Shown: positions 1 to 64,000 of the stretch, piece by piece | Numbering within the stretch: position 1 is the first letter of the stretch | How the letters are laid out: every line of letters starts with the position of its first letter | Position numbers and translations under genes: made by a program | The notes under the pieces: model-generated | What the model saw: only the letters and a program-made list of their open reading frames with translations | Database searches by the model: none | What the model was told of the DNA's origin: nothing | Assembly (NCBI RefSeq): GCF_001592935.1 | Contig: NZ_LRDB01000001.1 | Coordinates: forward strand, 310,001 to 374,000 | Direction of reading: 5' to 3' | Source of the DNA: Roseivirga echinicomitans | GTDB taxonomy: Bacteria > Bacteroidota > Bacteroidia > Cytophagales > Cyclobacteriaceae | DNA: 64,000 bases

Positions 1-1
1 C

Positions 2-628
2 GGCCGTTGTGAAACTTGCCAAGGTGAAGGCGTAGTTAAAATTGAAATGCAGTTTATGGCCGACATTCAGTTGACTTGCGAAAGTTGCAAAGGTCAGCGT
101 TTCAAACAAGAAATTCTGGAGGCCAGGTACAACGACAAAAGCATTGCCGATGTACTCGACATGACGATTGACGATGCCATGGACTTCTTCGCCAATGAGA
201 AAGCAGTACATAATAAACTGAAGCCTTTGCAAGAAGTAGGCTTGGGCTACATCCGTTTGGGCCAATCTTCAAACTCCCTCAGTGGAGGCGAGGCACAGAG
301 GGTGAAACTGGCTTTCTATCTAGGAAAGGGCAAATCGAATGACAAGGATCATATTCTATTCATTTTTGATGAGCCCACTACCGGACTTCATTTCCATGAC
401 ATAGACAAGCTCATGAAGGCGATCAACGCACTGATTGAACAAGGCAATTCCGTCATCATTATCGAGCACAATACCGAAGTCATCAAACTAGCCGACTGGG
501 TTATTGACCTTGGCCCAGAAGGCGGACAAGAAGGCGGAAACATCACTTTTACCGGCACCCCAGAAGAAATGATAAAGCTCAAAGACAACTATACCGCGCA
601 GTATTTGGCTGCTGATATGAGTAAATAA
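2..628 (+). CDS. uvrA: Excinuclease ABC subunit A, C-terminal part (truncated by window start)
   Basis: UvrA is the damage-recognition ATPase of nucleotide excision repair. Reading frame 2 is open from base 2, so the gene began before the window; 208 codons are visible. A zinc-binding module with spacing CX2C-X19-CX2C opens the fragment (RCETC and TCESC). The ABC signature SLSGGEAQRVKLA, the Walker B stretch FIFDEPTTGLH and the H-loop IEHN follow in the order expected of the second ATPase domain. The end (NYTAQYLAADMSK) fits the family's usual C-terminus. A UvrA paralogue cannot be excluded because the N-terminal half is missing. A long palindrome begins 25 bases after the stop. Confidence 0.93.
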   Translation, partial: GRCETCQGEGVVKIEMQFMADIQLTCESCKGQRFKQEILEARYNDKSIADVLDMTIDDAMDFFANEKAVHNKLKPLQEVGLGYIRLGQSSNSLSGGEAQRVKLAFYLGKGKSNDKDHILFIFDEPTTGLHFHDIDKLMKAINALIEQGNSVIIIEHNTEVIKLADWVIDLGPEGGQEGGNITFTGTPEEMIKLKDNYTAQYLAADMSK

Positions 629-652
629 ACTTTTCCAACAATAAGCTAGACA

Positions 653-690
653 GTGACTGTAATACCTGATATATCAAGTATTACAGTCAC
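653..690. repeat. 38-bp interrupted palindrome downstream of uvrA
   Basis: The arms GTGACTGTAATAC (653-665) and GTATTACAGTCAC (678-690) are perfect reverse complements. After one mismatch the stem continues with TGAT/ATCA, so 17 of 18 possible pairs form. A third half-copy, GTGACTG, occurs at 725-731. No T-run follows on either side, so it is not a typical intrinsic terminator. It may be an operator or a processed mRNA 3' end. Confidence 0.75.
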
Positions 691-811
691 AAAACTCAAT
701 ATATTTATGGTATACGTCATAAATGTGACTGATAAATAATGTTAGCCAAAAACTTATCGACACAAAATAACCTTTCCACTTCAAGATTATTTTGAAACAA
801 AATTTTCATTG

Positions 812-833
812 TTAGGATTCCTTACTATATTTG
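812..833 (+). promoter_or_regulatory. Operator 1 (812-824) plus -7 box (826-833) of the redox module
   Basis: TTAGGATTCCTTA is a 13-bp palindrome with one mismatch around a central T. It directly abuts TATATTTG, an exact match to the Bacteroidota -7 consensus TAnnTTTG. The same operator-like sequence recurs at 1119-1131 and 2162-2174. A protein bound here would block the promoter of the CPVC gene that starts 35 bases downstream. Confidence 0.65.
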
Positions 834-868
834 CAATGCAATAGTGCAATAAATCAAATTCTATTAAA

Positions 869-1102
869 ATGAATAAATCAATTTTTTATCATGCAGGATG
901 TCCTGTATGTGTAAGCGCAGAACATGACATTGTTAATTTAGTTGGAGCTGACAATGTTGAAGTTGTCAATATTGGCGAAAACCGAGTAAGAATATCAGAG
1001 GCAGAAAAAGCAGGTGTTAATTCTGTACCTGCATTGGTAACACCAAACGGTAACACACTTCATATCAATTTCGGTGCATCTATGGCAGATGTAAAAGGGT
1101 AA
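869..1102 (+). CDS. Small thioredoxin-fold protein with CPVC active site
   Basis: The 77-residue cytoplasmic protein begins MNKSIFYHAGCPVCVSAE. The CPVC motif (Cys11, Cys14) sits right after the first beta strand, as in glutaredoxin-like proteins, and SVPALVT gives the expected cis-proline loop. It is shorter than glutaredoxins (about 85-100 residues) and ends abruptly after FGASMADVKG. It is the first gene of a module controlled by a repeated palindrome, with an unknown secreted protein, a DUF2024 protein and a MarR regulator. The likely role is thiol-disulfide exchange or sensing; the substrate is unknown. Confidence 0.8.
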   Translation: MNKSIFYHAGCPVCVSAEHDIVNLVGADNVEVVNIGENRVRISEAEKAGVNSVPALVTPNGNTLHINFGASMADVKG

Positions 1103-1118
1103 TATTTAATTATTATAG

Positions 1119-1131
1119 TTAGGATTCCTAA
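1119..1131. promoter_or_regulatory. Operator 2, perfect 13-bp palindrome
   Basis: TTAGGATTCCTAA is a perfect dyad around a central T, between the CPVC gene and the secreted-protein gene. The promoter box behind it is poor (TAATCTAT at 1129-1136), so this copy may modulate an internal promoter rather than a strong one. Compare 812-824 and 2162-2174. Confidence 0.6.
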
Positions 1132-1165
1132 TCTATAATAATATTCTAACTTCTAAAAACAATTC

Positions 1166-1888
1166 ATGATGAAATCAATACTCATATTACTGTTAACAAC
1201 CTTACTATTAAGCGCTAAATCTTTTGCGCAAAAACACCAATACAAAAATGACGACTTCAACATTAAAGAAGTAAGCGTAAGTCACGAACCCAATCTCGGA
1301 GTTACTGTTTGGGAAATAAGAGTCAATGGAACAGCAGGAAAAACAACACCGACAAAAGTTGGACAGCTTGATGGCGCACCAGTTTTAGGATATGTGTTTC
1401 CCACCAGTTTAAAACCAACTGATGTAGGTTTTAATCAAACAGACGGTATTGTGGCACTTGCCCTAACATCTCATCCCGATTTTGACGATACACCTCTGTG
1501 GGACGAGAATAACGACAAAGTGTATGATAACGATGGCCTTGTTTGGCATCCGCACTGGGTAATCCTACACGAAGATGAGCGAGTAGCAGGTGGTCTTTCT
1601 GTAAAACAATTTAAAAAAGCAGATGAAACAGTTGTATTGCCACCAACTAACCCAGGAATGCCAATGTATATGGATTCACCAGGTTATCCTGTTACCGCTA
1701 AAAGCAATACCATAAAAGTTATAGTCCCTGATTACCGAATGAACAACAAAACGGACTTCAATTATGATGGTGTAACAGCATTTATGCAAGTAAACACAAG
1801 CAATGAAAACTTACCAATGCTAGGCGTTTACGAAGTTTTTAGCGTAGCAAGTGGAGATTTATCTCTACCGTATAAAGTCAAAAAGTGA
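1166..1888 (+). CDS. Secreted protein of unknown function, Asp/His-rich
   Basis: The 240-residue protein has a clear Sec signal peptide (hydrophobic SILILLLTTLLLSA, cleavage after SFAQ). Either ATG of the initial ATGATG could start it. I do not recognise the family. The mature part has an acidic Asp/Asn run (DENNDKVYDNDGLVWHPHW) followed by HEDER, which looks able to bind metal, but no known site can be assigned. No membrane segment or lipobox follows the signal, so a periplasmic or extracellular location is likely. It lies between the CPVC protein and DUF2024 under an operator shared with both, which suggests an envelope branch of the same stress response. Confidence 0.8.
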   Translation: MMKSILILLLTTLLLSAKSFAQKHQYKNDDFNIKEVSVSHEPNLGVTVWEIRVNGTAGKTTPTKVGQLDGAPVLGYVFPTSLKPTDVGFNQTDGIVALALTSHPDFDDTPLWDENNDKVYDNDGLVWHPHWVILHEDERVAGGLSVKQFKKADETVVLPPTNPGMPMYMDSPGYPVTAKSNTIKVIVPDYRMNNKTDFNYDGVTAFMQVNTSNENLPMLGVYEVFSVASGDLSLPYKVKK

Positions 1889-1892
1889 TACT

Positions 1893-2156
1893 ATGAAAAT
1901 AGCGATTTGGGACACATATGTAAAAAGGGAAGATGGCAAGGTTATGCATTTTGATATTTTAGTGCCAAAAAGTGTAACGGATGAAAAAACCATATTTGCC
2001 TATGGTAAGGCTTATCTAAAAACCAAGCCTTTTCCAACTAATCAATTATCTGCGGATGAATGTCGTCTTTGCCATATGGAGCAAGCTACCAAAGATACTA
2101 TCTTGTCAATTGAACAAAAAGGATATTCAATTATAGAAATGGAAAATTGCAGTTAA
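1893..2156 (+). CDS. DUF2024 family protein
   Basis: The 87-residue cytoplasmic protein begins MKIAIWDTYVKREDGKVMHFDILVP, characteristic of the DUF2024 family, whose biochemical role is unknown. The ATG at 1893 is chosen because it gives the family N-terminus; the open frame before it overlaps the previous gene. The protein contains CRLCHME, a CX2C pair followed by His, and a further Cys near the end. It starts 4 bases after the preceding stop and is probably co-transcribed. Its link with a CPVC protein and a cysteine-bearing MarR regulator points to thiol or metal stress; that is inference. Confidence 0.82.
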   Translation: MKIAIWDTYVKREDGKVMHFDILVPKSVTDEKTIFAYGKAYLKTKPFPTNQLSADECRLCHMEQATKDTILSIEQKGYSIIEMENCS

Positions 2157-2161
2157 TTTAA

Positions 2162-2179
2162 TTAGGATTACTAACTTTG
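2162..2179 (+). promoter_or_regulatory. Operator 3 overlapping the -7 box of the MarR gene
   Basis: TTAGGATTACTAA (2162-2174) is the third copy of the module's palindrome, with one mismatch. Its last bases are also the first bases of TAACTTTG (2172-2179), an exact TAnnTTTG box. Binding of a dimer here would occlude the promoter, the usual autoregulation of MarR proteins. The expected transcription start, about 5 bases past the box, falls inside the 5' arm of the hairpin that begins at 2179. Confidence 0.65.
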
Positions 2180-2209
2180 CCTGTCGAACTAATCTCGGCA
2201 GGCTTTTTT
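2179..2209 (+). terminator. Intrinsic terminator abutting the MarR start codon
   Basis: GCCTGTCGA (2179-2187) pairs with TCGGCAGGC (2195-2203 region) through nine pairs, one a G-U wobble, followed by six T. This would end the upstream three-gene transcript. The T-run is followed immediately by the ATG at 2210. Transcripts starting at the overlapping promoter would lack most of the 5' arm and so should escape the hairpin. Confidence 0.7.
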
Positions 2210-2821
2210 ATGAAAGAAAGTACATTTAACCCGAATCAACAAGAAAAGGATATTTCGAGTAAAATCGTTGCAGGGTTGGAACGAGTTTCAGAAGTATTTA
2301 AAATCTTGTTATGGGAGAAAGCCAAAATGGTTGGTTTAAGTCCGATACAAATTCAGATACTTATTTTCATAGCATTTCATAAACGGAGTTTATGCAACGT
2401 TAGCCATCTTGCAAAAGAGTTTAACGTAACAAAACCAACTGTAAGTGACGCTGTTAGGATTTTGGACAAGAAAAGGCTTATCATAAAGGACTTTTCATCA
2501 TCAGATAGTCGAAGTTATTCAATATTATTATCGGATTTAGGCAATGATATAGTTTCTCAAACGAATGACTTCTCAAATCTGTTAAAAAAGGAAATTAATG
2601 GTTTTTCGCAATCCGAATTAGAAAGTTTGTTCGGAACTTTAAGTCAACTGATTTTCAAATTAAATCGTAACGGAATATTAAGCGTTCAAAGAACTTGCTA
2701 CGGTTGTAGGTTTTATGAAAGAAATCAAGAAATTGATTATTGTTACCTACTTCAAAAAGAATTATTGAACAAGGAAATCCGATTGGACTGTCCAGAATAC
2801 GAAGAAAAAGCCCGTGGTTAA
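2210..2821 (+). CDS. MarR-family regulator with a four-cysteine C-terminal site
   Basis: The 203-residue protein is a winged-helix MarR regulator: LSPIQIQILIFIAFH and LAKEFNVTKPTVSDAVRILDKKRLI form the helix-turn-helix, and SDSRSYSILLSDLG the wing. After the dimerisation helices it carries Cys163, Cys166, Cys178 and Cys194 (CX2C-X11-C-X15-CP), a spacing able to hold zinc or an iron-sulfur cluster, which is not a general MarR feature. The ATG at 2210 is preferred; the in-frame TTG at 2177 lies inside the promoter box. It is the natural candidate to bind the three palindromes of this module. Confidence 0.88.
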   Translation: MKESTFNPNQQEKDISSKIVAGLERVSEVFKILLWEKAKMVGLSPIQIQILIFIAFHKRSLCNVSHLAKEFNVTKPTVSDAVRILDKKRLIIKDFSSSDSRSYSILLSDLGNDIVSQTNDFSNLLKKEINGFSQSELESLFGTLSQLIFKLNRNGILSVQRTCYGCRFYERNQEIDYCYLLQKELLNKEIRLDCPEYEEKARG

Positions 2822-3042
2822 CAATGTAAAATTATGGCTAAGTGCTAAACCAAAAAGTAATCGCCTACAAACTACCCTACTTTTCTTATACTAAGCGTTA
2901 CACTAGTCATTCTTTTACCCTTCTCCACTCAGACATTTTCAATTCCGTAACCCTTATTCTCTACTCCAATCCCTTGCATTTCAAGATTACTTTTTCACCA
3001 ATTTCTTAGAGAATCAACCCCCTCTAAACAACTTCTTACATT

Positions 3043-4614
3043 TCAACGCCCACTATTAAACACCCGAATCAGTTTGCCGTCTTCTTCGTCAGAAAGTAAA
3101 TAGAGTTGCCCTCCAGGAGAAACAATTGCTTTTCTTAACCTCACTCTGCTGTTGATGAAGAGTTCTTCGGCACTTATGATTTTATCGCCATCCACCACCA
3201 TTCTCCACAAGCTGCCTTTGCTCAACCCAGGCACAATCAAATTACCTTTCCATAAAGGAAATTCTCTACCTGAGTAAAAGGTCAATCCTGTTGGTGCAAC
3301 AGTGTGTTCCCATGAATATAATGGATCGGTAAAAACGGCTCCCGAAATCGCCTTTGGTTGGTAATCCGTTCGGTAACTGCCCCTAGTAACATTAGGCCAT
3401 CCGTAGTTTGCGCTTGGCTTCAGAATGTTCAGTTCATCTCCTTGGTTTGTACCGTGTTCACTAAACCATATATCTCCCGTTTCTGGATGTATGGCCAGGC
3501 CCTGCGAGGCACGAATACCAATGGCAAACAAACCCTTAATCGCACCCGATCCAAAATCAGGGTTGTCTTTTGGAATACTCCCATCAGGGTTAATTCTGAT
3601 GACCTTTCCTCGCTTGTCTTTTACATCCTGCGCAACTGGAATTTCAGGGTTCATATACTCAAAGAAGTTACGCTCACCAATGGTAATGTATAGCTTGCCA
3701 TCCCTGCCGAAGATCATTCCGCCCCCATAGTGATAGAGCCCATGCACATAAGGTTCTGCTACAAAAAGCGTCTCCACCTCTTTCAGCTCTTTGTCAATCA
3801 GCTTTCCGCGAATAACTTTGATAGTGCTGGCGCGCGCTTTATTCTCCGCGGCATAGGACATATATACATAGTTATTTTGGTCAAAGTCCGGGTCGAGGAG
3901 CACCTGAAACCAGCCAGCATTGGCGCTTAGGGTTTGCCCATGAAGACTATTAGGGAAAATGCCTTTCTCAAATTTCGTAGAGTCAACCCGCACGGCCCTC
4001 GCCACATCCTTTGGTAATCCTGAAACGGCTTTCCGTTCTTTGGTTTCCAAATTAACGCGAAGAAGGCTGCCATCCTTTTCAGCAATAAGCACATCATTTT
4101 CTGAAAGAAAGGCCATGCTCCAAGGCCTGTTGAGCCCCGTCAGTACAACTTCCTTTGCTGGGTTTGGCGTGAACGCTTCAGGCGCTTTGGGAATCGGTCC
4201 GGCTGAAGTGGCCTTGCCCACAATTTTCCAATGACCAAGGATCTTTTTAAGCAAGAGTAAATCATGATATCGATTCCCAAAAGATGGAATATCAATCTCT
4301 AATTTGGCATAAGCCACATCTTTCACAATCTCAATGCCGATGATCTTTGATGGCCGATTATTCAACGTGCCTGGCGCTTTACGCCCATACAACCCTGCAT
4401 ACTCTTCGGAGGTCATAAAATAGGCCGAGTCCGTCCCATTATAAAGAAACATTCTGGTACCCGGATGGAAAGCCATGGCTATCGAGTCTGGATAGTTATA
4501 CTGGGTACCCACAATAAATTGATTGAGTATTTTCGTGATTTGCTCATGATCTGTTTGGGCAAAACACGGGCTGATACTTATGACAGCCAGAAAGATGAAT
4601 GCTTTAATTTTCAT
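3043..4614 (-). CDS. Secreted lumazine-binding/NTF2-like domain fused to PQQ-type sugar dehydrogenase
   Basis: The 523-residue secreted protein (signal peptide ending SPCFAQ) has two parts. Residues about 20-145 resemble the Lumazine_bd_2/SnoaL-like NTF2 fold (EQITKILNQFIVGTQYNYPD, then DLLLLKKILGHWKIVGKA). From about 155 to the end it is a glucose/sorbosone dehydrogenase-type beta propeller: LNRPWSMAFLSENDVLIAEK, HYGGGMIFGRDGKLYITIGER, and WFSEHGTNQGDELN-NYGWP. The family oxidises sugars or aldoses with pyrroloquinoline quinone in the periplasm; activity here is inferred. It is transcribed away from the MarR module and faces no operon partner. Confidence 0.85.
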   Translation of the reverse strand: MKIKAFIFLAVISISPCFAQTDHEQITKILNQFIVGTQYNYPDSIAMAFHPGTRMFLYNGTDSAYFMTSEEYAGLYGRKAPGTLNNRPSKIIGIEIVKDVAYAKLEIDIPSFGNRYHDLLLLKKILGHWKIVGKATSAGPIPKAPEAFTPNPAKEVVLTGLNRPWSMAFLSENDVLIAEKDGSLLRVNLETKERKAVSGLPKDVARAVRVDSTKFEKGIFPNSLHGQTLSANAGWFQVLLDPDFDQNNYVYMSYAAENKARASTIKVIRGKLIDKELKEVETLFVAEPYVHGLYHYGGGMIFGRDGKLYITIGERNFFEYMNPEIPVAQDVKDKRGKVIRINPDGSIPKDNPDFGSGAIKGLFAIGIRASQGLAIHPETGDIWFSEHGTNQGDELNILKPSANYGWPNVTRGSYRTDYQPKAISGAVFTDPLYSWEHTVAPTGLTFYSGREFPLWKGNLIVPGLSKGSLWRMVVDGDKIISAEELFINSRVRLRKAIVSPGGQLYLLSDEEDGKLIRVFNSGR

Positions 4615-4719
4615 TGGATGAATTGATTTGTTCAGCCAAGATTACGAGCAGTGCCGTCAAGAAATCGAATTAATCGGAGATAAGAAGTCCAGAATGATCA
4701 TTCTGGAGTTATTTGTAGC

Positions 4720-5739
4720 TTATGCCACCAGTTGGTGGCTCTTTCTATACTCCGAGGGGGTGGAATTCGTGATCTTTTTGAATGCATCAAAGAACGATGA
4801 CTTGGAGCTAAAGCCTGCTTCAAAGCCGATGCCTTCCAGCGAAAGTTCATTTCTGGTGTGAATCAATTGCTTCGCTTCTTTCACCCTAAACTCTTTCACA
4901 TATTGCGCAAAGCCATATCGGTACTCTTCATTCAATAACTTGGACAAGCTGTGCTTTGAAAGCCCAGTCTGTGCGGCCAGGTCGTCCAGTTTAAGTTTCT
5001 GATTGATATATGGTTTTTGCGTATCCATCAGCATATTCAGTTCCTCCAGTTTTTTTGAAGCATTAGCAAGGGGTTGGTCGGTAGATTTGGGTGTAAAAAA
5101 TTTGCTTGAAATCAACATCCTTCCCAAAAGAAAATATAAGGTAAAGGAAAAAATAAGTGCCCCCCAGATGTAGGTAAACAAACCATACAGCGCCATCTGG
5201 TAGGTCAAATTGATGATGAGCAGGGCAATGGTGAGTATGGCCAAATGCTGCTGTGGCTTACTCATTGCGGAGGGCTTCAGTATTACAGGTTTCAGCATTT
5301 TAACAGCGTAGTACAAACCCATTAATGTGAATACGCCCCAGGTAATGTAGATTCCATAAACAACATAACCTCTCCATACATCGGGCTGCGTTCGGTAAGG
5401 ATAGATTAAACCGATGCTTACAATAGATACCAGAAGGAGCAAGAGCAGCATAACATCCTTGGTATGAATTTTCCGATGCTGCCTGTAAATGGCTTTGGTG
5501 TAGAGGTAAAAGAATGGCCCTATAAAAGTACAGGCAGAAAGCCCAATTTGAAGGATCAGTAAGTCTACATTATCTTCAAAATAATAGAAAACAGATTTAC
5601 CAATCCGTAAGCTCAATACCAATAACAGTCCGCCCAAATAGGCATTCGCGACTTTGTTCTGGTTGCGGAAAACCAGAAAAGCACCAATCAATAATCCGTT
5701 GATTACCCCCAAACTAGAGAGCAAATAAAGTACTGACAT
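4720..5739 (-). CDS. Membrane-anchored AraC-family regulator (seven-helix sensor)
   Basis: The 339-residue protein has about seven hydrophobic helices in its first 220 residues, beginning MSVLYLLSSLGVINGLLIGAFLVF, followed by a DNA-binding AraC domain. The two helix-turn-helix units are KLDDLAAQTGLSKHSLSKLLNE and LEGIGFEAGFSSKSSFFDAFKK, ending in TPSEYRKSH. This layout, common in Bacteroidota, suggests a regulator that senses a signal at the cytoplasmic membrane and binds DNA directly. The target is unknown. The adjacent dehydrogenase gene, on the same strand 105 bases downstream, is a candidate. Confidence 0.88.
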   Translation of the reverse strand: MSVLYLLSSLGVINGLLIGAFLVFRNQNKVANAYLGGLLLVLSLRIGKSVFYYFEDNVDLLILQIGLSACTFIGPFFYLYTKAIYRQHRKIHTKDVMLLLLLLVSIVSIGLIYPYRTQPDVWRGYVVYGIYITWGVFTLMGLYYAVKMLKPVILKPSAMSKPQQHLAILTIALLIINLTYQMALYGLFTYIWGALIFSFTLYFLLGRMLISSKFFTPKSTDQPLANASKKLEELNMLMDTQKPYINQKLKLDDLAAQTGLSKHSLSKLLNEEYRYGFAQYVKEFRVKEAKQLIHTRNELSLEGIGFEAGFSSKSSFFDAFKKITNSTPSEYRKSHQLVA

Positions 5740-5948
5740 CTTGAGGTTTTAGAATGATAGGATAAAGATAGAAAAAGACTCCATCTATCTAACGGTTCGG
5801 TTTAGTGCAGGTTTCTTTAGCTATTTTTAGAAAATATTTTGACGCTTTAAAGGAATGCTTTTTCAAATCATGAACGAACTAATGACTTCTACATCTTATA
5901 TATAAGTATAAACATCATATATTTTTAATATATTTATAGCAATCAGTC

Positions 5949-7109
5949 ATGGCTGAAATGGAACTCTTTGAACAAAAAAAACGCACTTATACAGGGCCTT
6001 CAAACCACAATGAAAATCCGTATGGCTATTACGATAGAAGTGCAAGAAAAGATATTTCTGTTATCCGCGAAACTTTAAATGAGTGGTTTAGGAAATATCC
6101 AAATGATGAAAAGCTAGAATTAAGAAACAGTTTCAAAAAGAAGTTTGATGATTGTTTTTATGAGTTATTCCTCCATCAACTTTTTACCAAACTCGGATTT
6201 GATATTCAAGTCCATCCTGATTTACCCAATACTTCCAAAAAACCAGATTTTTTGTTAAAAAAAGGAGACTTAGAGCTTTATGCCGAAGCAAAAATCGTAA
6301 AGAATAAATCTCATCAGCAAGAGGCCATTGAAAGGAAAATCAACGAATTTTATGACAATATAAGTAAACTCGACTCGAAAGGATTTCTCTTAATCATCGA
6401 CACATTAATTCTAAAATCTAATAACCAACCAAGTACGAAGAGATTAATAAAAAGAATTGAAGAAGAAATAGAAAAGCTTGATCCAGATTTGGTTACTGAA
6501 GAAATTTCGACAAAAGGTTTTGAGAGTACTCCTATTATAGAGATAGAAAATGAGGATATTCTACTCAGAATAAAACCAATCCCAGTTGTTAAATCAGCAA
6601 GAGATAAAAAGAAAAGACCTATCGGAATGTACCCCATGGAAAGCTTTTGGGGTGGAGGTGAAGATTCGTTAAAAGAATCTATTTCTATGAAGGCTAAAAG
6701 ATATGGCAAATTGGATAAGCCATTCATTGTTTGTGTGAACACTTTGGACGTCAAGACTTCCGGAACACATGATATTGAAAATGCTATTTGGGGTTCATCA
6801 GCAATATCTTGGTCTACTAACCCAGATAATAAAGATGAAAAATGGATAAGGAAAAGAGACGGAGTGTTTTTAGGAGAGAAAGAACCCAAACTGAAGAGTT
6901 TATCAGGTGTTTTAGTAACGAAAGTATTTACTCATAATATTCCCGTTGCAAATTATTGGTTATATAAACATCCTTTTTCTGAAAATGGGCTTGAATTTAA
7001 TTCTCTTGGACTTAAATTCAATTTCGTTGAGAATGGTAAAATCAAATCAGAGTTGGGAGATGATTTGGGTAACATTCTAAAAATTGAAAACGATTGGTTA
7101 AATAAATAA
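5949..7109 (+). CDS. Putative lone PD-(D/E)XK nuclease-fold protein
   Basis: No named family was recognised for this 386-residue soluble protein. Residues 70-115 carry the signature of a restriction-endonuclease fold: Glu72 in a helix (CFYELFLHQLFTKLGF), then KKPDF with Asp100 and YAEAK with Glu113 and Lys115, an ExK arrangement. The remainder is rich in lysine and glutamate and has two beta-type segments (FIVCVNTLDV and TKVFTHNIPVANYW). No methyltransferase or helicase lies beside it, so it is not part of a classical restriction system. It is AT-rich in an accessory region. A promoter-like TATATTTA lies at 5929-5936. Confidence 0.75.
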   Translation: MAEMELFEQKKRTYTGPSNHNENPYGYYDRSARKDISVIRETLNEWFRKYPNDEKLELRNSFKKKFDDCFYELFLHQLFTKLGFDIQVHPDLPNTSKKPDFLLKKGDLELYAEAKIVKNKSHQQEAIERKINEFYDNISKLDSKGFLLIIDTLILKSNNQPSTKRLIKRIEEEIEKLDPDLVTEEISTKGFESTPIIEIENEDILLRIKPIPVVKSARDKKKRPIGMYPMESFWGGGEDSLKESISMKAKRYGKLDKPFIVCVNTLDVKTSGTHDIENAIWGSSAISWSTNPDNKDEKWIRKRDGVFLGEKEPKLKSLSGVLVTKVFTHNIPVANYWLYKHPFSENGLEFNSLGLKFNFVENGKIKSELGDDLGNILKIENDWLNK

Positions 7110-7123
7110 AAGCTTACAGCACT

Positions 7124-7154
7124 GTGTAAAAATGTATTGAAACGCATTTTACAC
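7124..7154 (+). terminator. AT-rich hairpin after the nuclease-like gene
   Basis: GTGTAAAAATG and GCATTTTACAC pair through ten bases with one bulged A, around an 8-base loop. It begins 14 bases after the nuclease-like gene. There is no T-run, so it may stabilise the 3' end rather than terminate strongly. Confidence 0.4.
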
Positions 7155-7196
7155 TAAACGTTAAACACAATTCAGAACAACATTAAATCGAAAAGA

Positions 7197-7847
7197 ATTG
7201 GGGAAAAAAATTTAACCGATAGCATTGAAAAAGAAATCTTCAATACAACATCGGAATTAACTCAAGATTATGCTGAACTCGCTTTTGACACTTTAACGAA
7301 TAAGAGTCTTTTAAGCAAAATTCCTATTGTCAAATCTTTAGTTTCCTTTTATAAAATTACATCTTCAATTGTTGACAGAAATAATGTTAAGAAAATATTG
7401 ATTTTTTTAGAACAGTTTCATTCAAAAGGTATTGATGAAAATAAACTAAAAAAGTTTAAAGATAAATTTAACGAAAACAGCAAACACCGAAATCACGTTT
7501 TAGAAACAATTTTATTACTAAACGAAAAATTCATTGATACAGAAAAATCAAAAATATTAGCAAATTTATTTTCTGCGCACATAGAAGAAAACTTGACTTG
7601 GGAGGATTTTTTTAAAATATCATTCATACTGTCAAATCTGAATCCAGCAGCATATCTATTTCTAGAAAAACATGTTGACAAAGACTCAAAAATTAGAACA
7701 AAAATGTACGAATCGATTGAGGGAGAAGCTTTACTTATGGCTTGCGGAATTGGTACAATGTTCGAGCAACAATTTAAACCAACAAGAACAGCTATAAAAC
7801 TTTATGAATATGGATTAAAGCCTCTGAAAAATAAGCGCAGTGTCTAA
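7197..7847 (+). CDS. Uncharacterised soluble protein without an ATG start
   Basis: The frame is open from 7158 to 7847 but contains no ATG, GTG or TTG before the TTG at 7398. Translation upstream of 7398 still reads like protein (GEKNLTDSIEKEIFNTT, SKIPIVKSLVSFYKI, DRNNVKKILIFLEQF), so the gene really begins earlier than 7398. ATT at 7197 is the best-placed near-cognate start; ATT at 7170 or 7182 is also possible. The protein is about 216 residues, helical, with a hydrophobic stretch near residues 45-55. Either a rare start codon is used or the start was lost and the gene is decaying. Function unknown. Confidence 0.5.
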   Translation: MGEKNLTDSIEKEIFNTTSELTQDYAELAFDTLTNKSLLSKIPIVKSLVSFYKITSSIVDRNNVKKILIFLEQFHSKGIDENKLKKFKDKFNENSKHRNHVLETILLLNEKFIDTEKSKILANLFSAHIEENLTWEDFFKISFILSNLNPAAYLFLEKHVDKDSKIRTKMYESIEGEALLMACGIGTMFEQQFKPTRTAIKLYEYGLKPLKNKRSV

Positions 7848-7992
7848 CAAAGTGCATAGAGCATAGCTACTTCAGGCTTTCCCGAAGGTCGCTGCATATT
7901 CTCAAAGTCCACCAATCTGAAAATTATTGTAAATTTAGATGCTACGTTGCATGTACGTCAATTGTAGCTCATTCTTTTGACACATTGTACCT

Positions 7993-8538
7993 ATGAAAAA
8001 AGTATCCGGACTTATTTTATTCTTTTTAATTCCAGTCATGTTGACTGCTCAGACTTATTCTCCCAAAACCTTAGGGAGTAAATGGTCTTTCAAAATGGGG
8101 AGCAGTTCTTTTACTGACGAAATAGTTGAAGGTAAACTCACTATTGATGGCATGGACTACTTTAAAAGCTTGAGAACGTATTCATGGGGCGATAAGGACT
8201 TATCATATTTTAGAATTGATAATAATGGGACAGTTTTTTATCTAGACACGAAGTCAAAACTTGAGAGCATTGATGTCCCAGGGCAACCGAAAGTAGGGGA
8301 CTCTTGGACAAGCACTGACAACGCTTGGGAATATACCGTTACCGACATTGCAGCAAGCTTTAAAACACCCATACAAACTTTTAAAGACTGTTTGATTATC
8401 AAAGCAGAACAAACAGATAGAAGGGATAGCGAGAAACTTCAGACCTATTTCAACTACTACGTTAAAGACATTGGATATATAGGCAGTAAAGTTGACGGAG
8501 GACTAATGGCTTATATTGAAAAATGGAATTTGAAATAA
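7993..8538 (+). CDS. Secreted protein of unknown function
   Basis: The 181-residue protein has a signal peptide (SGLILFFLIPVMLTAQ) and a mature domain that looks all-beta: YSPKTLGSKWSFKMG, YFRIDNNGTVFYLD and a final VKDIGYIGSKVDGGLMAYIEKW. Such short secreted proteins, often starting 'lgs-W.y..g', are frequent in Bacteroidota and lack an assigned role. The protein has no lipobox, so it should be released to the periplasm or outside. It stands alone between an accessory gene and the remnant of a permease. Confidence 0.7.
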   Translation: MKKVSGLILFFLIPVMLTAQTYSPKTLGSKWSFKMGSSSFTDEIVEGKLTIDGMDYFKSLRTYSWGDKDLSYFRIDNNGTVFYLDTKSKLESIDVPGQPKVGDSWTSTDNAWEYTVTDIAASFKTPIQTFKDCLIIKAEQTDRRDSEKLQTYFNYYVKDIGYIGSKVDGGLMAYIEKWNLK

Positions 8539-8552
8539 AAACGAGTCTTTCC

Positions 8553-8725
8553 CTACTCCGACCTCAACGCATTTACTGGATTGCTTTTTACTGTTTTCAT
8601 TGAAATGAGTGTGATGGTAAAGCCAATCAAGAACAACACGGCAATGGCAGTAAGTACATAAGCCAAAGGATCTATTCCGAAGTTGTTGAGCCAGTCTTTC
8701 ATAGAAATGATGGGAGTAGTTACAG
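8553..8725 (-). pseudogene. Remnant of an FtsX-type permease 3' end
   Basis: Read on the minus strand this encodes MKDWLNNFGIDPLAYVLTA and onward to NPVNALRSE and a stop, almost identical to the last 50 residues of the intact permease at 9935-12586. The DNA differs at many silent positions and lacks 12 bases present in the intact gene, so it derives from a diverged, once-selected paralogue rather than a fresh copy. Similarity fades upstream of 8702. The rest of the paralogue is missing, and a toxin-antitoxin pair lies where it would be expected. Confidence 0.85.
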
Positions 8726-8790
8726 TACTTCCTTAATAAATAAGCACGTTGAGTTAATCTACAATTGAAAATGGGCTTTTAAAAAACAAA

Positions 8791-8832
8791 TCGAAACAAT
8801 CGAAACAACGTTTCGAATATTTCGTTTATTTG
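8791..8832 (+). promoter_or_regulatory. Palindromic operator and promoter of the toxin-antitoxin pair
   Basis: TCGAAACAACGTTTCGA (8800-8816) is a perfect dyad. It is nested between further half-sites TCGAAAC (8791-8797) and TTTCG (8820-8824), giving four CGAAA-type half-sites spaced about 9-10 bases. A -7-like TTTATTTG follows at 8825-8832, 25 bases before the antitoxin start. This is the expected layout of an autoregulated toxin-antitoxin promoter. Confidence 0.7.
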
Positions 8833-8857
8833 TGATAGACAACTGAACTGTATTAAC

Positions 8858-9313
8858 ATGAATAACATAGATGACATAAAAAGACCCTCTAAAGAAGAGC
8901 AGAAGGCAGCTATGGAATCTTACGATGCACTTGCCGCTACATTGGATCAAATTCATTCTGAATACCCCTCAATTGAGATTGAGGAGACTAATGAAAGAAT
9001 TAAAATTCCATTAAGTGCGCTACGGCTCTTGGCCAAAATACTAAAAGCGACAAGTCAGGGCAAACCCATATCCATAGTTCCAATAGCTACCGAAATCACT
9101 ACGCAGGCTGCTGCGGAGATTTTAGGATGCTCAAGACCCCATCTAGTCAAATTGCTTGAAATGGGGGAAATCAACTTTACAAAAATCGGTAAACACAGAA
9201 GAATTCAGTACCAAGACCTGATTGATTATCGAAAGAAAATGAAGGCAGAACAGCGCAAGCTGCTGACAGAAATAATGAAAGCGGACGAGGAAACTGGGTT
9301 GTATGATTCATAG
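8858..9313 (+). CDS. Antitoxin with excisionase-type helix-turn-helix
   Basis: The 151-residue protein has an N-terminal helical region and, from about residue 85, an excisionase/MerR-type DNA-binding domain: TTQAAAEILGCSRPHLVKLL, EMGEINFTKIGKHRRI and DLIDYRKKMKAEQRK. The C-terminal tail (EIMKADEETGLYDS) would contact the toxin. Its stop overlaps the toxin start by 11 bases, so the two are translationally coupled. It likely neutralises the PIN toxin and binds the CGAAAC repeats upstream. Proteins of this kind pair regularly with PIN_3-type toxins. Confidence 0.85.
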   Translation: MNNIDDIKRPSKEEQKAAMESYDALAATLDQIHSEYPSIEIEETNERIKIPLSALRLLAKILKATSQGKPISIVPIATEITTQAAAEILGCSRPHLVKLLEMGEINFTKIGKHRRIQYQDLIDYRKKMKAEQRKLLTEIMKADEETGLYDS

Positions 9314-9866
9314 TGTACGGTTTACTTGTGTTCTTGATACCAATGTGATATATCCAATCGATATCAGAGATCTTCTTTTTTGGTTTGCTTCTTACGATCT
9401 CTTCACTCCAAAATGGAGTAAACACATATTCAATGAGTGGGAAACCGTAATGAAACGAAAAGGTGTCCCAGATGAAGAAATTCGTAAGAGATTAGGCAAG
9501 GCTCAACTTGCGTTTCCAGATGCGTTGGTTGATAATTATGAATCACTTGTCAATGCATTGGAATTACCTGATGATAAAGACAGGCATGTGCTGGCGGCAG
9601 CAATAAAAACAAATGCAAACATCATTGTCACCAACAATATCAAAGACTTTCCAAAAGAGTATTTAGCTACTTTCGGTTTGGTAGCAAAGAAAGCCGATGA
9701 CTTCATTACAGACACAATTGACCTCAACAATGACCTTGCGCTCGAAGCTTTTAGAGCCTTAGTGCTGAACCGAACCAATCCAAACCTTGACGAATTTGAA
9801 ATATTAGATCGATTTCGTAAAAATGGACTAAACGACTCGGCTGATTATTTACACGCGCTGATCTAA
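9303..9866 (+). CDS. PIN-domain ribonuclease toxin
   Basis: The 187-residue PIN protein of the VapC-like superfamily cleaves RNA in a metal-dependent manner. The acidic residues expected in the active site are present: Asp12 in VLDTNVIYP, Glu45 in NEWE, Asp93 in DDKDRHVLAAA and Asp115 in NNIKDFP. NANIIVTNNIKDFP is the family's typical strand 4 motif. It is longer than the usual 130-residue VapC, with a C-terminal extension (DEFEILDRFRKNGLNDSADYLHAL) as in PIN_3 proteins. Start codon and antitoxin stop overlap by 11 bases. Confidence 0.9.
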   Translation: MIHSVRFTCVLDTNVIYPIDIRDLLFWFASYDLFTPKWSKHIFNEWETVMKRKGVPDEEIRKRLGKAQLAFPDALVDNYESLVNALELPDDKDRHVLAAAIKTNANIIVTNNIKDFPKEYLATFGLVAKKADDFITDTIDLNNDLALEAFRALVLNRTNPNLDEFEILDRFRKNGLNDSADYLHALI

Positions 9867-9934
9867 ATAGAAACCAGCAGGAGGAAAACAAAACCATTAA
9901 AAATGGCTTTCTATTCAATTCCCACTAAAAACCT

Positions 9935-12586
9935 CTACTCCGACCTCAACGCATTCACTGGATTGCTTTTTACCGTTTTCATGGAAATAAGTGTGATGGT
10001 AAAGCCAATTAAGAACAGCACCGCTATCGCGGTAAGCACATAGGCCAAAGGATCTATTCCAGTCTGGTACGTGAAATTGCTGAGCCAGTCTTTCATAAAA
10101 TACACGGAAACGGGCACGGCAATAAGTAGCGAAACTCCAGCGATTAACAAGTACTTAAAGTTCATCAACCATAGAATTTGAGAAGCCGAAGCGCCCATAA
10201 TTTTACGAATACTGATTTCCTTTACGCGCTGCTTAATCACAATGGAGATAATGCCCAAGAGCCCACCACAGGCCAGAAAAATTGAAATAGCGGAAAGTAA
10301 AGTGGTTAGCTTCAGGGTTCGCGTTTCTTCCAAATAAAGTCTCTCGATTTGATCGTCTAGAAAACGATAGGAGAAGCCACCTTCAGGATAAACCTCTTTA
10401 AAGTTTGACTCTACACTTAATATCGTCTCTTTTAGGTTTGCTGGGCTTACTTTCGCCACCAAATAATTATAGCCAAATGAAGTAGGCACCATCATAATCA
10501 TTGGCCGGACTGGGACGTGTAGGGAGTTGTAATTAAAGTCTTTTACTACACCAACAATAGTTCCTTTTACAAGCTGTTCGTTATTTACCCAATTAAGTTG
10601 CTTACCAATTGGGTCTTCCAAACTTAGTTCTCTTATGGCTGTTTTATTCAATACAAAAGCAGTTCCAGAAGAATCTGCCGAAAATTCTTTATTCAGCATT
10701 CTTCCAGCTTCAATATTCAAACTTAAGGTAGTAGCTAAGTCATTATCAATAAACATTTCAGCAGCATCCACCCGAAGGGAAGGATTGTTAGCTGCGTATA
10801 TTGGGTGTTGGTTAAACTGACCTCCTGGTACGTTTGAAACAAGGGAAACATCTAACACCCCAGCACTTTTTTGAATAGATGTTTTCATTACTTCCAAGTC
10901 GCCTTGAAAATCGTCTACCTCCACAACCAAAAGGTTTTCTTGCTTGAAACCAAGGTCCTTATTCTTTAAAAAAGAAATCTGATTTTTAATAATAATGCTT
11001 CCGCTGATCATAAGAATAGCAGCAACAAATTGAACTGCCAGTAGACCATTTCGAACACTAGATCCACCCAGTTTGGTGGTTTTCAAACCTTTTAAAATTT
11101 GCCCTGCTTCAAAAGAGTTTAAGTAGAGCGAAGGGTAAATGGCAGATACAAAAGCGGTAACTATGGCTATTGATAGTAAGACTAAAATGACGTCTGTTTG
11201 ATATAAATCCGCCACTGAAATGTTTCCATTGACCAATTGATTGAAGGGAGTTTCCAGCATATACATGGCCACAAAAGAAAGTGCCAGCGCCAAAAACGTA
11301 GTGAACAGTGCTTCGAAAATAAATTGCGAAAACACCTGAGACTTGTAAGCGCCCAAAGTTTTCTTCACCCCAACCTCTTTCAGCCTTTGTGCTGCTTTTG
11401 CCGTGTTGAGATTCACAAAATTGATGATAGAAATAAGTAAAATGAATAAAGCGCTGATGCCATAAATAAGCAAGTAGCTATAGCTGCCATTGGCTTCCAA
11501 TTCCCATCGAATATTGGAATGCAAATGAATACTTTGAATGGGCTGTAATTCAAATTTATTCTCACCTGTTTTCAAGGCCTCTACATTTTCTTCATCCCAA
11601 CCTAAGTACTTTGGCGCCCAATCAGGAATTTTCGCTTCGAAAGCTTTTGCATCTGTTCCAGGTGCAAGCTTTAAATAATTGAAGTGACCAAAATCATCCC
11701 ACGACATCCATGGATCGTTGAATTGTAAAGACTTGAGGGACACATAAGAAATGAGGAAATTAAAGCGGAAGTGGGAGTTCTTCGGAGTGTCTTCAACTAC
11801 GGCAGCTACTTCCAGCATATCTTCCATTCCGTTGAACGAAAGCCTTTCTCCTACAGGGTTTGCCTCTCCAAAATACTTTTCGGCTACTGACTTAGTTAGA
11901 ATAATTCCCCAAGTTGTTTGGAGCGCCTCTTTCACATTACCATGAATTGGCTTAAAGCTAAATACATCGAAAAAAGTACTATCAACAAAATAGCCATTAG
12001 GTTCATCAAATGTGATGTTGCTCTTTTCGTTTTTTAGCAATACTGTCGCTTTAGTAAGCCCTGAACCATAAATTGGCGAAATACTCACTGCGTCAATCAC
12101 CTCTGGAAAATCATCCACGAGTGCCTGCGCCATAGGATGAGGTGTTCGTGTTTGAGGGTTTTGGTTCATCCATGCCACACGATAAATGTCATCAGCGTTA
12201 TCGAGAAAAGAATCGTAAGACGACTCGTATTTTATGTGGGAATAAATGAATCCGCAAACGCAAAAGGCCACAATAAGCCCGAGTAAATGGAAACTGGTTT
12301 GCAGCTTTTGGCGGAGCATTCCGCGCCAAGCAAATTTGAAATAGCTTCTGTACATGATGATTGTATTTGAGTTTTGACCAAGTTTTTTGATGGCAAAAGG
12401 CCGGATAAAATTGAGCATGTGAAACCAATAATGCAGGTTCGCCATACGTTTCGATTTCTCTTCCCTTTGGCCTTGATAGTATTCGTATAAATCTCCCTCT
12501 ATTTCTTCAAAAAGGTTTTTCTTGCAAACAAGCGAGAGCAGCTTGACCGCAGTTTTAGGTGGTTCATATGTTGGTTGGAGCCCCAC
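9935..12586 (-). CDS. ABC transporter permease of the FtsX/MacB type with prefix domain
   Basis: The 883-residue membrane protein has a cytoplasmic prefix domain (residues 1-75, EEIEGDLYEYYQGQREEKSKRM), followed by two MacB-like units. Each unit has a periplasmic core domain and FtsX helices; the first TM is near 100-120, the three-helix group near 375-480, the second periplasmic domain near 515-730 and the last helices near 740-880. The C-terminus (SNPVNALRSE) is typical. Such proteins usually export or transduce force with an ATPase partner; no ATPase gene lies nearby. It starts 4 bases after the PadR gene and should be co-transcribed and PadR-controlled. Confidence 0.92.
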   Translation of the reverse strand: MGLQPTYEPPKTAVKLLSLVCKKNLFEEIEGDLYEYYQGQREEKSKRMANLHYWFHMLNFIRPFAIKKLGQNSNTIIMYRSYFKFAWRGMLRQKLQTSFHLLGLIVAFCVCGFIYSHIKYESSYDSFLDNADDIYRVAWMNQNPQTRTPHPMAQALVDDFPEVIDAVSISPIYGSGLTKATVLLKNEKSNITFDEPNGYFVDSTFFDVFSFKPIHGNVKEALQTTWGIILTKSVAEKYFGEANPVGERLSFNGMEDMLEVAAVVEDTPKNSHFRFNFLISYVSLKSLQFNDPWMSWDDFGHFNYLKLAPGTDAKAFEAKIPDWAPKYLGWDEENVEALKTGENKFELQPIQSIHLHSNIRWELEANGSYSYLLIYGISALFILLISIINFVNLNTAKAAQRLKEVGVKKTLGAYKSQVFSQFIFEALFTTFLALALSFVAMYMLETPFNQLVNGNISVADLYQTDVILVLLSIAIVTAFVSAIYPSLYLNSFEAGQILKGLKTTKLGGSSVRNGLLAVQFVAAILMISGSIIIKNQISFLKNKDLGFKQENLLVVEVDDFQGDLEVMKTSIQKSAGVLDVSLVSNVPGGQFNQHPIYAANNPSLRVDAAEMFIDNDLATTLSLNIEAGRMLNKEFSADSSGTAFVLNKTAIRELSLEDPIGKQLNWVNNEQLVKGTIVGVVKDFNYNSLHVPVRPMIMMVPTSFGYNYLVAKVSPANLKETILSVESNFKEVYPEGGFSYRFLDDQIERLYLEETRTLKLTTLLSAISIFLACGGLLGIISIVIKQRVKEISIRKIMGASASQILWLMNFKYLLIAGVSLLIAVPVSVYFMKDWLSNFTYQTGIDPLAYVLTAIAVLFLIGFTITLISMKTVKSNPVNALRSE

Positions 12587-12590
12587 GAGA

Positions 12591-12923
12591 TTACACTATT
12601 TTTAAGGCCATTTCTGGGATTTGATTGAAAAGGGAGTTTCTCAATTCATGGTTTCTTTCAAGGGCTTGTTTACCGCTTGCGGTAATCTTAAAAAGGCGTT
12701 TTCTTCTGCCTCCACGTTCGTGAGTGCCTTCTGCCAATTCAGATTCTAAAAAGCCTTTTTCATCGAGCCGACTGAGGGCAGAGTGTACTGCGCCAATCGC
12801 TACTTTTCTTTTGGTTTGGTTGATGATTTCCTCGCGGATATTTAGACCGTACGCTTCTGGAAATAATACGCCCACCACCAACAATACCAGCTCTTCAAAT
12901 TCACCTAATTGCGTTCCTTTCAT
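12591..12923 (-). CDS. PadR-family transcriptional regulator
   Basis: The 110-residue winged-helix protein begins KGTQLGEFEELVLLVVGVL and contains the PadR signature YGLNIREEIINQ, GAVHSALSRLDEKGFLES and RRKRLFKITASGKQAL. It lacks the long PadR C-terminal domain, as in the short Bacteroidota subfamily that precedes permeases. It is the first gene of the operon with the permease. A 19-bp inverted repeat that embraces its -7 box lies directly upstream, so autoregulation is likely. Confidence 0.92.
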   Translation of the reverse strand: MKGTQLGEFEELVLLVVGVLFPEAYGLNIREEIINQTKRKVAIGAVHSALSRLDEKGFLESELAEGTHERGGRRKRLFKITASGKQALERNHELRNSLFNQIPEMALKIV

Positions 12924-12927
12924 TCTT

Positions 12928-12981
12928 CAAGTTTCGTATTTGTAGAACAAACATAATCAAAATCTACAAATATGAAAATTG
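12928..12981 (-). promoter_or_regulatory. Inverted-repeat operator flanking the PadR promoter box
   Basis: The arms CAAGTTTCGTATTTGTAGA (12928-12946) and TCTACAAATATGAAAATTG (12963-12981) match in 17 of 19 positions as an inverted repeat, with a 16-base spacer. On the minus strand the spacer holds TATGTTTG (12948-12955), an exact TAnnTTTG -7 box. The expected transcription start lies about 20 bases before the PadR ATG. Binding to both arms would trap the promoter. Confidence 0.7.
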
Positions 12982-13050
12982 ATTTCTTAAATTTGAAAAA
13001 GGAATAGCTGGGGGCGAAGAAGGAAAAGGAAGAAAATTGTAGCTAGAAAG

Positions 13051-14175
13051 CTAAGCCCTCTGAATAAACTCCAGATAGTTCTTTTTATTCACGGTGAGTA
13101 ATTCATGGTCTGGATAGGCCTGTGTAAATGACTTACTAAACCGTCCCTTTTTCTTTTCATTCCATTTGAATTCAAAGGCATGGAGTACTCCGTCATAGTC
13201 TTCAATAAAGTCTATTTCTTGTTGCGCATTTGTTCTCCAGAAATAGTCATTGGAGTAAATAGAATTATAGGCTTTATATTTGAGTCGTTCCACAATCAAG
13301 AAGTTTTCCCAAAGGCTACCCACATCTTGTCTTAAACTTACAGGGTTCCAATTTTTTATTACTGCGTTGCGAATGCCTACATCATAAAAGTAAACTTTAC
13401 GGCTCTTTTTCAACTCATTTCTAAGATTACGGCTTAATGAAGGAAGCCTGAAAACAATAAAGGCTCTTTCCAGTAATGAAATATATTTTTCTACTGTTTG
13501 ATTGTCTAAGCCTGTGATTTGTCCAAGCTCATTATAGGAAACCTGCTGACCAATTTGAAAGGCTAACGCTTGTACCAATAACTCAAGCTTTTGTGGTTTC
13601 TTGATATTTTCCCAAGTTAAAATATCCTTGTACAGATAGCTGTCTGAAAGCGTGTTAAGAATCTCTTTCTCATCTCCAGCATTGTTTATTACATCAGGAT
13701 ACCAACCATAGACCAGTCTATGATCTAATAAGCGTGTTTCTTCCAATAATGAATGATGCTTGATCATTTCACCCGTACTAATTGGCCAAAGGTTAAACTC
13801 CCATTTTCGGCCAGTCAAGGGTTCATTAATTTTATTTGCTAATTCAAAAGAAGATGAACCTGTCGCTATCACCTTTACTTCAGGGATATTGTCATGAATT
13901 ATTTTAAGTGTTAATCCGATATTTTCTATTCGCTGTGCTTCATCAATAATAACTCTATCATGTTTGGCTATAGTTTGTTTGAGCCAAGTGGTTGTTTGAT
14001 TGGAGAGTTGATTCCTTGTGTCCGAATCATCACCATTTAACCACAGGGTGTTTTGACTTGAAAAGTGCTGTTTGAGTAGTGTTGTCTTTCCAACCTGACG
14101 AGGCCCTAATAGAATAATGACTTTTTTATCATTGATTCGTTTTTGAATGAGTTCGATGAGGTCTCTAGTAATCAT
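13051..14175 (-). CDS. AAA-type ATPase of the DUF4143 family
   Basis: The 374-residue cytoplasmic protein has a Walker A GPRQVGKT at residues 24-31 and a Walker B RVIIDEAQRI near 75-84. It then has a winged-helix segment (VSYNELGQITGLDNQTVEKYISLLERAFIVFRL) and the C-terminal DUF4143 nuclease-like domain with EIDFIEDYDGVLHAFEFKW. The D...ExK-like arrangement there resembles a degenerate restriction fold. Families of this kind occur in many copies in Bacteroidota; the role is unsettled. The promoter carries two identical palindromes and the gene stands alone. Confidence 0.9.
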   Translation of the reverse strand: MITRDLIELIQKRINDKKVIILLGPRQVGKTTLLKQHFSSQNTLWLNGDDSDTRNQLSNQTTTWLKQTIAKHDRVIIDEAQRIENIGLTLKIIHDNIPEVKVIATGSSSFELANKINEPLTGRKWEFNLWPISTGEMIKHHSLLEETRLLDHRLVYGWYPDVINNAGDEKEILNTLSDSYLYKDILTWENIKKPQKLELLVQALAFQIGQQVSYNELGQITGLDNQTVEKYISLLERAFIVFRLPSLSRNLRNELKKSRKVYFYDVGIRNAVIKNWNPVSLRQDVGSLWENFLIVERLKYKAYNSIYSNDYFWRTNAQQEIDFIEDYDGVLHAFEFKWNEKKKGRFSKSFTQAYPDHELLTVNKKNYLEFIQRA

Positions 14176-14179
14176 GATT

Positions 14180-14229
14180 TTGCGATTATATTCGCAAATA
14201 TAGTATAAAATTTGCGATTAGATTCGCAA
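14180..14229 (-). promoter_or_regulatory. Twin TTGCGA-N6-TCGCAA operators at the DUF4143 promoter
   Basis: TTGCGATTATATTCGCAA (14180-14197) and TTGCGATTAGATTCGCAA (14212-14229) share perfect 6-bp arms and lie 32 bases apart, about three helical turns. The -7 box TATATTTG on the minus strand (14195-14202) overlaps the proximal copy, which ends 5 bases before the start codon. Two copies on one face of the helix suggest cooperative repression. Confidence 0.7.
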
Positions 14230-14256
14230 TATACATACTGTTCTGATAAAGCACTT

Positions 14257-15117
14257 TTACTTTAGATGGCTTATCCTTTTTCTTTTTCTCATCAAAACCC
14301 CAAAAATGTTGGCAGAAATAATCAGACCCGCCCCGATCATTTTAGAGCTGCTCATACTTTCATTCAGAAAAAAGTAGCTGGTAATCATGGCGATTGGCGT
14401 GCCCAAATAGAAAATAAGACTTGTGTTGGTTGGCGGCAAAACGGTAGAGGCTCTCAGCCATAAAGTATGTGCGCCTACCGTACAAACGGTTCCCAGAATA
14501 GTCAGGTAAACCCAGTCCTGTTGGTTCAAATCCCAATTGGACTCGAGTGACATGGGTAGAAAAATAATCAGCGCAAAACTGTATTGGCCAAATGCCCGGG
14601 TCATAGAATCTAGGTGCTGATTTCTTTGTTGAATAAAGGGCAGTATGGCAAAAAAGGCCGCGCTGACCAGTCCTACTAAAATACCTGTGGTGAGATTATT
14701 ACTTAAGTCAAAGGCGGGGACAATAAGGTAAATTCCAAAAAGGGCGATGAATACCGCGATGATATCGTAAACGGACGGCTTCTTCTTATTGATGATCCAA
14801 TTGAGGTAAATCATGTGCAGCCCAAAGGAAGAAACCGAGAGAATAGCCATGGAAGGCGTGGCAAGCTTTACGCTCATGAAATAGGTAATCCAGTGCGCCC
14901 CGAAAACAATGCCAATGAGAACAAGTGCCTTCCAATCCTTTTTGGTGAGCCTTTTAAGGTTCTTATTTCCCGCTATGAAGAACAAAAAACTCGCGCCAAT
15001 CACTAATCGCACCAAGCCAATGGTCACTGCATTGGCAGAAACTTCCTTGATAAAAATGGGAGTAATGCCAAAGAGAAAAACGGCAATCAATCCTTCGATG
15101 TAGTAGCGTGATTTCAA
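14257..15117 (-). CDS. EamA-family drug/metabolite exporter
   Basis: The 286-residue inner-membrane protein has ten hydrophobic helices arranged as two EamA repeats, the usual size of the family. It begins near YYIEGLIAVFLFGITPIFIKEVS; later segments are AVTIGLVRLVIGASFLFFIAG and STVLPPTNTSLIFYLGTPIAMITSYFFLNESM. The start appears to be TTG at 15117, because no ATG precedes the first helix. Proteins of this type export small metabolites or drugs; the substrate cannot be told. A terminator of the preceding gene lies 33 bases upstream. Confidence 0.88.
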   Translation of the reverse strand: MKSRYYIEGLIAVFLFGITPIFIKEVSANAVTIGLVRLVIGASFLFFIAGNKNLKRLTKKDWKALVLIGIVFGAHWITYFMSVKLATPSMAILSVSSFGLHMIYLNWIINKKKPSVYDIIAVFIALFGIYLIVPAFDLSNNLTTGILVGLVSAAFFAILPFIQQRNQHLDSMTRAFGQYSFALIIFLPMSLESNWDLNQQDWVYLTILGTVCTVGAHTLWLRASTVLPPTNTSLIFYLGTPIAMITSYFFLNESMSSSKMIGAGLIISANIFGVLMRKRKRISHLK

Positions 15118-15149
15118 CTTTCTGAATTAGAAAGCAAATAACGCAAAAA

Positions 15150-15177
15150 AGCACGGCTATTGAATAACCGTGCTTTT
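15150..15177 (-). terminator. Intrinsic terminator of the YcxB-like gene
   Basis: AGCACGG (15150-15156) pairs with CCGTGCT (15168-15174), and inner TATT/AATA pairs extend the stem. On the minus strand the hairpin is followed by a run of T (rc of 15145-15150) and lies about 20 bases after the stop at 15197. Confidence 0.8.
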
Positions 15178-15196
15178 ACAAAAAACTTAAATTTTC

Positions 15197-15694
15197 TTAT
15201 TTCTCTATTTGCTCTTTCTTCTCTTTGATCAATCCTTTACGCCTCATAATCGTCTCCACAAATTTTATTTCGTTTTGAGTTTTGAAAACGGTGAAAGGAA
15301 ACATCATCATTTGGGCTTTGTTTACCACAAGCACAAATTGCTTTTTGTCCATCCAAGCGTATTTGATCTGCTCCCATTTCATGGGCATACCTTGCTTAGA
15401 ATTCATCTTGATCAAAATCTGACGGCTGTCAATTTCGTAAGAAAGCTTATCGAAAAGCATTTTACTTTGTTCTAGTTGGGTTACTCCCGTAAATTGGATC
15501 AACCAGAATAAAAGATAAAGTACATAAGCGATCAAAGCACCAATCCACCACCAATTTGAAGGGATGACAAAGGCCATGGAAGAAATTCCGATGGCAATTA
15601 AAACCACCCACCATTGCTCTTTAAGGATGTTTCTCATCCCCGCACGGATGTAAGCTTTTTTGTCTAAAGCGTATTTTTTTGTTTTTACAATCAT
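15197..15694 (-). CDS. YcxB-like membrane protein
   Basis: The 165-residue protein has two central hydrophobic helices (WWVVLIAIGISSMAFVIPS and IGALIAYVLYLLFWLIQFTGV). A C-terminal cytosolic domain (MKWEQIKYAWMDKKQFVLVV and MMMFPFTVFKTQNEIKFVETI) resembles the YcxB-like C-terminal domain, whose function is unknown. It is a single-gene unit with its own terminator. The C-terminal lysine/glutamate tail is unremarkable. Confidence 0.75.
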   Translation of the reverse strand: MIVKTKKYALDKKAYIRAGMRNILKEQWWVVLIAIGISSMAFVIPSNWWWIGALIAYVLYLLFWLIQFTGVTQLEQSKMLFDKLSYEIDSRQILIKMNSKQGMPMKWEQIKYAWMDKKQFVLVVNKAQMMMFPFTVFKTQNEIKFVETIMRRKGLIKEKKEQIEK

Positions 15695-15804
15695 GATAAT
15701 TTACCTGCTAACTCGCACAGTGTCGAAAAAGGAACACAAACATAAGGATCAAAACCAAGGCTTCAATCATTAACACTAAAAAATTGCGCTTCTTAACTTT
15801 CAAA

Positions 15805-16662
15805 TTATTCTGCTTTCAGACTTATGTCCAGGCTTTTTGCCGAATGGGTAAGTGCACCAACGGAAATATAGTCTACTCCAGTCTCTGCCACCGCCCCAAT
15901 GGTCGATTCGGTAATGCCACCGGAGGCTTCGGTTTCTAAACGGCCTTTAATCAAAGCCAAAGCTTCGCTCATTAATTCCGGGCTCATGTTATCGAGCATA
16001 ATTCTATGCACTCCCTCCAAAGTCAAAACCTCTTTAACTTCCTCTAAGTTACGGGTTTCTACTTCAATTTTAAGATCACGTCCCGTTCGTTTTAAATAGT
16101 CTTTAGTTGCTGAAACTGACTGAGTAATTCCACCAGCAAAATCGTTGTGGTTGTCTTTCAGCATCACCATATCATATAACCCAAACCGATGGTTCACCCC
16201 TCCACCAATAAAAACAGCCCATTTTTCCATCAGCCTAAAGTTAGGGGTGGTTTTCCGCGTGTCTAAAAGTTTTGTTGAAGTATGCGCAATAAGCGAATTC
16301 AGTTTGTTGGTGTAAGTCGCAATGCCACTCATACGCTGCATGCAGTTAAGCATTAAGCGTTCGCCAGACAAAATGGCCCTTGAACTGCCATGAATCCGCA
16401 TGATGATGTCGCCTTTTTTGACCACATCGCCATCTTTCACTAATGACTCTACATTAATGGAAGGACTTAATTTTTTTAAAATGATTTCTGCCAATTCCAC
16501 ACCAGCGATGACGCCACTGTCTTTCATGAGCAAATAAGCTGAGTTTTCTGCGTTCTCTGGAATTGAAGCTAGGGATGAATGATCGCCATCACCAAGATCT
16601 TCGGCTAAAGCGCTTTCAATAAATTGATTGAGAGATTCTTCTGAAATGTATTTCGGCCACAT
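15805..16662 (-). CDS. nadC: Nicotinate-nucleotide pyrophosphorylase (carboxylating)
   Basis: NadC converts quinolinate and PRPP to nicotinate mononucleotide, carbon dioxide and pyrophosphate in NAD synthesis. The 285-residue protein has the family length and motifs: EDLGDGDHSS near the N-terminus, LMLNCMQRMSGIATYT, the active-site run DTRKTTPNFRLMEKWAV with GGGVNHRFGLYDMVMLKDNH, and EASGGI with DYISVG at the phosphate site. nadA and nadB are not in the window. A TATTTTTG box lies four bases before the ATG, suggesting a leaderless transcript. Confidence 0.97.
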   Translation of the reverse strand: MWPKYISEESLNQFIESALAEDLGDGDHSSLASIPENAENSAYLLMKDSGVIAGVELAEIILKKLSPSINVESLVKDGDVVKKGDIIMRIHGSSRAILSGERLMLNCMQRMSGIATYTNKLNSLIAHTSTKLLDTRKTTPNFRLMEKWAVFIGGGVNHRFGLYDMVMLKDNHNDFAGGITQSVSATKDYLKRTGRDLKIEVETRNLEEVKEVLTLEGVHRIMLDNMSPELMSEALALIKGRLETEASGGITESTIGAVAETGVDYISVGALTHSAKSLDISLKAE

Positions 16663-16666
16663 GGCT

Positions 16667-16674
16667 CAAAAATA
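16667..16674 (-). promoter_or_regulatory. -7 promoter box of nadC, four bases from the start codon
   Basis: On the minus strand TATTTTTG matches TAnnTTTG exactly. It is followed by AGCC and then the nadC ATG. With a start site about five bases past the box, transcription would begin at the start codon. No clear -33 TTTG is seen. Confidence 0.5.
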
Positions 16675-16693
16675 CTAAATAGATTGCTAGGGC

Positions 16694-17107
16694 TTAACGG
16701 TCTTCAGTAAATTCAAGCCTATATATTTTATAGTCTGTCTTAAATTGCTTCGCCCTTATCACAACGCGGTATTTCTTATTGCCTGAAACATAAGAACCGA
16801 TGGCGTAAACAATTCCTCCATCAGACTTAGAGTCGTGAATAAACTCTGTTGAGTCCGCTGGATTTTTCTGAAAAAATTGCTTCAGAACAATTTCAGCCTG
16901 ATTTGTGCTGTAGTCCTTTTTCTCGTTATCGAGCTTAATTTCAACTCGTTCGTGCAAGTATTTAACCAGCTCTCTGGAACTAGAAGACTTTAATGCCTCT
17001 TGAACATTTTTTATCAATTTTTCTTCAGTCGTCTGGGCAAAACCTGACAAAGAGCTCATTATCATCAAAAGAGACATGAAAGTAATAACGATGTTTTTAT
17101 TCCTCAT
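16694..17107 (-). CDS. Secreted DUF4783-like protein
   Basis: The 137-residue protein has a signal peptide (NIVITFMSLLMIMSSLSGFAQ) and a small NTF2-like mature domain of about 110 residues: EKLIKNVQEALKSSSSRELVKYL, HERVEIKL, AEIVLKQFFQKNPAD and IYAIGSYVSGNKKYRVVIRAK. This pattern matches DUF4783 proteins of Bacteroidota, whose role is unknown. The ATG at 17107 is chosen because it gives a proper signal peptide; the open frame before it encodes unrelated residues. It follows nadC's start closely and is transcribed towards it, so the two may share a transcript. Confidence 0.8.
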   Translation of the reverse strand: MRNKNIVITFMSLLMIMSSLSGFAQTTEEKLIKNVQEALKSSSSRELVKYLHERVEIKLDNEKKDYSTNQAEIVLKQFFQKNPADSTEFIHDSKSDGGIVYAIGSYVSGNKKYRVVIRAKQFKTDYKIYRLEFTEDR

Positions 17108-17226
17108 TTTTAGTGACTTAGCCGTTAGTTTAACGAAAATAATGCCAATTATTACTCTCCTTATAGGGTAGTTCAGAATCAAATTAATACAATCGTTCTG
17201 GACTTACAAACCAGATCATAATAATA

Positions 17227-17234
17227 TATATTTG
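17227..17234 (+). promoter_or_regulatory. -7 promoter box of gpmI, four bases from the start codon
   Basis: TATATTTG is an exact TAnnTTTG match, followed by CCCC and the gpmI ATG. The expected start site coincides with the ATG, so the mRNA is probably leaderless. The same four-base spacing is seen at nadC, the Fur-family gene, the DUF493 gene and the carboxylase-like gene. Confidence 0.55.
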
Positions 17235-17238
17235 CCCC

Positions 17239-18756
17239 ATGGAAAAACGCGTTCTCTTAATGATCTTGGACGGTTGGGGTTTAGGTACCGATTCCAACGT
17301 CTCTGCTATTGATCATGCCAAAACCCCCGTTATTGATTCTCTCTATCAAAAATACGCTCATTCTAAGCTAGAAGCCTCTGGTTTAGCCGTTGGTTTGCCC
17401 GCTGGTCAAATGGGAAACTCCGAAGTTGGCCATATGAATATTGGTGCTGGTAGAGTAGTATATCAGGATTTGGTGAAGGTTAACAAAGCAGTGGAAGAAA
17501 ACACCTTGGCAGATAACCCAACATTGAAATCTGCTTTCGACTACGCAAAAACGAATTCCAAAAAAGTACATTTCTTAGGCCTGCTTTCGGATGGTGGAGT
17601 ACATTCTCACATCAATCACTTGAAAGCCTTACTCAGCATTGCAGACAATACTGGGTTGAAAGATGTTTTTGTACATGCATTTACCGATGGCCGCGATACT
17701 GACCCAAAAGGTGGAATAAAGTATATGGCAGATTTAGAGGCGCACATGGAAAAAACCACTGGAAAAGTGGCTTCTGTGATTGGTCGTTACTATGCCATGG
17801 ACAGAGACAATCGCTGGGAAAGGGTGAAATTGGCTTATGATGCCATGGTGAAAGGAGCTGGTGTGAATTCAGAAAACATCACCGAGAGCATTGCTAATTC
17901 ATATATTGAAGGCGTTACAGATGAATTTATCATTCCAATAATTCATACAAAGAATGGCGTTCCTCTAGCCACTATTGAGGAAGATGATGTTGTGATCTAC
18001 TTCAACTTTAGAACGGATAGAGGAAGGGAAATTACCCAAGCACTTACACAGCGTGATTTTCCTGAACAGGAAATGAAAGCCATGAAACTTTACTTTGTCA
18101 CCCTGACGAATTACGATGATTCTTTCAGTGGCGTAAAGGTGATGTTTGATAAAGACAACTTGGTAAACACTTTGGGTGAAGTACTTGCCGAGGCTGGTAA
18201 AAAGCAGATTAGAATTGCTGAAACAGAGAAATACCCACATGTCACCTTCTTTTTTAGTGGCGGCAGAGAGGTTCCGTTTAAAGACGAAAAACGAATTTTA
18301 TGCCCTTCTCCTAAAGTGGCCACTTACGATTTGCAACCAGAAATGAGCGCGAATGATATTAAGGAAGCGATCATCACAGAATTAGATCAGCAGGAGGTAG
18401 ACTTTGTTTGTCTCAATTTTGCCAATGCCGATATGGTAGGGCATACCGGGGTTTTTGAAGCCGCAGTAAAAGCTTGTGAAACGGTAGACAAATGCGCTGG
18501 AGAAGTAATTGATTCGGCCTTGAAAAACGGCTACACCACCATCGTAATTGCCGACCACGGTAATTCAGATGTAATGATAAATCCAGATGGCAGCCCAAAT
18601 ACTGCGCATACCACGAACTTGGTTCCTTGTATTCTCGTTGACAATGAATTGAGGCCTCAAATGAAAGATGGTAAACTTGGCGATTTAGCCCCTACTATTT
18701 TAACATTAATGGGGCTTGAAATTCCTAAAGAAATGAGCGGAGAAATACTCTTATGA
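17239..18756 (+). CDS. gpmI: 2,3-bisphosphoglycerate-independent phosphoglycerate mutase
   Basis: GpmI interconverts 3- and 2-phosphoglycerate in glycolysis using two manganese ions. The 505-residue length is normal for the family. Metal ligand Asp11 is in LMILDGWG and the phospho-acceptor Ser61 in GQMGNSEVGHMNIGAG. Later motifs are HAFTDGRDTDP, GRYYAMDRDNRWERV, FFFSGGREVPF, VCLNFANADMVGHTG and ADHGNSD, the last giving Asp and His ligands. The downstream lipoprotein gene overlaps its last four bases and should be translationally coupled. Confidence 0.98.
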   Translation: MEKRVLLMILDGWGLGTDSNVSAIDHAKTPVIDSLYQKYAHSKLEASGLAVGLPAGQMGNSEVGHMNIGAGRVVYQDLVKVNKAVEENTLADNPTLKSAFDYAKTNSKKVHFLGLLSDGGVHSHINHLKALLSIADNTGLKDVFVHAFTDGRDTDPKGGIKYMADLEAHMEKTTGKVASVIGRYYAMDRDNRWERVKLAYDAMVKGAGVNSENITESIANSYIEGVTDEFIIPIIHTKNGVPLATIEEDDVVIYFNFRTDRGREITQALTQRDFPEQEMKAMKLYFVTLTNYDDSFSGVKVMFDKDNLVNTLGEVLAEAGKKQIRIAETEKYPHVTFFFSGGREVPFKDEKRILCPSPKVATYDLQPEMSANDIKEAIITELDQQEVDFVCLNFANADMVGHTGVFEAAVKACETVDKCAGEVIDSALKNGYTTIVIADHGNSDVMINPDGSPNTAHTTNLVPCILVDNELRPQMKDGKLGDLAPTILTLMGLEIPKEMSGEILL

Positions 18757-19334
18757 AATTAAAAAACCTAGTCTTCTTACTTTCTCTATTGCTATTTGGT
18801 TGTTCTGTAGGAAAGAAATCTGAACCCATCCGAACTGGCACTTATTTTGACCTTGTCGAGCTATTAGACGAGCAAATAGCCGCATTTGAAGAGGAAAGAC
18901 CTACCCTTACTAAGGAGCTAAGCGTGAATGGTGAAACCGATCAGGTGATAGTTCAATTCGATTCTGCAAAACAATGGAAAGAAGAGCTTGGTCTCTTTTA
19001 TCAGGCTGACATAAATAAACTAGGATTGGAAACATCCTATGTTACCGAAGAGCTTTCAACTGGAACAGATATCAAAAAAGTAATTGATTCGGCCAAAACA
19101 GACAGACCCTCCGTTCGCTCCATTGAATATAATTACAGGGCAGACCGGTTAGAAAGCATCCGAATTATAATGAAAGACGAAAACCCAGTGTATAAATTTG
19201 AAAAAGAGCTCAGCCTCTATTTCAATGTGGTACAAGGAAAGTCGGTTTTGAGCTCTTTTACTATTTCTGGTGATCAGAGTATGATCTTAAAAGACGAACT
19301 GAATTATAGCTTAAAAGCTAAAATCGGCAAATAG
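18753..19334 (+). CDS. Uncharacterised lipoprotein
   Basis: The 193-residue protein has a lipoprotein signal: NLVFLLSLLLFGCSVGKK, with Cys17 as the lipidation site. I do not recognise the mature domain, which is rich in charged residues and has beta-type segments near the end (LYFNVVQGKSVLSSFTISG). It overlaps gpmI by four bases (ATGA), so it depends on gpmI translation. Its stop is 1 base from the convergent universal stress protein gene. It is likely anchored in the periplasmic face of a membrane. Confidence 0.8.
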   Translation: MKLKNLVFLLSLLLFGCSVGKKSEPIRTGTYFDLVELLDEQIAAFEEERPTLTKELSVNGETDQVIVQFDSAKQWKEELGLFYQADINKLGLETSYVTEELSTGTDIKKVIDSAKTDRPSVRSIEYNYRADRLESIRIIMKDENPVYKFEKELSLYFNVVQGKSVLSSFTISGDQSMILKDELNYSLKAKIGK

Positions 19335-19335
19335 A

Positions 19336-20268
19336 TTATAAACGGAACAAAGCCTCAAGTAGGCTTAGGTTCTCTTTGCCTTTCTTCACCAAGAATAAAG
19401 GAATATCTCCACTTTCATAGACTAACTTTTCAGCTACGCTACCAATTAAGAAGGCAGCAGCGCTGGTTCGGCCTTTAGAGCCTAGAATAATTAAGTCCAC
19501 TCCTTTTTCAGAAGCTGTTTTATAAATTTTATCGGCTGGGTGTGGATCATCATCAAGCGCAAAAGTGTGCTCAAATTTCACATCACCAGTATCCATTTTC
19601 TTAAAGAACTTTTCAGAGTCTTTCTTAGTGTTTTCGAGCATAATCTCCGAAAACTCTTCATAATTCTTCCCTGATTTATGATAACCAGTCGGCACTCTAT
19701 AGATATGATTACTCATCAATTTTGCACCGGTTTGCTTCTGTAGTGCCACTCCAATTTCAAAAGCCATTTGAGAGTGTTCAGAGTAATCAATTGGAATAAG
19801 AATCTTATTCAATTCCAGTTTTGGGTTTTCAGGAACATACATTACGGAAGAAGGAGAGCTCTTGGCGATTTTGCTTGAATTCAAACCAGCATTAGAACGG
19901 TGATGCTTTCTACCCAAAATCATAAGGTCTATTACCTTTACTTTGGCCATTTTAATCACTTCTTCAGTCACTTTCCCAGTAGCTACCTTTATTTGAACAT
20001 CGCAGCCATTGGGTAGCACAAAGTTCTCATCCACCTTGGCTTTTATTTCATGCTCAAGCGTTTCATCCAGTGGTGCAATTAAGTCGGGGTATTTCTCTTG
20101 AATCTCAGCAGGTAGCTCCAATGATTCGGCCACATGCAAAAAGTAAACAGAGTTAATTTCAAAAACGCGCGCTATCATAGACGCATACTGGATAAGCCCT
20201 TTATCCATTTGGGTAAGGTCTAAACAGACCATCATTCGCTGAAACTTGCTTAAGTCGTACATCTTCAA
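19336..20268 (-). CDS. Universal stress protein with two tandem Usp domains
   Basis: The 310-residue protein has two UspA-type domains. The first spans about residues 5-148 (MMVCLDLTQMDKGLIQYASMIARVF, then VIDLMILGRKHH). The second spans about 158-292: ILIPIDYSEHSQMAFEIGVAL, then DLIILGSKGRTSAAAFLIGSVAEKLVY. The second keeps the ATP-binding G-2x-G-9x-G(S/T) pattern; the first is less clear. Universal stress proteins are cytoplasmic and induced in growth arrest or stress. The gene converges with the gpmI lipoprotein gene. Confidence 0.92.
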   Translation of the reverse strand: MKMYDLSKFQRMMVCLDLTQMDKGLIQYASMIARVFEINSVYFLHVAESLELPAEIQEKYPDLIAPLDETLEHEIKAKVDENFVLPNGCDVQIKVATGKVTEEVIKMAKVKVIDLMILGRKHHRSNAGLNSSKIAKSSPSSVMYVPENPKLELNKILIPIDYSEHSQMAFEIGVALQKQTGAKLMSNHIYRVPTGYHKSGKNYEEFSEIMLENTKKDSEKFFKKMDTGDVKFEHTFALDDDPHPADKIYKTASEKGVDLIILGSKGRTSAAAFLIGSVAEKLVYESGDIPLFLVKKGKENLSLLEALFRL

Positions 20269-20435
20269 TCAGAAAATTTGTTGATGTAATTTATTGAAAT
20301 AATTAGCCCATACCCACGCATTGAAGGTTTTTTTGATAAGGTTTTATTTAGGGTTGGTGATTGGTATCAACATGCCTAACTTCGTGCGCTTTTAAAAGAA
20401 TAAAAGGTTTGGCAAATACGCAGTTTTTAGAAAAG

Positions 20436-20735
20436 ATGAAAGAGCGATGGAATCTCAACTCGCTCATTCAAGTGGTGTTGGTTTTAATTGTATTTTCACT
20501 TACAGGTACATCTGTTGTGTTTTTAAAGCCTTATGTTTTTCAGCTTTTTGGCATTGAAAGCCTAACGGGCATCAAAGGAGTCTTTCTTTATTTACTCCTA
20601 ATTCCGCCCTTATACCAAATTCTACTCTTGTTTTACGGCACCTTACTGGGCCAGTTTAACTTTTTTTGGAAGTGGGAGAAAAAAACATTCAACTCATTAG
20701 GAAAACTTTTTCGAAAGAGAAAAAAGAAGGATTAA
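20436..20735 (+). CDS. Small membrane protein, DUF6787-like
   Basis: The protein is 99 residues from the ATG at 20436, which gives the plausible N-terminus MKERWNLNSLIQ. It has two hydrophobic helices (VVLVLIVFSLTGTSVVFL and GVFLYLLLIPPLYQILLLFYGTLLG), then a conserved-looking GQFNFFWKWEKKTFNSLGKLF and a basic tail. This layout resembles the DUF6787 family of Bacteroidota, with no known function. The longer open frame starting at 20361 would add an unlikely Cys-rich leader. Confidence 0.7.
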   Translation: MKERWNLNSLIQVVLVLIVFSLTGTSVVFLKPYVFQLFGIESLTGIKGVFLYLLLIPPLYQILLLFYGTLLGQFNFFWKWEKKTFNSLGKLFRKRKKKD

Positions 20736-20807
20736 GTCTCTGTTTATATCATACGCGTCTATACAAGGAACTTAAAAATCCTGTGTAACATTCTTCTCTC
20801 GAATAAC

Positions 20808-20815
20808 TATCTTTA
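20808..20815 (+). promoter_or_regulatory. -7-like box of the Fur-family gene, four bases from GTG
   Basis: TATCTTTA matches TAnnTTTG at all fixed positions except the last. It is followed by TTTC and the GTG start at 20820, the same four-base spacing as at nadC and gpmI. Confidence 0.4.
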
Positions 20816-20819
20816 TTTC

Positions 20820-21242
20820 GTGGACAATCATATTAAAGAACTTTTAAGAGATCACACATTAAGGCTGACCCAAGGCAGAGCGGATGTTATTGACGTTTTT
20901 CTCAATCACGAAGTAGCGGTTTCTCATGCCGATATTGAGGTGGCTGTAGATGGGAAATATGACAGGGTTACAATCTACAGAACCCTTAAATCTTTTTTAG
21001 ACAAAGGATTGATTCACAAAATACTCGATGACAAAGGAGGTATTCGTTATGCCCTGTGTGCTGATGCCTGTTCCGAAGGAAGCCATCAACATAATCACAT
21101 CCATTTTAAGTGCAACAAATGTGAGCAAACCACTTGCTTGGAACATGTTGAAATTCCCATGGTAAAACTACCGAGGGGGTTCACTGGTGAAGAAAGTAAT
21201 TTTTTGATTACTGGTATTTGTGATAAATGTAAACAGCGTTAA
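20820..21242 (+). CDS. Fur-family metal-dependent repressor
   Basis: The 140-residue protein starts at GTG. Its winged helix is in the first 80 residues (TLRLTQGRADVIDVFLNHEVAVSHADIE, DRVTIYRTLKSFLDKGLIHKI). The metal-binding dimerisation domain follows: SHQHNHIHFKCNKC with His residues, TTCLEHVEIP, and a final CDKC. The two CX2C pairs fit the structural zinc site. Whether it senses iron, zinc or peroxide cannot be decided from sequence. feoA-feoB lies 13 kb away in the same window and is a possible target if it is an iron sensor. Confidence 0.92.
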   Translation: MDNHIKELLRDHTLRLTQGRADVIDVFLNHEVAVSHADIEVAVDGKYDRVTIYRTLKSFLDKGLIHKILDDKGGIRYALCADACSEGSHQHNHIHFKCNKCEQTTCLEHVEIPMVKLPRGFTGEESNFLITGICDKCKQR

Positions 21243-21464
21243 TTAATAGGCTTTTTCAACCTTTCTCTTTTTCAGCAAAGGGGAATCAGGCCAAACCACA
21301 CCAGGCGGTAAGTCTATATTGGGTGGTGTAAACTCATTAATTCCTCCCTCATCATCATCTTCATGCTTATTTACCTTTCGGCTTTTCATAAGCTGAAAAG
21401 TCAAGTACGTAAGAATCACATAAGTGAGGCCGCTCAAAATCAGATCTAGGTAAATGCTATCCAT
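21243..21464 (-). CDS. Small single-span membrane protein
   Basis: The 73-residue protein has one N-terminal helix (LDLILSGLTYVILTYLTFQLM) and a soluble tail with the acidic stretch HEDDDEGG, then PPNIDLPPGVVWPDSPLLKKRK. It ends on the base after the Fur-family stop, convergent. No family recognised. The compact fit between its neighbours and the clean TM-tail organisation support a real gene. Confidence 0.65.
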   Translation of the reverse strand: MDSIYLDLILSGLTYVILTYLTFQLMKSRKVNKHEDDDEGGINEFTPPNIDLPPGVVWPDSPLLKKRKVEKAY

Positions 21465-21550
21465 TTCAAAACTTCAGAGAAATGAAGTTACAAAATGTTT
21501 CTCTACAAAATCAACTAAAAGGAAGGCTTTCCCCTTCTGTGAAGAAAAAT

Positions 21551-23044
21551 TTAAAACGCGAAGAAAACAAGCCAAATAATAAAGAGTATTGGCAATAGAA
21601 TAGGAATAGAGTACCTCAATATATAGCCAAAGAACGAAGGCATATGAATTCCCATTTGCTCAGCAATAGACTTTACCATAAAGTTTGGTCCATTTCCAAT
21701 GTAAGTCATGGCTCCGAAGAACACAGCACCAATGGATATGGCCATGAGCATGAACACGGAGTCATCATAAACTCCACCTAGGGCATAACTTTGAACATCG
21801 CTAATTACAGCAATATCTCCGCCCTGCGAAGCCATGGCAGCCGCCAAGAAATTCAAGTAAGTAGGTGCGTTATCTAAGAACCCTGAGAGAATTCCCGTAC
21901 CCCAATACAAGGTGTTGTGTGTGATTAGCGCACTACCAGTTTCAGACTGTGCAAACTCACTTACTAAGGCCAATGCAGGCATCATCGTTCCGAAAATCCC
22001 AATAAATATAAATGCCACTTCCCTTATGGGCTCAAAATTAAATTCGTTCCCCTTTATCGCACGCTTATCGGCAAACCTAAAAGAGAGGAAGCCAACAGAG
22101 AACATAATTAATTCTCGAATGTAGGAGAACTTCATTCCGTCATAGTGAATTGCTGGAACGCCTTCTATTACATTTGGATCAATGAAAACGGCAGCAATTA
22201 TAATGGCCAACCAGATAAAATTTCTTGAACCAAGAATCTTGGTTTTGTTGGAGAAGGTTGAGATTTCCTCCAAATCCTCATCCGTATTACGTTTATCAAA
22301 AATATAGAAGACTAAGGATAAGATTCCCACTCCAGTAATCCATGGAATAATATTGTGCTCTAAAGTCCAGAAGAATGGCACTCCTTTTAGAAAGCCTAAA
22401 AACAATGGCGGATCACCAATTGGGGTCAGCGCACCACCAACATTACTCACTATAAAAATAAAGAAGATTATGTGGTAAGGCTGAATTCTTCCCTTATTCA
22501 ATCGAACAAAAGGTCGTATTAAAAGCATTGAGGCTCCTGTGGTACCAATAAGGTTAGATATCACAGCCCCTATCACCAGCAGCCCTACGTTTGTTAGCGG
22601 AGTGGCTTTTTTGTCCACATCAATCATTATCCCTCCAGAAGCAATATACAAGGAGGATAATAAGGCTATGAATTGAACGTACTCTGCTAAAGCATGTACC
22701 GGATGGTTAACATCACCAACGACAAAGAGGTAATATATAACCACAATTCCGGCCAAGGACACAGCAATTATTGGATAGTTCTTATGCCAAAAATGCTCAT
22801 AAAACAATGGTCCAGTGGCAATCATTACCAATAACAAGACAAATGGAATTACGGACCAACCCGCAGGAGATGGATGTTCTTCGTCTGAAGAGGCGGCAGC
22901 TGAATCATCATGTGATTCAATTGAAATCTCTTCGGAGGCCATAACCGTAACTGAAGTCGCAGGGGTAGCCCCGTTGATATATTCAGCTTTGGCTATAAAA
23001 ACCATAAACAACATGCACAATGTTAGTAGGAATCTGTTTTTCAT
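21551..23044 (-). CDS. NhaD-like sodium/proton antiporter
   Basis: The 497-residue inner-membrane protein of the ion-transporter (CitT/NhaD/ArsB) superfamily has a signal-like N-terminus and an acidic, serine-rich linker (about 30-58) before twelve or so helices. Key segments are NLIGTTGASMLLIRPFVRLN, NVGGALTPIGDPPLFLGFL and GILSGFLDNAPTYLNFLAA, each matching conserved discontinuous-helix motifs with Asn/Thr/Asp. Its likely role is sodium export in exchange for protons, fitting a marine or saline habitat. It forms a single-gene unit. Confidence 0.9.
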   Translation of the reverse strand: MKNRFLLTLCMLFMVFIAKAEYINGATPATSVTVMASEEISIESHDDSAAASSDEEHPSPAGWSVIPFVLLLVMIATGPLFYEHFWHKNYPIIAVSLAGIVVIYYLFVVGDVNHPVHALAEYVQFIALLSSLYIASGGIMIDVDKKATPLTNVGLLVIGAVISNLIGTTGASMLLIRPFVRLNKGRIQPYHIIFFIFIVSNVGGALTPIGDPPLFLGFLKGVPFFWTLEHNIIPWITGVGILSLVFYIFDKRNTDEDLEEISTFSNKTKILGSRNFIWLAIIIAAVFIDPNVIEGVPAIHYDGMKFSYIRELIMFSVGFLSFRFADKRAIKGNEFNFEPIREVAFIFIGIFGTMMPALALVSEFAQSETGSALITHNTLYWGTGILSGFLDNAPTYLNFLAAAMASQGGDIAVISDVQSYALGGVYDDSVFMLMAISIGAVFFGAMTYIGNGPNFMVKSIAEQMGIHMPSFFGYILRYSIPILLPILFIIWLVFFAF

Positions 23045-23803
23045 TAAAGTCGCTGTGTGTCGCTAAAGTATACTTCTGATTCGAGAATACAAATTCGCTT
23101 TGCAGATTTTGGGCTAAGATAAGCATTAGCGGTAAAACCAATGTTAATCAAAAATCAAATTCAGTGGATTACACGAAATGTTAAGTTCTCATTTAATTCT
23201 AAAACCTTCAAAACCAACCTGACATGAAATGCTATAGAATCTTTAAACTGTTGTTCAATTTATAAAGTCAATTTTAGACTATTGAGTGACTGACCAAAGA
23301 ATATTTACTCGAAAGGCAAAAATTAAAATCAGAGAGCTATCCAACCCCTGAACTGTTGACTTCAAATGCCAATGGGTTAGCCTTACGAAATAAAGATTCT
23401 AAAGTTATAAAAACTTAGAGGCTCTGTTCTTGAAAATAGGCTCCTGACTCCGTGAATCGTAGTCACACAAAAAATAACCACGGAGCATTGTCATACTCAT
23501 TTTTATCAACTAAATTTATAGTCATAAATAAATCTAACTAGCCTTTAATTTGAAACAGTAATGGTCTATGGTTTTCTACTTGTTATGACGATACCGAGTC
23601 AAACTTTGAGCTATCGTTAGGTATTTATAAATGTATCTCAGCGTGGGATTGGAGGTAATTCTCACAATTTTGGTTAAAAATGTCTGATTTTAAGCGGATT
23701 ATTGGCTTACCTTTTTTAGAAAGGTTTGAAACTAAAAGAAAAGCTGACATATTTGTAACCCTCAAATTAGTGCTCGTTGGACTGAATGTGTTTAGGTTAA
23801 GTA
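23045..23803. other. 759-bp region without a recognisable gene
   Basis: No open frame of coding quality was found on either strand, and no tRNA-like or repeat structure was seen. The last 100 bases presumably carry the promoter of the outer-membrane protein gene (CATATTTG at about 23748-23755 is one mismatch from TAnnTTTG). The remainder could hold a decayed gene or a small RNA, for which there is no direct sequence evidence. Confidence 0.5.
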
Positions 23804-25081
23804 ATGCTCAAAAATATCATTAAATATTCGGCCCTTCTTGGGGCATTTTTATTCTGTACCACTCTTAAGGCACAGTATACTCAAAGTTCTTATTCTGCTT
23901 TTGGAATAGGGGATGTCAACTGGGGAGGTTATTCCCATAATGCTGGAATGGGAGGATTCGGTATAAGTTATAATAACAGGCTTTACCTCAATAACCTTAA
24001 CCCTGCTTTAGTCGCAACTAACTTCGAGGCTGTATTCCAAATTGGCACTTCCTTTGACTCAAGAACTTATAATAATGGCGACCAGAGCTACAGCTCGTTT
24101 ACTGGTGGATTCAAAGACTTTGGTTTTTCTTTACCCATAAAATACGGAAAATGGAATATGGCACTAGGTCTTAGTCCATATACCTCCGTTAATTATGGTA
24201 TTCTGCAAACCTCTACTGGCCCAGATAACTCAATTCTATTATCTCAATTGGATGGAAATGGAGGTATAGATGAGGCTTTCATGACCCATGCCCTAAGGCT
24301 TGGCAACCTCATGGTTGGCCTAAAAACTTCATACCTATTCGGCTCGATTGAAAGGGACACTGAATACCTTCTTACTGGCATTCCAACCATCACCTTTAGT
24401 AGCACAATTTACAATGAAAGAAGAAGTTTTTCGGATGTTACAGCCAACATTGGTTTGGCCTATAAACTAGAAGTTAAGGAAAGGCAATTCATTAATTTTG
24501 GAGCATTCTATAATTTAGAGGCGAATGTAAGAAGCAGGAACCTAACTAGATTAGAGAGTCAGGATATTAACGGAAACGTGCTTTCGAGTGATACGCTAAA
24601 AAACAATGTAGATTCCCAAATTTCCATCCCTCAGCGTATTGGATTTGGTATTTCTTATGAAAAATCACAAAGGTTTGCCGTTGGTATAGATGTACAAACT
24701 CAGGCATGGAGTCAGTATCTCGATGAATCTGGTCAAACCAGTTCAAACTTTGGGGATGCATTTAGAATTGCCGTTGGTGGAGAATTATTACCAAACTACG
24801 AAGTTTCGAAGGCTGGCCCGAGAATAACTTATAGATTCGGGATTCATTATGAAAGGACTCCTTATTTAATCAATTCACAAGAAGTAAACGACTTTGGTAT
24901 AAATATTGGAACGTCTTTACCATTGAACGGAATTGTGGGTGTTTCAAATTTAAATTTAGGAGCTACCTTTGGAAATAGAGGTAATGTAACCGATGGGTTA
25001 ATTAGAGAAAACTACCTCAAGTTGAGTATTGGATTTAGCTTGCAAGATCAGACATGGTTTGCGAGACAGAAATATAATTAA
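23804..25081 (+). CDS. Outer-membrane beta-barrel protein (FadL/OmpP1-like appearance)
   Basis: The 425-residue protein has a signal peptide (YSALLGAFLFCTTLKAQ), a glycine- and tyrosine-rich N-terminus (YSAFGIGDVNWGGYSHNAGMGG) and alternating beta segments. It ends in a typical barrel C-terminus (LKLSIGFSLQDQTWFARQKYN). The early NAGMGG/LNNLNPAL pattern resembles FadL-like transporters that start with 'GaGrAg...NPA'. The passenger is unknown. It is followed 11 bases later by a TPR protein gene, together probably an operon ending at the terminator at 26443-26472. Confidence 0.8.
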   Translation: MLKNIIKYSALLGAFLFCTTLKAQYTQSSYSAFGIGDVNWGGYSHNAGMGGFGISYNNRLYLNNLNPALVATNFEAVFQIGTSFDSRTYNNGDQSYSSFTGGFKDFGFSLPIKYGKWNMALGLSPYTSVNYGILQTSTGPDNSILLSQLDGNGGIDEAFMTHALRLGNLMVGLKTSYLFGSIERDTEYLLTGIPTITFSSTIYNERRSFSDVTANIGLAYKLEVKERQFINFGAFYNLEANVRSRNLTRLESQDINGNVLSSDTLKNNVDSQISIPQRIGFGISYEKSQRFAVGIDVQTQAWSQYLDESGQTSSNFGDAFRIAVGGELLPNYEVSKAGPRITYRFGIHYERTPYLINSQEVNDFGINIGTSLPLNGIVGVSNLNLGATFGNRGNVTDGLIRENYLKLSIGFSLQDQTWFARQKYN

Positions 25082-25092
25082 ACTACAGTATT

Positions 25093-26418
25093 ATGAGAAT
25101 TAAATTTTTATTGACCTTGATCATTATTACCTCTGGGTACTCTGCCATGGCTCAATTCAAATGGCCAGAACAACCAGAAGAAAGAAGCGATGCCCAAACA
25201 AAATGGACATTGTTTAGCGATACTGAGAAGGCTGGAAATTATGATGCCGCTAAAGGTCATCTGGCATATATCTTGGAGCATTTTCCTGATTTAAGTGAGT
25301 CAACTTATATTAAAGGAATCGCGATTTGGGATGAGTCTTGGGAAAATGGGAAAACCGAAGCTGAAAAAGAAGCAGCGGCCGCTAAAGTGATGTCGCTCTA
25401 TGAGATGCGCTTTAAAATGTACCCAGAGTCAAAAAAGGAAAATATTGGCCGTCAGGCTATTTCAGCATATAGGTATTTTATTAAGGACGCTTCCAAAACT
25501 CAGTACTTGCTTGATTTGTTCAAACTTACGTATGAGCTTGAAGGAAATGAGGGCTTCTACTCAACTGGCCGCTATTATATGCAAACTGCTGTTTTAGGCT
25601 ATACACGTGATATTGGTCTTACTGACGAGCAAATTCTTGATATCTATAACAAATGTACCGAGCACATTGATTATCAAATCAAAAAAGCGAAAAGTCAGAA
25701 TAAGAGCACCAAGAGTATGGATGCCGTAAAAGAGTTTGTCGATGAAAAATTGGCTAACCTTAACTTAATCGACTGTGCCTTTATCATTGAAAAACTTGTT
25801 CCTCAGTTTAAAGCAAACCCTAAAGATGGAGAGCTGGCAAACAAAATATTTGTTTATGCTTACGATGGTGGATGTACCGATGCTGAATGGTTTCTTGATG
25901 CCGCGAAAGCTGTGCTCGAAACAAAGCCACAATACGGTGTTGCTAACTTACTTGCCTCAACATATGTTAAAGAAAAAGACTATGTAAATGCTAAGATCTA
26001 CTATAACAAAGCTATAGAGATTGCTGAAGACAATACTGATAAAGGAAAAGCCATGAAGCAGATTGTGTTAATGGAACGCCTTGAGGGAAATAAAGCGGAG
26101 GCGAGAAAATTGGCCATTGCTACGGTAGAAATTGACCCTACGTTAAAGGAAGAGATGTACACATTGATTGGTGATATGGTGATGCAAAGCACAGAATGTG
26201 ATCAGCAGAAAAGCCAAGTTGATGATAGGGCAAAATTCATTGTTGCTTACGAATATTACACCAAAGGGGGTAATCAACTGAAAGCAAGTCAAGCCAAAGC
26301 GCAATTTCCAAGTGGTGGAGAAATCTTTACTGAAGGAAAAGAACTAGGTGATTCAGTAACAGTAGGATGCTGGATACAGCAAACTGTTAAATTGCAGAAA
26401 AGACCAGAACAGCAGTAA
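25093..26418 (+). CDS. Periplasmic TPR-repeat protein
   Basis: The 441-residue protein has a signal peptide (FLLTLIIITSGYSAMAQ) and a helical body with tetratricopeptide repeats. The clearest is ANLLASTYVKEKDYVNAKIYYNKAIEIAED; others are ARKLAIATVEIDP and DNAAKGHLAYIL-like segments near the N-terminus. It carries no lipobox or TM. It likely serves as an adaptor or scaffold in the envelope with the barrel protein encoded just upstream. A perfect terminator follows 25 bases after the stop. Confidence 0.85.
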   Translation: MRIKFLLTLIIITSGYSAMAQFKWPEQPEERSDAQTKWTLFSDTEKAGNYDAAKGHLAYILEHFPDLSESTYIKGIAIWDESWENGKTEAEKEAAAAKVMSLYEMRFKMYPESKKENIGRQAISAYRYFIKDASKTQYLLDLFKLTYELEGNEGFYSTGRYYMQTAVLGYTRDIGLTDEQILDIYNKCTEHIDYQIKKAKSQNKSTKSMDAVKEFVDEKLANLNLIDCAFIIEKLVPQFKANPKDGELANKIFVYAYDGGCTDAEWFLDAAKAVLETKPQYGVANLLASTYVKEKDYVNAKIYYNKAIEIAEDNTDKGKAMKQIVLMERLEGNKAEARKLAIATVEIDPTLKEEMYTLIGDMVMQSTECDQQKSQVDDRAKFIVAYEYYTKGGNQLKASQAKAQFPSGGEIFTEGKELGDSVTVGCWIQQTVKLQKRPEQQ

Positions 26419-26442
26419 TTATTGCCCAAATGAAAATAAAGG

Positions 26443-26472
26443 CGGTCTTCTCTCTTAGGGAAGACCGTTTTT
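26443..26472 (+). terminator. Intrinsic terminator between TPR gene and lptC
   Basis: CGGTCTTC (26443-26450) pairs perfectly with GAAGACCG (26460-26467) around a 9-base loop and is followed by five T. The lptC ATG lies six bases beyond the T-run, so lptC needs read-through or a promoter overlapping this hairpin. Confidence 0.88.
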
Positions 26473-26478
26473 CATACC

Positions 26479-27027
26479 ATGAGATTGAGAAAATTTATAC
26501 CTCTTTTGTTTATTATGGCTTTTACGGCCTGTTTTTCTGAGCCAAAAAAATTGGCTGAAATGGAAGAGTATGAGGGGCCAATTCTAGAATCAGAGAATGT
26601 AGAAATCATTATGACCGAAGGTTCTATTCGGAAATTGGGAATTAAGGGAAATAAACAACTAACTTTCTCCAATGGAGATTTGGAGTTTCCTGAAACTATA
26701 AGAATTGATTTTTTTGATAGCGAGGGAGACACTACTTCGATACTCACTGCATTAGAAGGTTTTTATGATGCTAAAACAAAACTTTATAGGGCTACTGGTG
26801 ATGTAGTAGTTATAAACCTAAAGGAAAATCAGACTCTAAAAACCGAAGAGTTGTTCTGGAACCCAAACACAGAAAGAATTTATACTGATCAGTTCTTTAT
26901 TGTAACCACAGAAACAGATTTGATTCAGGGTACGGGTATGGATGCTCCTCAAGATTTTTCAGAATTTAAGGTTACAAACCCAAAGGATACGGAATTCCTA
27001 ATTAAAGAGACGAATGAGAACAACTAG
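26479..27027 (+). CDS. lptC: LPS-export periplasmic protein LptC (lipoprotein form)
   Basis: LptC links the inner-membrane LptBFG pump to the periplasmic LptA bridge in lipopolysaccharide export. The 182-residue protein starts RLRKFIPLLFIMAFTACFSEP with a lipobox Cys18, as usual in Bacteroidota, where LptC is lipid-anchored. The mature part shows the LptC/OstA jelly-roll pattern: FFDSEGDTTSILTALEGFYDAKT, YRATGDVVVINLKENQTLKTEELFWNP and ERIYTDQFFIVTTETDLIQGTGM. It overlaps the next gene by 14 bases. Confidence 0.92.
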   Translation: MRLRKFIPLLFIMAFTACFSEPKKLAEMEEYEGPILESENVEIIMTEGSIRKLGIKGNKQLTFSNGDLEFPETIRIDFFDSEGDTTSILTALEGFYDAKTKLYRATGDVVVINLKENQTLKTEELFWNPNTERIYTDQFFIVTTETDLIQGTGMDAPQDFSEFKVTNPKDTEFLIKETNENN

Positions 27028-27226
27028 TGGTACCATAATCTTTTCACTTTGTGTAGTCACATTTGTGATTGGAGTACATCAGACCATGACTTATGGAATT
27101 GCCTATTCCTATTTTATTTTTATGATATCAATAGGTCTGTTATTTTTATACAGATATAGAAAAGCAAAGCATAAAGAAAAAGAAGAACAGGCCAAGTCGG
27201 CTCCTAAGCGGAAAAAGAAACATTAA
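27014..27226 (+). CDS. Small two-helix membrane protein
   Basis: The 70-residue protein has two hydrophobic helices (GTIIFSLCVVTFVIGVHQTM and YSYFIFMISIGLLFLYRY) followed by a strongly basic tail of Lys and Arg. Its start overlaps lptC by 14 bases and its stop overlaps the next start by one base, so it is embedded in a tight operon. Function unknown; the position between lptC and the CNNM transporter is typical of this group of bacteria. Confidence 0.8.
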   Translation: MRTTSGTIIFSLCVVTFVIGVHQTMTYGIAYSYFIFMISIGLLFLYRYRKAKHKEKEEQAKSAPKRKKKH

Positions 27227-28506
27227 TGGACTATTACCAAGTTACGGTTATCATCATTACCCTCATTTTTTCAGCATTTTTTTCTGGAACTGAAATCGCA
27301 TTCGTTACCTCAAGTAAACTTCAAATCGAGCTTCAGAGCAAAAAAGGAACGCTCAGCGGAAGAATTCTTGCATTTTTCACCCAGAAACCTTCTAGGCTCA
27401 TTAACACAGCCTTGGTGGGGAATACCATAGCGCTGGTGATGTATGGTTATTTTATGGCCCTAATTCTGGAGCCTTTGATCATGGATGTTCTACCAGAGTA
27501 TTTAATTAACCCTGGTGCAGTACTTATCATCCAAACTGTATTATCTACCCTTTTGGTATTATTTACGGCTGAGTTTACTCCCAAAAGCATTTTCCTGATT
27601 AACCCAAACCGACTATTGAGCATCCTTTCAGTTCCGATCATGCTCATTTTCATCATTATGTTTCCTTTGGTTTGGGTAATTGAACAAATGTCTCGTTTCA
27701 TTATCGTTCATATTTTAAGACAGAAATTCTCTGAAGATCGCCCAGTTTTCGGGCTTACAGATCTGCGCTCCTACATTCAGCGCAATACCCATAAAGATAT
27801 TAAAGAATCCAAAGTAGAATTGGACACCAAAATTTTTAACAATGCCCTAGAGTTCAAAACCGTTAAAGTAAGGGAATGTATGATTCCTCGAACTGATATT
27901 GCCGCAGTGGAGCTTGAGGATTCCATAGAAGATTTAAAAAACGAGTTCATTGAAAGCGGCCACTCCAAAGTATTGGTGTACCGAGATAATATTGATGAGG
28001 TCATTGGATACTGTCATGCATTAGCGCTATTTAAAAAGCCTCAAGACATAGAGAGTATTCTTACGCCAATAATCATTGTGCCCGAAACCATGTTAGTGAA
28101 TGAGCTAATGATCCAGTTTATTCAAGAAAGAAAAAGTTTGGCCTTGGTCGTAGATGAATTTGGAGGGACATCAGGTCTGGTAAGTTTAGAAGATGTGATC
28201 GAGGAGATTTTTGGTGAGATTCAAGACGAACACGATGATGAAGATTGGGTTGAGCAAAAACTTGACGACAACAATTATCTTTTCAGCGCTCGCCACGAAG
28301 TAGACTACTTGAACGAGAAGTACCATTTCAATATTCCAGAAGGTGATTACGACACGCTAGGCGGCTTTATCCTCTCAATCACCGAGAATATTCCTCAAGT
28401 AAATGAGACCATTTCCGTTCCACCGTTCAAAATAAAAATAGTGGCAATGGAAGATGCTAGGATTGATACCGTTATGCTTAGTATCCTTCCAGACAGAGAA
28501 GACTGA
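27226..28506 (+). CDS. CNNM/CorC-type transporter with CBS pair
   Basis: The 426-residue protein has a DUF21 membrane domain (about 1-190; FSGTEIAFVTSSKLQIELQSKKG and LINTALVGNTIALVMYGYFMAL), a tandem CBS domain (about 205-330; VRECMIPRTDI, LALVVDEFGGTSGLVSLEDVIEEIFGEI) and a C-terminal CorC_HlyC domain (FSARHEVDYLNEKY, YDTLGGFIL). Homologues export magnesium or related cations and bind nucleotides through CBS. Older annotation calls them hemolysins. One-base overlap with the preceding gene places it in the lptC operon. Confidence 0.93.
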   Translation: MDYYQVTVIIITLIFSAFFSGTEIAFVTSSKLQIELQSKKGTLSGRILAFFTQKPSRLINTALVGNTIALVMYGYFMALILEPLIMDVLPEYLINPGAVLIIQTVLSTLLVLFTAEFTPKSIFLINPNRLLSILSVPIMLIFIIMFPLVWVIEQMSRFIIVHILRQKFSEDRPVFGLTDLRSYIQRNTHKDIKESKVELDTKIFNNALEFKTVKVRECMIPRTDIAAVELEDSIEDLKNEFIESGHSKVLVYRDNIDEVIGYCHALALFKKPQDIESILTPIIIVPETMLVNELMIQFIQERKSLALVVDEFGGTSGLVSLEDVIEEIFGEIQDEHDDEDWVEQKLDDNNYLFSARHEVDYLNEKYHFNIPEGDYDTLGGFILSITENIPQVNETISVPPFKIKIVAMEDARIDTVMLSILPDRED

Positions 28507-28591
28507 TTAACAGGGCTTTTTGTCTGTATTTTCTTTTGCTAATAGGTCATAAATCAATTATGTTTGCGGCTATTTCAATTAATAAGTACAA

Positions 28592-30721
28592 ATGGCAATA
28601 ATTAACACGCTTCGTGAAAAGATGGGACGACTCTTGGTAGTCGTAGTAGGGGCATCGATTTTAGCTTTCGTTTTAACCGATGTATTAAGCAGCAGATCGT
28701 CCATTCTGGGTAGTGACAAGCAAGAAGTTGGAGAAATTTCTGGAGAATCCATCAGTCAGCAAGAATATGCTAACCTAGTAGAAAGCATCAAACAAAATTA
28801 CATGGCTCAATACGGTGTTAACCCGAATGAGTTCTTAATGCAAACCATAAGAAATCAGGCTTGGGAGCAGTTGATTGCTCAAATCGCGTATACCAAACGT
28901 TTCGATAAAGCTGGCATTGCAGTTTCTGGCGATGAAAGAATCGATATGGTTCAAGGCAAAAACATTTCACCTCAAGTAATGCAACAATTTGCAGATCCTC
29001 AAACGGGTGAACTGGACCGTCAGTTTTTGAACCAAGTTTTGGTGAACAGTGATTTGGACCCAGAGTCTAGAATTAGATGGCAGATGTTCGAAAATAGCTT
29101 AGCTGAGAACAGACGCATGGCGAAATATCAGAACCTGATTCTGAAAACCAACTATGTAACCTTGGCCGAAGCACAACAAGAATATATGGAGCAAGAAGGC
29201 GAAGTTACTTTGGATTACCTTTACATTCCTTTCTTGGCTGTAAATGATGACCAAGTTTCTGAAGTTTCTGATGCCGATTTACAAGCCTATTTAGATCAGC
29301 ACAAAGATGAATACACTGTAGAAGAGAGTCGTTCAATTGACTACATCTCTTTCCCTGTTATTCCATCAGCTGCGGATAGCGCTTATTATATTGAAGAACT
29401 AAACCATCTTAAAGCTCAGCTTGAGGCCGGAGATAACGACTCAACTTTAGCCGTTATTAATACAGAACAAGGAATTGGTTTTGGAACATTCGACCCATCA
29501 GCACTTCCTGATGAAGTTGTCAACAATCTTTCGAACATTAAGAAAGGCGATATCATTGGTCCAAATTTGCAAAATGGGATTTATACCCTTTACAAGTTAT
29601 CAGATATTGTTAAAAGCGAAGCCGAATTTGTAAAAGTAAGTCACATCCTACTGAGAACAGAAGGAATGTCTGCAGCAGACAAAGCCGCAGTAAAAACCAA
29701 AGCAGAAGGGATTTTACGTGAAGCCAGAAACGGTGCAGACTTTGCTCAATTGGCTATTCTCAACTCTGAAGATTCTTCTGGACCTTCGGGAGGAGATTTA
29801 GGATGGTATAGAAAAGGTGGAGATGCGCAAGGTCAGTGGGCTGAGCCATTCGAAAAAGCTGCATTCTCTGTGAATCGTGAAGGTGTAATTAACCGTCTTG
29901 TAGAAAGTGATTTTGGTTACCACATTATGAATGTAACTGGAGCGCCAAGCAACAACAGATACAAAGTCGCTATTATCCTGAAAGAATTAACTCCATCAGA
30001 CGAAACTATCGATGGCGCTTATCAAAAAGCTGGTCAGTTTGTTTTAGAAACTGAGTCATATGATGATTTTGTAAACAATGCATCTGCAAACGGTTACTCT
30101 GTCTTCAGTGGGAACAATATTAACTCTAACAGTTCAAGTATTGGTAGATTAGAAAGTGCTCGTCAAATTGTAACATGGTTATATGGAGAAGCATCTGTAG
30201 GAGATGTGAAGGACTTTGACCTTGCCAATGAATACGTTGTAGCGGTTTACAGAGCCAAAGTAGAGGCAGGTACGGCTAAACTTACGGATAGTGGGGTGAG
30301 AAGCCAGATCAAACTTAAAGTTGAAAACGATAAAAAGGCAAAGTACATCACTGATAAGATTTCAGCTGCTTCAGGTTCATTATCTGATATGGCTGCTTCA
30401 TTTGATGCCATTGCACAAGTATACACTGATACTCAAGTGAAATTAAGCTCAAATTCTTTGCCTAATGTAGGCGTTGCTCCTGCTGCTGTAGGAACAGCCT
30501 TTGCACTTAAAAATGTAGGTGACAGATCTAAAGCAATTACTACTGATGTAGGAGTTGTAATCATGGAGTTAAAAGGGAAAAATACGCCAGCCGGCATTAC
30601 GGATTACACTACTTATGTAAATCAAATTCAGCAAAGAGCGCTAAGTAACGCTCAATTGAAGATGAATCAATCGGTAAGAGACAAGGCCGAAATTCTAGAC
30701 AAACGATATAAATATTACTAA
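28592..30721 (+). CDS. PpiD/SurA-type membrane-anchored peptidyl-prolyl isomerase
   Basis: The 709-residue protein has one N-terminal TM anchor (LLVVVVGASILAFVLTDVL), a SurA_N-like chaperone region (about 40-240) and a parvulin domain near 340-450: FVKVSHILLRTEG, ADFAQLAILNSEDSSGPSGGDLGW, EPFEKAAFSVNREG and SDFGYHIMNVTG. These are canonical parvulin motifs. A second, degenerate helical region follows. The likely role is folding of secreted and outer-membrane proteins at the inner membrane. Expression ends at the strong terminator nine bases after the stop. Confidence 0.95.
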   Translation: MAIINTLREKMGRLLVVVVGASILAFVLTDVLSSRSSILGSDKQEVGEISGESISQQEYANLVESIKQNYMAQYGVNPNEFLMQTIRNQAWEQLIAQIAYTKRFDKAGIAVSGDERIDMVQGKNISPQVMQQFADPQTGELDRQFLNQVLVNSDLDPESRIRWQMFENSLAENRRMAKYQNLILKTNYVTLAEAQQEYMEQEGEVTLDYLYIPFLAVNDDQVSEVSDADLQAYLDQHKDEYTVEESRSIDYISFPVIPSAADSAYYIEELNHLKAQLEAGDNDSTLAVINTEQGIGFGTFDPSALPDEVVNNLSNIKKGDIIGPNLQNGIYTLYKLSDIVKSEAEFVKVSHILLRTEGMSAADKAAVKTKAEGILREARNGADFAQLAILNSEDSSGPSGGDLGWYRKGGDAQGQWAEPFEKAAFSVNREGVINRLVESDFGYHIMNVTGAPSNNRYKVAIILKELTPSDETIDGAYQKAGQFVLETESYDDFVNNASANGYSVFSGNNINSNSSSIGRLESARQIVTWLYGEASVGDVKDFDLANEYVVAVYRAKVEAGTAKLTDSGVRSQIKLKVENDKKAKYITDKISAASGSLSDMAASFDAIAQVYTDTQVKLSSNSLPNVGVAPAAVGTAFALKNVGDRSKAITTDVGVVIMELKGKNTPAGITDYTTYVNQIQQRALSNAQLKMNQSVRDKAEILDKRYKYY

Positions 30722-30729
30722 AAACATTA

Positions 30730-30756
30730 AATCGGCCTTCTGGCCGATTTTTTTTT
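30730..30756 (+). terminator. Intrinsic terminator after ppiD-like gene
   Basis: AATCGGCC (30730-30737) and GGCCGATT (30742-30749) form a perfect 8-bp stem with a TTCT loop, followed by eight T in total. Strong, unambiguous terminator. Confidence 0.95.
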
Positions 30757-30782
30757 GCCCCTTCCTGCCTTAACTTAGCGTG

Positions 30783-31046
30783 ATGCAAAAATTCACTTCA
30801 GAGAATTTTAAGGAAAAACTAGAGAACACCCTTAACTTTCCAGCTTTATACATGTTCAAATTTATCGTGGAAGACGAGAAGCAAGATGAAGTAAAAAAGC
30901 TTTTCCCCGGCCATGATGTAAAAACCAAGGCCTCTAGCAAGGGAAAATATGTAAGTATTACAGCTCAAGTCATGATGCCTTCTAGCGATGCCATCATTAA
31001 TACCTATCTCGAAGCAGCAAAAATTGAAGGAATCATAGCCCTATAA
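30783..31046 (+). CDS. DUF493 (YbeD-like) protein
   Basis: The 87-residue cytoplasmic protein shows the DUF493 pattern: FPALYMFKFIVED, KKLFPGHDVKTKASSKGKYVSITAQVMM and SSDAIINTYLEAAKIEGIIAL, a ferredoxin-like fold resembling a regulatory domain. The exact role is unknown. The ATG at 30783 is preferred over the GTG immediately before it. A TAACTTAG box with four bases to the ATG suggests a leaderless message. The methyltransferase gene follows with 2 bases between stop and start. Confidence 0.88.
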   Translation: MQKFTSENFKEKLENTLNFPALYMFKFIVEDEKQDEVKKLFPGHDVKTKASSKGKYVSITAQVMMPSSDAIINTYLEAAKIEGIIAL

Positions 31047-31048
31047 CT

Positions 31049-31732
31049 TTGAGGTCATTACCCTACATATTGCTCATCCTTTTACTCTGGTCTTGTTCTT
31101 CTAAACCTAAAGAACGAGGTGTAGACTCTCCACCAATACAACATGAAGAACTAGTGCCCGAAGTTTTAAGCGAGCATCAGGAATCACTTGAATTACAAGA
31201 AGACGAAGGTAGAACGGAATGGCAAAATCCGGAGTTTGTAATTAACCTATTAGGAGATTTAACCAATAAGACCGTAGCCGATGTTGGAGCCGGATCTGGA
31301 TATTTTACATTCAAAATCGCCAGAAAAGCGAAGAAGGTAATCGCTATGGATATCGACCCTAATTCACTGGAATACATAGAAAATCAGAAGTCAATTGTAG
31401 GCAAGTGGGCAGATAATATTGATACACGACTGACCCCAGCCGATGTGCCTAATTTACTTGACAATGAGGTGGACGTTGTATTGATTGTAAATACCTATGC
31501 CTATATCCCCAATAAGGATCAATATTTAAGCCGACTCAAAAAGGGAATGAAGAAAGGCGGAACTTTGCTTATTATCGATTTCAAAACGGGCGACATTCCA
31601 GTGGGGCCCTCAGATGAAGCCAAGGTTTCGAGCAAAACATTAGAACAATCTTTGAAAAAAGCAGGTTTCTCAAATACGGAGACTGACAATAGGAGTCTAC
31701 AATATCAATACATTATTACAGCTAAAAACTAA
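31049..31732 (+). CDS. Lipoprotein-type class I SAM methyltransferase
   Basis: The 227-residue protein has a lipoprotein-like leader (RSLPYILLILLLWSCSSKP, Cys16) and a Rossmann methyltransferase domain. Motif I is TVADVGAGSGYFTFKIA, the acidic second strand VIAMDID, and motif IV-like VDVVLIVNTYAYI with KKGGTLLIIDF. An exported methyltransferase is unusual because S-adenosylmethionine is cytoplasmic. The start is TTG; no ATG precedes the leader. The TTG lies inside a perfect -7-like TAACTTTG (31044-31051), so either the start or that promoter is not what it seems. Confidence 0.82.
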   Translation: MRSLPYILLILLLWSCSSKPKERGVDSPPIQHEELVPEVLSEHQESLELQEDEGRTEWQNPEFVINLLGDLTNKTVADVGAGSGYFTFKIARKAKKVIAMDIDPNSLEYIENQKSIVGKWADNIDTRLTPADVPNLLDNEVDVVLIVNTYAYIPNKDQYLSRLKKGMKKGGTLLIIDFKTGDIPVGPSDEAKVSSKTLEQSLKKAGFSNTETDNRSLQYQYIITAKN

Positions 31733-31735
31733 GAT

Positions 31736-31966
31736 ATGTGGGAAGAAAAAGACAATAAGCTCGTTCGAAAATTCGAGTTTACCGATTTTGTAGAAGCCTT
31801 TGGTTTTATGACGAAAGTTGCCATCTGTGCCGAAAAAATGAACCACCATCCCAATTGGTCAAATGTATATAATACAGTGACAATTGAATTGACCACCCAT
31901 GATGCTGGCAACACTATTACAGACAAGGACCGTAAACTGGCCAGTAAAATTGACCTATTAATCTAA
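31736..31966 (+). CDS. 4a-hydroxytetrahydrobiopterin dehydratase
   Basis: The 76-residue protein belongs to the PCD/DCoH family, which recycles pterin cofactor after aromatic hydroxylation. The motif [20 protein letters not shown] carries the two catalytic His residues, and [17 protein letters not shown] completes the site. It is shorter than the usual 95-110 residues, starting close to the first helix ([13 protein letters not shown]), so the N-terminal strand is reduced. No phenylalanine hydroxylase gene is in the window. Part of a tight forward run with rsmI. Confidence 0.92.
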
Positions 31967-31970
31967 CCTG

Positions 31971-32645
31971 ATGTCTGAGACTTCTCTATTCCTCGTCCCC
32001 ACTCCCATTGGAAATCTTGAAGACATCACTTTAAGAGCTTTGAGAATACTGAGTGAAGTGGATGTTATTTTGGCGGAAGACACGCGTACTTCGGGCAAGC
32101 TATTAAAGCATCATAATATTACCAAGCCACTCCAGAGTTATCATATTTTCAACGAACACAAAACGGTCGAAAAACTAATCAGTAGAATGGAGGCAGGCGA
32201 AAAGTTTGCACTCATCTCTGATGCTGGTACACCTTCAATTTCGGACCCTGGATTTCTACTGGTGAGAGAATTGTTAAAGGCTGGCCTCGAAGTCAACTGT
32301 TTGCCGGGCGCCACAGCCTTTGTGCCTGCTTTGGTCAACTCTGGGCTACCGTCTGATCGTTTTGTCTTTGAGGGCTTTCTTCCACATAAAAAAGGACGTC
32401 AGACGAGACTGATAAAGCTGGCTGAAGAAGAGCGAACCATCATCCTTTATGAATCGCCTCACAGACTGATTAAATGCTTAGAGCAATTGAAAGAACATTT
32501 GGGAGATAGAAAAGCCTCGGTGTCGAGAGAAATTTCAAAGATGTTTGAAGAAACCGTTCGAGGTACTTTATCCGAACTGATTGACCATTTCACAACCAAG
32601 GGCGTGAAAGGTGAATTTGTGGTTTTGGTAGAAGGAAAGATTTAA
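31971..32645 (+). CDS. rsmI: 16S rRNA 2'-O-methyltransferase RsmI (C1402)
   Basis: RsmI methylates the ribose of C1402 in 16S rRNA. The 224-residue protein keeps the tetrapyrrole-methylase fold motifs: LVPTPIGNLEDITLRALRIL at the N-terminus, ILAEDTRTSGKLLKHHNI, ISDAGTPSISDPG, VNCLPGATAFVPALVNSGLP and RFVFEGFLPHKKGRQ. It lacks the C-terminal extension of the E. coli protein, ending at GEFVVLVEGKI, as in many Bacteroidota. It starts 4 bases after the dehydratase stop. Confidence 0.97.
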   Translation: MSETSLFLVPTPIGNLEDITLRALRILSEVDVILAEDTRTSGKLLKHHNITKPLQSYHIFNEHKTVEKLISRMEAGEKFALISDAGTPSISDPGFLLVRELLKAGLEVNCLPGATAFVPALVNSGLPSDRFVFEGFLPHKKGRQTRLIKLAEEERTIILYESPHRLIKCLEQLKEHLGDRKASVSREISKMFEETVRGTLSELIDHFTTKGVKGEFVVLVEGKI

Positions 32646-32653
32646 ATAGTCAA

Positions 32654-32818
32654 TTAACCACCGCAACCAATATTTCTTTTAAAAGGAGCATCCTTCGGAA
32701 TTCCTCCAAAATCAAAATCTCCCTTTTCGGTGTCTCTCAACTCCATTTCATCAAGTTTTGGGTCTTTTTTAGCCCCCATTTTTTCTTTCTTTGAAGCCCG
32801 AACCTTTTTTTCTTTCAT
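32654..32818 (-). CDS. 54-residue Lys/Glu-rich protein ending in GCGG
   Basis: The minus-strand frame runs from the ATG at 32818 to the TAA at 32654. It has a basic N-terminus (MKEKKVRASKKEKMGAKK), then DPKLDEMELRDTEKGDFDF and a C-terminus PKDAPFKRNIGCGG. It has no signal peptide or TM. The clean codon structure, tidy length and fit between convergent rsmI and divergent carboxylase-like gene support a real gene that length cut-offs miss. The GCGG end with a single Cys is notable. I do not recognise the family, and no function can be assigned. Confidence 0.65.
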   Translation of the reverse strand: MKEKKVRASKKEKMGAKKDPKLDEMELRDTEKGDFDFGGIPKDAPFKRNIGCGG

Positions 32819-32861
32819 AATTTTATAACCGAATCCTCCTGTTTAAAATTCCAAAATTGTA

Positions 32862-32869
32862 TAGATTAG
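32862..32869 (+). promoter_or_regulatory. -7-like box of the carboxylase-like gene, four bases from ATG
   Basis: TAGATTAG differs from TAnnTTTG in one position and is followed by AAAT and the ATG at 32874. A TTTA at 32842-32845 stands in a plausible -33 position. The spacing equals that at nadC, gpmI and the DUF493 gene. Confidence 0.35.
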
Positions 32870-32873
32870 AAAT

Positions 32874-34214
32874 ATGTTGAATTTCTTTTCCAGAATCATT
32901 CAAAAGCAATTCGATCCAGTGGACAATTCTCCACTCATATTATTTCGAATAATTTTCGGCTTTCTGATTTTCGCTGAAACCTTTGGTGCCATACTTACTG
33001 GCTGGGTTAAACAAGCCCTAATTGAGCCTATGTTTACATTCACCCTCATAGGTTTAGAGTGGCTCCAACCACTTCCGGGTAGCGGAATGTATGCATATTT
33101 CGCTTTAATGGCCATTTGTGGTTTATGTGTTATGGTAGGTTATCGTTATAGGCTTAGCCTCAGCATCTTCACCATACTTTGGACACTGGTCTATTGGATG
33201 CAAAAATCGCATTACAATAATCATTACTACCTGCTTATTCTTCTTTGCCTTTTCATGCTTTGCGTTCCTGCCCATGCCTACGCCTCATTCGATGCAAAAA
33301 GATGGAGCTCAGTCGTAAGTATGACCTGCCCAAGGTGGTGTATTACCATCTTCATTATACAGCTCTGGATTGTCTTTACATTTGCCGCACTGAACAAAAT
33401 TTACCCAGGCTGGGTTGAAGGTCACTTTATCCAAGTGGCTCTGAGCTCAAAAAATGGGTATTGGTTAATAGGTGATCTTTTGCAAAAACAGTGGCTGCAA
33501 AATCTGGTTATTTATGGCGGAATCTTCTTTGATTTACTCATTGTCTACTTCTTGCTTTGGAAGAAAACAAGAGTCATCGCCTTCATCACTTCAATAGTCT
33601 TCCACGTTTTCAATGCCGTGGTTTTTCAGATTGGTATTTTCCCTTTCATGATGATTGGCCTGACGGTGTTATTCTTCAATCCCGAAACCATCAGAAAGGC
33701 CTTCTTCCCTAAAAAGACTTTGATAGGACTTTCTAATAATAAGCAAACGGAGCTCAAAGCCGGTAGGCTAGCATTAGCCATAGTTTTCGCCATTTACTTC
33801 GGCTTTCAAGTCTATCTACCACTACGACATCACCTATATAAAGGCGATGTGTCTTGGACGGAAGAAGGTCACCGCCTTTCGTGGCGAATGATGTTACGGG
33901 TAAAGTATGGCAATTTGGATTTTAAATTAAAAGACCCAAAAACTGATAACACATGGCGTGTAGACCCAATGGATTTCTTTACAGCCAAACAAGTCGCAGC
34001 AGCGGCCTCAAAACCCGATATGATCTGGCAAATGGCCCGTTGGATGGAAAAGCACTATAAAAAAGAAGGAATAGCAGACGTAGAAGTTTACGCCAATACC
34101 AGTGTCTCTCTCAATGGAAGTACCCGACATGCTATTATTGATCCTGAAATAGATCTTACCCGAATGAAATGGCAATCTTTCAGGCATTCTACCTGGATAT
34201 TGAGTCCCAAATAA
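32874..34214 (+). CDS. HTTM-domain protein, vitamin K-dependent gamma-carboxylase homologue
   Basis: The 446-residue polytopic membrane protein has an HTTM domain (about 15-270) and a C-terminal extracytoplasmic part. NNHYYLLILLCLFML (115-129) aligns with NNHSYL around the His160 region of human gamma-carboxylase. FTFAALNKIYPGWVEG (168-183) aligns with AGVKKLDADWVEG, placing Lys175 at the catalytic base Lys218. Family members carboxylate Glu with reduced vitamin K; Bacteroidota make menaquinone, so cofactor could be available. The physiological substrate is unknown. The gene is divergent from the GCGG small protein. Confidence 0.85.
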   Translation: MLNFFSRIIQKQFDPVDNSPLILFRIIFGFLIFAETFGAILTGWVKQALIEPMFTFTLIGLEWLQPLPGSGMYAYFALMAICGLCVMVGYRYRLSLSIFTILWTLVYWMQKSHYNNHYYLLILLCLFMLCVPAHAYASFDAKRWSSVVSMTCPRWCITIFIIQLWIVFTFAALNKIYPGWVEGHFIQVALSSKNGYWLIGDLLQKQWLQNLVIYGGIFFDLLIVYFLLWKKTRVIAFITSIVFHVFNAVVFQIGIFPFMMIGLTVLFFNPETIRKAFFPKKTLIGLSNNKQTELKAGRLALAIVFAIYFGFQVYLPLRHHLYKGDVSWTEEGHRLSWRMMLRVKYGNLDFKLKDPKTDNTWRVDPMDFFTAKQVAAAASKPDMIWQMARWMEKHYKKEGIADVEVYANTSVSLNGSTRHAIIDPEIDLTRMKWQSFRHSTWILSPK

Positions 34215-34330
34215 CGGCTTCTTTCACCCCTCTTAAAATAGATCAACCTAATTGGCACGAGTATTTTGTTATGAGCATTGACTCTAGTAAATTGCGGTTG
34301 TTTATATTTAATCTAAATAAGCATAGAGCC

Positions 34331-34552
34331 GTGAAAAGTCTAGCAGAGTTAAAGAAAAACGAAAGAGGGATCATAAAAGGGTTTAAAGATGATTCTCTTT
34401 CAGTAAAACTTATTGAAATGGGCTGCCTGCCCGGAACGGAAGTTTCTGTAGATCTTATCGCTCCTTTTGGCGACCCCATTGCTATTGGCGTTTCGGGTTA
34501 TTGCCTCTCGCTTAGAAAGGATGAAGCGGCTTGTATTATGATTGAAGATTAA
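34331..34552 (+). CDS. feoA: Ferrous-iron transport protein FeoA
   Basis: FeoA is a small SH3-like cytoplasmic protein needed with FeoB for ferrous iron uptake. The 73-residue protein begins KSLAELKKNERGIIKGF and contains KLIEMGCLPGTEVSV, PFGDPIAIGVSGYCLSLRKDEA, the family core. GTG at 34331 gives the normal FeoA N-terminus. An ATG at 34271 in frame would add 20 unrelated residues and lies upstream of TATATTTA (34303-34310), a likely -7 box for this gene. Three bases separate its stop from feoB. Confidence 0.9.
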   Translation: MKSLAELKKNERGIIKGFKDDSLSVKLIEMGCLPGTEVSVDLIAPFGDPIAIGVSGYCLSLRKDEAACIMIED

Positions 34553-34555
34553 GAC

Positions 34556-36670
34556 ATGGCAAAAGCGGACAGAATTAAAATTGCGCTTGTTGGAAATCCT
34601 AACTCTGGAAAAACAACACTTTTTAACTTACTTACTGGGCTCAATCAAAAAACAGGGAACTTCCCTGGAGTAACTGTAGATAAGAAATCTGGGTTCTCAA
34701 AACTACCAGATGGCAGCACTGCCGAAATTATTGACCTTCCTGGCACTTATAGTGTCTACCCCAAAACATTGGATGAACAGATCGTTCAAGACATTCTGCT
34801 TGACCCTGAACATCCACAATACCCTGATAAGGTAATTGTAGTAACCGATGCTTCTAACCTTAAAAGAAACCTACTCCTTTTTACTCAGATAAGGGATTTA
34901 GGTATTCCGTTGGTTTTGGTACTCAACATGATGGATGTTGCCCAGCTTAAGAAGCTCAACATTGACTTAAGAGGCCTTTCCATTGACTTAGGAATAAAAA
35001 TCATTCCGACTAATTCTCATTCTGGCCACGGAGTAGCGGCTTTAAAAGAAGCCCTAACTCAGCCTTTGATCAAGAGTAAGCGCCCATTCTATGATATCTA
35101 TGATTTAGCGCCCAAAACCATAGATGTTATCAAAGAAGAGTTTGACCTCACTGAAAATTACCGCGCCTATCAATACGCGCAACAATCTGTGCGTTTGAAT
35201 TTTTTGACTGAGGAGGAAAAAGAGAAAATAGCCAAAATAAAGACCGAAAATGGTTTTTATGATGTACCAACTCAGTCTCAAGAGACCTTGGGTAGGTACC
35301 AGCTCATTTCTGATATCGTAGATAGAAATGTAAAGAACTCACAAGACCCGTTAAAGAAATCCGTAAGCCAGAAAATAGACAAGGTGGTTACTCACCCTGT
35401 TTTTGGATATCTTATTTTCTTTACGGTACTCATGCTCATATTTCAAGCTATTTTCGCTTGGGCAGAAGCACCTATGAACCTTATTGAAGGATCGATAGCA
35501 GAATTTAGTGGCTGGGTGAAAGATGTCCTTCCTGAAGGAATCCTTTCTGATTTACTCACCGATGGTGTGCTTGCCGGACTTGCTGGTGTTTTCGTATTTA
35601 TACCTCAAATCGCTATTCTATTTGCCTTTATCGCTCTTTTAGAAGAGAGCGGCTACATGTCCAGAGCGGTTTTCCTGATGGATAAACTGATGAGAAAAGT
35701 TGGCCTCAATGGAAAATCAGTAGTGCCACTGATCAGTGGAATGGCCTGTGCCATTCCAGCCATAATGGCCACCAGAAACATTGAAAGCTGGAAAGACAGA
35801 CTCATTACGATTTTTGTAACCCCATTTATGAGTTGCTCTGCGAGGTTACCGGTTTATGCTATTTTAATTGGTTTGGTAGTACCAGAACAGCAAGTACTAG
35901 GCATTTTCAACCTTCAGGGCTTGGTCCTTCAAGCCTTATATCTTCTCGGCTTTTTAGCTGCTATTGGTTCGGCTTATGTAATGAAGCTCATTTTAAAGAG
36001 TGGTCAAAAGTCTTACTTCATCATGGAGTTGCCAGGCTATAAAATCCCAAGCTGGAAGAATATTGGGCTCACCATTTATGATAAGTCGAAAACCTTTGTA
36101 TTTGAAGCGGGTAAAATAATCATTGCTATATCTATTGTATTGTGGGTGTTGGCCTCCTATGGTTTCAACGATAATTTCCGAAATGCGGAAGCGAACGTTA
36201 GGCAAAACATTGGTGCAAATGCATCCGAAGAAGAATATGAAATAGCATTAAGCTCTTATAAGCTCGAATACTCTGTTGCAGGATCATTCGGTAAAATTAT
36301 AGAGCCGGCAATTCGCCCACTCGGTTATGACTGGAAAATAGGAATCGCACTGATTACTTCCTTCGCGGCACGAGAGGTTTTTGTGGGCACCATGTCCACC
36401 ATATACAGTATTGGCGCCAGTGATGATGATGAAGTAACCATCAGGGAAAGGTTGAGTCAGGAAAAAAACCCTGAAACAGGTGAAGCCATGTATACCCCCG
36501 CTGTAGCTTTTTCACTCATGGTATTCTATGCTTTTGCGATGCAATGCATGAGCACTTTAGCCATTGTATACAGAGAAACTAAAGGGTGGAAATGGCCAAT
36601 AATTCAAACCATTTATATGACCGCAGTGGCCTATATTTCAGCCCTTATCACTTATAATATTTTCTCCTAG
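34556..36670 (+). CDS. feoB: Ferrous-iron transporter FeoB
   Basis: The 704-residue inner-membrane ferrous iron transporter has an N-terminal G domain: G1 GNPNSGKTTLFN, Switch I ending GNFPGVTVDKK, G3 DLPGTYSVYP and G4-like VLNMMDVA. The membrane part includes the Gate motifs LLEESGYMSRAVFLMDKLMRKVGLNGKSVVPLISGMACAIPAIM and GTMSTIYSIG with CMSTLA near the end. The pair of Gate motifs carries the conserved Cys expected for iron transport. Together with feoA it forms an operon; no feoC is seen. Confidence 0.98.
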   Translation: MAKADRIKIALVGNPNSGKTTLFNLLTGLNQKTGNFPGVTVDKKSGFSKLPDGSTAEIIDLPGTYSVYPKTLDEQIVQDILLDPEHPQYPDKVIVVTDASNLKRNLLLFTQIRDLGIPLVLVLNMMDVAQLKKLNIDLRGLSIDLGIKIIPTNSHSGHGVAALKEALTQPLIKSKRPFYDIYDLAPKTIDVIKEEFDLTENYRAYQYAQQSVRLNFLTEEEKEKIAKIKTENGFYDVPTQSQETLGRYQLISDIVDRNVKNSQDPLKKSVSQKIDKVVTHPVFGYLIFFTVLMLIFQAIFAWAEAPMNLIEGSIAEFSGWVKDVLPEGILSDLLTDGVLAGLAGVFVFIPQIAILFAFIALLEESGYMSRAVFLMDKLMRKVGLNGKSVVPLISGMACAIPAIMATRNIESWKDRLITIFVTPFMSCSARLPVYAILIGLVVPEQQVLGIFNLQGLVLQALYLLGFLAAIGSAYVMKLILKSGQKSYFIMELPGYKIPSWKNIGLTIYDKSKTFVFEAGKIIIAISIVLWVLASYGFNDNFRNAEANVRQNIGANASEEEYEIALSSYKLEYSVAGSFGKIIEPAIRPLGYDWKIGIALITSFAAREVFVGTMSTIYSIGASDDDEVTIRERLSQEKNPETGEAMYTPAVAFSLMVFYAFAMQCMSTLAIVYRETKGWKWPIIQTIYMTAVAYISALITYNIFS

Positions 36671-36699
36671 AATGATCTTACGGCCAATAAACATGAAGT

Positions 36700-38184
36700 C
36701 TATTGCTCTTGCTCCTTTGGCCTAAAGTTTAGAGGTAGCTTTACAGAAAAGCCTCCCCATGTCCACCAGCCCAAATATAGGGCTGCTCGCTTACTGCTGA
36801 AATAACCAGGGAAAGCAATCAGTGGTTGTTTTTCTTGAAAAAGGATTACGGACTTTTGAAACAATGGAACATCACTGATGTCCATACCCACCACCTGATA
36901 GCTGGTAAGGCTCTGGTCATTACTCAAGGAGATTGTAGATCTAGATTTCTGATCGGTGTATTTATAGTTTCCACTTTTGGACTTACTTCTAAAGAGTTTC
37001 TTGTACTCTTCGTCTTCAAAACCCTTTGTATACGTTATTTCTATGTCAGAAGAGCCTAGCAATTTGTACTCTAGGTCCTTATCAGATGGCTCAAGCCTTA
37101 TAATTTCAGATAATTTGGCAGGGTTCAGTGGAGTACTGTATTCTGAAGTAACCGAATCGAATTGAACTGTATTCACTGAAAAACCTTCCTCCGCAACTCT
37201 ACTTTCGATCAAGGAATTCAAAAAATGGTTAACAGACCCATAATATGCCTTTCCCCTGGCCTCTTCCCATCTTGCATTCTGCTTTCGCGACTTGGGTTCA
37301 AGTTCCGTAAACTGTGCCTTGCCAATGTATGTCTTAGTGCCATTAATAAAAGTGAATTCTTCCAGAATGTAACTTACCTGATAACCTAGGGCATAATTCT
37401 CAATATATAGCTTATCATTGGCTGTTACTTCATAGTTATTTAGAGAATCGAGCACAAAGAAATCCAGCACTTCTGGGTTGACAATCCTACAATCTTTAGC
37501 GTTGCTATCTCTTCCTAAAAAATCCTCTTCAAACCTTTTGAGAAGTCTCCGGTCACTTTTACGTTGCTTTCTAGTCTTGTTGGCCGAAACTTCAACTGGC
37601 TCTAAGGCCACTTCTTCAACATTCATTTCAATTATAAAAGTGTTGTTCTCTAGTGGCTGTTTATAATTGAAAGGAATAGTCTTGGGCTCATATCCAACGT
37701 AAGACACAACAAGATTGAACGCGATATAAGGGATATTCTTAATTTCAAAATAGCCTTCACGATTTGTAGCCACTCCAAAGGTGCTATTATCAATGAACAC
37801 ATTGGCATAAGGAAGAGGTGTTTGGGTCTCGGCATCCAGCACTTGCCCCTTAATTGTCCTATCGGTGGAAGGTTGCTTGAGAATCACGATCGTGCCGTTA
37901 ACCTCTCTATAATAAAGATAAGCTTTGGATAATATATCTTCTAGGATCGCTCGCAGTGAGACACCATCATATTTAACCGAAAATTTATCCATTTTCGGAA
38001 TGATCATAGTATTGTATGAAAAATTGATTTGCGTCTGACGATTCAATTGGCGCAAAGCAGCACTTAGCGTTACGTTATCAAATTCAACAACGTATTCAAA
38101 GTCTAAAACTGAATTAGACCTCTCTTGGGCTTGTACGTTAATACACCAAAATACGTAGATGGAAACCAGAAATCCCCTGAGCAT
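36700..38184 (-). CDS. STN plus carboxypeptidase-regulatory domain protein without receptor barrel
   Basis: The 494-residue envelope protein has a signal peptide (FLVSIYVFWCINVQAQ) and an STN domain of the secretin/TonB type (about 27-98; VTLSAALRQLNRQTQINFSYN, SLRAILEDILSKAYLYYR). A CarboxypepD_reg-like beta sandwich follows (about 110-190; IKGQVLDAETQTPLPYANVFI). The last 300 residues match no plug or barrel I know. In SusC-type receptors these domains precede a TonB plug; here the plug is absent. It is third in the sigma-FecR operon. Confidence 0.85.
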   Translation of the reverse strand: MLRGFLVSIYVFWCINVQAQERSNSVLDFEYVVEFDNVTLSAALRQLNRQTQINFSYNTMIIPKMDKFSVKYDGVSLRAILEDILSKAYLYYREVNGTIVILKQPSTDRTIKGQVLDAETQTPLPYANVFIDNSTFGVATNREGYFEIKNIPYIAFNLVVSYVGYEPKTIPFNYKQPLENNTFIIEMNVEEVALEPVEVSANKTRKQRKSDRRLLKRFEEDFLGRDSNAKDCRIVNPEVLDFFVLDSLNNYEVTANDKLYIENYALGYQVSYILEEFTFINGTKTYIGKAQFTELEPKSRKQNARWEEARGKAYYGSVNHFLNSLIESRVAEEGFSVNTVQFDSVTSEYSTPLNPAKLSEIIRLEPSDKDLEYKLLGSSDIEITYTKGFEDEEYKKLFRSKSKSGNYKYTDQKSRSTISLSNDQSLTSYQVVGMDISDVPLFQKSVILFQEKQPLIAFPGYFSSKRAALYLGWWTWGGFSVKLPLNFRPKEQEQ

Positions 38185-38192
38185 GGACCAAT

Positions 38193-39173
38193 TTAATGAT
38201 CGCAGGGCTTTCCGTCTAATTTTATTTCATTTTCTTTAAAGGAGACTAGCTTTACCTCTGTAAAAGTAGCCACAATGGTCTTGATTACATCTTCTATTGA
38301 AGTCCCTTGAAATGTGGAGGTTAGCGTACAAGCGCCAATGGCTTCATTATAATTAATTTTTACCCAATAGGTGTCTTCTAAGTCTTTAAATACTTCACTT
38401 AGAGGCGTGGCATCATATTCCAGTTTTCTTGTCCACCAACCACTAAAGTTGGTATCCTTCATTTCATTCTTTTGAATAATCTTTCCTGATTTATCCAGTT
38501 TCGCACTTTGCCCTTTGGCAACATGCTCCTTTGCTCCAGTAATTGTTGAAGAAAATTCAACCAAGCCTTCAGTAACATCAAGTTCTACACCATCTTCAGC
38601 CTCAGTGGCTAAATTAAAACTAGTACCTAAAACCTTTACTGTACTGTTTCCTGCCTCAATTACGAAAGGCAGATCTTCATTGCGAACAACGTCAAAATTT
38701 GCCTCTCCCTTTAAAATCACGTTACGATTGCTATCTCCAAAATGTTTGGATAGGGTGAGTTTAGCATTCGCGTTTAGTTTCACTAACGATCCATCAGGCA
38801 ATGTAAATTCTTTTATCCCATTAGCCACTGAGGTTAACTCCGTACCCTCAAAGTCCTTAGCCTTTGTCGAATTATAAATAAAATATCCAGCAACCGACAA
38901 TACCAATAGGGAAGCTGCAATCTTTAAAAAGCTAAAATTAGTCCTTTGGATTTTTACAACCTTAGTCTCTTTTGTGCGTTCGTTCACTCTATTCCAAGCG
39001 AAATCTGCATCGAAAATTTTATCATTCTCATTGCTCGTTAAATCAAGCACATTAGCATAAGACTCTAATTCGAGCCTAAGCTCTTCATCCTGAATCATTT
39101 GGAATTCAAAATCGGCTCTTTCGCTAGTATTTAGTTCATTGGCCAAATATTTGGCCATTAACTCTTCCATCAT
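38193..39173 (-). CDS. FecR-family anti-sigma factor
   Basis: The 326-residue protein spans the inner membrane once (FLKIAASLLVLSVAGYFIYN, about residues 84-103). The cytoplasmic N-terminal part would bind the sigma factor. The periplasmic FecR domain contains LTSVANGIKEFTLPDGSLVKLNANAKL and GEANFDVVRNEDLPFVIEAGNSTVKVLGTSFNL, hallmarks of the family, followed by a DUF4974-like C-terminal domain (DATPLSEVFKDLEDTYWVKI). It relays a signal from the outer membrane to the ECF sigma factor encoded 47 bases upstream. Confidence 0.95.
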   Translation of the reverse strand: MMEELMAKYLANELNTSERADFEFQMIQDEELRLELESYANVLDLTSNENDKIFDADFAWNRVNERTKETKVVKIQRTNFSFLKIAASLLVLSVAGYFIYNSTKAKDFEGTELTSVANGIKEFTLPDGSLVKLNANAKLTLSKHFGDSNRNVILKGEANFDVVRNEDLPFVIEAGNSTVKVLGTSFNLATEAEDGVELDVTEGLVEFSSTITGAKEHVAKGQSAKLDKSGKIIQKNEMKDTNFSGWWTRKLEYDATPLSEVFKDLEDTYWVKINYNEAIGACTLTSTFQGTSIEDVIKTIVATFTEVKLVSFKENEIKLDGKPCDH

Positions 39174-39220
39174 TTCCTTCTTTCTGTCAGTTAATGTAAC
39201 AACCCTGACAATTTATTCCC

Positions 39221-39793
39221 CTACAACAAAACCACCAAAGGCAGAAAAAAAACTAAATAATCCTGTAATTGGTTTCTTAATATCTTAAGTGCCTTACCCA
39301 TATGCACTTCAACCGTCTTTTTAGATATACGCAATTCCTCCGCAATTTCATGATACTTGAGGCCCTCTTCCCTACTCATTCTAAAAACCTTCTGACATTG
39401 GGGAGGTAAGCTATCAAGTGCGTCTTCAATTCGTTTTTGTAACTCAAAATCAGGCTGATGACTGACATAGCTTTGCATGCTGATTTCAATAGAATCTTGC
39501 TTATTGTTCACATACTTATTGACCACCTTTTCATGCTTAATGTAATTAAGGGCAGTATTGTAAGCAGCTCTAAATAGGTATGATTTAAAATTAATGTCTT
39601 CTCTAATCATCTCTCGCTTTTCCCAAAGGTTTACGAAAGTGCTCTGCACAATTTCTTCACAAGTATCTTCATCACGAAGTATTCTGAAAACATATCGGCA
39701 AGCGCCATTATAATGCTCTTTGAATAAATGCTCAAAAGCACGTCTATCGCCTTTGGCAAATGCAGCAAGAAGTTGATTTTCGTTTAACGACAC
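39221..39793 (-). CDS. ECF RNA polymerase sigma factor (FecI-like, Bacteroidetes family)
   Basis: The 190-residue sigma-70 family protein has region 2 (FEHLFKEHYNGACRYVFRIL, EEIVQSTFVNLWEKRE, SYLFRAAYNTALNYIKH) and region 4 (ALDSLPPQCQKVFRMSREEGLKYHEIAEELRISKKTVEVHMGKALKILR). It starts at GTG at 39793. A hydrophobic C-terminal tail (YLVFFLPLVVLL) is a common feature of this family. It is the first gene of the operon with FecR and the STN protein, so it is likely to control that operon and further targets elsewhere. Confidence 0.95.
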   Translation of the reverse strand: MSLNENQLLAAFAKGDRRAFEHLFKEHYNGACRYVFRILRDEDTCEEIVQSTFVNLWEKREMIREDINFKSYLFRAAYNTALNYIKHEKVVNKYVNNKQDSIEISMQSYVSHQPDFELQKRIEDALDSLPPQCQKVFRMSREEGLKYHEIAEELRISKKTVEVHMGKALKILRNQLQDYLVFFLPLVVLL

Positions 39794-39998
39794 TCTTTAG
39801 GATTTCAGCAGCTTTGAAGATAAAAAGAAAAAACATATTCCAATGAATTTACGTGTTCTCATACTAATTAATTGACATTTTTGATAGAAGTGTAAATTGT
39901 GGTGTCTATGTTTGAACATAAATACGCCTTAATGGTAAGAATGGTTTTTTATGCCCTTCATCTTATCCAGAGCCGCACTTAAATCTCTTATTAACAGA

Positions 39999-41786
39999 AT
40001 GGAAAAACTTTTTAAAGAAAGGGCAGAGCAATTTGAACATAGCCTTAATGACCAAAAAAAAAGGTCCCTTTCACTCGCATGGCTTAGGGTCTCTTTATTT
40101 TTTGTAGCAATCATCTTAATTACACTTTTTGCAAACGCAAAAATAACAGAAGGAATAACCGCAACAGCCATTGGTTTTATTCTGCTCTTTTTCTACTTGC
40201 TCAAAAAACACGTTGCGGTAAAGAAACAACTCGACTTTACAGAAGCCTTACTTAAGGTAAATGAAGAAGAGTTGCAGAGACTAGAAATGAAGCTTTCCAC
40301 TTTAGATGATGGAGCGGAGTTCATCAATCCACTACATGAATACCATATTGATCTTGACGTCTTTGGTAGGCATTCTATTTTTCAGTTAATCAATAGAGCT
40401 TCAACCGCCTTTGGCAGAGAGACCATGGCGAAATGGTTGAGTACACCTGCCGATAAGGAGGAAATTCTAAAGAGGCAAGAAGCATCAAAAGAAGTCGCTC
40501 CTTTGATTGATTGGAGGCAAAACATTCAGGCAAGCGGAAGAGCGTTCAATGAAGAAAAGGCCAATATTGAACCGCTACTTTCTTGGATAAAAGAGCCCAA
40601 TGTTCTGTTGACAAAAACATTTTACAAATTAGCCATTTTCCTTTTTCCATTATTTACACTTACATGCATTGTGCTTGCTTCTATTGGAGTGTCTCCAATT
40701 GGACTTCCCATTCTGGCCGTGTTCATTAATATTGGGGTTTTGGCTACTGTTTTTAAATACGCAGGCGATGTATTTCAGAAAACCGTTTTCAGTAATAAAA
40801 TATTAAAGGCATATGAGTCTCAAATAGCTTGGATTGAAAAGCAAGAACTGACATCACCTTTGATGAAAGATTTGAAAGGGAAACTTCAAACAGATGGTAA
40901 AGACGCTTCTGTAGTCATCAACCAACTTCAGTCTATTTTGGATAATCTGCACAACCGTGCTAACATGATGTACCAGATATTCAATATGCTTTTTATCCTA
41001 GATGTATATTGGTTGATACAGGCTGAAAAATGGAGGCAAAAGACCAAGGAAGATATACAGTCATGGTTTGAAGCCATTGGAGAAATTGAAGCCGTGAATA
41101 GCCTTGGTGCATTCTACTTTTCAAATCCAACGGCTATTTTCCCAACCATAGAAACGGATCCTTTCATAATTAAAGCAACTCAAATGGGCCACCCAATGCT
41201 CAATGCTAAAAAGAGAGTGAGCAATGATTTTGACTTTTCAGGAAAAGGCGGAATCTGCTTGATCACAGGATCGAACATGAGTGGAAAAAGTACATTCTTA
41301 AGAACAGTGGGGGTAAATTCGATTATGGCGCTTATGGGAGCTCCAGTTTGTGCCGAATCCATGAATATCTCTAAACTTCAGGTGTTTACCAGCATGCGTA
41401 CGCAGGATGATTTGGAAGAAAGCGTTTCTTCTTTTTATGCTGAATTGAAAAGATTGAAGCAGCTTTTGGGCTCAATCAATACAGAAATTCCTACACTATT
41501 TATGATAGACGAGGTGTTGAAAGGAACCAATTCAGAAGACAGGCATACGGGCGCCATTGCCTTGATCAGGCAATTGAATAAATCATACGCTTTCGGCTTT
41601 GTTTCCACACACGACCTGACGCTAGGCAAAATAACTACAGAACTAAACGGGATTAAAAACTACAGTTTCAATAGCGTGATTGAGAATGATGATATCATCT
41701 TCGATTATACGCTCACCCCAGGCCTTTGCAAAAGCTTTAACGCAACTAAGCTGATGCAAAAAATGGGAATAGAAATTATTGACTAA
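39999..41786 (+). CDS. Membrane-anchored MutS-like ATPase
   Basis: The 595-residue protein starts at the ATG at 39999, preferred because the longer frame adds unrelated residues. It has paired hydrophobic helices near the N-terminus (SLFFVAIILITLFANA, ATAIGFILLFFYLLKK) and again around 205-245. MutS-type core helices follow, then the ATPase: Walker A ITGSNMSGKSTFLRTVG, signature-like QDDLEESVSSFYAELKRL and Walker B PTLFMIDEVLKGTNSEDRH. It lacks the mismatch-recognition domain I of MutS. A repair role is doubtful; the function at the membrane is unknown. Confidence 0.85.
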   Translation: MEKLFKERAEQFEHSLNDQKKRSLSLAWLRVSLFFVAIILITLFANAKITEGITATAIGFILLFFYLLKKHVAVKKQLDFTEALLKVNEEELQRLEMKLSTLDDGAEFINPLHEYHIDLDVFGRHSIFQLINRASTAFGRETMAKWLSTPADKEEILKRQEASKEVAPLIDWRQNIQASGRAFNEEKANIEPLLSWIKEPNVLLTKTFYKLAIFLFPLFTLTCIVLASIGVSPIGLPILAVFINIGVLATVFKYAGDVFQKTVFSNKILKAYESQIAWIEKQELTSPLMKDLKGKLQTDGKDASVVINQLQSILDNLHNRANMMYQIFNMLFILDVYWLIQAEKWRQKTKEDIQSWFEAIGEIEAVNSLGAFYFSNPTAIFPTIETDPFIIKATQMGHPMLNAKKRVSNDFDFSGKGGICLITGSNMSGKSTFLRTVGVNSIMALMGAPVCAESMNISKLQVFTSMRTQDDLEESVSSFYAELKRLKQLLGSINTEIPTLFMIDEVLKGTNSEDRHTGAIALIRQLNKSYAFGFVSTHDLTLGKITTELNGIKNYSFNSVIENDDIIFDYTLTPGLCKSFNATKLMQKMGIEIID

Positions 41787-41791
41787 ATTTG
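41784..41791 (+). promoter_or_regulatory. -7 promoter box for purK within the MutS-like stop codon region
   Basis: TAAATTTG is an exact TAnnTTTG match that starts within the stop codon of the MutS-like gene and lies 23 bases upstream of the purK ATG, giving a leader of about 18 bases. Confidence 0.45.
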
Positions 41792-41814
41792 CCCGCATTC
41801 CATTAAAAACAAGC

Positions 41815-42954
41815 ATGTCGGTATTCGATTCTAATTTCAAAATAGGAGTTTTAGGAGGAGGTCAACTGGGTCGAATGATGATTCAGTCGGCCATAGATTT
41901 CAACTTTAATGTGCACGTATTAGACCCCGATGCAAACGCGCCTTCTAAAGAAATTGCGGCCTCGTTTACACACGGAAAACTCACAGACTTTGATACAGTT
42001 TACAACTTTGGCAAAGACAAAGATGTAATTACCATTGAAATTGAAAACGTAAATACCGAGGCTCTAAAGCAATTGGTTAAGGAAGGTAAAAAGGTGTTTC
42101 CACAGCCTGAGGTAATTGAACTGATTCAAAATAAGACACTTCAGAAAAGGTTTTATAAGGAAAACGGAATACCCACAGCCGACTTTATTGAAACCCAATC
42201 CAACGCTGATGTGGCAAAACATAAAGACTTTCTTCCTTTTGTAAACAAACTGGCTACTGGTGGTTATGATGGACGTGGAGTGCAAGTCATTCGCACCGAA
42301 GAGGCCTTCAGCAAAGCTTTTGATGCCCCGGGTTTTGTTGAAAAGCTCATTCCTTTCGAGAAAGAAATAGCTGTAATTGCTGCCAGAAATGAAAAGGGTG
42401 AGGTCACCTGTTTCCCAACAGTTGAAATGGTTTTTCACCCTGAGTTGAATCTTGTAGAATACCTGTTTTCGCCCGCAATCGTGAGCACTAGCGTAGAAAT
42501 TAAAGCACAAGAAATTGCCAAAACGCTAATCACTAAATTGAATATGGTCGGTTTATTGGCCATTGAAATGTTCTTGACAAAAGAAGGTGAAATATTGGTG
42601 AACGAAGTAGCGCCAAGAACGCATAACAGTGGTCATCAAACCATTGAAGGCAACGAAACCTCTCAGTTTGAACAGCATTTAAGAGCCATTTTAAATTTGC
42701 CTTTGGGCAGCACTAAAATTGTTCAACCAGCCGCAATGGTTAACCTTTTGGGCGAAGATGGCTTCGAAGGGCCCGCCAAATATGAAGGAATGGAAAATGT
42801 ACTCGGCCAAGAAGGCATACATGTACACCTTTATGGCAAAAGAATTACCAAGCCGCACCGTAAAATGGGGCACGCTACAATTACCGCAAGCAACATAGAG
42901 GGTTTGAAGGAAAAAGTTAATTTCGTAAAAGCAGAATTAAAGATAAAAGCATGA
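41815..42954 (+). CDS. purK: N5-carboxyaminoimidazole ribonucleotide synthase
   Basis: PurK uses ATP and bicarbonate to carboxylate aminoimidazole ribonucleotide at N5 in purine synthesis. The 379-residue ATP-grasp protein starts MSVFDSNFKIGVLGGGQLGRMM; the ATG at 41815 is chosen over an upstream frame inside the MutS-like gene. Motifs include ITIEIENVNTEAL, NKTLQKRFYKENGIPTADF, KLATGGYDGRGVQVI and NEVAPRTHNSGHQTIEG, the last holding metal and substrate ligands. It overlaps purE by four bases. Confidence 0.97.
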   Translation: MSVFDSNFKIGVLGGGQLGRMMIQSAIDFNFNVHVLDPDANAPSKEIAASFTHGKLTDFDTVYNFGKDKDVITIEIENVNTEALKQLVKEGKKVFPQPEVIELIQNKTLQKRFYKENGIPTADFIETQSNADVAKHKDFLPFVNKLATGGYDGRGVQVIRTEEAFSKAFDAPGFVEKLIPFEKEIAVIAARNEKGEVTCFPTVEMVFHPELNLVEYLFSPAIVSTSVEIKAQEIAKTLITKLNMVGLLAIEMFLTKEGEILVNEVAPRTHNSGHQTIEGNETSQFEQHLRAILNLPLGSTKIVQPAAMVNLLGEDGFEGPAKYEGMENVLGQEGIHVHLYGKRITKPHRKMGHATITASNIEGLKEKVNFVKAELKIKA

Positions 42955-43457
42955 GCAAAGCATTGGTAGGAATCATCATGGGTAGTCAGTCAGATTTACG
43001 TGTAATGTCTGATGCGGCTTCTGTTTTAGAAGAATTGGGTGTCCCTTTCGAGGTAACCATAGTTTCTGCGCACCGCACACCACATAGAATGGTAGACTAT
43101 GCTGAGCAAGCCATTAACAAAGGACTTAAGGTAATCATTGCTGGCGCTGGTGGTGCAGCGCATTTGCCGGGTATGGTGGCGTCCTTAACTACTTTACCTG
43201 TAATTGGAGTGCCTGTTAAATCGAGTAACTCCATTGATGGTTGGGATTCGGTACTTTCCATTTTACAAATGCCAGGCGGTGTGCCAGTCGCTACCGTAGC
43301 CTTAGATGGCGCAAAAAACGCGGGTATTTTGGCCGCTCAAATCGTGGGTACTTTTAACGAAAAGGTAGCTGAAAACTTGAAGTTCTACAAAACCGAAATG
43401 CGCAAGAAGGTAGAAGACAGTGTAGAAGAATTAACATCTAAAGGCTGGAAAAAATAA
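42951..43457 (+). CDS. purE: N5-CAIR mutase
   Basis: PurE moves the carboxyl group from N5 to C4 of the imidazole ring, the step after PurK. The 168-residue protein has the class I motifs IIMGSQSDLRVMSDAASVL, VSAHRTPHRMVDYA and IAGAGGAAHLPGMVASLTTLPVIGVPV, including Ser and His at the active site. It overlaps purK by four bases (ATGA). A VOC-superfamily gene follows five bases later. Confidence 0.98.
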   Translation: MSKALVGIIMGSQSDLRVMSDAASVLEELGVPFEVTIVSAHRTPHRMVDYAEQAINKGLKVIIAGAGGAAHLPGMVASLTTLPVIGVPVKSSNSIDGWDSVLSILQMPGGVPVATVALDGAKNAGILAAQIVGTFNEKVAENLKFYKTEMRKKVEDSVEELTSKGWKK

Positions 43458-43462
43458 GCCAG

Positions 43463-43864
43463 ATGGCTGATTTGCACTTATCCCATATAAAAGAAACCAG
43501 CCTTTATATTTCTGACCTAAATCGGACAGAAAATTTTTACCATACTAAACTTGGGTTATCGGTTGCCGCCAAAGTCGATGGGAGACATATATTTTTTAAA
43601 GTAGGTAACTGTATGTTACTTTGCTTTCTGCCCGAAGTGAGTAAAATAGAAGAAACTTTACCGCCTCATTTTGCCAAAGGCAAACAACATATGGCTTTTG
43701 GAATTCCTCTGAAAGAATACGAAGATTGGAAGAAGAAACTGATGAATCTGGGCATTCCCATTACCTGTGAGCACCATTGGCGTGAGCGTATATACTCGCT
43801 CTATTTTGAAGACCCAGATGGGAACGTTCTTGAAATTGTTCCGAACGAACTTTGGGATAATTAA
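43463..43864 (+). CDS. VOC-superfamily (glyoxalase-like) protein
   Basis: The 133-residue vicinal-oxygen-chelate protein has two beta-alpha-beta repeats. It begins ADLHLSHIKETSLYISDLNRTENFYHTKLGLSV, with His5 or so as the first metal ligand. Near the end, YSLYFEDPDGNVLEIVPNE holds the Glu ligand typical of these metalloenzymes. The substrate is unknown; lyase, dioxygenase and resistance activities all occur in the superfamily. It lies 5 bases behind purE and may be co-transcribed with it. Its stop overlaps the convergent small gene by four bases. Confidence 0.88.
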   Translation: MADLHLSHIKETSLYISDLNRTENFYHTKLGLSVAAKVDGRHIFFKVGNCMLLCFLPEVSKIEETLPPHFAKGKQHMAFGIPLKEYEDWKKKLMNLGIPITCEHHWRERIYSLYFEDPDGNVLEIVPNELWDN

Positions 43865-44082
43865 ATCTCGTACTCCAATTCATGAGTCCCAGAATATTGG
43901 AAATCGAACCAATATTCATATTCTGAATACTGAATACAATCCTCTAAAACCTGATCCGCCAAATTGAGTCTAACAAAACTCGTTTGTGGTAACCACTCGC
44001 GAAGCTTGAAAACTTGATCAAATGGTAACCTAGAAACCTGAACATATCCAGTGCCTAAGTCGATGTGGGGCTGTGCTTTCAT
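43861..44082 (-). CDS. Small soluble protein of unknown function
   Basis: The 73-residue protein begins MKAQPHIDLGTGYVQVSRL and is acidic and aromatic towards its end (YSEYEYWFDFQYSGTHELEY). No family recognised. It ends by overlapping the VOC gene's last four bases in convergent orientation. The regular amphipathic segments (FDQVFKLREWLP, LNLADQVLEDCIQY) and the snug fit between genes support translation. Confidence 0.65.
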   Translation of the reverse strand: MKAQPHIDLGTGYVQVSRLPFDQVFKLREWLPQTSFVRLNLADQVLEDCIQYSEYEYWFDFQYSGTHELEYEI

Positions 44083-44161
44083 TTGAATGCAATTTTAATC
44101 AATTACGACACACGTAACTTAATCAGCTGTTTATCAGATTATTAAATTTATGTATCTAAAA

Positions 44162-44194
44162 CAATAAGTCGCCTGCATTTCAAGCGACTTATTG
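44162..44194 (-). terminator. Hairpin terminator downstream of the AsmA-family gene
   Basis: CAATAAGTCGC (44162-44172) pairs perfectly with GCGACTTATTG (44184-44194) around an 11-base loop. On the minus strand it is followed by TTTTAG and lies about 50 bases after the AsmA stop. The 11-bp perfect stem suggests it works in either direction. Confidence 0.75.
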
Positions 44195-44245
44195 ATAAGA
44201 TGACTTAATTAAGTAAAATGTTACAGTTGGCTTCAAAAATTATTT

Positions 44246-47200
44246 CTAGTTGCCGCCTCCGCCTTTTTTCTTTTTCAGTAAGCCTTTCAATACACCTTCG
44301 GCTTTCTTCTTTGCTTCTTCAAGCTTTTGGTCAGTAGTATCCTTTTTAACCCCTAATTTACCAGCAAGCTTAAGTGCAGCACTATCAGTTTGGGACTTCA
44401 ATAATGAATCAGCTTTAGACTTAAGTTCTGTTTTCTTCACATCCAAGACTAGGTTTGCTGAGTCTTTCGCTTGATCAACTTTTGCCTGAACTTCTTGCTT
44501 CACCTCTTCTTTCTTTTCCTCTACTTTAGCTTTTACTGAAGCCGTTACTGCACTTTTGACGTCAGTACCGTCACCACTGCCCACACTTCTAAGTCCGAAT
44601 TCAGGTTTGGCGTATGTTCCACTCATACCAATATTTAGTCTCACTGTGCTACTAGAAACTGCTGAGCTACCCGTAACTTGAGAAACTAAACTATTTAGTT
44701 GAGCTCCAATTTGTCCTGCTTGAACATCCATTCCTAAGGTATAATCGATTGAACCATCTATTCCAGTACTTCCCGCGATGGTGGTTTTATAATCACCAAG
44801 CTTCACATCAAAAGGCTTCACGAAAAGGCGGCCATCCTTAATTTCAGCCGACATTTTTACTTTATCTAAAGTTGAAGTAGAAATTTTTTGAAGTTTAGTT
44901 AACGAAGTTAGACCTGTCACTATTTTGGAATCTTGATCTAAACTGGCTTGTAATAACTGCAATACTCCACTACCAGATAAGGTGCTATAATCAGGCATCA
45001 TGTCTGCACCCAACGCTCCAGCCATTGCAAAATCTGTTGACAAAAGGCCTTGCATCTTCTCGGCAATTGGTGCTAATTTTTGAATCATCTCAATACTCTG
45101 AAATGATTGAGGAATTGAAATCTCTTTTACTTTAAACCCAAAGGCAAAAAGTGGTTTTTCTGGTTTACTGTCGTAAGAACCTTGTAAACCAACAGTGCCA
45201 TTGAGGGTTTTCATGTTGGCATTTTCCAAGGCTACTTTACCATCCTTTACAACTAAACCACTTTTTACCTCTTTAAGCTCAAGCTTATTGTACATTACCT
45301 TATTTACAGAAGCATTCATGTTGAACTCCACATTCTCAGGAATTCTAACGACCTGCATAGGCTCTCCTGTTTCATCGTCAACCTCTTCTTCAGATTCGGT
45401 CATCCATTCGTTTACGTTCAGCACGTCAGCCGTAGCATTTAAATTCCCCTTCAGCTTTCCATCATTTAAAGCAAAGCCTAGGTAGTTTTCAATTTTACCA
45501 GTAGCACTAAAGTTCGTTTCGCCAGCCGAGCCACTTAATTCATTTAGGTTAATACTGCTTTTATCAAAAGAAGTGTTTGCAGAAGAGATTTTAAAAGTTT
45601 TTCCCATGGCTTCATCAGCATACACAAGGTTGGTCACTTTCAACACTCCTTTAGTATCTAAGTTTTGGTATCGCTCATTTTCTATATCGCTCATTCGGCC
45701 TTTTGAGCTCAAGTCAGCCATAATAATTCCAGAAGCCTGAACGCCTTCCATCGGGTAAATCTTAAAAATTTTATCAAGGTCAATGGTTCCTTTTGCTGTA
45801 GCATCCCATTCAAAATTATCTGGGTTTTGAAGCATCAACTTTGCCTGAAAAGGCTGTCCATCCATCATAAAATCCATGTTGGAAACATTGATTTTGGTAT
45901 CCTTTATTTTACCCGTTGGGTTTAGCACTTCAGCCACTACATTGATTTGTTCCAATGGAATTGGGAATTCAGTAGACTGTATTTTACCATCTTTGAGGTT
46001 CATGGTAATGTCTAATATAGGAATCATGGACTGTAGACTATCGTACTTGCCATTTGCTTTTGCATTTAAGGTCATTATTCCGTCTAGAACAAGCCCTTCA
46101 ATAGGCAACATGCTATTTAAATCTTTCAGGTTCAACGTACCCTTGATATCGGCATCAATAGGGTAGTCCTTTAGGTTTGCCACTTTTAATCGTGCATCAA
46201 AAGGATTCTTCCCAAAGTCGATGTGCATTTTCTTCAGGTCAATAACTGTGTTCTCAATTACTCCATTCGAATTGTCCACATTCAAGGCAACTTGAATATT
46301 ATTGATTGCCTCTGGTAAACCAGGGTATTGAACAGATGCATCGTCAATATTAAGGTTAAGGCTAAATGCAGGCATTTCTGTATCTGAATATTTACCCTTC
46401 ACCATTCCGCTAAATGAAACATTACCCGTTGCTTTCACATCATCGAAGCTCTCTGTATAGGCTCCGGGAATAAGTGAAAATATTTTTTTGAATTCTGATG
46501 AAGGAGAGCTAAACGAAAGATCCATACCATAGGAATCATCGAACATCGTAAACGAGCCATTGGCGGCTAAAGGAAATTCGTTAATCAGAAATTCGTTTTC
46601 TTTAAATGTAAACTTCATGTTAGGCAGGTCCATGCTCATCACCAAGTCCATTGTTACTGATTTATTGGTTACATATTCTGTCCCATCATAAGCAAATGTT
46701 GCTGCATCAACCTTTCCTTCAGAAACCAAATCGAAAATATCCTCGGCAAAATCACCCTTTCCAAAAATATTTATTCCGTTGAGTTGCGTAAATACTTGTG
46801 AAGATTGATCGAAGTAAATAAAATCACCATTTGAGACGGAAAAACTTTTTATTCCAAAGCTTAAAGAGCCTTCTGATTCAGTTGTATCTACCTCATCAGC
46901 ACCTTCCACAACCTTCATTATATCATAATTGGCTGTCCCATCTTCTAGAACAATGATGGTAATATCAGGAGACTCTAGGCTCACTCCCTTAATAGTAATT
47001 GCATCACCAAAAAGTACTTCTTTCAAATTGATTTGAGCTTCAAGGTTCTTTACGTTGGCCAACGTATCTCCTTCAAAAACACCCTTCCCAATTATGCCAA
47101 AGTCGCCAAGGCTCACCGTAAAGTCCGGGAAATTTTTAATGAGCGAAAGCCCAAATTTATCAATGTCGAAGTATAAGGTAGCTTCAGTATTCTTGTCAAA

Positions 47201-47311
47201 CTCGGAAACAATTTTATCCCTGATTTTATCTTTGAAAAAGATGGGGATAAGCAACAGCAGTAAAAAGACAAATAGAAATACTCCGAGAACAATTTTAAAA
47301 AAGCGCTTCAT
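44246..47311 (-). CDS. AsmA-family envelope protein
   Basis: The 1021-residue protein has one N-terminal TM helix (IVLGVFLFVFLLLLLIPIF) and a very long periplasmic region of repeating beta-strand motifs, as in the AsmA/YhjG/TamB-like bridge proteins: FTVSLGDFGIIGKGVF, VANLKDYPIDADIKGTLNLKDLN, IDYTLGMDVQAG and GSSAVSSSTVRLNIGMSGTYAKP. These are thought to move phospholipids between membranes. The C-terminal 110 residues are a Lys/Glu/Ala-rich coiled coil ending in LLKKKKGGGGN, an unusual tail. It is expressed as a single gene. Confidence 0.9.
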   Translation of the reverse strand: MKRFFKIVLGVFLFVFLLLLLIPIFFKDKIRDKIVSEFDKNTEATLYFDIDKFGLSLIKNFPDFTVSLGDFGIIGKGVFEGDTLANVKNLEAQINLKEVLFGDAITIKGVSLESPDITIIVLEDGTANYDIMKVVEGADEVDTTESEGSLSFGIKSFSVSNGDFIYFDQSSQVFTQLNGINIFGKGDFAEDIFDLVSEGKVDAATFAYDGTEYVTNKSVTMDLVMSMDLPNMKFTFKENEFLINEFPLAANGSFTMFDDSYGMDLSFSSPSSEFKKIFSLIPGAYTESFDDVKATGNVSFSGMVKGKYSDTEMPAFSLNLNIDDASVQYPGLPEAINNIQVALNVDNSNGVIENTVIDLKKMHIDFGKNPFDARLKVANLKDYPIDADIKGTLNLKDLNSMLPIEGLVLDGIMTLNAKANGKYDSLQSMIPILDITMNLKDGKIQSTEFPIPLEQINVVAEVLNPTGKIKDTKINVSNMDFMMDGQPFQAKLMLQNPDNFEWDATAKGTIDLDKIFKIYPMEGVQASGIIMADLSSKGRMSDIENERYQNLDTKGVLKVTNLVYADEAMGKTFKISSANTSFDKSSINLNELSGSAGETNFSATGKIENYLGFALNDGKLKGNLNATADVLNVNEWMTESEEEVDDETGEPMQVVRIPENVEFNMNASVNKVMYNKLELKEVKSGLVVKDGKVALENANMKTLNGTVGLQGSYDSKPEKPLFAFGFKVKEISIPQSFQSIEMIQKLAPIAEKMQGLLSTDFAMAGALGADMMPDYSTLSGSGVLQLLQASLDQDSKIVTGLTSLTKLQKISTSTLDKVKMSAEIKDGRLFVKPFDVKLGDYKTTIAGSTGIDGSIDYTLGMDVQAGQIGAQLNSLVSQVTGSSAVSSSTVRLNIGMSGTYAKPEFGLRSVGSGDGTDVKSAVTASVKAKVEEKKEEVKQEVQAKVDQAKDSANLVLDVKKTELKSKADSLLKSQTDSAALKLAGKLGVKKDTTDQKLEEAKKKAEGVLKGLLKKKKGGGGN

Positions 47312-47402
47312 AAAACTTTAGTTTTTAATAATACAAAAGTATAGAATAAACTAGGAAGAAGCCTTGATGTTATAAAAATTGAAATTAAATAATCTTGAAG
47401 GT

Positions 47403-47939
47403 TTAAGATTTGAGCTTCCTAATCTTCCTAGGGCCATACCACAACCAAATACCTGATATGGAAAGAATTAAGAGGCCAAGACCCAAAACGTTCATAGAAA
47501 TAAGTTTGAACAGTTCTGAAATTATACTCCCATCATGAATCTGCTCTATCCAGTCGGAATTTCGCTTGGCTACGGAATAAACCTCTAGTGTTTGGGCATC
47601 TACTTGAACTTCCCAACTTCCAGTATCGAAGATCACTTTGGCGATTCCTTTGGTTGGTCGATATTCAATTCGATCAAAATTAGAAGCATTCAGACCCAAA
47701 CTGTCCACTGCTAGAAGCGAAACATCTGCCAAGCGTTGAACAGAATGCCAATCCGACATATTCAAATTTTCACCTTCCCGAGTTGGAGGTTGTAGGATAT
47801 CAATATTCTTTTTCCAACCCAAGATTAGACCCGTCACCGAACTTATAATCAGAAAAGTCACGATGAACAAACCAAGGGTCTTGTGAATTTGACGATATGA
47901 TCTTATGCTTTTTACAAGCTTAACAGGAGCCTTGGCCAT
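47403..47939 (-). CDS. PepSY-associated membrane protein
   Basis: The 178-residue protein has two TM helices: FIVTFLIISSVTGLILGW, about 24-41, and LGLGLLILSISGIWLWYG, about 152-170. RQIHKTLGLF marks the PepSY_TM start, and a periplasmic PepSY-like domain lies between the helices (KGIAKVIFDTGSWEVQVDAQTLEVYSVAKRNSDWIEQIHDGSI). Proteins of this kind are found with iron or heme reductases and with peptidase control. No receptor or reductase gene is adjacent. It is divergent from the transglutaminase-like gene behind the direct-repeat array. Confidence 0.88.
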   Translation of the reverse strand: MAKAPVKLVKSIRSYRQIHKTLGLFIVTFLIISSVTGLILGWKKNIDILQPPTREGENLNMSDWHSVQRLADVSLLAVDSLGLNASNFDRIEYRPTKGIAKVIFDTGSWEVQVDAQTLEVYSVAKRNSDWIEQIHDGSIISELFKLISMNVLGLGLLILSISGIWLWYGPRKIRKLKS

Positions 47940-48087
47940 AAATCAATGAGTTTGCTGAAAGCGCGAATAAGTGGAATTTAAGTGGAACGCACAACCGTAA
48001 TTATATGAACAAAGCTTTAATTAAGGTGAAAAAATGACTGACCAAAACTACATGAACATAAATTGTATGTTACGTAATTTGTTATTA

Positions 48088-48142
48088 TGTTACCTCAATG
48101 TTAACTTAATGTTAACAGATGTGTTATAAAATAGTAACTTTG
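48088..48142 (+). promoter_or_regulatory. Three 11-bp direct repeats upstream of a TAACTTTG promoter box
   Basis: TGTTACCTCAA (48088-48098), TGTTAACTTAA (48099-48109) and TGTTAACAGAT (48110-48120) are in perfect 11-base register. An ATGTTAC lies further up at 48067-48073, about two turns away. TAACTTTG (48135-48142) is an exact -7 box, 10 bases from the ATG at 48153. Direct repeats of one helical turn are the form recognised by OmpR/PhoB-type response regulators; which regulator acts here is not known. Confidence 0.7.
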
Positions 48143-48152
48143 TACATAGGCA

Positions 48153-49013
48153 ATGAATAAAAGCAGAGACATATGGTTAATCATAATAGTGGGGTTTCTC
48201 CATTTTAACCTATATGCTCAAAGCCCTACACAAAATAATTCACTTCAAGAAACGTTTAGCAAAGCTGATATATTTCTGGCCGATGTCGAGGAAGAGCAGC
48301 GAATAGAAGCACATCAGAACCTTGCTCAACTCATTGATAATCTTGAGTCTATGAGAAAAAAAGAAAACGATGATGACGCCTTCTTGCGTAAGATCTTTCT
48401 TAAAACCAATAGAAAAAATCTTCGCAGATACAGCCTGTACTCTGATTTTTCTGAAACCTTACTTAACGGCAATTACGGCTGTCTGTCAGGCACAATCCTA
48501 TACTCCCTTCTTCTCTCACATTTCGGTTTTGACTTTACAGCAATGGAGCTTTCCGATCATGTTTATTTATTGGTAGAGAAGGATAACTCAAAATTCATTT
48601 TTGAATCAACCTTGGGGTCTAGAGGTTTTATAGCAAACAAAAAAGAGATAGAAAAAGCGCTGAACGGCTATAGCGATCGGTTGGTTGTGAACCAGTCAAT
48701 GACGGCCGTAGCTTCATTAAAGAGTAGAGAGCAAACATCCTTTATCAACAATCGAATTGGCTTGAAAGAGTTAGCTGGACTGCAGTATTATAATAAGGCC
48801 TTTGAAAGTTTTAAGAACTCTGAACTGATTATTGCGTTGGAATACACTGAAGAGGCTCACGATTTGTACCCTTCAGTGAGAATAAAACAGCTTATGCAAT
48901 TAATAGTAAACCAAATTCTTTATAGCGAAGGATTAACCCAAGAGGTAAAACAAGATGCCTTGAACAATTACATTTCCCACGTTCGTGGGAATAAGATTAG
49001 TCAAACCAAATAG
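48153..49013 (+). CDS. Secreted transglutaminase/protease-like fold protein
   Basis: The 286-residue protein has a signal peptide (IWLIIIVGFLHFNLYAQ) and helical N- and C-terminal parts. The middle resembles the transglutaminase-like cysteine-protease fold: Cys110 in NGNYGCLSGTILYSLLLSHFG, His136 in LSDHVYLLVE and an acidic residue at Glu151 in FIFESTLGS. The spacing of Cys, His and Glu fits a catalytic triad, which is inference. The C-terminal helices (YYNKAFESFKNSELIIALEYTEEAHDLYP) look like a TPR. Its promoter has an 11-bp direct-repeat array. Confidence 0.75.
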   Translation: MNKSRDIWLIIIVGFLHFNLYAQSPTQNNSLQETFSKADIFLADVEEEQRIEAHQNLAQLIDNLESMRKKENDDDAFLRKIFLKTNRKNLRRYSLYSDFSETLLNGNYGCLSGTILYSLLLSHFGFDFTAMELSDHVYLLVEKDNSKFIFESTLGSRGFIANKKEIEKALNGYSDRLVVNQSMTAVASLKSREQTSFINNRIGLKELAGLQYYNKAFESFKNSELIIALEYTEEAHDLYPSVRIKQLMQLIVNQILYSEGLTQEVKQDALNNYISHVRGNKISQTK

Positions 49014-49021
49014 TTTTCTCT

Positions 49022-51244
49022 TTACATACCTATAATGGTGAACTCAACTCTTCGGTTGAGGGCTCTACCCATGTCGGTTCTATTGGTGGCCAATGGAACA
49101 CTTTCTCCATACCAAACAAACTTAAGTCGATCTTCTTTAATTCCTAAGCCTGCAAGTGCTTTCCGAACGGCCTCCACCCTTCTTCTAGATAAGTCAATGT
49201 TATACTCGGGGCTGCCATAATTATCGGTATGGCCAGCCAACTCTACAATGGCGGTAGGGTAGTCGTTCATAAATTTAGCAAGGTTCCTAATTTCTGTCCA
49301 AGACCTGGGTTTGAGCAAATCCTTATCAAAATCAAAAAATACGTTTCTAATAATAAAGGAAGCTCCAGGAGCGGCTTTCACCACTTGTGCATTTATGTTT
49401 ATGATTGGTCTCTGAATATCACTTACCAAAGCATTAGACTGGGTTGGTGCTTCATCCAATTCTCTTCGCTGGGCATTTAATAGCTCAAAAGTGTCTCTCT
49501 TAATTTGAGGTAAAGCAAGATCAATGGCCACTGCCTTCATAATATTTGCAGGAATGCTAATAGGTTCACCGGTAGCCAAGTCTGCACTATCAAGGTCCAA
49601 TTTATCTAGTGTCACTGCGAACACATTGACTTCAGAGATATCCAATAAGTCAACCGTAGCTCCAACTGGAATAAAACCAGGTATTTCGGCTCTGTAAGTG
49701 TAAATTTCATCCGCTGGTAGTTCCGTGCAATAATTTCCAGCGGCATCGGTTCTTACTCGGCCAACTTCCACTCCATCTCTTAACCTAGAGAACACTACTT
49801 CTGCATCCAAAGGGTCTCCTGTTTCGGGATCCTTAATTGCTCCGCACAAGGTCACTAGTCTCAATTGACGTGTTACCAAAGGGAGCGTCATAGAAAAAAT
49901 ATCAAGGTCGTTGCCATCTACTTCTCTACAGAAATAGGCAAGCGATCCATTTTGCGGAATGAAAAGGAACATATCGTCCTCTTCTGTATTAATAACTGGC
50001 CCCAAGTTTTCCGGCTCAGTCCAACTTGTCCATGAGTTATCTAAGCGTCTGGTGACATAAATATCCTTCTTGCCGTATCCACTATGCCCTTCAGAGGTGA
50101 AAAACATTGTCTTTTTATCTGGCATTAAAAATTGCCCTTCTTCTTCACCAGCAGAGTTAATTACAGGCCCCATATGTAAAGGCTCCGTCCATAGACCATC
50201 CCTCTGCAAAAAACTTACATATAGATCTCTGCCTCCTTCTGTTTTCTTCCCTTCTTCAGAAATAAGAAGTATTTCGCTATCTGGAGTAAGCCAAAAGTTT
50301 ACATTTCTGTGAACATTAACATCGTTGAAAATCTTAAGATTTTCGGGCTTAGTCCATTCCTTTTTGGATATCCTCTCACTTTTCGAAATACCATACTTCA
50401 TTCCGCCAGGCAAATATTTATTGCCCAGGATAATCAGCTCCTCACTTTCTTGTAGAAATGAGCTTATAAAATTCGGATCAGGATTATTAAGTACATCACC
50501 AATGTTATTGGCCAACCCCCAGTCTAAAGTCGTTGAATCAAAGTCAGAATACCATATGTCTTCCATGTCATCTTCTCCCCCCACATTTCCAGGATGTCCT
50601 CTTCTACTGAAATACATTGTTTTATTGTCTTTAGTCAATAAGGGTTTTATTTCCCTATATGGACTATTTACCAAATCATTCAATCTTTTGACCTCCAGCT
50701 TAGTGTTGATATCAGGCAATAGGTTAACCTTTGCCTCAATCGGTTCTTGTGAATTAGAAACACCAATACAGTCAATGGCCGAAAAGCCATCCACCGCTCT
50801 TCCGTCAATTACTATTTTGATTGCTTTTACATTGTAAGGGGTCTTGTCCAAAAAAATTCTGAACATCCTATGAGGCTCATCAATTGGCCCTGGGGATTGT
50901 TTAAATACTGAATGCTCCTTGTTATCATCATCATAAAGAATCACTTCCCTAATGGCTCCTGGATTGAATGTCTCACCTATTGCAATTTGTTCGATAGGCA
51001 TTTCCAAACTGAATTGTACCTTAACAAATTCAACGGTATTGGGATTGAAGGGTGCCCAAGCACTAGGGCTCTCTCCTCCTGCAGGTAATGCATCGGGCTT
51101 ACCTAGCAACTGCTTGGCAGAACCCTGAAGCTGAGAAATTTCAGAAGAATAGTCAATTACACGCGAAGCCCACTGAACTGTGGTTTGGGAATAGGCCGCA
51201 GGAAAGCAGAACACCCAAAGAAGCGCACAAAGGACAATTCTCAT
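49022..51244 (-). CDS. OmpA-family protein with discoidin-like and PD40-type repeat regions
   Basis: The 740-residue protein starts at the ATG at 51244, which gives a good signal peptide (RIVLCALLWVFCFPAAYSQ). The first 150 mature residues look like a carbohydrate-binding/discoidin domain (EFVKVQFSLEMPIEQIAIGETFNPGAI). Beta-propeller-type PD40 repeats follow, with phrases such as MYFSRRGHPGNVGGEDDMEDI and FFTSEGHSGYGKKDIYVTRR. A Cna-like sandwich (TGDPLDAEVVFSRLRDG) precedes the peptidoglycan-binding OmpA domain (LAGHTDNYGSPEYNIDLSRRR). The likely role is to link outer membrane to cell wall. Confidence 0.9.
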   Translation of the reverse strand: MRIVLCALLWVFCFPAAYSQTTVQWASRVIDYSSEISQLQGSAKQLLGKPDALPAGGESPSAWAPFNPNTVEFVKVQFSLEMPIEQIAIGETFNPGAIREVILYDDDNKEHSVFKQSPGPIDEPHRMFRIFLDKTPYNVKAIKIVIDGRAVDGFSAIDCIGVSNSQEPIEAKVNLLPDINTKLEVKRLNDLVNSPYREIKPLLTKDNKTMYFSRRGHPGNVGGEDDMEDIWYSDFDSTTLDWGLANNIGDVLNNPDPNFISSFLQESEELIILGNKYLPGGMKYGISKSERISKKEWTKPENLKIFNDVNVHRNVNFWLTPDSEILLISEEGKKTEGGRDLYVSFLQRDGLWTEPLHMGPVINSAGEEEGQFLMPDKKTMFFTSEGHSGYGKKDIYVTRRLDNSWTSWTEPENLGPVINTEEDDMFLFIPQNGSLAYFCREVDGNDLDIFSMTLPLVTRQLRLVTLCGAIKDPETGDPLDAEVVFSRLRDGVEVGRVRTDAAGNYCTELPADEIYTYRAEIPGFIPVGATVDLLDISEVNVFAVTLDKLDLDSADLATGEPISIPANIMKAVAIDLALPQIKRDTFELLNAQRRELDEAPTQSNALVSDIQRPIININAQVVKAAPGASFIIRNVFFDFDKDLLKPRSWTEIRNLAKFMNDYPTAIVELAGHTDNYGSPEYNIDLSRRRVEAVRKALAGLGIKEDRLKFVWYGESVPLATNRTDMGRALNRRVEFTIIGM

Positions 51245-51333
51245 AGAAGTGAAAACACGTATGTTATAGAGTTTCAATAATAGCCAATTATAACAAGTAA
51301 ATAAATATTTAGGTATAGCAAATACCCTTTTTC

Positions 51334-53664
51334 CTATTCAATTGATCTTTGGTTGAAGATCATATACCCGAATGAGAGCGACAACCCTAAACTGGAAGTA
51401 GGGTTCTCTAAATAATTCACACGAAAAGTGAGCGGTCCTAAAACCGAATTATAAATCAACCCTGCCATTCCTAAAAAGCGTACATCCTCAAACCCCCTTT
51501 TATCTTGGGCTCTCTGTCCCGCCATTTGCTGAGGTCGATTATAAGCACTGAAACCATAAATTTCACCTCTTAAAAACAAACTATTGGCCAAACGCACAGA
51601 ATGAACCATTCCAGCACCAACATAGCTATATGCCCTATAATTGGGCAAAAAATAGGTTTCTGAATCGAACATTGGGTTAAACTGAGTAGCATAAATCAAA
51701 CTCGACTGGTAGTTTATAAAATTCGGTTGATTGCTATATACCGACTCAAATTTCCACCCAAACCTATAGTTCTCAGAAATTTTCTTGTACTCTTCAAAGT
51801 ACAATTCCAGTGAAAGCCAATTTTTAGACTCCGTATAGGTGGTTATTTCATTGGGCCTGTATAAAACTGAAGTACTGCCTGGTGTATATGAAAGCTGACC
51901 CAACAAAGCGTTGGCCGAGGTATAGAACCTAACTCCTGAAGTGGCGAATTGCTTCGCGTTTAAGCTGTTCCTCTCGTAACTCAGCTTACCCTTGAAAGCC
52001 TCAAATCTTGTGTAATCTAAACTCTCCTCCACTGATATATTTGAGAGATTGCTAAAGTTATCTGAGTTTCTTATATAAGCCGCTTCAGTAGTAAATACGC
52101 TACGTTGGCCAGAGCCTAAGCCGACAGTCGCCCCAAACTTTCTATCAATTCGATTTAGAATAGTTGGACTTGCCTTTTCATTAAAAAAATCATCAGTATT
52201 AAGGTAATCCCATTGATTAAGTAAAAAAGAAGGCTCTACAAACAACCTTGTCCGTGGGTTAAGATTGAAACGGGTGCCCAGATAAACGGATTCATAAAAT
52301 TTTCCAGTAGAAATTTTTAGTTTATACGAATTCAGATAACGGTTGAATGAATTTAGCGTTAACCCGAAGTGAAGGGTGCTTACACTTCTGGTAGAAAGGT
52401 TACCTCCAAAATCAACCGAAAGCCCATTTCTGGCTGTAGGCTTCAAATAGAATTCCAATACATAATAGCCATTATCAGAATCAAAGTCGAAATTCAGGTA
52501 TATATTTCTAAAGTAGGCTTCGGAAACTAACTTGAAATAAGCTTGTCTAATTTCCAACAAGCTTAACGGCCCATCCTTGAACGAAACGAGGGAATTGATC
52601 AATAACTCCTGTTTGGGCATAAAACCAAAAAGCTTAATTGCTCCAAATTTGTAATCTATAAATTGATCTCGGAATTCAGCTCGATCCAATTCCACTTCGT
52701 CCTTTGCAACCCTCCTAGAAATCTTCTGCTTAATACTCTCCATTTGACTCATCGTGACATCATACCCCGCTTTAATAAGCTCAGGTACTCTATCGAAAGA
52801 CAGGGCCGTGAAAGGCTTCATGTCGGGCTCTAGATAGATATCAGTACTGTCCAACTGGCTAGGGTCCGTTTTATTCAGGAAGAGAAAAAGGAGGGCATCG
52901 GTCAAGATCTCTTCATCAGCATCAAAGGGGTAAGACTCTGCCTTTTTAGTCGCCACATTCGAACCAATAGTTACTTCAGGCTTAAAGTCTTCCTTCATAA
53001 TATCCACAGGAAAATTATCGTAAACACCGCCATCGAATATATACTGATTCTGAAACTTGATTGGTCGGTAAAAAAACGGTACAGCCATAGAAGAACGTGT
53101 GGCCTGCATCAATGAGCCCGTGTCTAATCTTACTACCTCTTCAGAAAAAATATCAGCAGCCACCGCTTTAAAAGGAACAAAAAGTTTGTTGAAGTTATAA
53201 TTAGCGGCCTGTGCTGCCTGACCTAAATACTCATTCAAAAGAAAATTGATAATGATATCATTGGCCAGTGGTGTACTAATGGATGCTTGAAAATCCTTGT
53301 CGAAAAGTAAGTCTACCGTGATCCATGAAGCATCGTCTTGTGACTTCGTATAATTGTATTGATAGCGTTCTGAAGATTTTCCATTAATCCAATCTTCAAA
53401 GTTCGGGTTGGTTACAATTGTCTCAATTTCTTCTGGGCTAAAGCCCGCTGCGTATAAAGAACCAACCACAGCCCCCATTGAAGTCCCCACCACATAATCT
53501 ATGGGAATATTGTTTTCTTCAAGCGCTTTCATCACGCCAATATGAGCAATGCCTTTTGCTGCTCCTCCACTTAACACCAAGCCTACTTTTTGTGCATGGA
53601 TGATAAAGGAACTACACAGCAATAATGTAATGATCAGAGACTTGTTCACTGTTTTAATTGGCAT
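51334..53664 (-). CDS. Patatin-like phospholipase fused to BamA-type barrel
   Basis: The 776-residue protein has a signal peptide and a patatin domain: glycine-rich oxyanion loop LVLSGGAAKGIAHIGV, nucleophile Ser62 in GTSMGAVVG and catalytic Asp211 in FDGGVYDNFP. After about residue 320 comes a POTRA-like segment (FIDYKFGAIKLFGFMPKQELL) and a C-terminal BamA-type outer-membrane barrel ending in FGYMIFNQRS. This architecture is known for Bacteroidota and proteobacterial patatins (PlpD type) that export a lipase. The start codon abuts the M23 gene's terminator, with a promoter box inside the same region. Confidence 0.94.
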   Translation of the reverse strand: MPIKTVNKSLIITLLLCSSFIIHAQKVGLVLSGGAAKGIAHIGVMKALEENNIPIDYVVGTSMGAVVGSLYAAGFSPEEIETIVTNPNFEDWINGKSSERYQYNYTKSQDDASWITVDLLFDKDFQASISTPLANDIIINFLLNEYLGQAAQAANYNFNKLFVPFKAVAADIFSEEVVRLDTGSLMQATRSSMAVPFFYRPIKFQNQYIFDGGVYDNFPVDIMKEDFKPEVTIGSNVATKKAESYPFDADEEILTDALLFLFLNKTDPSQLDSTDIYLEPDMKPFTALSFDRVPELIKAGYDVTMSQMESIKQKISRRVAKDEVELDRAEFRDQFIDYKFGAIKLFGFMPKQELLINSLVSFKDGPLSLLEIRQAYFKLVSEAYFRNIYLNFDFDSDNGYYVLEFYLKPTARNGLSVDFGGNLSTRSVSTLHFGLTLNSFNRYLNSYKLKISTGKFYESVYLGTRFNLNPRTRLFVEPSFLLNQWDYLNTDDFFNEKASPTILNRIDRKFGATVGLGSGQRSVFTTEAAYIRNSDNFSNLSNISVEESLDYTRFEAFKGKLSYERNSLNAKQFATSGVRFYTSANALLGQLSYTPGSTSVLYRPNEITTYTESKNWLSLELYFEEYKKISENYRFGWKFESVYSNQPNFINYQSSLIYATQFNPMFDSETYFLPNYRAYSYVGAGMVHSVRLANSLFLRGEIYGFSAYNRPQQMAGQRAQDKRGFEDVRFLGMAGLIYNSVLGPLTFRVNYLENPTSSLGLSLSFGYMIFNQRSIE

Positions 53665-53698
53665 AAAAAAAGCAGGGATTAGCCTGCTTAAAAATATA
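53665..53698 (-). terminator. Intrinsic terminator of the M23 gene, overlapping the patatin promoter
   Basis: On the minus strand AAGCAGG pairs with CCTGCTT around a 6-base loop (53670-53689), followed by T directly up to the patatin ATG (53662-53664). TATATTTT (53691-53698, minus) lies just upstream as a -7-like box. Transcription from it would begin inside the 5' arm and so bypass the hairpin. The layout is the same as at the MarR gene (2172-2212). Confidence 0.65.
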
Positions 53699-53711
53699 GA
53701 TTCAATTTCGC

Positions 53712-54989
53712 TTATCTACTACTAGCAGTTATAACATCTTTAACCCACTCCATGGGTATATCGTTTAGTTTTTTATCCATTAATTCTTTCATGGCTTCAA
53801 ACTTTACTATATGCTCAGGTGAAAGTGGTTTTTCAGCTGGCAAATCTTCTCTCAAGAAATCAACTTGCTCACCCCTTTTCCAAAACCTGAAGCAAAGGTG
53901 ATTTCCTGTGGCCAAGCCCGTACTTCCAACATAGCCTATGATATCTCCTTTTTTGACTTTTTGACCATTCTTGTAATTTCCAAACTTCGACATGTGTAGA
54001 TAGCCTGTGGTATAGGTTCCGTTATGTCTAATTTTCACATAATTCCCGTTTCCTCCAGTAAAGCCTCGTGCAATAATTACCCCGTCAGCTGCTGCTTTAA
54101 TTGGAGTTCCTTTGTCGGCAGCAAAGTCGGTTCCCAAATGAGCTCTTCTTGTATTCAATACTGGGTGAAGACGACTTTTACTATAGCGTGAAGAAATTCT
54201 AGAAAATTCAACTGGATACCTCAAAAAGGCTCGTTGAAGGCTCTCTCCCAAGTCATCATAATAATCGAGACCATCTCCTTGATCGTAGACATAGGCCATA
54301 TAGCTATTTCGAATATGATTGAACTCTGCGCCCAATACTTTTCCAACACCTATTGACTCACCATTGACTTGTCTTTCTTCATAAATTATTTTAAACCAAT
54401 CTCCTACTTGCAAAGAACGCATGTCTATCTGCCAACCGAAAACATCGGCCACAGCACTTACCAAAGCGGCTGAACCCCCTTTCTCTCGAATGGAATGATC
54501 AAGTGACACGGTAATTCTTCCAGACATGGTTGTTTCAATTATTTCAACCTCTCTTTCTTCCTTGTAGATGGAAATAGAATCCTTCAATTGATAAACCACA
54601 TACTCTAAAGGGCTAGGCTCATAAACAAAATAAGCGGCTCGCTTCAGAGAGTCTTCTGTGTAAAAAAGGGTGTAGTCACGATTTGGAATAAAATTACGTA
54701 CACTGAAAACGTCTTTGGACAGACGGTCAATGCTGAAAATATCTTGATTGCTGATGTTAAAGGGGAGAAGAATGTCTGCAATTGTCTGATTGCGCTTAAT
54801 CTTTCCTTCAAGTACCTGATACTGATCTACGGGGATTCCAAACTTATAAAGTGGCTCGGCAATAATGGCCGCTTCATTCATTGGTATTTCCTCCTCAATA
54901 TAGGGAGTACTTTCTCTGCTAAAATAGAAGTATAGAACTACCACAACAACTAAACCTACTACACTGGCAAGTCCTAAGTTTCTTTTCAT
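53712..54989 (-). CDS. M23-family zinc metallopeptidase (LytM type)
   Basis: The 425-residue protein has an N-terminal anchor (LGLASVVGLVVVVVLYFYF), a long middle region of beta segments resembling OapA/LysM-like parts, and a C-terminal LytM domain. RAHLGTDFAADKGTPIKAAADG holds the His-Asp zinc pair; IRHNGTYTTGYLHMSKF the later His residues; KGDIIGYVGSTGLATGNHLCFRF the signature of the family. Such enzymes cut peptidoglycan crosslinks or activate cell separation. Its transcript ends at the hairpin in front of the patatin gene. Confidence 0.94.
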   Translation of the reverse strand: MKRNLGLASVVGLVVVVVLYFYFSRESTPYIEEEIPMNEAAIIAEPLYKFGIPVDQYQVLEGKIKRNQTIADILLPFNISNQDIFSIDRLSKDVFSVRNFIPNRDYTLFYTEDSLKRAAYFVYEPSPLEYVVYQLKDSISIYKEEREVEIIETTMSGRITVSLDHSIREKGGSAALVSAVADVFGWQIDMRSLQVGDWFKIIYEERQVNGESIGVGKVLGAEFNHIRNSYMAYVYDQGDGLDYYDDLGESLQRAFLRYPVEFSRISSRYSKSRLHPVLNTRRAHLGTDFAADKGTPIKAAADGVIIARGFTGGNGNYVKIRHNGTYTTGYLHMSKFGNYKNGQKVKKGDIIGYVGSTGLATGNHLCFRFWKRGEQVDFLREDLPAEKPLSPEHIVKFEAMKELMDKKLNDIPMEWVKDVITASSR

Positions 54990-55060
54990 TATTCGTTAGT
55001 TTTTACCTTTCAACGGCAAAGTACTAAAAATGTGTCCCTTTTGTAAACCTTTTTTTTCGG

Positions 55061-57274
55061 CTATATTTTTGAGCTCCTTAACCTGAGGCTGTTGAGCACA
55101 ACAGAAACAGACGAAAATGCCATGGCCGCTCCTGCAATCATAGGATTTAGGAGAAAGCCATTGACCGGGAAAAGTACTCCAGCTGCCAATGGAATGGCCA
55201 CTACATTGTAGGCAAAAGCCCAAAACAAATTCTGCTTCATGGTTTTTGTGGTTTTTTCAGAAAGCAGAATAAGTTGATACAGTTTAGAAATATCTCCATT
55301 GAGTAAAGTGACGGACGCACTTTCTAAGGCTACATCTGCTCCAGTGCTCATAGCAATTCCTAAGTCGGCTTCGGCCATTGAGGGCGCATCGTTAATGCCA
55401 TCTCCAGCAAAAGCTACGATATGACCGTCTGCTTTGGCCTGTTTTACAATCGCGTGTTTGTCATCCGGCATAAGACTGGCCTGGAACTTCTTGATTCCTG
55501 TTTCTCGGGCCACATTAGCGCAAATCTGTTCGTTGTCGCCAGAAAGCATTTCGATCTCTATTCCACGCTTTTGCAATTGTGCCACTAAGGCTGCAGATGA
55601 TTTACGGACGGTATCTTTCAGTGCAATTACCGCCAACACCTTTTCGTCCCGAATAAAGAACACTTGGGTTCGGCCTTCCTTGTCGTGGCTCTTAATCAAA
55701 TCATCAACCTCGTCTGATAGAGTGAGTTCTTTCAACCCGCTCTTTCCTACAATTTTATAATCATGCTGGTCTAGCGTGGTGGCTAAACCTACACCTGCAA
55801 TGGTTTTCAGCTCTTTGATTTGCACAGGGAAAAGAGAATAATTCTCGTCTAGGTAATCCGTAACCGCTCCTGCAATTGGGTGATTAGAGGCAGCCTCCAT
55901 TCCACTGAGCACGCTTAAGAGCTCAAGGTTATTGTCTTCCTTAAAGAAGGTTTTGAAATCAGTAACCGAGAGTTTTCCTTCTGATATTGTTCCTGTTTTA
56001 TCTACAAACAGCTTGGTCACTTTCGATGCATTTTCTAAAGCAACGGCATCTTTAACCAGAATTCCGTTTTTAGCCCCCTTACCAATTCCAACCATAATGG
56101 CCATGGGTGTTGCCAAACCCAATGCACAAGGACATGCGATAATTAATACAGAAAAGGTATTTACAAAAGCATAGGTAAGGGCTGGGTCGGGCCCGACAAA
56201 ATACCAGATCACAAAAGTAAGTGCGGCTAAACCAAGCACGATGGGTACAAAAATACCAGCAATTTTATCAGCCAACTGTTGGGCTGGTGCTTTGGAGCCT
56301 TGGGCTTCTGTAATCATCTGAATGATTTTACCTAAAACGGTATCCTCGCCCAATTTCTCGGTTTTAACCTGCAGGCTGCCATCAATATTGATAGTTCCTG
56401 CTTTTACTTCATCGCCTTCCGATTTTTCTACGAATAGAGATTCACCCGAAATCATGGCTTCGTCTAAACTTGCTCGCCCAAAAATAATTTTTCCATCCAC
56501 TGGAATTTTCTCTCCAGCCTTTACTAATAGAATATCGTTTAGCTGAACTTTCTCAAATAGAATTTCATTTTGCTCACCGTCTTCAATCCTAATTACTTTT
56601 TTAACCTGAAGCTCATAAAGCTTTTCGATGGCTTTTGAAGTGGAAAACTTGGCCTTTTCTTCCAAATATTTTCCAAGAAGGATAAAGGCGATAATCACTG
56701 CGGCTGACTCATAGTATACATGCACCTGCAAGCCTTGATTCATGATCACTTCTGGGAAAATGGTATTGAACATGCTGAATAGAAAAGCTGAGCCTGTTCC
56801 AAAAGCAATGAGCGTATCCATATTCACTGCTCCTCGCTTGATCTGTGAAAATGCGCTCGTAAAAAATCTCCAGCCAGAGATAAACACTACGGGAAATGAG
56901 AAGCCGAGTAATACCCAGTTCTTATAAGGAAAATCGCCCACAAACATGGAGAGCACCATGACCACAACACCAAGGGAGATGGCTAGCGCCAATGATCGTT
57001 GCGTTTTTATTAAACCTTCTTCGCGCGAAGCATCTACAGAGGCCTTGTCCTTTTTGGCTTGGAGCGTATAGCCCGCTCCCTTTACGTATTTCTGAAGCAG
57101 CTTAAAATCCACCTCAGAATCATTGTATACTAAGGTCACCGTATTGGTGGCATAGTTTACAGAAGCTTCTTGTACGCCTTTGCTGTTCTTAAGGGTTTTT
57201 TCAACGGTGGAAGCACAGCCCGCACAGTGCATTCCTTCAACTGGGTATGTATCTTTAATCATGGCTTCTTTCAT
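55061..57274 (-). CDS. copA: Copper-exporting P1B-type ATPase
   Basis: The 737-residue inner-membrane pump has one N-terminal heavy-metal-associated domain with GMHCAGC (Cys17, Cys20) and the P1B motifs: ACPCALGLATP in a transmembrane helix, phosphorylation site DKTGTISEGKL, ASNHPIAG in the nucleotide domain and GDGINDAPSMAEADLGIAMSTG. CPC in the sixth helix together with the Cys pair supports copper or silver. It starts 49 bases after the DsbD-type gene's stop, which may link copper export with periplasmic thiol repair. Confidence 0.96.
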   Translation of the reverse strand: MKEAMIKDTYPVEGMHCAGCASTVEKTLKNSKGVQEASVNYATNTVTLVYNDSEVDFKLLQKYVKGAGYTLQAKKDKASVDASREEGLIKTQRSLALAISLGVVVMVLSMFVGDFPYKNWVLLGFSFPVVFISGWRFFTSAFSQIKRGAVNMDTLIAFGTGSAFLFSMFNTIFPEVIMNQGLQVHVYYESAAVIIAFILLGKYLEEKAKFSTSKAIEKLYELQVKKVIRIEDGEQNEILFEKVQLNDILLVKAGEKIPVDGKIIFGRASLDEAMISGESLFVEKSEGDEVKAGTINIDGSLQVKTEKLGEDTVLGKIIQMITEAQGSKAPAQQLADKIAGIFVPIVLGLAALTFVIWYFVGPDPALTYAFVNTFSVLIIACPCALGLATPMAIMVGIGKGAKNGILVKDAVALENASKVTKLFVDKTGTISEGKLSVTDFKTFFKEDNNLELLSVLSGMEAASNHPIAGAVTDYLDENYSLFPVQIKELKTIAGVGLATTLDQHDYKIVGKSGLKELTLSDEVDDLIKSHDKEGRTQVFFIRDEKVLAVIALKDTVRKSSAALVAQLQKRGIEIEMLSGDNEQICANVARETGIKKFQASLMPDDKHAIVKQAKADGHIVAFAGDGINDAPSMAEADLGIAMSTGADVALESASVTLLNGDISKLYQLILLSEKTTKTMKQNLFWAFAYNVVAIPLAAGVLFPVNGFLLNPMIAGAAMAFSSVSVVLNSLRLRSSKI

Positions 57275-57322
57275 TGCGTTCAGTCAACACTACCAACGCT
57301 CGAAAAGCGCCACAGGTATGGA

Positions 57323-59827
57323 TTAGCGTTTGGCAAATTCTGCCAGCCCTTTGTCTAAAAATTCCACAAAGTTGGACACTTCGGCATCATAAGATTTTGG
57401 ACGAACTAATGCTTCTTCATTATTATCTAAAAGCACATAGTAAGGTTGTGCGTTGCCATTAAAACGGGTAATCTGAAAATCGAAGTTCTGTTTCCCGATA
57501 GTCTTTTTCACTTTGTTGTCGAACTCAGAAGTGTACCATTCTGACTCAGGCAATTCTGTTTTGTCATCTACGTACAAAGCTACCACCACATAGTCTTCTT
57601 TCATTCTTCTGAGCACTTCTGGGTCCGACCAAACATACTCTTCCATCTTACGACAGTTCACACAGCCATGTCCTGTAAAGTCAATAAAGAGCGGTTTTTT
57701 CACTCTTTTGGCATAAGCCAAAGCTTGTTCGTAATCGAAAAAGCCCTTGATGCCGTGGGGCAAGTGTAGAATGTCTGAATATTTTACTTTACTCGGAAAA
57801 CCTGTTTCAGTAGTGGTGCCAGAAATCTGAGCACTTTCAATTTCTTCTCTGATCATTTCTCTTACAGAAAAATCATGTGTGCTCAGAGGAGGTAAATAGC
57901 CAGACAGTCCTTTGAGTGGTGCGCCAAACATGCCTGGCAATAAATACACAGCAAACACAAAACTAATGATGGCCATCACCAAACGAGGTACCGAAGTTTT
58001 TTGAACTTCATCATCGTGTGGTAAGCGCAGTTTCCCTAACAAATAGAAGCCTAATAGCACTGCAATTACCAACCAAATGGCAATGTAAATTTCACGGTCG
58101 AGCAAGCCCCAATGATAAGCCTGATCGGCTACACTTAGGAATTTAAAACCCAAGGCCAATTCGATAAACCCTAAAACCACCTTCACGGAGTTTAACCAGC
58201 CGCCTGATTTTGGAAGGCTCTTCAGCATTCCTGGGAAGATTGCGAACAGCGTAAAAGGAATAGCAAAGGCAATAGAAAAACCAAGCATTCCCACAACGGG
58301 TTTAATCACTTGCCCTTGAAAAGACTCGATTAAAATTGTTCCTACAATCGGCCCAGTGCATGAAAATGACACGAGCACCAAAGTAAAAGCCATAAAGAAG
58401 GTGCCGAACATTCCACCTTTATTGGCCTTTTTATCCATTTTATTGACAAGTCCACTAGGCAATACGATTTCAAAAAGACCAAAAAAGGAAAGTGCGAAAA
58501 CCACAAATACCGCAAAGAATATAATGTTTGGAATAGCGCCTGTGGCCAATTCATTGGCAATGCCTACCCCAAATAAACTTGTGAAAAGCAAGCCTATTAG
58601 GATATAGATAACAATAATCGAGACCCCGTAAATACTGGCTTTGGTAATGGCCTGCGCCCTCGACTGACTGCTATTCGTAAAGAAAGCGACTGTCATCGGG
58701 ATCATTGGAAAAACGCATGGCGTTAATAATGCTGCCAAACCAAAAAGAAATGCGGTTATAAAAAAGCCCCATAAGGAGCCATCGTCTTCGGGTTTTAGTA
58801 AATCGTCATAACCACCTTGGTTTGTTTTGTTGATGGTGCTAGTCGTTACACTTGCTGCTGTGGTAATCTTTTGTGCACCATCTTCTAAGGAAGAAAAGGC
58901 TACATCAAAATCTTCAGTATCTCGAATGCAAAGGCCCTCTACATCAGAGCAAGTTTGAAACTCTAACTCTCCCCTTAATTGAAAGTCGTGCTTTAAGATT
59001 TTTATTCTTTGCTTAAACTCCCCTTTTCCAGTAAAGTAGGTAACTTCCTCATTAAAAAAGTTATCGAATTTCTTCTTTGGGTTGGTTGGAATCAAATCTC
59101 CAATTACTTCAAAACCACCCATTTCTTCAAAAGAAACAGTAGCAGGAAGTGCAGATGCATCAGGAGCTAAATCACTGGAATAAATGTACCAATAGTCATC
59201 TACTTCTACATTGAAAACAAGATCAATTTCAGTGCCTACTTCGGTAGTTCCTTCCTTGCTGAGTCTCCAAGAAGTAACCTTTCTTACGCCTGGCCCTTGA
59301 CTTAATAAGCTTTGAGGGACTACTTCTGCTGGCGTTTCATCTGGCTCCTTGTCACCTCCAACTACTTTAATAAAATCAATTACGAAGTCTTGTTCACCTG
59401 GAACACACTGCCCAGTAATGTCTGTGCAAGTTTGAAAATCAAGTACCCCCGAAATATTGAGATTGCTCTTGAGTATTCTTATCTTCTGTCTGAATTCTCC
59501 TCTGCTGCCAAAATACTCTACCGTATCACCCCAAATAGGATCGTATTTATGCTTTGGGTTAACCCCGTAAAGTTTACCGATGACTTCAAAAGAAGGATCT
59601 GCATTCAGCTCTGCAGTGGCGGGTATGGCCATCACATCTTCCTTCTGATTTGAAGAGTAGATATACCAGTCCTTAACGACATTGACATTGAAGATCAACT
59701 CAATTTCGTCCCCTACTTTTACCTCATTTTGTGAAGCATCAAAAGTCCAATTGGTAGTTTGACGAAACTGAGCAAAAGAACTCAGGGCAAAACCAATAAG
59801 AATGAATGACAATAGATACTTTCTCAT
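57323..59827 (-). CDS. dsbD: DsbD-type thiol:disulfide interchange protein with doubled N-terminal domain
   Basis: DsbD carries electrons from cytoplasmic thioredoxin to periplasmic proteins. The 834-residue protein has a signal peptide, two consecutive DsbD-alpha domains (about 22-155 and 178-322; each with a Cys pair, TCTDITGQC and TCSDVEGLC), eight TM helices (about 350-650; LLTPCVFPMIPM and SFSCTGPIVGTIL hold the redox Cys) and a C-terminal thioredoxin domain with CVNC at 722-725. Normal DsbD has a single alpha domain, so the tandem duplication is unusual. It is followed by copA. Confidence 0.94.
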   Translation of the reverse strand: MRKYLLSFILIGFALSSFAQFRQTTNWTFDASQNEVKVGDEIELIFNVNVVKDWYIYSSNQKEDVMAIPATAELNADPSFEVIGKLYGVNPKHKYDPIWGDTVEYFGSRGEFRQKIRILKSNLNISGVLDFQTCTDITGQCVPGEQDFVIDFIKVVGGDKEPDETPAEVVPQSLLSQGPGVRKVTSWRLSKEGTTEVGTEIDLVFNVEVDDYWYIYSSDLAPDASALPATVSFEEMGGFEVIGDLIPTNPKKKFDNFFNEEVTYFTGKGEFKQRIKILKHDFQLRGELEFQTCSDVEGLCIRDTEDFDVAFSSLEDGAQKITTAASVTTSTINKTNQGGYDDLLKPEDDGSLWGFFITAFLFGLAALLTPCVFPMIPMTVAFFTNSSQSRAQAITKASIYGVSIIVIYILIGLLFTSLFGVGIANELATGAIPNIIFFAVFVVFALSFFGLFEIVLPSGLVNKMDKKANKGGMFGTFFMAFTLVLVSFSCTGPIVGTILIESFQGQVIKPVVGMLGFSIAFAIPFTLFAIFPGMLKSLPKSGGWLNSVKVVLGFIELALGFKFLSVADQAYHWGLLDREIYIAIWLVIAVLLGFYLLGKLRLPHDDEVQKTSVPRLVMAIISFVFAVYLLPGMFGAPLKGLSGYLPPLSTHDFSVREMIREEIESAQISGTTTETGFPSKVKYSDILHLPHGIKGFFDYEQALAYAKRVKKPLFIDFTGHGCVNCRKMEEYVWSDPEVLRRMKEDYVVVALYVDDKTELPESEWYTSEFDNKVKKTIGKQNFDFQITRFNGNAQPYYVLLDNNEEALVRPKSYDAEVSNFVEFLDKGLAEFAKR

Positions 59828-59848
59828 AAAACCAGCATTTGGAAAATA

Positions 59849-59874
59849 AATGAGCCTAAAAATTAGGGCTCATT
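59849..59874 (-). terminator. Hairpin terminator between the dipeptidase and dsbD genes
   Basis: AATGAGCC (59849-59856) pairs with GGCTCATT (59867-59874), and the arms continue as TAA/TTA. On the minus strand TATTTTCC follows. It lies 12 bases after the dipeptidase stop. Confidence 0.65.
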
Positions 59875-59885
59875 GTAAATGTAAT

Positions 59886-61274
59886 TTAGTCATTCAACTC
59901 TGCGAAGTTTTTGAAAAACAATGGAATGGTTTCAATCCCTTTAAAATAATTGAAAACACCATAATGTTCGTTTGGTGAATGAATAGCGTCTGAATCTAGA
60001 CCGAAACCCATCAGTACAGTTTTCAAACCAAGCGTTTGTTCAAAAAGTGCCACAATAGGAATACTTCCTCCACTTCTAAATGGCACAGGTGTCTTTCCGA
60101 AAGTAGTTTCCATGGCCCTAGACGCAGCAATATATGCTGGAGAATCTGTTGGCGTAACCGCAGGTTGACCTCCATGATGTGGGGTCACTTTTACTTTTAC
60201 AGAAGGAGGTGCAATTGAAGCAAAATGATCTTCGAACAGCTTGGTAATTTTATCTGGGTCTTGATTCGGCACCAAACGCATTGATATTTTAGCATAGGCT
60301 TTAGAGGCAATTACGGTTTTGGCTCCTTCACCAATATATCCGCCCCAAATTCCGTTGACGTCTAGTGTAGGCCTAATTGAAGAACGTTCAATTGTAGTAT
60401 AGCCTGCTTCGCCTTCAGTAGCATTAAGCCCGATTGATTTTTTATAGTCTTCTTCATTAAAAGGCGCTTTGGCCATTGCCGCTCTTTCTTCTGCAGTAAG
60501 CTCAATTACATCGGCATAGAAGCCTGGTATGTTTATTTTTTTGTTTTCGTCTTTCAACGAGGCAATCATCTCGGCCAACACATTGATTGGATTGGGAACA
60601 GCCCCACCGTATAAACCTGAATGTAAATCTCTGTTTGGCCCAGTAACTTCTACCTGAACATAACTCAAACCTCTTAGACCAACCGTAACTGAAGGCACAT
60701 CGTTGGCAATGATTCCAGTATCGGAAACCAAGACAATGTCAGCGGCCAATTTCTCTTTATTCTCTTCAAGGAAAATTCCTAAATGGTCAGACCCAACCTC
60801 TTCTTCCCCTTCGATTAAGAATTTAATGTTACAGGCAAGATTATCGGTCTTCATCATGGTTTCAAAAGCCTTAATGTGCATATACACTTGGCCTTTGTCG
60901 TCACAAGCACCACGGGCGAAAATTGCCCCTTCTGGGTGAATTTCTGTCGTTTTAATTACAGGCTCAAAAGGAGGTGAATCCCATAGTTCGTAGGGGTCGG
61001 CTGGTTGTACATCGTAATGACCATAAACCAAAACGGTAGGCAATTTGGCATCAACAATTTTTTCTCCGTACACAATTGGGTGGCCTCCTGTTGGGCATAT
61101 TTCAACTGTATCAGCACCCGCTTCTAGTAGTTTTCCGTGTATAAATTCGGCTGCCTTTAAGACATCTCCCTTGAACTTACTGTCGGCACTTACCGAAGGA
61201 ATTCTAAGTAAATCAAGGAGTTCGTTTAAAAAGCGATCCTTATTATTTTCAATGTAATCGTTGATGTTTGCCAT
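59886..61274 (-). CDS. M20-family dipeptidase
   Basis: The 462-residue zinc dipeptidase belongs to the carnosinase/DapE-like M20 family. The metal site is spread over VLVYGHYDVQPADPYELW (His and Asp), FARGACDDKGQVYMH (bridging Asp), IEGEEEVGSDHL (catalytic Glu pair) and later SIPIVALF, GLDSDAIHSPNEHYGVFNY with the last His ligand. The dimerisation (lid) domain lies between. It hydrolyses dipeptides in the cytoplasm. The upstream gene of unknown function on the same strand ends 74 bases earlier. Confidence 0.96.
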   Translation of the reverse strand: MANINDYIENNKDRFLNELLDLLRIPSVSADSKFKGDVLKAAEFIHGKLLEAGADTVEICPTGGHPIVYGEKIVDAKLPTVLVYGHYDVQPADPYELWDSPPFEPVIKTTEIHPEGAIFARGACDDKGQVYMHIKAFETMMKTDNLACNIKFLIEGEEEVGSDHLGIFLEENKEKLAADIVLVSDTGIIANDVPSVTVGLRGLSYVQVEVTGPNRDLHSGLYGGAVPNPINVLAEMIASLKDENKKINIPGFYADVIELTAEERAAMAKAPFNEEDYKKSIGLNATEGEAGYTTIERSSIRPTLDVNGIWGGYIGEGAKTVIASKAYAKISMRLVPNQDPDKITKLFEDHFASIAPPSVKVKVTPHHGGQPAVTPTDSPAYIAASRAMETTFGKTPVPFRSGGSIPIVALFEQTLGLKTVLMGFGLDSDAIHSPNEHYGVFNYFKGIETIPLFFKNFAELND

Positions 61275-61348
61275 AGGTCTTAAATTATGACTCGAAGATA
61301 ATTGTTTTGAAACGAAACGCCCATCAGAAAGGGCTTCTTTTAGGCAGG

Positions 61349-64000
61349 CTAAAATCCATCGCCCTCTACCACTTCTTTCTTTTTAAGTGATTGATCCGAT
61401 TCGCTCGCCATCAGCAGTTTGTACGGTTCATCTATGCCGTAGAATAGTTTACGGTAATTCCGTGACCAAGCGATCACTTCTTCTAAAGAGTATGAGAAGA
61501 CATTGAATTCGCCCACTTTAGATTTCGCTTTTCCCTTCCCGTCTAAGGGGTTTCCAATGGAGGCATTGAAGGCGGCATTAGAAGAAAAAGCACCTAAGCT
61601 AAACCCATCATAAGTGAAGTAATACCAAGTGCCATCCGTCATCTGAATCAAAACATTTACGATGTCACCCTCTGGGGTTTTCTTAATTTCGACAAAGCCA
61701 TCCAGCTCCATGTTGATGTCAATATTATTGATGTTGCTAACGCTAATTTTCCCTTCGCTATAAAAAGTTTTTAACTGTTTTGACCACCTTAAGTCTACGT
61801 TTGAAATGACCAAATTTTTCATCAACTCCCCATTAGCTGAAGCATTCACCAAAGGAATCGGCACCGTCTGATATGATTTGTCCCATTTTTTTACGGCTTC
61901 ATCACCAATAAACTCGGCTGCTTTATAAATTAGGTCTGAGCGGTCGTCATGGGCTCTTTTTATTCCTAATTTTTCAGCCATATCCTTCAAGTTTTGAGCC
62001 ATTAACGGAACACTTGCCACTGGCAAACCAAAATCCATAACCAACATGGCGTTGATTTTAAAGTCAGCAGAATCTAAATTTCCAGTGCCTTTGCCTGCCC
62101 CTTGGACTGTCAACCCTTTACTCAGTGGGCTCACAAAATTCAGCTTTCCTTCAAAAGAAACGTCTTGGCTATCTTCGTTATATGAAAACATATTACCCTT
62201 GTAAAAATTAGCCGGATCTTCTTGTTTATTGGGGTTTACGATGTTGTAAGAGCCTGTATTTTGATCATAGAACAGATTTCCGCCTTTTGGAATAAAAAAG
62301 TCTTCATCATCCAAGCCTCGTTTTTCCGTTATAAAAGAAAGATAAATAGCTCCTCTATTAAAGTGAAGTCCAGCCGTGAGCGGCTCACCAAGCTCTGTTC
62401 GGGCTTCATCAAAGTTGAAAACCACCTCCGAAATATCATCATTCGATTCGTATTCAATCCATACGTTTTTCTCTTTCAGTTTCTCAAGATTAAGCTTTAC
62501 AGCTCCTTTTAACTCTAGTGCCTTTCTAAAGGCATACATAAAGACTGTTCCTTTATAGGTGAATCCTGGTGAAACAATTACACCACTGTCACCACTAATC
62601 TTCCCGCTTGATTTAGTATAAAGCCCATGTTCTTGATCCTCCTCCAAGCCGAATTGATCAAATTTAATAGCAAAGGTATCCTGCAAAATCACCAGTTGAT
62701 AAGTACCCTGGCCTCTAAAGCGATTTCGGGAAATAATTTCAATGTTGGCATCGTACAAACGGTGGTTCGCCTGTGCTGTATCAAACACGACAACCGCATT
62801 TTCTAATGCACCAATTTCAGAATCTCCTAAAATCAATACCTCATTATTTTCTGGTGTGATCAGCGCATCGGCTACAATAATGTATGGGATACCTTCAACT
62901 TTTAAGGTCTCTTTTTCAATGTCATAACTGGCACTTGTACCCATAAACACTAAGGAATCCATACTCTTTTTTGTAGAATAGAAAAAGGATTTTTCAAGGG
63001 CCACAGTATCTGGCTTTGTCATGGTAATCATATTGTTGGCAATATCCCATTCGGCTGTAGGAATGGAGGTTTTGTATTGCGCAAAAGGAAAGGTTAATGC
63101 CGCATTACCCTGTATCTCGGGTTGAATTATAGCCTTATTGTTGGCCAGATCGTAATTCACTCTTACATCGGCAGAACTCAATATTGGTTTTTTCGGATTT
63201 CCAGAACCCAACTCAAAGTCAGAGTTTCTAGATTCAAAAGAGGTTTCTTGCAGCGTATAATTCTCCGAATTGGTTTTAGAACCCCGCATCTTCATTTCCC
63301 CTTTACCATAAAGGCCGTTTGTAGACAAAGTGAGCATACCGCTAAATGCACCTAAGCTGTCATACATTTTAAATGGAGCTTCCAGGTTTCGTAAATTCAT
63401 ACTGTCCTTTTTAGGTAGCCAGTTTAGTTCATACCTAGATAGCTCTACGGAGGGGTATGAAACCCCATTGAGTGTTCCTGGATCAATTTTTCCTTCAATC
63501 CCTTTTTTCGAATACATGGAATCTAGATAAAAAGTAACCGATTCGGTATTGAAACCACCTGTTAAAAAGTCGATTTTACCTGGAGAGTTTAAGCCCGATT
63601 GATCCATGCTTATTTCACCATACAATTTTCCAGAAGTGCCATAGAGGCTATAACCCGAATCAGGAATTGAATGAATAAAACCAAAAGATCTATCAGGCAT
63701 CGCCCTAAGGCTTTCTTTGAACTCTGGAAAAATTCCATTTGAATAGAATGTCCCCTCAAAGGCATAATCAGAGGGGTCTGCTCTAGATGCACTGTCGAGT
63801 TTGAAAGGGGGTATGTCAAAATATACGGTACTATCATAGGCACCTCCCAGCACCCCATTTTTGTCAAACATTACACTAGTACTTTCATTAGAAGTAAAAA
63901 TGGGGTATTCTGGTTTCGAAATTCTTGCCGATTTATTATTGGGGTCGTTAATATTTAAAACCCCTGAAGTGTTTACCAACTGATTATTCAAAGCCTCCTT
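61349..64000 (-). CDS. Giant beta-rich protein, C-terminal part (truncated by window end)
   Basis: At least 883 residues are visible; the frame stays open to base 64000, so the gene continues beyond the window. The sequence is dominated by short beta-strand units separated by Gly/Asp-rich turns (FGFIHSIPDSGYSLYGTSGKLYG, GSGNPKKPILSSADVRVNYDL, GSYNIVNPNKQEDPANFYKGN). This suggests a long filamentous or surface protein, but no named domain was recognised. The stop follows a charged tail (ASESDQSLKKKEVVEGDGF). Its start and any signal peptide lie outside the window. Confidence 0.85.
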   Translation of the reverse strand, partial: KEALNNQLVNTSGVLNINDPNNKSARISKPEYPIFTSNESTSVMFDKNGVLGGAYDSTVYFDIPPFKLDSASRADPSDYAFEGTFYSNGIFPEFKESLRAMPDRSFGFIHSIPDSGYSLYGTSGKLYGEISMDQSGLNSPGKIDFLTGGFNTESVTFYLDSMYSKKGIEGKIDPGTLNGVSYPSVELSRYELNWLPKKDSMNLRNLEAPFKMYDSLGAFSGMLTLSTNGLYGKGEMKMRGSKTNSENYTLQETSFESRNSDFELGSGNPKKPILSSADVRVNYDLANNKAIIQPEIQGNAALTFPFAQYKTSIPTAEWDIANNMITMTKPDTVALEKSFFYSTKKSMDSLVFMGTSASYDIEKETLKVEGIPYIIVADALITPENNEVLILGDSEIGALENAVVVFDTAQANHRLYDANIEIISRNRFRGQGTYQLVILQDTFAIKFDQFGLEEDQEHGLYTKSSGKISGDSGVIVSPGFTYKGTVFMYAFRKALELKGAVKLNLEKLKEKNVWIEYESNDDISEVVFNFDEARTELGEPLTAGLHFNRGAIYLSFITEKRGLDDEDFFIPKGGNLFYDQNTGSYNIVNPNKQEDPANFYKGNMFSYNEDSQDVSFEGKLNFVSPLSKGLTVQGAGKGTGNLDSADFKINAMLVMDFGLPVASVPLMAQNLKDMAEKLGIKRAHDDRSDLIYKAAEFIGDEAVKKWDKSYQTVPIPLVNASANGELMKNLVISNVDLRWSKQLKTFYSEGKISVSNINNIDINMELDGFVEIKKTPEGDIVNVLIQMTDGTWYYFTYDGFSLGAFSSNAAFNASIGNPLDGKGKAKSKVGEFNVFSYSLEEVIAWSRNYRKLFYGIDEPYKLLMASESDQSLKKKEVVEGDGF

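Follow-up and report, generated by a model that had tools for sequence, protein, structure and literature searches.

The cassette described here lies at positions 812–2,821 of a 64-kb stretch of the Roseivirga echinicomitans genome—this entire stretch being referred to below as the window—and consists of four genes on the forward strand, designated TRX, SEC, DUF2024 and MarR. The first, TRX (869–1102), encodes a thioredoxin/glutaredoxin-like protein of 77 residues with the motif HAGCPVC. None of the Pfam and NCBIfam profiles scored above its curated cut-off on this protein (Thioredoxin_3 reaching 17.3 of 24.8 bits); the residues C11, C14, V53 and P54 are invariant in 20/20 sequences, i.e. a CxxC near the N terminus together with a Val-Pro cis-Pro loop, and so are the motifs HAGC-VC and SVPA. 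The second gene, SEC (1166–1888), specifies a beta-rich and probably exported protein of 240 residues, the N terminus of which, judged by eye, resembles a signal peptide. It gave no match above the cut-off in Pfam and NCBIfam, the best matches of a sequence search among solved structures had E-values of 0.29 or worse, and a fold search against the PDB returned nothing at E ≤ 0.001, regardless of whether a weaker or the better model (pLDDT 88) of the predicted structure was used. Six residues, H103, D105, D108, H128, H130 and D170, are invariant across 31 sequences and may constitute a metal site. The product of the third gene (1893–2156; 87 residues with a CxxCH motif) is a clear member of the DUF2024 family (PF09630, 102.9 bits against a cut-off of 27), with C57, C60 and H61 invariant in 16/16 sequences; in one source, DUF2024 is listed as metal-binding with a count of 29 under ‘Thaumarchaeota (30 genomes)’ (PMC6393860). 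The CX2C motifs pointed out in two of the products by an earlier, sequence-only reading of this DNA are thus CPVC in TRX and CRLC in DUF2024. The fourth gene (2210–2821) encodes the MarR-family regulator of 203 residues with a C-terminal four-Cys extension, its start codon being abutted by an intrinsic terminator (2179–2209, forward strand; a 9-bp stem followed by T6). A terminator-like hairpin is found in 66 of the 73 MarR leaders, versus 2.5% of shuffles, and the MarR gene has its own promoter, set off from the upstream genes by the terminator.

Concerning the regulator itself, its MarR_2 domain (PF12802, 40.9 bits; cut-off 27) places it among the winged helix-turn-helix proteins, and the four C-terminal cysteines already noticed from the sequence are C163, C166, C178 and C194 (codons within 2696–2791, forward strand), arranged as CxxC-x11-C-x15-C. 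All four are invariant in 27/27 aligned sequences, and the motif in the form CxxC-x(10-17)-C-x15-C recurs in 147 of the 148 MarR loci. The Cys4 arrangement suggests that a metal/Fe-S or redox centre is likely, and it is probably the sensing centre of the protein. The models of known regulators did not recognise the protein: the OhrR-type organic peroxide regulator (NCBIfam NF052638) scored 19.4 of 200 bits and Rrf2/NsrR (PF02082) 16.5 of the 30 bits required, and the three-Cys pattern of ArnR, C-x13-C-x29-C, is absent. The redox MarR proteins of the OhrR, MexR and SarZ type use a palindromic operator placed over the promoter and repress themselves; the present protein shares their MarR fold, whereas its cysteines lie in a C-terminal extension that is covered by none of the best 60 of 93 solved-structure matches, these ending by about profile position 160. 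A direct sensor of Cu or Zn, with SEC as a periplasmic metal binder, would agree with the Cys4 set, with the invariant His/Asp residues of SEC and with an E1-E2 ATPase located ~3.3 kb from MarR in one locus (L178). Such a response to metal stress is, however, very improbable, since the AdcR-type zinc MarR model (NCBIfam NF038251) reached 22 bits where 175 are required, and every gene family outside the four is confined to at most 8 of the 110 loci compared (30 of these, L001–L030, with only ~1.5 kb per side), so that there is no recurring metal exporter among them.

Three palindromes of the form TTAGGA-N-(T)CCTAA were confirmed at the places where they had been described, i.e. before the TRX gene (operator 1, TTAGGATTCCTTA, 812–824, forward strand), before the SEC gene (operator 2, the perfect palindrome TTAGGATTCCTAA, 1119–1131) and before the MarR gene (operator 3, TTAGGATTACTAA, 2162–2174, forward strand). 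Two of them are, as also claimed, in contact with TAnnTTTG boxes: the Bacteroidota-type −7 promoter box of TRX, TATATTTG (826–833, forward strand), begins one base past operator 1, and that of MarR, TAACTTTG (2172–2179, forward strand), overlaps operator 3; at operator 2 the window sequence reveals no such box. When up to one mismatch was allowed, TTAGGATTMCTWA matched the 64-kb window at the three operators alone (four matches, operator 2 being counted on both strands), with a mean of 0.62 matches and a maximum of 3 in 100 shuffles. In the 4.18-Mb genome, TTAGGANTNCTWA yielded seven matches at six places, three of them in the cassette, but the rarity of the palindrome at this scale is not decisive because the reversed control pattern gave nine. 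Two of the remaining three places are within open reading frames, and the third, on contig C49, is 133 nt upstream of an open reading frame without an assigned role.

Across the loci compared, at least 10 of the 12 arm bases are present upstream of TRX in 85/86 (the one in the window included), upstream of SEC in 59/59 and upstream of MarR in 83/99, 65 of the 83 MarR sites having A at position 9; it should be noted that counts for the near loci are inflated by descent, the genomes having been treated without phylogenetic correction. The box offset from the operator is fixed for both genes, at +14 for TRX in 70 and at +10 for MarR in 53 of the 76 relatives. In other Bacteroidota, the co-occurrence of gene set and palindrome extends to 28 of 44 loci, in which 11 or 12 of the 12 arm bases are matched close to cassette genes (control arms: mean 0.12, maximum 1); in the remaining 16, the cassette genes have no such site nearby. 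Not even a 9/12 match accompanies the cassette genes in the loci of gammaproteobacteria, Paraburkholderia, Phaeobacter, Ruegeria and Cytobacillus. In plasmid loci from Pseudomonadota, Bacteroidota, Deinococcota and Cyanobacteriota, the core TAGGANTCCTA stands close to cassette genes at 15 sites, which are spread over 12 of the 27 loci (control cores: mean 0.03). Strict operator sites were further located 31–38 bp upstream of cytochrome P460 genes on other contigs of two genomes (G218 and G504) and 24 bp upstream of an AAA ATPase–YggS-like gene pair in a third one (G011). The 45 genomes with MarR contain 27 strict forward sites versus 22 for the reversed control, so that the excess is one of location and not of number: 19 sites are within cassettes and eight elsewhere, three of the latter before P460 or ATPase–YggS-like genes and five inside open reading frames or between gene ends, which look like chance.

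The distribution of the genes points in the same direction as that of the sites. In a sample of 395 genomes, MarR is present in at least 28, DUF2024 in 19 and TRX in 16, with 13 genomes shared between MarR and DUF2024 (Fisher P = 1e-12) and 12 between MarR and TRX (Fisher P = 2e-12). The number for MarR is a lower bound, at most eight candidates per genome having been scored, and it derives from 32 matches less four weak ones (G287, G330, G349 and G450; E-values from 5e-11 to 7e-11), left out as ordinary MarR proteins. In the comparison that the earlier reading had proposed, most of the gene sets that keep MarR also retain the palindrome, whereas eight TRX/DUF2024 loci, from genomes in which the search for this MarR was negative, yielded no 11/12 site. 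That the palindrome is the site of another factor, or is common by descent only, would be in keeping with the comparative nature of the pairing and with a conservation in the 80 near loci that is partly due to descent; it is nevertheless hardly credible, the same core standing ahead of genes that share no homology and belong to different phyla, while none was found in the loci for which the search for MarR was negative. By comparison, a MarR protein with a C-terminal Cys4 is shown to be tied, as far as sequences can tell, to the core TAGGA-N-TCCTA abutting or overlapping its own and its target promoters; the operator assignment may be regarded as strong and the pairing of operator and MarR as highly probable. 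The conserved genes, the conserved operators and this tie across phyla support the proposal that the module is MarR-controlled and self-contained, with a cytoplasmic and an exported arm.

The genes that recur beside the cassette elsewhere are those for heme proteins (P460, protoglobin, truncated haemoglobin, HTHP), YiiM-type MOSC proteins and redoxins. In the 45 MarR genomes, each of the six protoglobin genes with E < 1e-25 is no more than 1.8 kb from MarR (two weak matches in G135 are away from it), and 5 of the 11 P460 genes at the same threshold adjoin MarR; the P460 and protoglobin genes beside MarR bear the same operator. For four of the six P460 genes away from MarR (two in G014, one each in G415 and G423), the operator is absent from the stretches examined. 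HTHP is within the cassette in L035, and truncated-haemoglobin-like proteins were seen in L120, in L123 (in one frame with DUF2024) and downstream of MarR in L075, those of L123 and L154 being just below the Pfam cut-off (20.2 and 20.7 of 21) and both supported by pairwise profile matches; a 73-residue truncated-haemoglobin fragment in L124 is without support from Pfam. Apart from this MarR, a truncated haemoglobin, TRX and DUF2024 follow in succession in L199, and DUF2024 is flanked by a truncated haemoglobin and RIC in L200; NnrS and RIC are also among the genes near cassette members.

The original description of the module as redox-like is borne out by TRX itself and by the redoxin-like proteins that adjoin the regulator in 11 of the 27 plasmid loci, and its thiol or metal stress response is possible, although reactive nitrogen species fit somewhat better, because heme proteins recur beside MarR and the P460 and protoglobin genes share its operator. 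In a general oxidant or thiol stress response, Cys4 would be a Zn(Cys)4 or a disulfide switch that peroxide, HOCl or electrophiles open, and TRX, redoxins, thiol peroxidase and catalase would form the answer. The TRX gene in the cassette, the redoxin-like neighbours, CMD-type proteins in 5/27 plasmid loci and the annotated catalase (L143, L154, L164), SOD (L167) and thiol peroxidase (L148) all favour it; the operator-bearing P460 and protoglobin genes adjoining MarR, as well as the HTHP, truncated haemoglobin, NnrS and RIC nearby, speak against it, and it appears rather unlikely. P460 oxidises hydroxylamine and YiiM-type MOSC proteins reduce N-hydroxylated compounds, and the signal could also be hydroxylamine, cyanide or a similar nucleophile poisoning heme or PLP, with YggS and MocR-type genes answering damaged PLP. 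YggS-like or MocR-type genes are indeed beside or within ~2 kb of TRX, DUF2024, SEC or MarR in L143, L149, L152, L155, L167, L194–L197, L201 and L202, the ATPase–YggS-like pair of G011 has the strict operator ahead of it, and MpaR is cited as responding to cyanide-modified PLP (PMC11837568). L194–L197, L201 and L202 are, however, without the operator and come from genomes where MarR was not found, and L067 is the sole one of the 80 near loci in which a YggS-like or MocR-type gene was found, which makes this explanation improbable.

Within the reactive-nitrogen reading, the cassette would be one form of an old regulon, in which a MarR dimer would repress the target promoters and its own until a signal perceived at Cys4, either an Fe-S cluster or Zn(Cys)4, frees it from the DNA. 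The set induced here would comprise TRX as a cytoplasmic thiol reductase, DUF2024 and SEC, an exported, metalloprotein-like product; in other lineages, P460, protoglobin, truncated haemoglobin or HTHP would be added to these or take their place. The most likely signal would be nitric oxide or a related reactive nitrogen species. A precedent is ArnR of Corynebacterium glutamicum, a winged-helix regulator with C-terminal cysteines and a [4Fe-4S] cluster, which represses hmp and narKGHJI and responds to NO (PMC12343034). The two proteins, ArnR being compared by its description there, have in common a winged-helix MarR/ArsR-like domain, a dimerisation helix and a C-terminal Cys-bearing sensory part, and the targets of ArnR include NO defence; they differ in that ArnR has three conserved cysteines (179, 193 and 223) and no fourth, versus the Cys4 here, and in their targets (PMC12343034). 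NsrR of the Rrf2 family likewise represses defence genes in an NO-sensitive manner (PMC12343034); the present regulator would work in this way too, but it stands outside that family.

The best reading would be an autoregulated MarR repressor in which Cys4 forms a metal or redox centre and which controls a defence against reactive nitrogen, the probability being just under one half (about 0.48); reactive nitrogen as the physiological signal is plausible, though somewhat short of even odds. In favour of this reading are the operator for each gene, the promoter register, the cross-phylum core, the co-occurrence with MarR, the heme neighbours and the ArnR precedent. It is opposed by the few heme proteins in the 80 near loci (matched by seeds solely in L035 and L075), by protoglobin in only 5 of the 28 genomes of the phylum sample that have MarR, by the four P460 genes without a site and by the 16 loci of other Bacteroidota and the further lineages whose cassette genes have no operator nearby, and the reactive-nitrogen signal in particular by the plasmids, on which redoxin-like neighbours (11) outnumber heme-protein ones (7; L141, L143, L148, L153, L154, L162 and L165) and on which catalase, SOD, thiol peroxidase and CMD-type genes occur. 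More tentative still is a horizontally moving, cross-phylum NO/hydroxylamine regulon, with an unnamed MarR class bearing a C-terminal Cys4 (Fe-S) sensor, the operator TTAGGANTCCTAA and effectors that would include the DUF2024 protein and the exported SEC, both uncharacterised.

A literature search of open-licence papers returned no description of this module, and DUF2024 is named in one of these papers. The regulon appears to recur with the same DNA box in several phyla, frequently in the vicinity of proteins of heme or thiol-redox type. The DUF2024 and the exported SEC families gain a function-linked context, and the operator can serve to locate further members of the regulon across phyla. 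The signal can be approached with a single regulator, its DNA box and simple reporter constructs; should the signal be NO or hydroxylamine, a regulator class would be added to those known for nitrogen stress.

The sequence-only reading was borne out in the positions of its genes, palindromes and promoter boxes. The four genes encode a 77-residue CPVC protein (TRX, 869-1102), a probably exported protein of 240 residues (SEC, 1166-1888), DUF2024 (1893-2156) and a MarR regulator (2210-2821) with four C-terminal cysteines (Cys4; residues 163, 166, 178 and 194). The palindromes stand before TRX (812-824), SEC (1119-1131) and MarR (2162-2174), and the TAnnTTTG boxes of the -7 type before TRX (826-833) and MarR (2172-2179). 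That reading lacked an intrinsic terminator (2179-2203, T run on to 2209), which directly follows the MarR -7 box and runs up to the MarR start codon. A terminator-like hairpin recurs in 66 of 73 MarR leaders of relatives versus 2.5% of shuffled leaders, its stem sequences varying from locus to locus. Since the -7 box sits just before the terminator, transcription from the MarR promoter should begin inside the stem and so escape termination. Concerning the surroundings, ORF 47-628 resembles, as judged by eye, the C-terminal part of UvrA and is followed just 3' by a 19-nt inverted repeat with 95% complementarity (653-690); the minus strand encodes at 3043-4614 a glucose/sorbosone dehydrogenase-like protein with an N-terminal lumazine-binding-like domain (PF12893 and PF07995).

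Among the relatives, a site matching 10 or more of the 12 arm bases lies within 150 nt of TRX in 85/86 loci, SEC in 59/59, MarR in 83/99 and DUF2024 in 11/75 (the window's own locus included, stretches below 60 nt skipped), versus 0.5-1.2% of shuffled upstreams. The commonest variant differs by promoter—TTAGGANTCCTTA for TRX, TTAGGANTCCTAA for SEC and TTAGGATTACTAA for MarR—and mean identity is 0.96-0.99 within the site versus 0.49-0.75 in the flanks. In the 80 near loci, the usual distance from the start of the site to TAnnTTTG is +14 for TRX (70 of 76 upstreams) and +10 for MarR (53 of 76); just one of 56 SEC upstreams has the box close to the site. As the -7 box abuts or overlaps the operator, occupancy of the site should block RNA polymerase.

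The search of genome contigs for relatives of the MarR yielded 147, of which the best 80, with record titles mostly of Flavobacteriaceae, were kept; identities within these reach 87%. Across 110 loci, the common families are MarR (105, a count that takes in ordinary MarR proteins), TRX (84), DUF2024 (73) and SEC (59), the next commonest family occurring in only 8; the four thus travel as a group, not always complete, through varied surroundings. In 45 genomes carrying the Cys4 MarR, its distance to DUF2024 is at most ~2 kb for 24 of 25 DUF2024 genes, a split one being taken as single. Of 395 Bacteroidota genomes, 28 have the Cys4 MarR (32 matches minus four weak ones), 19 have DUF2024 and 16 have TRX; the MarR shares 13 genomes with DUF2024 (Fisher P 1e-12) and 12 with TRX (P 2e-12), both values being uncorrected for kinship. 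A 208-residue CPGC thioredoxin-like protein (L002:825-1448) replaces or joins TRX in the cassettes of L002, L009, L016-L018 and L185-L187, and a Rof-like protein adjoins DUF2024 in L016-L019, L143 (14.3 bits, under the cut-off), L152 and L155. The GC content of the cassette is 34.5% versus 45.4 and 43.8% on its sides, with 3.5% of same-size window stretches equally low. Its DNA is ~80% identical to that of the nearest relatives, the similarity ending at the cassette edges; the best MarR in another genome of the same family has 61% identity, and that of L036, a record titled Cyclobacteriaceae, 82%. The cassette was likely gained horizontally and recently.

In more distant lineages, sites were termed near when lying between 350 nt upstream of a cassette- or neighbour-family open frame and 60 nt past its start. 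Near sites with at least 11 arm bases occur in 28 of 44 other Bacteroidota loci (control arms: mean 0.12, maximum 1) and in 8 of 27 plasmid loci (mean 0.03). Within these 27 plasmid loci the core TAGGANTCCTA occurs 16 times, and 15 of the occurrences are near sites, spread over 12 loci (29 control cores average 0.03). The 12 come from Rhizobiaceae (with ATAGGANTCCTAT), Sphingomonadaceae, Thermus oshimai, Nostoc and Spirosoma. One-mismatch forms stand ahead of P460 and MarR in T. thermophilus and Deinococcus, and loci of gammaproteobacteria, Paraburkholderia, Phaeobacter, Ruegeria and Cytobacillus gave no near site even at 9/12. When a longer stretch was examined, G003, G011 and G020 had sites before SEC of 11, 10 and 12 of 12, respectively.

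Strict sites were also sought across the 45 MarR genomes. They lie 38 and 31 bp ahead of cytochrome P460 genes in G218 and G504, respectively, on contigs other than that of the MarR, and in G011 24 bp ahead of an AAA ATPase gene followed by a YggS-like gene; five others outside cassettes look like chance. The sequence-only reading had proposed examining gene sets elsewhere for the palindrome, and most sets that retain the MarR also retain it. At eight TRX or DUF2024 loci from genomes where the Cys4 MarR was not found (four from one genus, two from another), no 11/12 site was detected. The operator thus goes with the MarR, not with the target genes.

With the best match taken at each locus (E<=1e-13) and every place counted once, 147 of 148 MarR loci have the motif CxxC-x(10-17)-C-x15-C; in the sole exception, L071, the frame stops early. 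The centre may hold either Fe-S or Zn. ArnR is the closest working precedent; membership is not claimed, because the Cys spacing differs. In SEC, H103, D105, D108, H128 and H130 never vary across 31 sequences spanning Bacteroidota, Pseudomonadota and Deinococcota, a pattern suggestive of a metal site; a PDB fold search with its structure model (pLDDT 88) returned no match at E<=0.001. No description of the MarR-TRX-SEC-DUF2024 module was found in the open-licence papers searched.

As to the signal, reactive nitrogen species offer the best fit, with a probability of about 0.42, lowered from 0.45 by a recount of plasmid neighbours. Counting matches with E<1e-25 in the 45 MarR genomes, all six protoglobin genes are no more than 1.8 kb from the MarR and 5 of 11 P460 genes adjoin it; P460 also precedes MarR on both Thermus plasmids. 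Truncated-haemoglobin-like proteins occur in or beside the cassettes of L075, L120, L123, L124 (a fragment) and L154, one reading frame (L123:842-1498) joining DUF2024 to such a domain (Bac_globin, 20.2 of 21 bits). HTHP stands between SEC and DUF2024 in L035 and is found in L143 and L153, NnrS is present in L157, and L143 has Hmp with an Rrf2 regulator ~5 kb off. By our count, 7 of the 27 plasmid loci contain heme proteins, as do 2 of the 80 near ones, and YiiM-type MOSC proteins occur in 10 of the 27. Oxidant stress, whose odds the same recount raised slightly, is a somewhat less likely rival; it draws on redoxin-like proteins in 11 of the 27 plasmid loci and on neighbouring catalase, SOD, thiol peroxidase and CMD-type genes. 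Hydroxylamine or cyanide is a further candidate signal.

L199 and L200 show DUF2024 apart from the Cys4 MarR, in the company of truncated haemoglobin, RIC and a heme-copper oxidase-like pair. This CcoN/CcoO-like pair (~240 of the 583 bits of the ccoN cut-off) stands ahead of truncated haemoglobin and DUF2024, and L200 further holds HTHP, RIC and hemerythrin; the run is possibly an NO-handling operon. In L194-L197, L201 and L202, from genomes where the Cys4 MarR was not found, YggS-like or MocR-type genes close to TRX or DUF2024 hint at a link with pyridoxal phosphate. The neighbours share one theme, the protection of heme, Fe-S and thiol centres.
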